A stretch of DNA of 10,340 nucleotides from the NCBI GenBank assembly GCA_017421885.1, contig JAFOHJ010000034.1, forward strand, positions 1 to 10,340, written 5' to 3'. The notes beneath the pieces were generated by a model. It saw only the letters and a program-made list of their open reading frames with translations. It did not search any database and was not told the DNA's origin. Source of the DNA: Clostridia bacterium (GTDB taxonomy: Bacteria; Bacillota_A; Clostridia; Oscillospirales; Butyricicoccaceae). Position numbers and translations under genes: made by a program. Below, piece by piece: positions 1 through 10,340 of the stretch. How positions within the stretch are numbered: position 1 is the stretch's first letter; every line of letters begins with the position of its first letter.

Positions 1-33
1 AGCCCAGCTCTTCTGACAGTCGGGACATTTCAT
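1..33 (-). CDS. N-terminus of a divergent zinc-ribbon protein (partial)
   Basis: Read on the minus strand, an ATG at 33-31 opens a frame that stays open to the window edge and encodes MKCPDCQKSWA. The C-P-x-C pair directly after the start is the first knuckle of a typical zinc ribbon; the second pair would lie outside the window. An AAGGAG ribosome binding site sits 10 bases upstream (plus-strand 44-49), and a near-consensus promoter lies at 73-101. Together these make a real gene start likely although only 11 codons are visible. Its position back to back with the kinase operon suggests it belongs to the same system. Its function cannot be told from this fragment. Confidence 0.6.
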   Translation of the reverse strand, partial: MKCPDCQKSWA

Positions 34-72
34 GTATATTCAGCTCCTTGGAGTGATTTGTAATATACTAGA

Positions 73-101
73 ATAATAAGAAAATAAGAAGAATGCGTCA
101 A
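73..101 (-). promoter_or_regulatory. Sigma-A-like promoter of the divergent gene
   Basis: On the minus strand, TTGACG (plus-strand 96-101) is followed after exactly 17 bases by TATTAT (plus-strand 73-78). This is close to the housekeeping consensus TTGACA-N17-TATAAT. Transcription would start near 66, giving a leader of about 33 bases that contains the AAGGAG site at 44-49. Confidence 0.7.
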
Positions 102-105
102 GGGG

Positions 106-134
106 AAGGGGGACAAAATCCCCTTTTTATTTTA
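106..134 (+). terminator. Terminator-like hairpin in the divergent intergenic region
   Basis: AAGGGGGA (106-113) pairs with TCCCCTTT (119-126), one G-T pair included, around a five-base loop CAAAA, and a T-rich run follows to about 134. The orientation is that of a plus-strand intrinsic terminator. No plus-strand gene ends here, so it may block stray or antisense transcription towards the operon, terminate a gene beyond the left edge, or be a regulatory element. The T-run is only on the plus side, so it should not terminate leftward transcription. Confidence 0.55.
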
Positions 135-197
135 CCTTTTTGGCATATATATACATTAAATATAGGATTTTTTGTGTATATTATTTTTTGATAAAGT

Positions 198-225
198 TTG
201 AAAAGACTAATCGATGTGGTAAAAT
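198..225 (+). promoter_or_regulatory. Probable promoter of the kinase operon
   Basis: TTGAAA (198-203) and TAAAAT (220-225) are separated by 16 bases, and a TG one base before the -10 (217-218) makes it an extended -10 element. The predicted start of transcription near 232 leaves a short leader of about 30 bases. The sequence upstream (about 140-190) is very AT-rich, as expected for an UP-type or curved region. The alternative TTG start codon of the kinase frame lies inside the -35 box, which argues against translation starting there. Confidence 0.55.
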
Positions 226-248
226 ATAAGAATAATCACAAGTTTTTC

Positions 249-256
249 GGGGGGAT
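249..256 (+). promoter_or_regulatory. Ribosome binding site fixing the kinase start
   Basis: A run of six G followed by AT (249-256) lies just upstream of ATG 261. It is an imperfect but G-rich Shine-Dalgarno match. No comparable site precedes the in-frame TTG at 198, so 261 is taken as the start. Confidence 0.6.
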
Positions 257-260
257 ATTT

Positions 261-1577
261 ATGGCAAAGCCATACACCGGAGTAAGTATAGAAACACGCG
301 ATTTCAGAAAAGCCAGGATCATCAAAGAGCTGGGTTCGGGCGGACAGGGCACCGTCTATCTTGTCGATTACGACGGACAAAAGATGGCACTTAAGTGGTA
401 TCACGAAAGTACATTTAAATCTATCGAGCAGCGCCGGCAGTTTTATGACAACCTGTGCAAAAATATAGATAACGGTCCTCCTTCAGACGATTTCCTCTGG
501 CCCAGGGATATAACCCATATCACTCACGGCAGCTTTGGATACATCATGGATCTGAGACCCGACCGCTTCAAGGAGCTTTCGGTGCTGCTGGTGGGACGCA
601 AGGCAAGATTTAAGAGCTTCAGAGTGACGGTGGATGCCATGCTCAATCTTGTCAATGCCTTCAGGATACTTCATAACAGCGGCTACAGTTATCAGGACCT
701 GAACGACGGCAACTTCTTCTTTGATCCCGACACGGGCGAGTGCCTTATCTGCGACAACGACAACGCAGCTTATGAGGGCAACGTCACCGGAATCCTCGGC
801 AAGCAGAGATATATGGCGCCCGAGGTGGTGCTGGGGCAGAAGATGCCCGATAAGTATACCGACCGTTTTTCTATGTCGGTCATACTGTTCATGATGCTTA
901 TGTATCTTCATCCCCTCGAGGGTGAATATTCGACTCCGGCCTGCATGACGGCCGAGAACGAGCGCGAGTTTTATGGCAGGTCGCCGATCTTTGTGTTCGA
1001 CCCCGAGGATGGCTCTAACCCTCCCGTTAAGGGGGTGGGCGACCATGCTGTGGCAATATGGAGCGAGCTGCCCGAATATCTCAGAAAGGCATACATACGC
1101 AGCTTTACAAAGGGGTCGATGACCTTTGAAAACGGCGGATATAAGGGGGCTCGCCTTGTGGAGCGAGAATGGCTCGATGTTCTGCTCAGGTTCAGAAACA
1201 CCATCTGCCGCTGCCCCTCCTGCGGCAACGAAGAGTTTGTGAGCTCGACCGACGCCGTCTGCGCCGCCTGCGGAGACGAGCTGCCCCTTTTCAGAGAAAT
1301 AAAGCTTAAGAAGTATTCGATGCCGGTGTATCCCGGAATGCTGGTGCGCAAGGCGCAGCTTTATGAATGCCCCGAGCGCGAGGCGCTGGACCCCGTGTTT
1401 GAGGTGGTGGGAACCGAGGGCTTCCCCGGCAGGGATTATATCGTTAATGTGAGCGGCGAAACATGGCGCTGCATCACATCCTCGGGAGCCGAGAGGCCTC
1501 TTGCCCCGGGCGAGAGGATGCCGGCAAAGGCCGGGATAAAGGCAAGTGTTTTTGGCGCAGAGTTTGAGATAATTTAA
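261..1577 (+). CDS. Ser/Thr protein kinase with C-terminal zinc ribbon (TerY-P type)
   Basis: A 438-residue eukaryotic-type protein kinase that should phosphorylate proteins on Ser/Thr, probably other members of this operon. Seen in the sequence: glycine loop GSGGQGTV (25-32), lysine K45 in MALKWY, catalytic loop YQDLNDGN (D146, N151; the usual H-R-D is Y-Q-D), metal-binding D165 in DND instead of DFG, and MAPE (185-188) at the end of the activation segment. A four-cysteine zinc ribbon follows (C318, C321, C334, C337), then a beta-rich tail (about 370-438) with the N-x-S-G-x-x-W pattern near W402. The tail may be a degenerate FHA-like fold, but I am unsure. No transmembrane segment is visible, unlike PknB-type receptor kinases, so it should be cytosolic. 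All key catalytic residues are present. It is the first gene of the operon. The pairing with vWA and PP2C genes is the known TerY-P triad. Confidence 0.9.
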   Translation: MAKPYTGVSIETRDFRKARIIKELGSGGQGTVYLVDYDGQKMALKWYHESTFKSIEQRRQFYDNLCKNIDNGPPSDDFLWPRDITHITHGSFGYIMDLRPDRFKELSVLLVGRKARFKSFRVTVDAMLNLVNAFRILHNSGYSYQDLNDGNFFFDPDTGECLICDNDNAAYEGNVTGILGKQRYMAPEVVLGQKMPDKYTDRFSMSVILFMMLMYLHPLEGEYSTPACMTAENEREFYGRSPIFVFDPEDGSNPPVKGVGDHAVAIWSELPEYLRKAYIRSFTKGSMTFENGGYKGARLVEREWLDVLLRFRNTICRCPSCGNEEFVSSTDAVCAACGDELPLFREIKLKKYSMPVYPGMLVRKAQLYECPEREALDPVFEVVGTEGFPGRDYIVNVSGETWRCITSSGAERPLAPGERMPAKAGIKASVFGAEFEII

Positions 1578-1602
1578 AAGACGGATAAAAAGGAGAATAA
1601 AT

Positions 1603-2565
1603 ATGCCCGCATTCGGAACAAGCATACCCAGAAAAGTTATGACCCTCTTCCTTCTTGTCGACTGTTCGGGTTCGATGGCAGCCAGCGGCAACATCGGCAA
1701 GGTAAACGGAGCTATCGAAGAGATGATCCCTCTTCTCAGAAATATATCGGACGAGAATGCCGATGCCGAGATACGAATTGGTGTGCTGGCCTTTTCCAGC
1801 GGCTGCAAATGGATCGGCGGCGGTGTTCAGGACCTCGACCATTTTCAGTGGACAGACATGAAAGCCTCGGGCCTCACCGACATGGGCGCGGCCTTCCGCG
1901 AACTTGAAAACAGGCTCTCGAGAACAGAGTTTATGGACGGCGCGGCCGGCAACTATGCCCCCGTCATCATCCTGCTCAGCGACGGCGAACCTACCGACGA
2001 CTATCGTTCGGGCCTTGCCGTCCTTCAGCACAACAACTGGTACAGAGAGGCGCAGAAGATCGCCATCGCCGTCGACAAGGCATCGATCCAGACTCTGTCG
2101 GAGTTTACCGGAAATATCGAGACTGTCCTCGCCTGCAACGGTCAGAAGGAGGACCTTAAGCACCTTATCGTAAATGTTGCGACAGTATCCTCCAAGATGC
2201 AGAGCCGCAGCCAGACGGCAGGAACCAAGGTGGACGAAAAGGAGATCGCCGATCAGATCAGGCGCCAGCAGGAAGATAAGAAAAAGCAGGTAATAAGCGA
2301 GCTTGCACACATGATAAAGGAGCGCGGTGAGATTACCGTGGACGGAAACACCGCAGCAGAGATCGAAAGCTATCTTGCCAAGGTCGGCGTTCCTTCGGGA
2401 AATGACCTTGAGCCTACGTATAAGGGCCTTGTCGCTCAACTCAAATCGCTGGGCGGCAGCACCAGCACACCCGCAGGCGGAGCTAACGGCACTGCCACCG
2501 CTTCGGCTTCGGGCAAGACAAAGGCAAAGGTCGTTGATCCCTTTGCCGACGACAACGATTGGTAA
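1603..2565 (+). CDS. vWA-domain protein (TerY-like) with intact MIDAS
   Basis: A 320-residue cytosolic von Willebrand factor A protein, expected to bind a divalent metal ion and partner proteins rather than act as an enzyme. The fold begins at once (LFLLVD, about 15-20). The MIDAS set is complete: D20-x-S22-x-S24, T92 in GLTDMG, and D127 in LLSDGEP. The vWA domain runs to about 195. A charged helical stretch (210-245), a small helical region (250-283), a Ser/Gly/Ala/Thr linker and a conserved-looking acidic tail (DPFADDNDW, 312-320) follow. The start has a good AAAAGGAG site 7 bases upstream. It sits between kinase and phosphatase genes as in TerY-P triads, so it is probably an adaptor or substrate of those enzymes. 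The symbol terY is withheld because no Ter genes are nearby. Confidence 0.9.
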   Translation: MPAFGTSIPRKVMTLFLLVDCSGSMAASGNIGKVNGAIEEMIPLLRNISDENADAEIRIGVLAFSSGCKWIGGGVQDLDHFQWTDMKASGLTDMGAAFRELENRLSRTEFMDGAAGNYAPVIILLSDGEPTDDYRSGLAVLQHNNWYREAQKIAIAVDKASIQTLSEFTGNIETVLACNGQKEDLKHLIVNVATVSSKMQSRSQTAGTKVDEKEIADQIRRQQEDKKKQVISELAHMIKERGEITVDGNTAAEIESYLAKVGVPSGNDLEPTYKGLVAQLKSLGGSTSTPAGGANGTATASASGKTKAKVVDPFADDNDW

Positions 2566-2571
2566 TAAGCT

Positions 2572-3807
2572 ATGGGAAAGCTGGATAAACTTAAGATCGC
2601 TCTGCTGAGCGTTGTATCAAAGCTCGGCATAGGAGCGGCAAAAAAGCCCGATGAGCATACAGAGGAAAAAGAAGCCGCTCGTGAGCCTGCCGCTGCTGAG
2701 AAGAGCATCCGCCGGCATGCTTTTGCAGTCAGCTCCATCGGACACAGCCATAAAAAAGAGGGCACCCCATGCCAGGACTGGGCCGAGACCGTGGAAGGCG
2801 AGGGCTTTTGTATCATTGCGGTGTCTGACGGCCACGGCAGCCGCAACTTCGTAAGAAGCGACCGCGGCTCGCGCTTTGCCTGCAGGGCTGCACTGGATGC
2901 AATGCACGATTTTGCCTCGGAGATCAGAGCCGAGCATATTGTCGGGGCACGCAGAGCCAACGAAGTTGTTTCGATGCTGTGCAAGAACATAATCATGCGC
3001 TGGCGCGAAGCTGTTAATGAAGACGTTAAGGCCTGCCCCTTCACCGAGGATGAAGTCAAGAATGTATCGGACAAATACCGCGAAAGCTATCTTGCCGGCG
3101 AGCAGGCCGAGCATGCCTACGGCGCGACTCTGATAGCCTTGCTGATCACAGACGAATATATGTTGGCCATCCGCAACGGCGACGGCGAATGTGTCACCGT
3201 CAGCCGAAAGGGACATATGGACAAGCCCATCCCCTGGAACGACAAGTGCGAGGCCAGCGTGGTGACTTCCATGTGCGACCGCAGCGCCATCGACGAGTTC
3301 AGGTTCTTTTACACCACCGACCTGCCCGCCGCGGCCTTTATCGGCACCGACGGTGTGGATAATTCCTATCCCCGAACCGAGGAGCTGTTTGAGCTTTATG
3401 CGAATATATGCACAGAGGCGGTGGATAATGGATCCGAAAATATGAAGAGTGAGCTCGAGGCCTTCCTGCCGGTGATGACCGAAAAGGGAAGCGGAGACGA
3501 TGTTTCGATCGCCGCAATCCTCGACAGCGAGCTGCTGCCTGGGGTCAGAGATGAGCTTATGGAGCAGAGGATGAGGGTAGAGCGCACCCATGAGCTGCGC
3601 AGACTCAACCGCAGGCTGGTAAGGCTTGGAGATCAGGAGTCGGACGAGGCTTCCGCACTAAAGGACGAGATATCGCAGCTTGAAGCCGCGATCAGGGCCG
3701 ACCGCGAGAAGGCAAGAGAGCTTGCCGCAGCAGCCGAAGCGGAAAAAGCGGCAGCTGTGAAGGCCGAGTGGGACAGCGAGATCTGGGACGATGTGAAAAA
3801 AAGGTAG
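2572..3807 (+). CDS. PP2C-family protein phosphatase with coiled-coil tail
   Basis: A 411-residue metal-dependent Ser/Thr phosphatase, probably reversing the work of the kinase two genes upstream. Motifs: D69 in CQDW, D86-G-H-G89 in SDGHG, RNGDGE (201-206), the metal aspartate D260 in GTDGVDNS, and GSGDDVS (306-312). The order and spacing fit the PP2C (PPM) family. Before the domain is a short amphipathic N-terminal helix (1-22) and an acidic/Ala linker. After it, residues 325-400 form a charged, Ala-rich coiled coil ending in an acidic, Trp-containing tail (399-411). Bacterial PP2Cs are often only about 240 residues, so both ends are extra and may dock it to partners. The start lies 6 bases after the vWA stop and has no clear Shine-Dalgarno, suggesting translation by coupling. 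Confidence 0.9.
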   Translation: MGKLDKLKIALLSVVSKLGIGAAKKPDEHTEEKEAAREPAAAEKSIRRHAFAVSSIGHSHKKEGTPCQDWAETVEGEGFCIIAVSDGHGSRNFVRSDRGSRFACRAALDAMHDFASEIRAEHIVGARRANEVVSMLCKNIIMRWREAVNEDVKACPFTEDEVKNVSDKYRESYLAGEQAEHAYGATLIALLITDEYMLAIRNGDGECVTVSRKGHMDKPIPWNDKCEASVVTSMCDRSAIDEFRFFYTTDLPAAAFIGTDGVDNSYPRTEELFELYANICTEAVDNGSENMKSELEAFLPVMTEKGSGDDVSIAAILDSELLPGVRDELMEQRMRVERTHELRRLNRRLVRLGDQESDEASALKDEISQLEAAIRADREKARELAAAAEAEKAAAVKAEWDSEIWDDVKKR

Positions 3808-3816
3808 GCGCATGCA

Positions 3817-4056
3817 ATGGATAACAGCAAAAAGGCCCACATCCTTCTTGAGGAGAAGTGGGATGATATAAAGCAGAACTCGTGGAAGTGCAAGGCACAG
3901 AAGAGCTACGAGGTGCGTTATTACAACCTCATGCGTCGATATGCCGAGGATATCTATACCAATATAGACAACCTTTCGGGCGTCATGGACAGGTGCACCG
4001 ACCTTGCAGAAAGGCTGACCGGCCTGAGCTGTGACGACGGAAATGATATAAGCTGA
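3817..4056 (+). CDS. Small helical protein of unknown function
   Basis: A 79-residue, entirely helix-forming, charged protein without signal peptide or membrane segment. I do not recognise a named family. It begins 9 bases after the phosphatase stop, with a moderate AGGTAGG-like site, and ends 13 bases before the ATPase gene, so it is cotranscribed. It contains a Y-x-x-x-D (YTNID, about 47-51), which resembles the type VII export tag, but in mid-protein this could be chance. Its size and placement suggest a small partner of the ATPase or another helical-hairpin member of the locus. This is inference from context. Confidence 0.75.
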   Translation: MDNSKKAHILLEEKWDDIKQNSWKCKAQKSYEVRYYNLMRRYAEDIYTNIDNLSGVMDRCTDLAERLTGLSCDDGNDIS

Positions 4057-4069
4057 TAGGGGGAGAGAG

Positions 4070-7000
4070 ATGTCGTATAATCACTGGGAGCTGACCGATA
4101 AACTTAAAGACCTTTATTCTAAAATAGTTGTTATGAATAATGCCATAGTGCAGCTTTATGAGGTGCGTCAGGAAGAAGAGGAAAGGCAAACAGAAGCATA
4201 TAAAAAGCTCCTCTCAGATCAGGCGATGGCTTTTGATAAGAAGTACAGCGAGGCCAAGGAAAGGATATATGCTCAGGAAAGAGCATGGCTGGAACATGTC
4301 AAAGCGGTAGCCGACCTTGAAAGAATGCTGGGGCGCTATGTGCCCAGAAGCAATATCCTGTTCCCCTTTGTCAAGGATGACGGCCTGCCCTTTGACCTCA
4401 ATGAGGGATATGAGATCCTGAACAAGATCTCCTCGAAGGGCATAGGCAGCACGCTCAAAAAGCTTGCCAGAGAGGATGGCTGGAATACAAATACCCAGAT
4501 GGCAGGCCAGCTTTATCTCAAGCTGGACCGCGAGAAGAAGCGTATAGATGAGATAAACAAAGACACCGGCAGATTGCCCAGGGAGCTTGAGAAGGCCGAC
4601 AAAGCGATCGCGGCAGAGATGAGAGAGGCCCTTGAGCAGACCGAGAAAAACTTTAAAAGGCAGCTTGAGGCAGAACGTAGGGTTCTGGCCGGTCAGGTGG
4701 CGAGCGCAAATGCCTCGGCATTAAAGGGCATCCGTCAGGACGAATATGACGATATAAACGAGTATTATGCTTCGTCGGCAGAGCTTATCGGCGACAAGGA
4801 AGGCTGGCAGCATTATACTCCTGTTGTGCCCGAGATCACTGAGGATAACGGATGCGGATTTAACAAGCAGTATCTTATAGGGCGGCACCTTGAGTATGTC
4901 GCCGATGTCGCCAATAACGATCAGCCCCTGTTTAATTGGGACAGCGCGGCAGGCAAGCATGATGCCATCGAGTTCGCAGGCGGTTTCCTGGGTAATCTTC
5001 TGTGCTTCAGAAAGAAGCCTTTTTCTTATGTTCTTCCTCTGACTCACAGCCTGTGGAGCATGGTCAAAATCTATGCCGAGTGCGAAGGGCAGACGCTGTC
5101 GACCGGCGATGTCTTCCGCGATATCGTCCTGAGGCACCTCAGATTCATGCCCAAGAACACGATCAAGGTGTATTATGCCGACCCCGTCCATCAGGGAGCG
5201 AGCCTCGGAAGCCTTATCAGACTCACAAAGGAGTCGAAAGGCTGCGGAGTTGTCGAATACCGCACCAAGACCAATGAGATAGGTGATATGATCGCCGGCA
5301 TCGCCTCTCATGTGGCCGATACGATGCATAAGCTTACCGCATCGGGCTGTGAGGATATTTATGATTACAACAAAGAGCATCAGAACGAGCAGATCAATTA
5401 TACCATGCTTGTCCTCTGCGATTTCCCCCACGGCTACACGGCGCAGATCATCCATGACCTTGAGGTTATCATACATAATTCAGACAGATGCGGCATTGGC
5501 GTGCTTATTTCGAGAAATACGGCAGATAAGCTTGAGGGATACTCCGGCGCCCTTGTAAATGATGCCATCGGCGACGGCATTGGCAGCGGCTTCAGCTTTA
5601 TGAAGAATAATGGTGATAAGCTGTCGCATTCGAATGAGCTGACATTTTCGCTGGTAAAGACCACCAGAGAGGATGGAACATATCCTCCCTTCAAGCGTAT
5701 CGAGGTCAGCCCCTCGCCTGAGTTCTTCGACGAGCTCAACAAGGCATATTCGGAGAAGGTAGCCATCGAAACGGGATATGACAAATACTATCCCGCAGGT
5801 TATCTGCCTGATATAAGAAGCGCCGTAAAGGAACTAAGATTCCCCATAATGGTGGATGAAAAGGGTGAGATCGTCGAGTTCGTGATGGATCATGACCTTA
5901 AGGGCTATGGCCTTATCACCGGTAATGTCGGTTCGGGCAAGACCAGCCTGCTCAACACCATTATTATGGGCGGTGCCATGCACTATCATCCCGACGAGCT
6001 TGAAATGTGGTTGGTGGACTATAAGACCAACCAATTCGACGCGTACGAGATAAACAGGCTGCCCCATGTCCGCCACATTGTTGCTGACCCCAGTGAAACT
6101 ATATCCTACAGCATTATCGACACCATCCTGCAGGAGAAGGAGCGCAGGGCAAGGCTCTTTACAAAGGCAAAAAACGAAACCGGAAAGCCGATCAATGACT
6201 ATGGCAACTACCGCAAGGCGGGATATATGCTGCCGAGGCTTCTGGTCATTGTCGATGAGTTCCACAATATGTCTCGTGCGGCTGCGGCCGAGAGCGAATA
6301 CAGGCAGAAGCTTGAAAAGATACTTTATGAGGCACGAAGTCATGGCATAAACATCCTCTTCTGCACCCAGCTTGCCTCCAACCTCAAAGGCCTCAGCGAT
6401 GATATGATGGGCCTTATCCCCATAAGGATCGCCATGAGAAATGCGGCCTCGGAGGTAAAGACAAACCTCAGCATGCCCACATCTCCTGACGAGAAGCTGT
6501 CCGGGAATATCATAAAGCTTTCGTCGGCCCTTCAGGGAACCCTGATCTATAAGCACGAGGAGGGCAGCGCTGACGACGAGTTTGCACGCAAAATATATTA
6601 TGAATACGGAAGATCGCTGTTTGCAACAAACGAACAGGTGGCCGCAAAGCTTGTAGAGATAAGAGAGCGCATCGGCGACTACGACCGCCCCCTCGAGGTA
6701 TACTCGGGACAGAAGCGCCATAAATACAGCCCGGAGGATATCGCTGATTATGAAGACCGCGTTCCCATCATCCCTGATGAGGGCGAGCGAGTCTACATCG
6801 GGTCGAATCAGGGCCTCGGCAGATGCTTCCACATGAACATCATGAGGCCCAAAAACGGCGAAAACATCCTTATGGTCGGCGACAACGGCGAGATGCGCCG
6901 CTCGATGATGAGTTGCATCATCAGAAATGCGCGCAGCAGAGGCCGCGAGGTGGTCATCCTCGTCGGAAAGGGAAGTCTGTTCTATGCCAACAACAAGAGC

Positions 7001-7849
7001 TTCCTTAACGACTGCCGCAGGCAGGGCTGTAAGATCTATTCAACCGCAGCCGAGGTCTGCCGTTATATCGGCCTTAAGGCAGAGAAGCTCGAGGCCATGG
7101 CAAGCGGCTTTGATTCCGAGACTTCTGTGGCGCACGAATGGAACACTCTTGTCATCATGCCCGATGCCGACAGCACCTATAAGTATCTTAACTCGCTGAG
7201 CCTGAATCGAAAGCAGGCATGGGATACCATGATAAGTGAGCCTGCGCCGACTTCGGAGCCTGCTTCTGTGCCCAAGAGCGGCGGCGCTCATGTGGCTGAT
7301 GATGAAATAGCCCGCAGGGAAAAGGAGATCAAAGAGGCAGAGGAAGAGTATATGAGGCTCATGGCCATAATCAGCGGCGGAGCTGCGGCTCCTGCTGCCG
7401 AGCCCAAGCCTGAACCCAAACCCGGCAGATTCGATAAGGATCTCGAGTGGCTCAACAAGCTTCTCGGCGAAGAAAGCGAAGGCGGCGAGGGCGATTCCTT
7501 TGACGGAAACCTTGTCTGCGATTCGATGGGGCTGCCCGAGGGCGCACAGGCCTACAACGCCTGCGCAGATATGCTGACGATGATCAACGAAGGCTTTAAG
7601 CTCGGCATTATGACGTTCATCACCGCCGACACATCAAGCGGCTTCTATACCGACATGAGAGCCATCAGAGATAAGGGAAGCTTCAACCACCGCATCGTTA
7701 TGAGAATGAGCGGCGAGAATGCAGGCGATATCCTTGCCAAGGCACAGGCAATGAACATCATCAATGCTCAGAACAACAACATAAGCGCCGTTTATGAATA
7801 TATGAAAGGCACGGCAAGGACCTTTAACCCCTACCTTGACGGCGAATAA
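4070..7849 (+). CDS. FtsK/SpoIIIE/EssC-like ATPase, cytosolic variant
   Basis: A 1259-residue P-loop motor of the FtsK/HerA superfamily and the largest protein of the locus. Residues 1-230 are mainly coiled coil. Residues about 290-540 look like an ATPase fold without a Walker A, keeping a Walker-B-like MLVLCDF (446-452) and a sensor-like strand (473-483). The active domain is about 600-830: Walker A GNVGSGKT (618-625, K624), Walker B LLVIVDE (D729, E730) and sensor FCTQ (764-767). A third, degenerate domain (about 910-1259) has GDNGEMRRS (937-945) where Walker A should be, with R943 replacing lysine. It is interrupted by a Pro/Glu/Lys-rich insert (about 1055-1150). Three ATPase-like units recall EssC/EccC of type VII secretion, but no transmembrane helices or FHA domains are visible. 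A strong AGGGGGAGAG site precedes ATG 4070. Alternative roles are DNA translocation or another assembly motor. Confidence 0.88.
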   Translation: MSYNHWELTDKLKDLYSKIVVMNNAIVQLYEVRQEEEERQTEAYKKLLSDQAMAFDKKYSEAKERIYAQERAWLEHVKAVADLERMLGRYVPRSNILFPFVKDDGLPFDLNEGYEILNKISSKGIGSTLKKLAREDGWNTNTQMAGQLYLKLDREKKRIDEINKDTGRLPRELEKADKAIAAEMREALEQTEKNFKRQLEAERRVLAGQVASANASALKGIRQDEYDDINEYYASSAELIGDKEGWQHYTPVVPEITEDNGCGFNKQYLIGRHLEYVADVANNDQPLFNWDSAAGKHDAIEFAGGFLGNLLCFRKKPFSYVLPLTHSLWSMVKIYAECEGQTLSTGDVFRDIVLRHLRFMPKNTIKVYYADPVHQGASLGSLIRLTKESKGCGVVEYRTKTNEIGDMIAGIASHVADTMHKLTASGCEDIYDYNKEHQNEQINYTMLVLCDFPHGYTAQIIHDLEVIIHNSDRCGIGVLISRNTADKLEGYSGALVNDAIGDGIGSGFSFMKNNGDKLSHSNELTFSLVKTTREDGTYPPFKRIEVSPSPEFFDELNKAYSEKVAIETGYDKYYPAGYLPDIRSAVKELRFPIMVDEKGEIVEFVMDHDLKGYGLITGNVGSGKTSLLNTIIMGGAMHYHPDELEMWLVDYKTNQFDAYEINRLPHVRHIVADPSETISYSIIDTILQEKERRARLFTKAKNETGKPINDYGNYRKAGYMLPRLLVIVDEFHNMSRAAAAESEYRQKLEKILYEARSHGINILFCTQLASNLKGLSDDMMGLIPIRIAMRNAASEVKTNLSMPTSPDEKLSGNIIKLSSALQGTLIYKHEEGSADDEFARKIYYEYGRSLFATNEQVAAKLVEIRERIGDYDRPLEVYSGQKRHKYSPEDIADYEDRVPIIPDEGERVYIGSNQGLGRCFHMNIMRPKNGENILMVGDNGEMRRSMMSCIIRNARSRGREVVILVGKGSLFYANNKSFLNDCRRQGCKIYSTAAEVCRYIGLKAEKLEAMASGFDSETSVAHEWNTLVIMPDADSTYKYLNSLSLNRKQAWDTMISEPAPTSEPASVPKSGGAHVADDEIARREKEIKEAEEEYMRLMAIISGGAAAPAAEPKPEPKPGRFDKDLEWLNKLLGEESEGGEGDSFDGNLVCDSMGLPEGAQAYNACADMLTMINEGFKLGIMTFITADTSSGFYTDMRAIRDKGSFNHRIVMRMSGENAGDILAKAQAMNIINAQNNNISAVYEYMKGTARTFNPYLDGE

Positions 7850-7850
7850 C

Positions 7851-7858
7851 AGAAGGTG
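7851..7858 (+). promoter_or_regulatory. Ribosome binding site fixing the start at 7865
   Basis: AGAAGGTG at 7851-7858 lies 6 bases before ATG 7865. The upstream in-frame GTG at 7856 overlaps this site and has no room for its own, so ATG 7865 is preferred. Confidence 0.6.
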
Positions 7859-7864
7859 ACATCC

Positions 7865-8590
7865 ATGGGTGAAGAAAAAGTTAAAAAGCTGGTGCTCACA
7901 AACGGTTCGGGCGTCATAGCCGATAATTCGGGAATGCAGGATGCTCTGAGCGGCCTCGACCCGGTCATGGAATCGGCCCTTGAGGGAGTCTCGATAAACG
8001 ACCTTATGGCCGACGGCCATTACGACTATGCCATGAAGCGCATATTAAAGGAGTGCGGCGGCCATAAAAATGCCGCGGCGGCACGGTTCGAGGGCTATTA
8101 TGCGGCGGCTCAGAATGCCGGAAATGTGTCCGGCCGTCCACTCTGCGACTGGGACATTACCGCCATGCTGGAGAGGATCGACGAGAAGATCGCCGAGGTG
8201 GACAAGGCCAAACAGAGCGGCATGGGCGGCGTGACGGTGACATCGTCGAATGTCGCGGGGGTGACCCCTGCGGCAGACCATCCCGCGGCCGGCAGGGCGG
8301 GCATCGATCAGGACCCCTACGAGAGGGAAAAGTTCGCCCAGAAGCTTATCGACTATCACGGCGACCTGCTTGAGATATGCTGGAGGATGAAGGAGCATCT
8401 CAATGATGCAAAGCCCTATATGAACGGAAGCCACACCTTCCTTTCTCTTCTCGACCAGCTGGAAGCAACTGCGGCGGCCATTCAGAAGAGGGGCGATGCC
8501 ATCCTCGAGCTGGGAAACGCCGAAAAGAAGCACGCCCGATATCTTATAGAGCTTTATGAAAAGTTCGGGAAGTTCGAGGTGAAAAAGTAA
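7865..8590 (+). CDS. Two-part helical protein of unknown function
   Basis: A 241-residue protein I do not recognise. It has an N-terminal part (1-115) with several short helices, a flexible Gly/Thr/Ala/Pro linker (about 117-150), and a C-terminal helical part (about 152-240). The latter could be a hairpin whose turn is near YMNGSHTF (185-192), similar in layout to the small proteins that follow. It has no signal peptide or membrane segment. The start is set by the site at 7851-7858; a GTG at 7856 would add three residues. The stop codon overlaps the next ATG (TAATG), so the two proteins are likely made together. It directly follows the ATPase gene, which suggests an adaptor, chaperone or larger substrate-like partner (inference). 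Confidence 0.8.
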   Translation: MGEEKVKKLVLTNGSGVIADNSGMQDALSGLDPVMESALEGVSINDLMADGHYDYAMKRILKECGGHKNAAAARFEGYYAAAQNAGNVSGRPLCDWDITAMLERIDEKIAEVDKAKQSGMGGVTVTSSNVAGVTPAADHPAAGRAGIDQDPYEREKFAQKLIDYHGDLLEICWRMKEHLNDAKPYMNGSHTFLSLLDQLEATAAAIQKRGDAILELGNAEKKHARYLIELYEKFGKFEVKK

Positions 8591-8925
8591 TGCCCGAGGA
8601 AAACATTTTCAAGGTCAACCCCATCGAGATAATGAGGCTCAGCCAGTCGCTGGTCAAGGATTATATCGACCTCCGCGACAAGACAGACGAGCTGATGAAG
8701 GAATATAAAAAGCTGGGCCTGAGCTATATTGACGACGGCTACAGGCAGCTGGGCGAGGTGCTTGGGCTTATCGAAAAGGATATTTCCGAGCGAAACGGAC
8801 ACATGGGCCTTGTTGCCCATCAGCTGGATATTGCGGCTCAGCAGATAATGGAGGCCCTAAAAGCCGAAGCGGCGGCAAGGGCAGCCGTTCAGAATGTGAA
8901 CGAACAGAACAAAGGAGATGCATAA
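8590..8925 (+). CDS. WXG100-like helical-hairpin protein, DDG type (copy 1)
   Basis: A 111-residue, signal-less, two-helix protein. Helix one spans about 11-43, a turn contains YIDDGY (46-51), helix two spans about 52-100, and a polar tail follows. Length, helix-turn-helix layout and a central aromatic/Gly turn match the WXG100 (EsxA/YukE) superfamily, but the W-x-G itself is replaced by [FY]-x-D-D-G. The next gene is a clear paralogue: by hand about 35 of 84 aligned residues are identical, without gaps from the N-P-x-E motif onward. The start overlaps the previous stop and has a GAGGTG site. No C-terminal Y-x-x-x-[DE] export tag is present. It is probably a partner or substrate of the FtsK-like ATPase (inference). 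Confidence 0.82.
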   Translation: MPEENIFKVNPIEIMRLSQSLVKDYIDLRDKTDELMKEYKKLGLSYIDDGYRQLGEVLGLIEKDISERNGHMGLVAHQLDIAAQQIMEALKAEAAARAAVQNVNEQNKGDA

Positions 8926-8927
8926 GA

Positions 8928-9260
8928 ATGCCCGGATTTGGTTTGAAGGCTAACCCGGTAGAGATGAAAAAGCTCGCGCTGGGCATTATGAAAGACCTTA
9001 AAGAGTTTGAAGACAAGACGGCCTTTATGTGGAGCGAATATAAGAAGCTGGGCGAGAGCTTCCACGACGACGGATATCTCGAGATGGGCTCGTATATTCA
9101 GGATATTCAGAAGAGAATAGACGAACGAGGCGAATATATAAAGCTTGCTGCCGACACACTTGATAAGGTGGCCGACGAGATCCTGAAGGCTCTTGAGGAG
9201 CAGGCCAAGGCAATTCTTGCAGCGCAGCAGGCGGCAGGCGGACAGGGAGGTAAGCAGTAA
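8928..9260 (+). CDS. WXG100-like helical-hairpin protein, DDG type (copy 2)
   Basis: A 110-residue paralogue of the preceding protein, with the same N-P-x-E start of helix one, a shared SEYKKLG/KEYKKLG segment, and the turn motif FHDDGY at 45-50. Helix two runs to about 100 and ends in a Gly/Gln/Ala-rich tail. A tryptophan occurs at residue 35, but not in a W-x-G. A strong AAAGGAGATG site (8911-8920) precedes the start, 2 bases after the previous stop. The tandem arrangement points to gene duplication followed by divergence, perhaps giving a heterodimer as in EsxA/EsxB pairs (inference). Confidence 0.82.
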   Translation: MPGFGLKANPVEMKKLALGIMKDLKEFEDKTAFMWSEYKKLGESFHDDGYLEMGSYIQDIQKRIDERGEYIKLAADTLDKVADEILKALEEQAKAILAAQQAAGGQGGKQ

Positions 9261-9592
9261 TGGAATACAGTGTGGAACAGATGAAGAGTCTTCTTGACCG
9301 CGACCCTGCCGAACAGAAAAGATTCGGAAGGCTGCTTCAGCAGTATGAGAGCGACCTTCTTGAGGTACATGCCCGCCTTGTCAGCCGCATCGACGAGGCC
9401 GAAGCGCTCCTCGGAGAGGACATTACGACCACCGTTACCGGTGAGGTGAGGAATCTCCTGAGTGAGATAAAGAACCTCCTTAACGGCGACCTTTCAAGTT
9501 ACGGCGCGGCTCATGTCAAGAGCGCCGAGAAGCTGGAGCAGGCACAGGACATGATCCGCGAGCTGCTCAAGAAGCTCAATGTCAAGCTCTGA
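9260..9592 (+). CDS. Small helical protein, divergent member of the array
   Basis: A 110-residue, almost wholly helical protein with two long helical regions (about 4-50 and 60-108). The Thr-rich break between them (GEDITTTVTGE, about 52-62) occupies the position of the DDG turn in its neighbours. The DDG motif itself is absent, and I see no convincing alignment with the paralogues on either side. The start ATG overlaps the previous stop (TAATG) and has a GGGAGG site (9245-9250). It has no signal peptide or membrane segment. Same size and operon position suggest a structurally related partner, but homology is unproven. Confidence 0.75.
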   Translation: MEYSVEQMKSLLDRDPAEQKRFGRLLQQYESDLLEVHARLVSRIDEAEALLGEDITTTVTGEVRNLLSEIKNLLNGDLSSYGAAHVKSAEKLEQAQDMIRELLKKLNVKL

Positions 9593-9866
9593 TATGATAG
9601 AAGTCAGCTGTGAAGAGCTCAGAGCGCTGAGGATAAAGCTGCTCATGGCATATAAGGCCGTCATACTCGACTGTCAGAGGCTCGAGGCTGCCGTAGAGAA
9701 GCTGGAAGAGACCTTTGAGGACGACGGTATCGACGAGATAAAGGCTGTGTGCGAGGGCATATATAAGGAGCTGGGCGAGAACAAAGATGCCCTTCTGCTG
9801 ATATCCGAGGCCCTCGAGCAGGCCGCTGCGCTTATCGAAGAGTCAAAGGAGGTCGTGGGGCAGTGA
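9579..9866 (+). CDS. WXG100-like helical-hairpin protein, DDG type (copy 3)
   Basis: A 95-residue helical protein with FEDDGI at 46-51, the same place as the DDG turn in the two proteins upstream. Two starts are possible: ATG 9579, which overlaps the previous gene by 14 bases, and ATG 9594, just after its stop. Neither has a strong Shine-Dalgarno. The first is kept because it puts the motif at the same distance from the N-terminus as in the relatives. It aligns without gaps to the next protein (the D-D pairs coincide, and both end in an E-E-S-based tail), so these two form a second paralogous pair. It is the shortest DDG protein so far, with little tail after helix two. Confidence 0.75.
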   Translation: MSSSDMIEVSCEELRALRIKLLMAYKAVILDCQRLEAAVEKLEETFEDDGIDEIKAVCEGIYKELGENKDALLLISEALEQAAALIEESKEVVGQ

Positions 9867-10135
9867 CACTTGACATCAGACGCGACACCGACGAGATGAG
9901 AGCCTGCCGCAACAGAATATATGACTTTGCCATGGCGATCGCAAAGGATGCCGCCGACATAAAAAAGGCCTGCAGAGAGGCATCAGACTACATGAGGGAC
10001 GATGTGTGCCAGGAGGCCCTTAAGGCCATCGGCAACATGGCAGACAACATGATAAAGCAGGGCGAGGTAGCCCTAGCCCTTGCCGACAGGATAGAAAAAT
10101 CGGCAAAGATACTGGAAGAATCGGAAGAGCTTTAA
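9863..10135 (+). CDS. WXG100-like helical protein, turn motif altered
   Basis: A 90-residue helical protein starting with GTG that overlaps the previous stop (GTGA), preceded by a full AAAGGAGG site (9845-9852). It matches the preceding protein end to end without gaps. However, the turn reads MRDDVC (44-49): the two aspartates stay while the aromatic and the glycine are lost. This suggests divergence after duplication, perhaps to a dedicated dimer partner. It has no signal peptide, membrane segment or export tag. Confidence 0.75.
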   Translation: MTLDIRRDTDEMRACRNRIYDFAMAIAKDAADIKKACREASDYMRDDVCQEALKAIGNMADNMIKQGEVALALADRIEKSAKILEESEEL

Positions 10136-10149
10136 GGGAGGAAGGCATT

Positions 10150-10340
10150 ATGGCGATCATATTTGCGAAAATCGATCTGCTGCGTGAGTTTCAGGCCTTT
10201 CTTCCCGATAAGATACTCGATGCCATGGAAAAGGCTGTGCCCAGACTCGACGTGAGGATCGAAAGTACAAAAAAGTTTATGGCAGAGGCCGAGGAAAAGG
10301 CCGAGAACACCTATAAGAAGAAGGAAAAGGCCTGCGATGC
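10150..10340 (+). CDS. N-terminus of another helical, charged protein (partial)
   Basis: ATG 10150 is preceded by a strong GGGAGGAAGG site (10136-10145) and opens a frame that runs off the right edge after 63 codons. The visible part begins MAIIFAKIDLLREF. From residue 28 on it is a highly charged Lys/Glu/Ala helix, probably coiled coil, with a cysteine near the cut. It is not obviously alignable with the DDG proteins. It continues the operon with a 14-base gap. Its full length and function cannot be judged from the window. Confidence 0.7.
   Translation, partial: MAIIFAKIDLLREFQAFLPDKILDAMEKAVPRLDVRIESTKKFMAEAEEKAENTYKKKEKACD

What the first reader, a model, noticed from the sequence alone, without database searches (positions are those of the whole stretch)
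261..10340. Kinase/vWA/PP2C switch wired to a type-VII-like ATPase and a WXG100-like array
Seen: one tightly packed operon joins three signalling proteins with intact active or metal sites, an FtsK-family ATPase, and at least seven small helical proteins. Known: kinase/vWA/PP2C trios (TerY-P) occur near Ter genes, FtsK/EssC ATPases with WXG100 proteins form type VII secretion loci, and kinase/PP2C pairs switch type VI secretion on and off. Inference: this is a phosphorylation-gated, type-VII-like machine that is neither a classic Ter locus nor a standard ESX/Yuk locus.
Basis: partly seen in the sequence, partly recalled or inferred. Interest (0 to 1): 0.85.

Follow-up and report, generated by a model that had tools for sequence, protein, structure and literature searches.

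The report
Phospho-switched toxin machine with type-VII motor
A gut bacterium carries one compact operon that joins a protein-phosphorylation switch and a membrane-free relative of the type VII secretion motor to WXG100-like helper proteins and, just past the end of the window, an RNase toxin and its antidote, which suggests what this little-studied class of mobile type-VII-like machines carries.

Summary
In detail: kinase, vWA, PP2C and FtsK-like ATPase genes sit in one tight operon with small helical proteins, and catalytic or metal residues are intact. Three of the five small genes behind the 244-aa gene carry a DDG turn; a predicted model of one is a helical hairpin whose best solved matches are EsxA/EsxB and H. 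pylori HP0062. A 94.8%-identical contig (L004) shows what the window cuts off: a helical protein with a C-terminal barnase-type RNase, then barstar. Two relatives with the same trio and ATPase carry a different toxin-like and immunity-like pair there. The ATPase has three FtsK-like domains, only the middle one with intact Walker motifs. None of L004's 13 operon proteins shows a membrane segment, and its MAG no canonical EssC or EssB. The class is known in outline: 'mobile T7SS' (2012) and the TerY-P/EssC-like extension of type III-A CoCoNuTs (2024); a nuclease beside a WXG/FtsK cluster is listed for H. pylori (2016). New here are the clostridial lineage, the degenerate WXG array and an explicit toxin/immunity pair behind it. 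The trio is portable and mostly found without this ATPase. Gating by phosphorylation and the toxin's destination (neighbour or own cell) remain inference.

The parts
261..1577 (+). Ser/Thr kinase with C-terminal zinc ribbon and tail (TerY-P kinase)
   Evidence: PF00069 1.4e-15; 44% identical to the L054 kinase, catalytic Lys/Asp/Asn and four Cys kept
1603..2565 (+). TerY-like vWA protein with intact MIDAS and C-terminal acidic-Trp tail
   Evidence: PF13519 1.4e-8, PADLOC TerY 5.4e-4, alignment, tail survey
2572..3807 (+). PP2C phosphatase
   Evidence: PF13672 2.2e-31; metal Asp residues kept in 4 of 4 rows
3817..4056 (+). 79-aa helical protein just upstream of the ATPase; short proteins also lie just upstream of the ATPase in L001 and L011 and upstream of the kinase in L035 (kinship weak)
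   Evidence: WXG100 0.12, below cut-off; alignment; neighbours
4070..7849 (+). FtsK/EssC-like ATPase: charged, probably coiled-coil N-terminus (about aa 1-235), degenerate domain 1 (about aa 332-483), active domain 2 (about aa 588-831), degenerate domain 3 (about aa 906-1254); no TM segment
7856..8590 (+). 244-aa protein, no Pfam family
   Evidence: kept in L004 with dN/dS 0.17
8590..8925 (+). WXG100-like protein s1, turn motif YIDDGYRQL
   Evidence: no Pfam WXG100 hit
8928..9260 (+). WXG100-like hairpin s2, turn motif FHDDGYLEM; structure predicted
   Evidence: AF2 pLDDT 87; Foldseek and VIA top matches EsxA/EsxB/HP0062; no Pfam WXG100 hit
9260..9592 (+). small helical protein s3, no turn motif
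9579..9866 (+). WXG100-like protein s4, turn motif FEDDGIDEI
   Evidence: WXG100 0.0035, below cut-off
9863..10135 (+). small helical protein s5, related to a small protein of L035 (1.3e-5)
10150..10340 (+). start of the toxin gene (cut by the window); the complete homologue in L004 has a helical N-terminus and a C-terminal barnase domain, and barstar is the next gene there
   Evidence: L004:10971-11897 PF00545 5.7e-14; L004:11894-12184 PF01337 8.5e-14; colinearity

Best explanation
The operon encodes a toxin-deployment machine of the soluble ('mobile') type-VII-like class. WXG100-like hairpins (s1-s5) bind the helical N-terminus of a polymorphic toxin, here a barnase-type RNase, and present it to an EssC-like ATPase, presumably a hexamer with one active motor domain per subunit, which threads the toxin out of its complex towards its target. 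Barstar protects the producer. The TerY-P trio (zinc-ribbon kinase, MIDAS vWA, PP2C) is a reversible phosphorylation switch that senses a stress or invader signal and turns the motor on or off. Shown here: gene content, intact sites, predicted WXG100-like fold of s2, EssC-like motor, the toxin/immunity pair in the near-identical contig, and different toxin-like pairs at that place in relatives. Inferred: binding, hexamer, threading, gating and the direction of delivery. Delivery to other cells is slightly favoured over release inside the producer because the cargo varies together with an immunity-like partner, but no export channel is encoded.
For: Barnase and barstar directly behind the small genes in L004. 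The same position holds a papain-fold deamidase toxin + 83 aa in L035 and a C39-like protein (below cut-off) + 158 aa in L054, both with the full trio and ATPase. The more distant Helicobacter plasmid L001 has a WXG100-like protein (below cut-off), a WHH nuclease, a SUKH immunity gene and the ATPase in a row. s2 model: two-helix hairpin with FHDDGY at the turn, best matches WXG100. ATPase aligned with EssC over 928 columns and best Foldseek match EccC 4nh0. The window ATPase lies in a clade of 6 rows (window, P0002, P0003, L035, L054, L055), support 100/100. MAG G001 also has a barnase with a Sec/lipoprotein-like start (sequence reading), 57% identical over 112 residues to the operon toxin, which has the helical N-terminus instead: the N-terminus looks like an exchanged targeting domain.
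Confidence: 0.55

Rival explanations
1. Self-directed (abortive-infection or stress) system: the ATPase frees the RNase from barstar or from a WXG scaffold inside the producing cell when the TerY-P switch senses phage or stress. Nothing is secreted.
For: No membrane protein in the operon and no canonical T7SS found in the MAG. A TerY-P module is reported as anti-phage (PMC7699616 passage) and TerY-P accompanies restriction systems (PMC11090510 passages). RNase activity would halt the cell.
Against: Toxin domains vary together with immunity-like genes, which is typical of competition between cells; L055 has, behind its toxin pair, a second gene of toxin-like build (no toxin family in Pfam). The L035 kinase has a likely membrane segment and outer repeats.
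Confidence: 0.3
2. Two unrelated cassettes side by side: a TerY-P/ATPase/WXG stress module and a barnase/barstar cassette that merely follows it and works alone.
For: The same MAG has another barnase/barstar pair elsewhere with a Sec-like start. Toxin cassettes move often.
Against: Toxin start 14 bp behind s5, dN/dS 0.18 over its first 63 codons; different toxin-like pairs at the equivalent place in L035, L054 and L055; toxin N-termini of L004 and L035 weakly related (phmmer 8e-4); no hydrophobic signal on the operon toxin.
Confidence: 0.12

Closest known systems
EssC-like ATPase/WXG100 extension of type III-A CoCoNuTs with TerY-P (PMC11090510, 2024; passages read)
   Same: TerY-P trio with zinc-ribbon kinase; EssC-like ATPase without TM, three ATPase domains with only the middle one active; WXG100 proteins with and without the motif
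   Different: No CnuB/CnuC/CnuH/CnuE-like genes were recognised in the loci read (no targeted search); a single vWA in the window, not two flanking the ATPase; cargo is a barnase/barstar pair. The authors report a coiled-coil nuclease and a DNA-mimic-like protein there; in the passages I read these are not called toxin and immunity
'Mobile versions of T7SS' with solo WXG proteins and a YueA-like 3-domain ATPase (PMC3482391 table footnote, 2012; passage read)
   Same: ATPase architecture and small WXG-like proteins; distribution beyond classic T7SS hosts
   Different: Described as solo WXG; here a toxin/immunity cargo and a phospho-switch are attached, and the host is a clostridium
T7SSc of Bacillota (PMC11217815, 2024; passages read)
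   Same: vWA + kinase + PPM phosphatase beside an EssC-type ATPase and WXG100
   Different: T7SSc has a membrane-bound ATPase and a kinase with a membrane helix, and T7SS other than T7SSd carry a ubiquitin-like component; none was found in the window
H. pylori TerY-P island and WXG100/FtsK cluster (PMC4978471, 2016; passages read)
   Different: Other nuclease; trio with WXG/FtsK is reported in one strain only; no barstar-type partner named in the passages

Membership tests
TerY-P triad | Neighbouring kinase, TerY-like vWA and PP2C genes | tested here: met
TerY-P triad | Kinase fused to a C-terminal zinc ribbon | tested here: met
   C318/C321/C334/C337 kept in 3 of 3 rows; Pfam zinc-ribbon hits below cut-off
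Mobile/soluble T7SS ATPase class | Three FtsK/HerA domains, only the middle one with Walker motifs | tested here: met
   model pLDDT 65
Mobile/soluble T7SS ATPase class | No TM and no FHA at the N-terminus | tested here: met
   no FHA hit, no TM; EssC-like controls L031, L032, L034 positive in the same scan
Mobile/soluble T7SS ATPase class | N-terminal coiled coil | tested here: inconclusive
   composition fits (4 Pro, 35% charged in aa 1-235); no coiled-coil program run, region not modelled
Canonical T7SSb/ESX | Membrane-anchored EssC/EccC over the curated cut-off | tested here: not met
Canonical T7SSb/ESX | EssB/YukC present in the genome | tested here: not met
   0 of 4 relative genomes; control B. 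subtilis positive; the window's own genome is not held, MAG completeness unknown
WXG100 family | Pfam WXG100 over cut-off | tested here: not met
   best window protein 18.0 of 27.3 bits; related L002 protein passes with 30.8
WXG100 family | Two-helix hairpin of EsxA/EsxB type | tested here: met
CoCoNuT type III-A | CnuB/CnuC/CnuH/CnuE genes | tested here: inconclusive
   none recognised among the genes read in L004, L035, L054; contigs of limited length, no targeted search
Ter locus | TerD/TerC-type genes beside the trio | tested here: inconclusive
   none recognised in the window or in the L004 genes scanned; no targeted search
Polymorphic toxin system | Conserved N-terminus with exchangeable C-terminal toxins and matching immunity genes | tested here: inconclusive
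   different toxins and immunity-like genes in L004, L035, L054, but toxin N-termini only weakly related and no relative found
Phosphorylation-gated secretion | Kinase/phosphatase changes motor activity | not testable with these tools
   needs bench work

The most novel reading that the evidence does not exclude
A cytosolic 'type VII' machine: an EssC-like motor that has left the membrane and acts, under a TerY-P phospho-switch, as a cytoplasmic unfoldase that pulls an RNase toxin from its WXG scaffold or from barstar, so that a secretion engine has become a programmed-death or defence device. By the same reading, the coiled-coil nuclease and the DNA-mimic-like protein of CoCoNuT type III-A loci would be its toxin and immunity pair.
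Probability: 0.22. Interest if true: 0.88.

Novelty: new variant of a known kind. Interest (0 to 1): 0.62.

Why it matters
EssC-like ATPases of this build with solo WXG proteins have been known as 'mobile T7SS' since 2012; the passages I read name no toxin/immunity cargo for them. A clostridial operon that ends in toxin plus immunity gives that class a candidate substrate, a compact 13-gene unit to test, and a control switch with measurable phosphorylation. It makes two open questions directly testable: what a type-VII motor does without a membrane anchor, and what TerY-P signalling acts on.

Tried and rejected
Own genome of the window: none held, so host-genome tests used the MAG holding L004 (G001) and three relatives. 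Viral collection scan with the ATPase: 55 stretches, none a relative; in the phage and plasmid collections 145 and 188 records matched, none over 80% of the query. PADLOC hits of the ATPase (SspH, mad8) and of the kinase (mad6, PD-T4-6) cover only the shared motor or kinase core; rejected as membership. EssC and EccC models match far below their cut-offs; ordinary EssC rejected. CHASE3 and V-SNARE hits of s3, and TelA of s2, are below cut-off. The toxin N-terminus search found only itself. The turn motif is not general: 10 of 21 small proteins scanned match it, among the misses s3, s5, both L054 proteins and the Caballeronia protein that passes Pfam WXG100. The class search used A1, the order and phylum searches A2, with different E-value limits, so their rates are not comparable. 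The automatic gene picker dropped the kinase and vWA of L004 and the vWA of the window in favour of longer antisense ORFs; repeated on all ORFs. My first look for the ATPase near the 14 extra kinases printed only 4.5 kb either side; repeated over the whole loci. Proteins labelled EssC in the tree (L029, L032) were so called by length and likeness, not by a model. The WXG100 model finds nothing in four genomes that hold the DDG proteins, so it is blind to them. Contexts of P0002 and P0003 could not be read (metagenome collection capped at 0). Anantharaman 2012, the primary TerY-P paper, is not held; cited only through PMC11090510 and PMC4978471. The ATPase model has mean pLDDT 65, so only its domain order is used.
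Full report
What is there. The window holds eleven complete genes on the + strand plus the start of a twelfth, with junction gaps of -14 to +25 bp. Pfam places the kinase, vWA, PP2C and FtsK/SpoIIIE domains over their cut-offs. A goat-colon Clostridia MAG contig, L004, is colinear with the whole window at 94.8% nucleotide identity, and all 12 ORFs compared (the last in part) show dN/dS 0.04-0.26.

What the window cuts off. In L004 the operon continues: the gene that starts at window 10150 is a 308-aa protein whose C-terminus is a barnase-type ribonuclease (PF00545, 5.7e-14), and the next gene, overlapping it by 4 bp, is barstar (PF01337, 8.5e-14). Upstream, on the other strand, lies a protein with a zinc-ribbon-like start that shares a C-terminal stretch with the window's vWA protein (32% over 74 residues, E 3e-9). 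Behind barstar comes a gene on the other strand with no family over cut-off, then an AIM24 gene. In L004 the operon therefore runs from kinase to barstar, 13 genes, and none of the 13 products has a membrane segment by a hydropathy scan (window proteins); three EssC-like controls scored positive in that kind of scan.

Relatives. Searches with the ATPase gave 9 of 391 genomes of the class at 1e-20, 5 of 394 of the order at 1e-30, 1 of 398 of the phylum at 1e-30 (that one being L004's own genome), and 1 of 2 of G053's order at 1e-30. Four of the nine class hits are of EssC length (1531-1562 aa). A tree of the central motor domain puts the window, P0002, P0003, L035, L054 and L055 in one clade (100/100), apart from the EssC-like rows and from the plasmid ATPase of Caballeronia, which pairs with a Helicobacter plasmid (98/99) (bootstrap not fully settled, several long branches). 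L035 and L054 carry the full trio, the ATPase, small helical genes, and then a toxin-like and an immunity-like gene: a papain-fold glutamine-deamidase toxin plus 83 aa in L035 (PF15644, 3e-8, over cut-off), a C39-like protein (7e-4, below cut-off) plus 158 aa in L054. The 83-aa and 158-aa genes have no family over cut-off; 'immunity-like' rests on position. L055 has the ATPase, two small genes, the same deamidase domain (58% identical to L035's) with an 88-aa partner (39% identical to L035's 83 aa), and large membrane proteins, but no trio in 19.9 kb. L054 has a phage-type integrase gene upstream, and so has L036 at the contig side, in line with mobility.

How tight is the link? Of 24 relative loci scanned on all ORFs, 4 hold the full trio (L002, L004, L035, L054) and 13 a WXG-like protein. 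Six of those 13 supplied sequences to the profile used, L004 is a near-copy of the window, which also did, and the L041 protein lies about 11 kb from its ATPase. Contig lengths differ, so misses are possible. In reverse, the trio-kinase profile hits 15 of 394 genomes of the order (16 places); of the 14 loci other than G001 and G473, 12 have kinase, vWA and PP2C together and 2 the kinase alone. None holds a close ATPase relative within its 11-17.5 kb; one (L075) has a weak match of 2.3e-5 on the other strand at the locus edge. In the same order, the ATPase search listed only G001 and G473 among these 15 genomes. The trio is a portable switch that has been attached to this machine; the separate place of the Caballeronia ATPase in the tree suggests more than once. 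Other relatives carry JAB and ThiF genes (L036; L003 and L008 by sequence reading) or DnaK-like genes (L040, L057, by sequence reading) instead.

How it may work. WXG-like partners that escort LXG toxins to T7SSb are established (PMC9600955, passages read). By analogy s1-s5 would escort the helical N-terminus of the RNase to the motor, and the TerY-P trio would set the motor's state. A natural comparison supports the N-terminus as a targeting domain: MAG G001 carries a second barnase with a Sec/lipoprotein-like start (sequence reading), 57% identical over 112 residues, beside its own barstar; MAG binning could mislead here. Whether the toxin leaves the cell is open. Exchangeable toxin/immunity-like pairs favour competition; the absence of any membrane part favours a self-directed role. 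The L035 kinase has a likely membrane segment near residue 364 followed by repeats (a second hydrophobic stretch at 195 lies inside the kinase domain), so at least one relative seems tied to the envelope.

What is known and what is new. The union of TerY-P, an EssC-like ATPase and WXG100 is published for CoCoNuT III-A loci and for H. pylori; T7SSc has vWA, kinase and phosphatase on a membrane T7SS (PMC11217815, passages read). The H. pylori paper also lists an HNH/Endo VII nuclease with FtsK in a 'WXG100 secretion system' cluster (PMC4978471 table), so a nuclease beside this kind of motor is partly in print. In the listings and passages from eight searches of the held library I saw no report that names a toxin/immunity cargo for TerY-P-linked soluble EssC-like machines; subscription papers, including Anantharaman 2012, were not available. 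In the CoCoNuT loci the authors report a coiled-coil nuclease followed by a DNA-mimic-like protein; read beside this operon, that pair looks like toxin and immunity. That is inference and was not tested. Verdict: a new variant of a known kind, with real value because it supplies a candidate cargo.

Noticed in passing
window 1603-2565 and loci L002, L004, L054, L074-L081, L085-L087: TerY-type vWA proteins end in an often acidic stretch with a tryptophan in the last two residues: 17 of 19 rows (window and L004 are near-copies; exceptions L035 and L084 end in F); among all picked ORFs of 100 aa or more in these loci, 20 of 256, which includes the picked vWA genes. It may be a docking tail.
   Followed up: partly
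L004:1-837(-), L054:14445-14999, L074:9371-10489(-): Accessory proteins related to one with a zinc-ribbon-like start (Sel1 repeats in L054 and L074) recur beside the trio; the L004 one shares a C-terminal stretch with the window's vWA protein.
   Followed up: partly
L036 (and L003, L008): A related soluble FtsK ATPase with WXG-like, toxin-type proteins has JAB and ThiF neighbours in L036; similar genes are read by sequence in L003 and L008. Signalling partners of this ATPase class seem exchangeable.
   Followed up: no
L040, L057: Another branch of the ATPase family sits beside DnaK-like genes by sequence reading, recalling the H. pylori DnaK/WXG100 cluster in PMC4978471.
   Followed up: no
L055:1854-16132: A clade member with three large membrane proteins, a toxin pair and a second gene of toxin-like build; a candidate for what an export part looks like when it is present.
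   Followed up: no
L093:1291-2241(-): A second barnase/barstar pair in the MAG that holds L004; this barnase has a Sec/lipoprotein-like start.
   Followed up: partly
L088 (Prevotella sp. E2-28 plasmid): A trio whose vWA is 42% identical over two thirds of the window's, beside genes annotated as 3'-5' exonuclease, FtsK, formylglycine-generating enzyme family and OmpA: another partner set.
   Followed up: no
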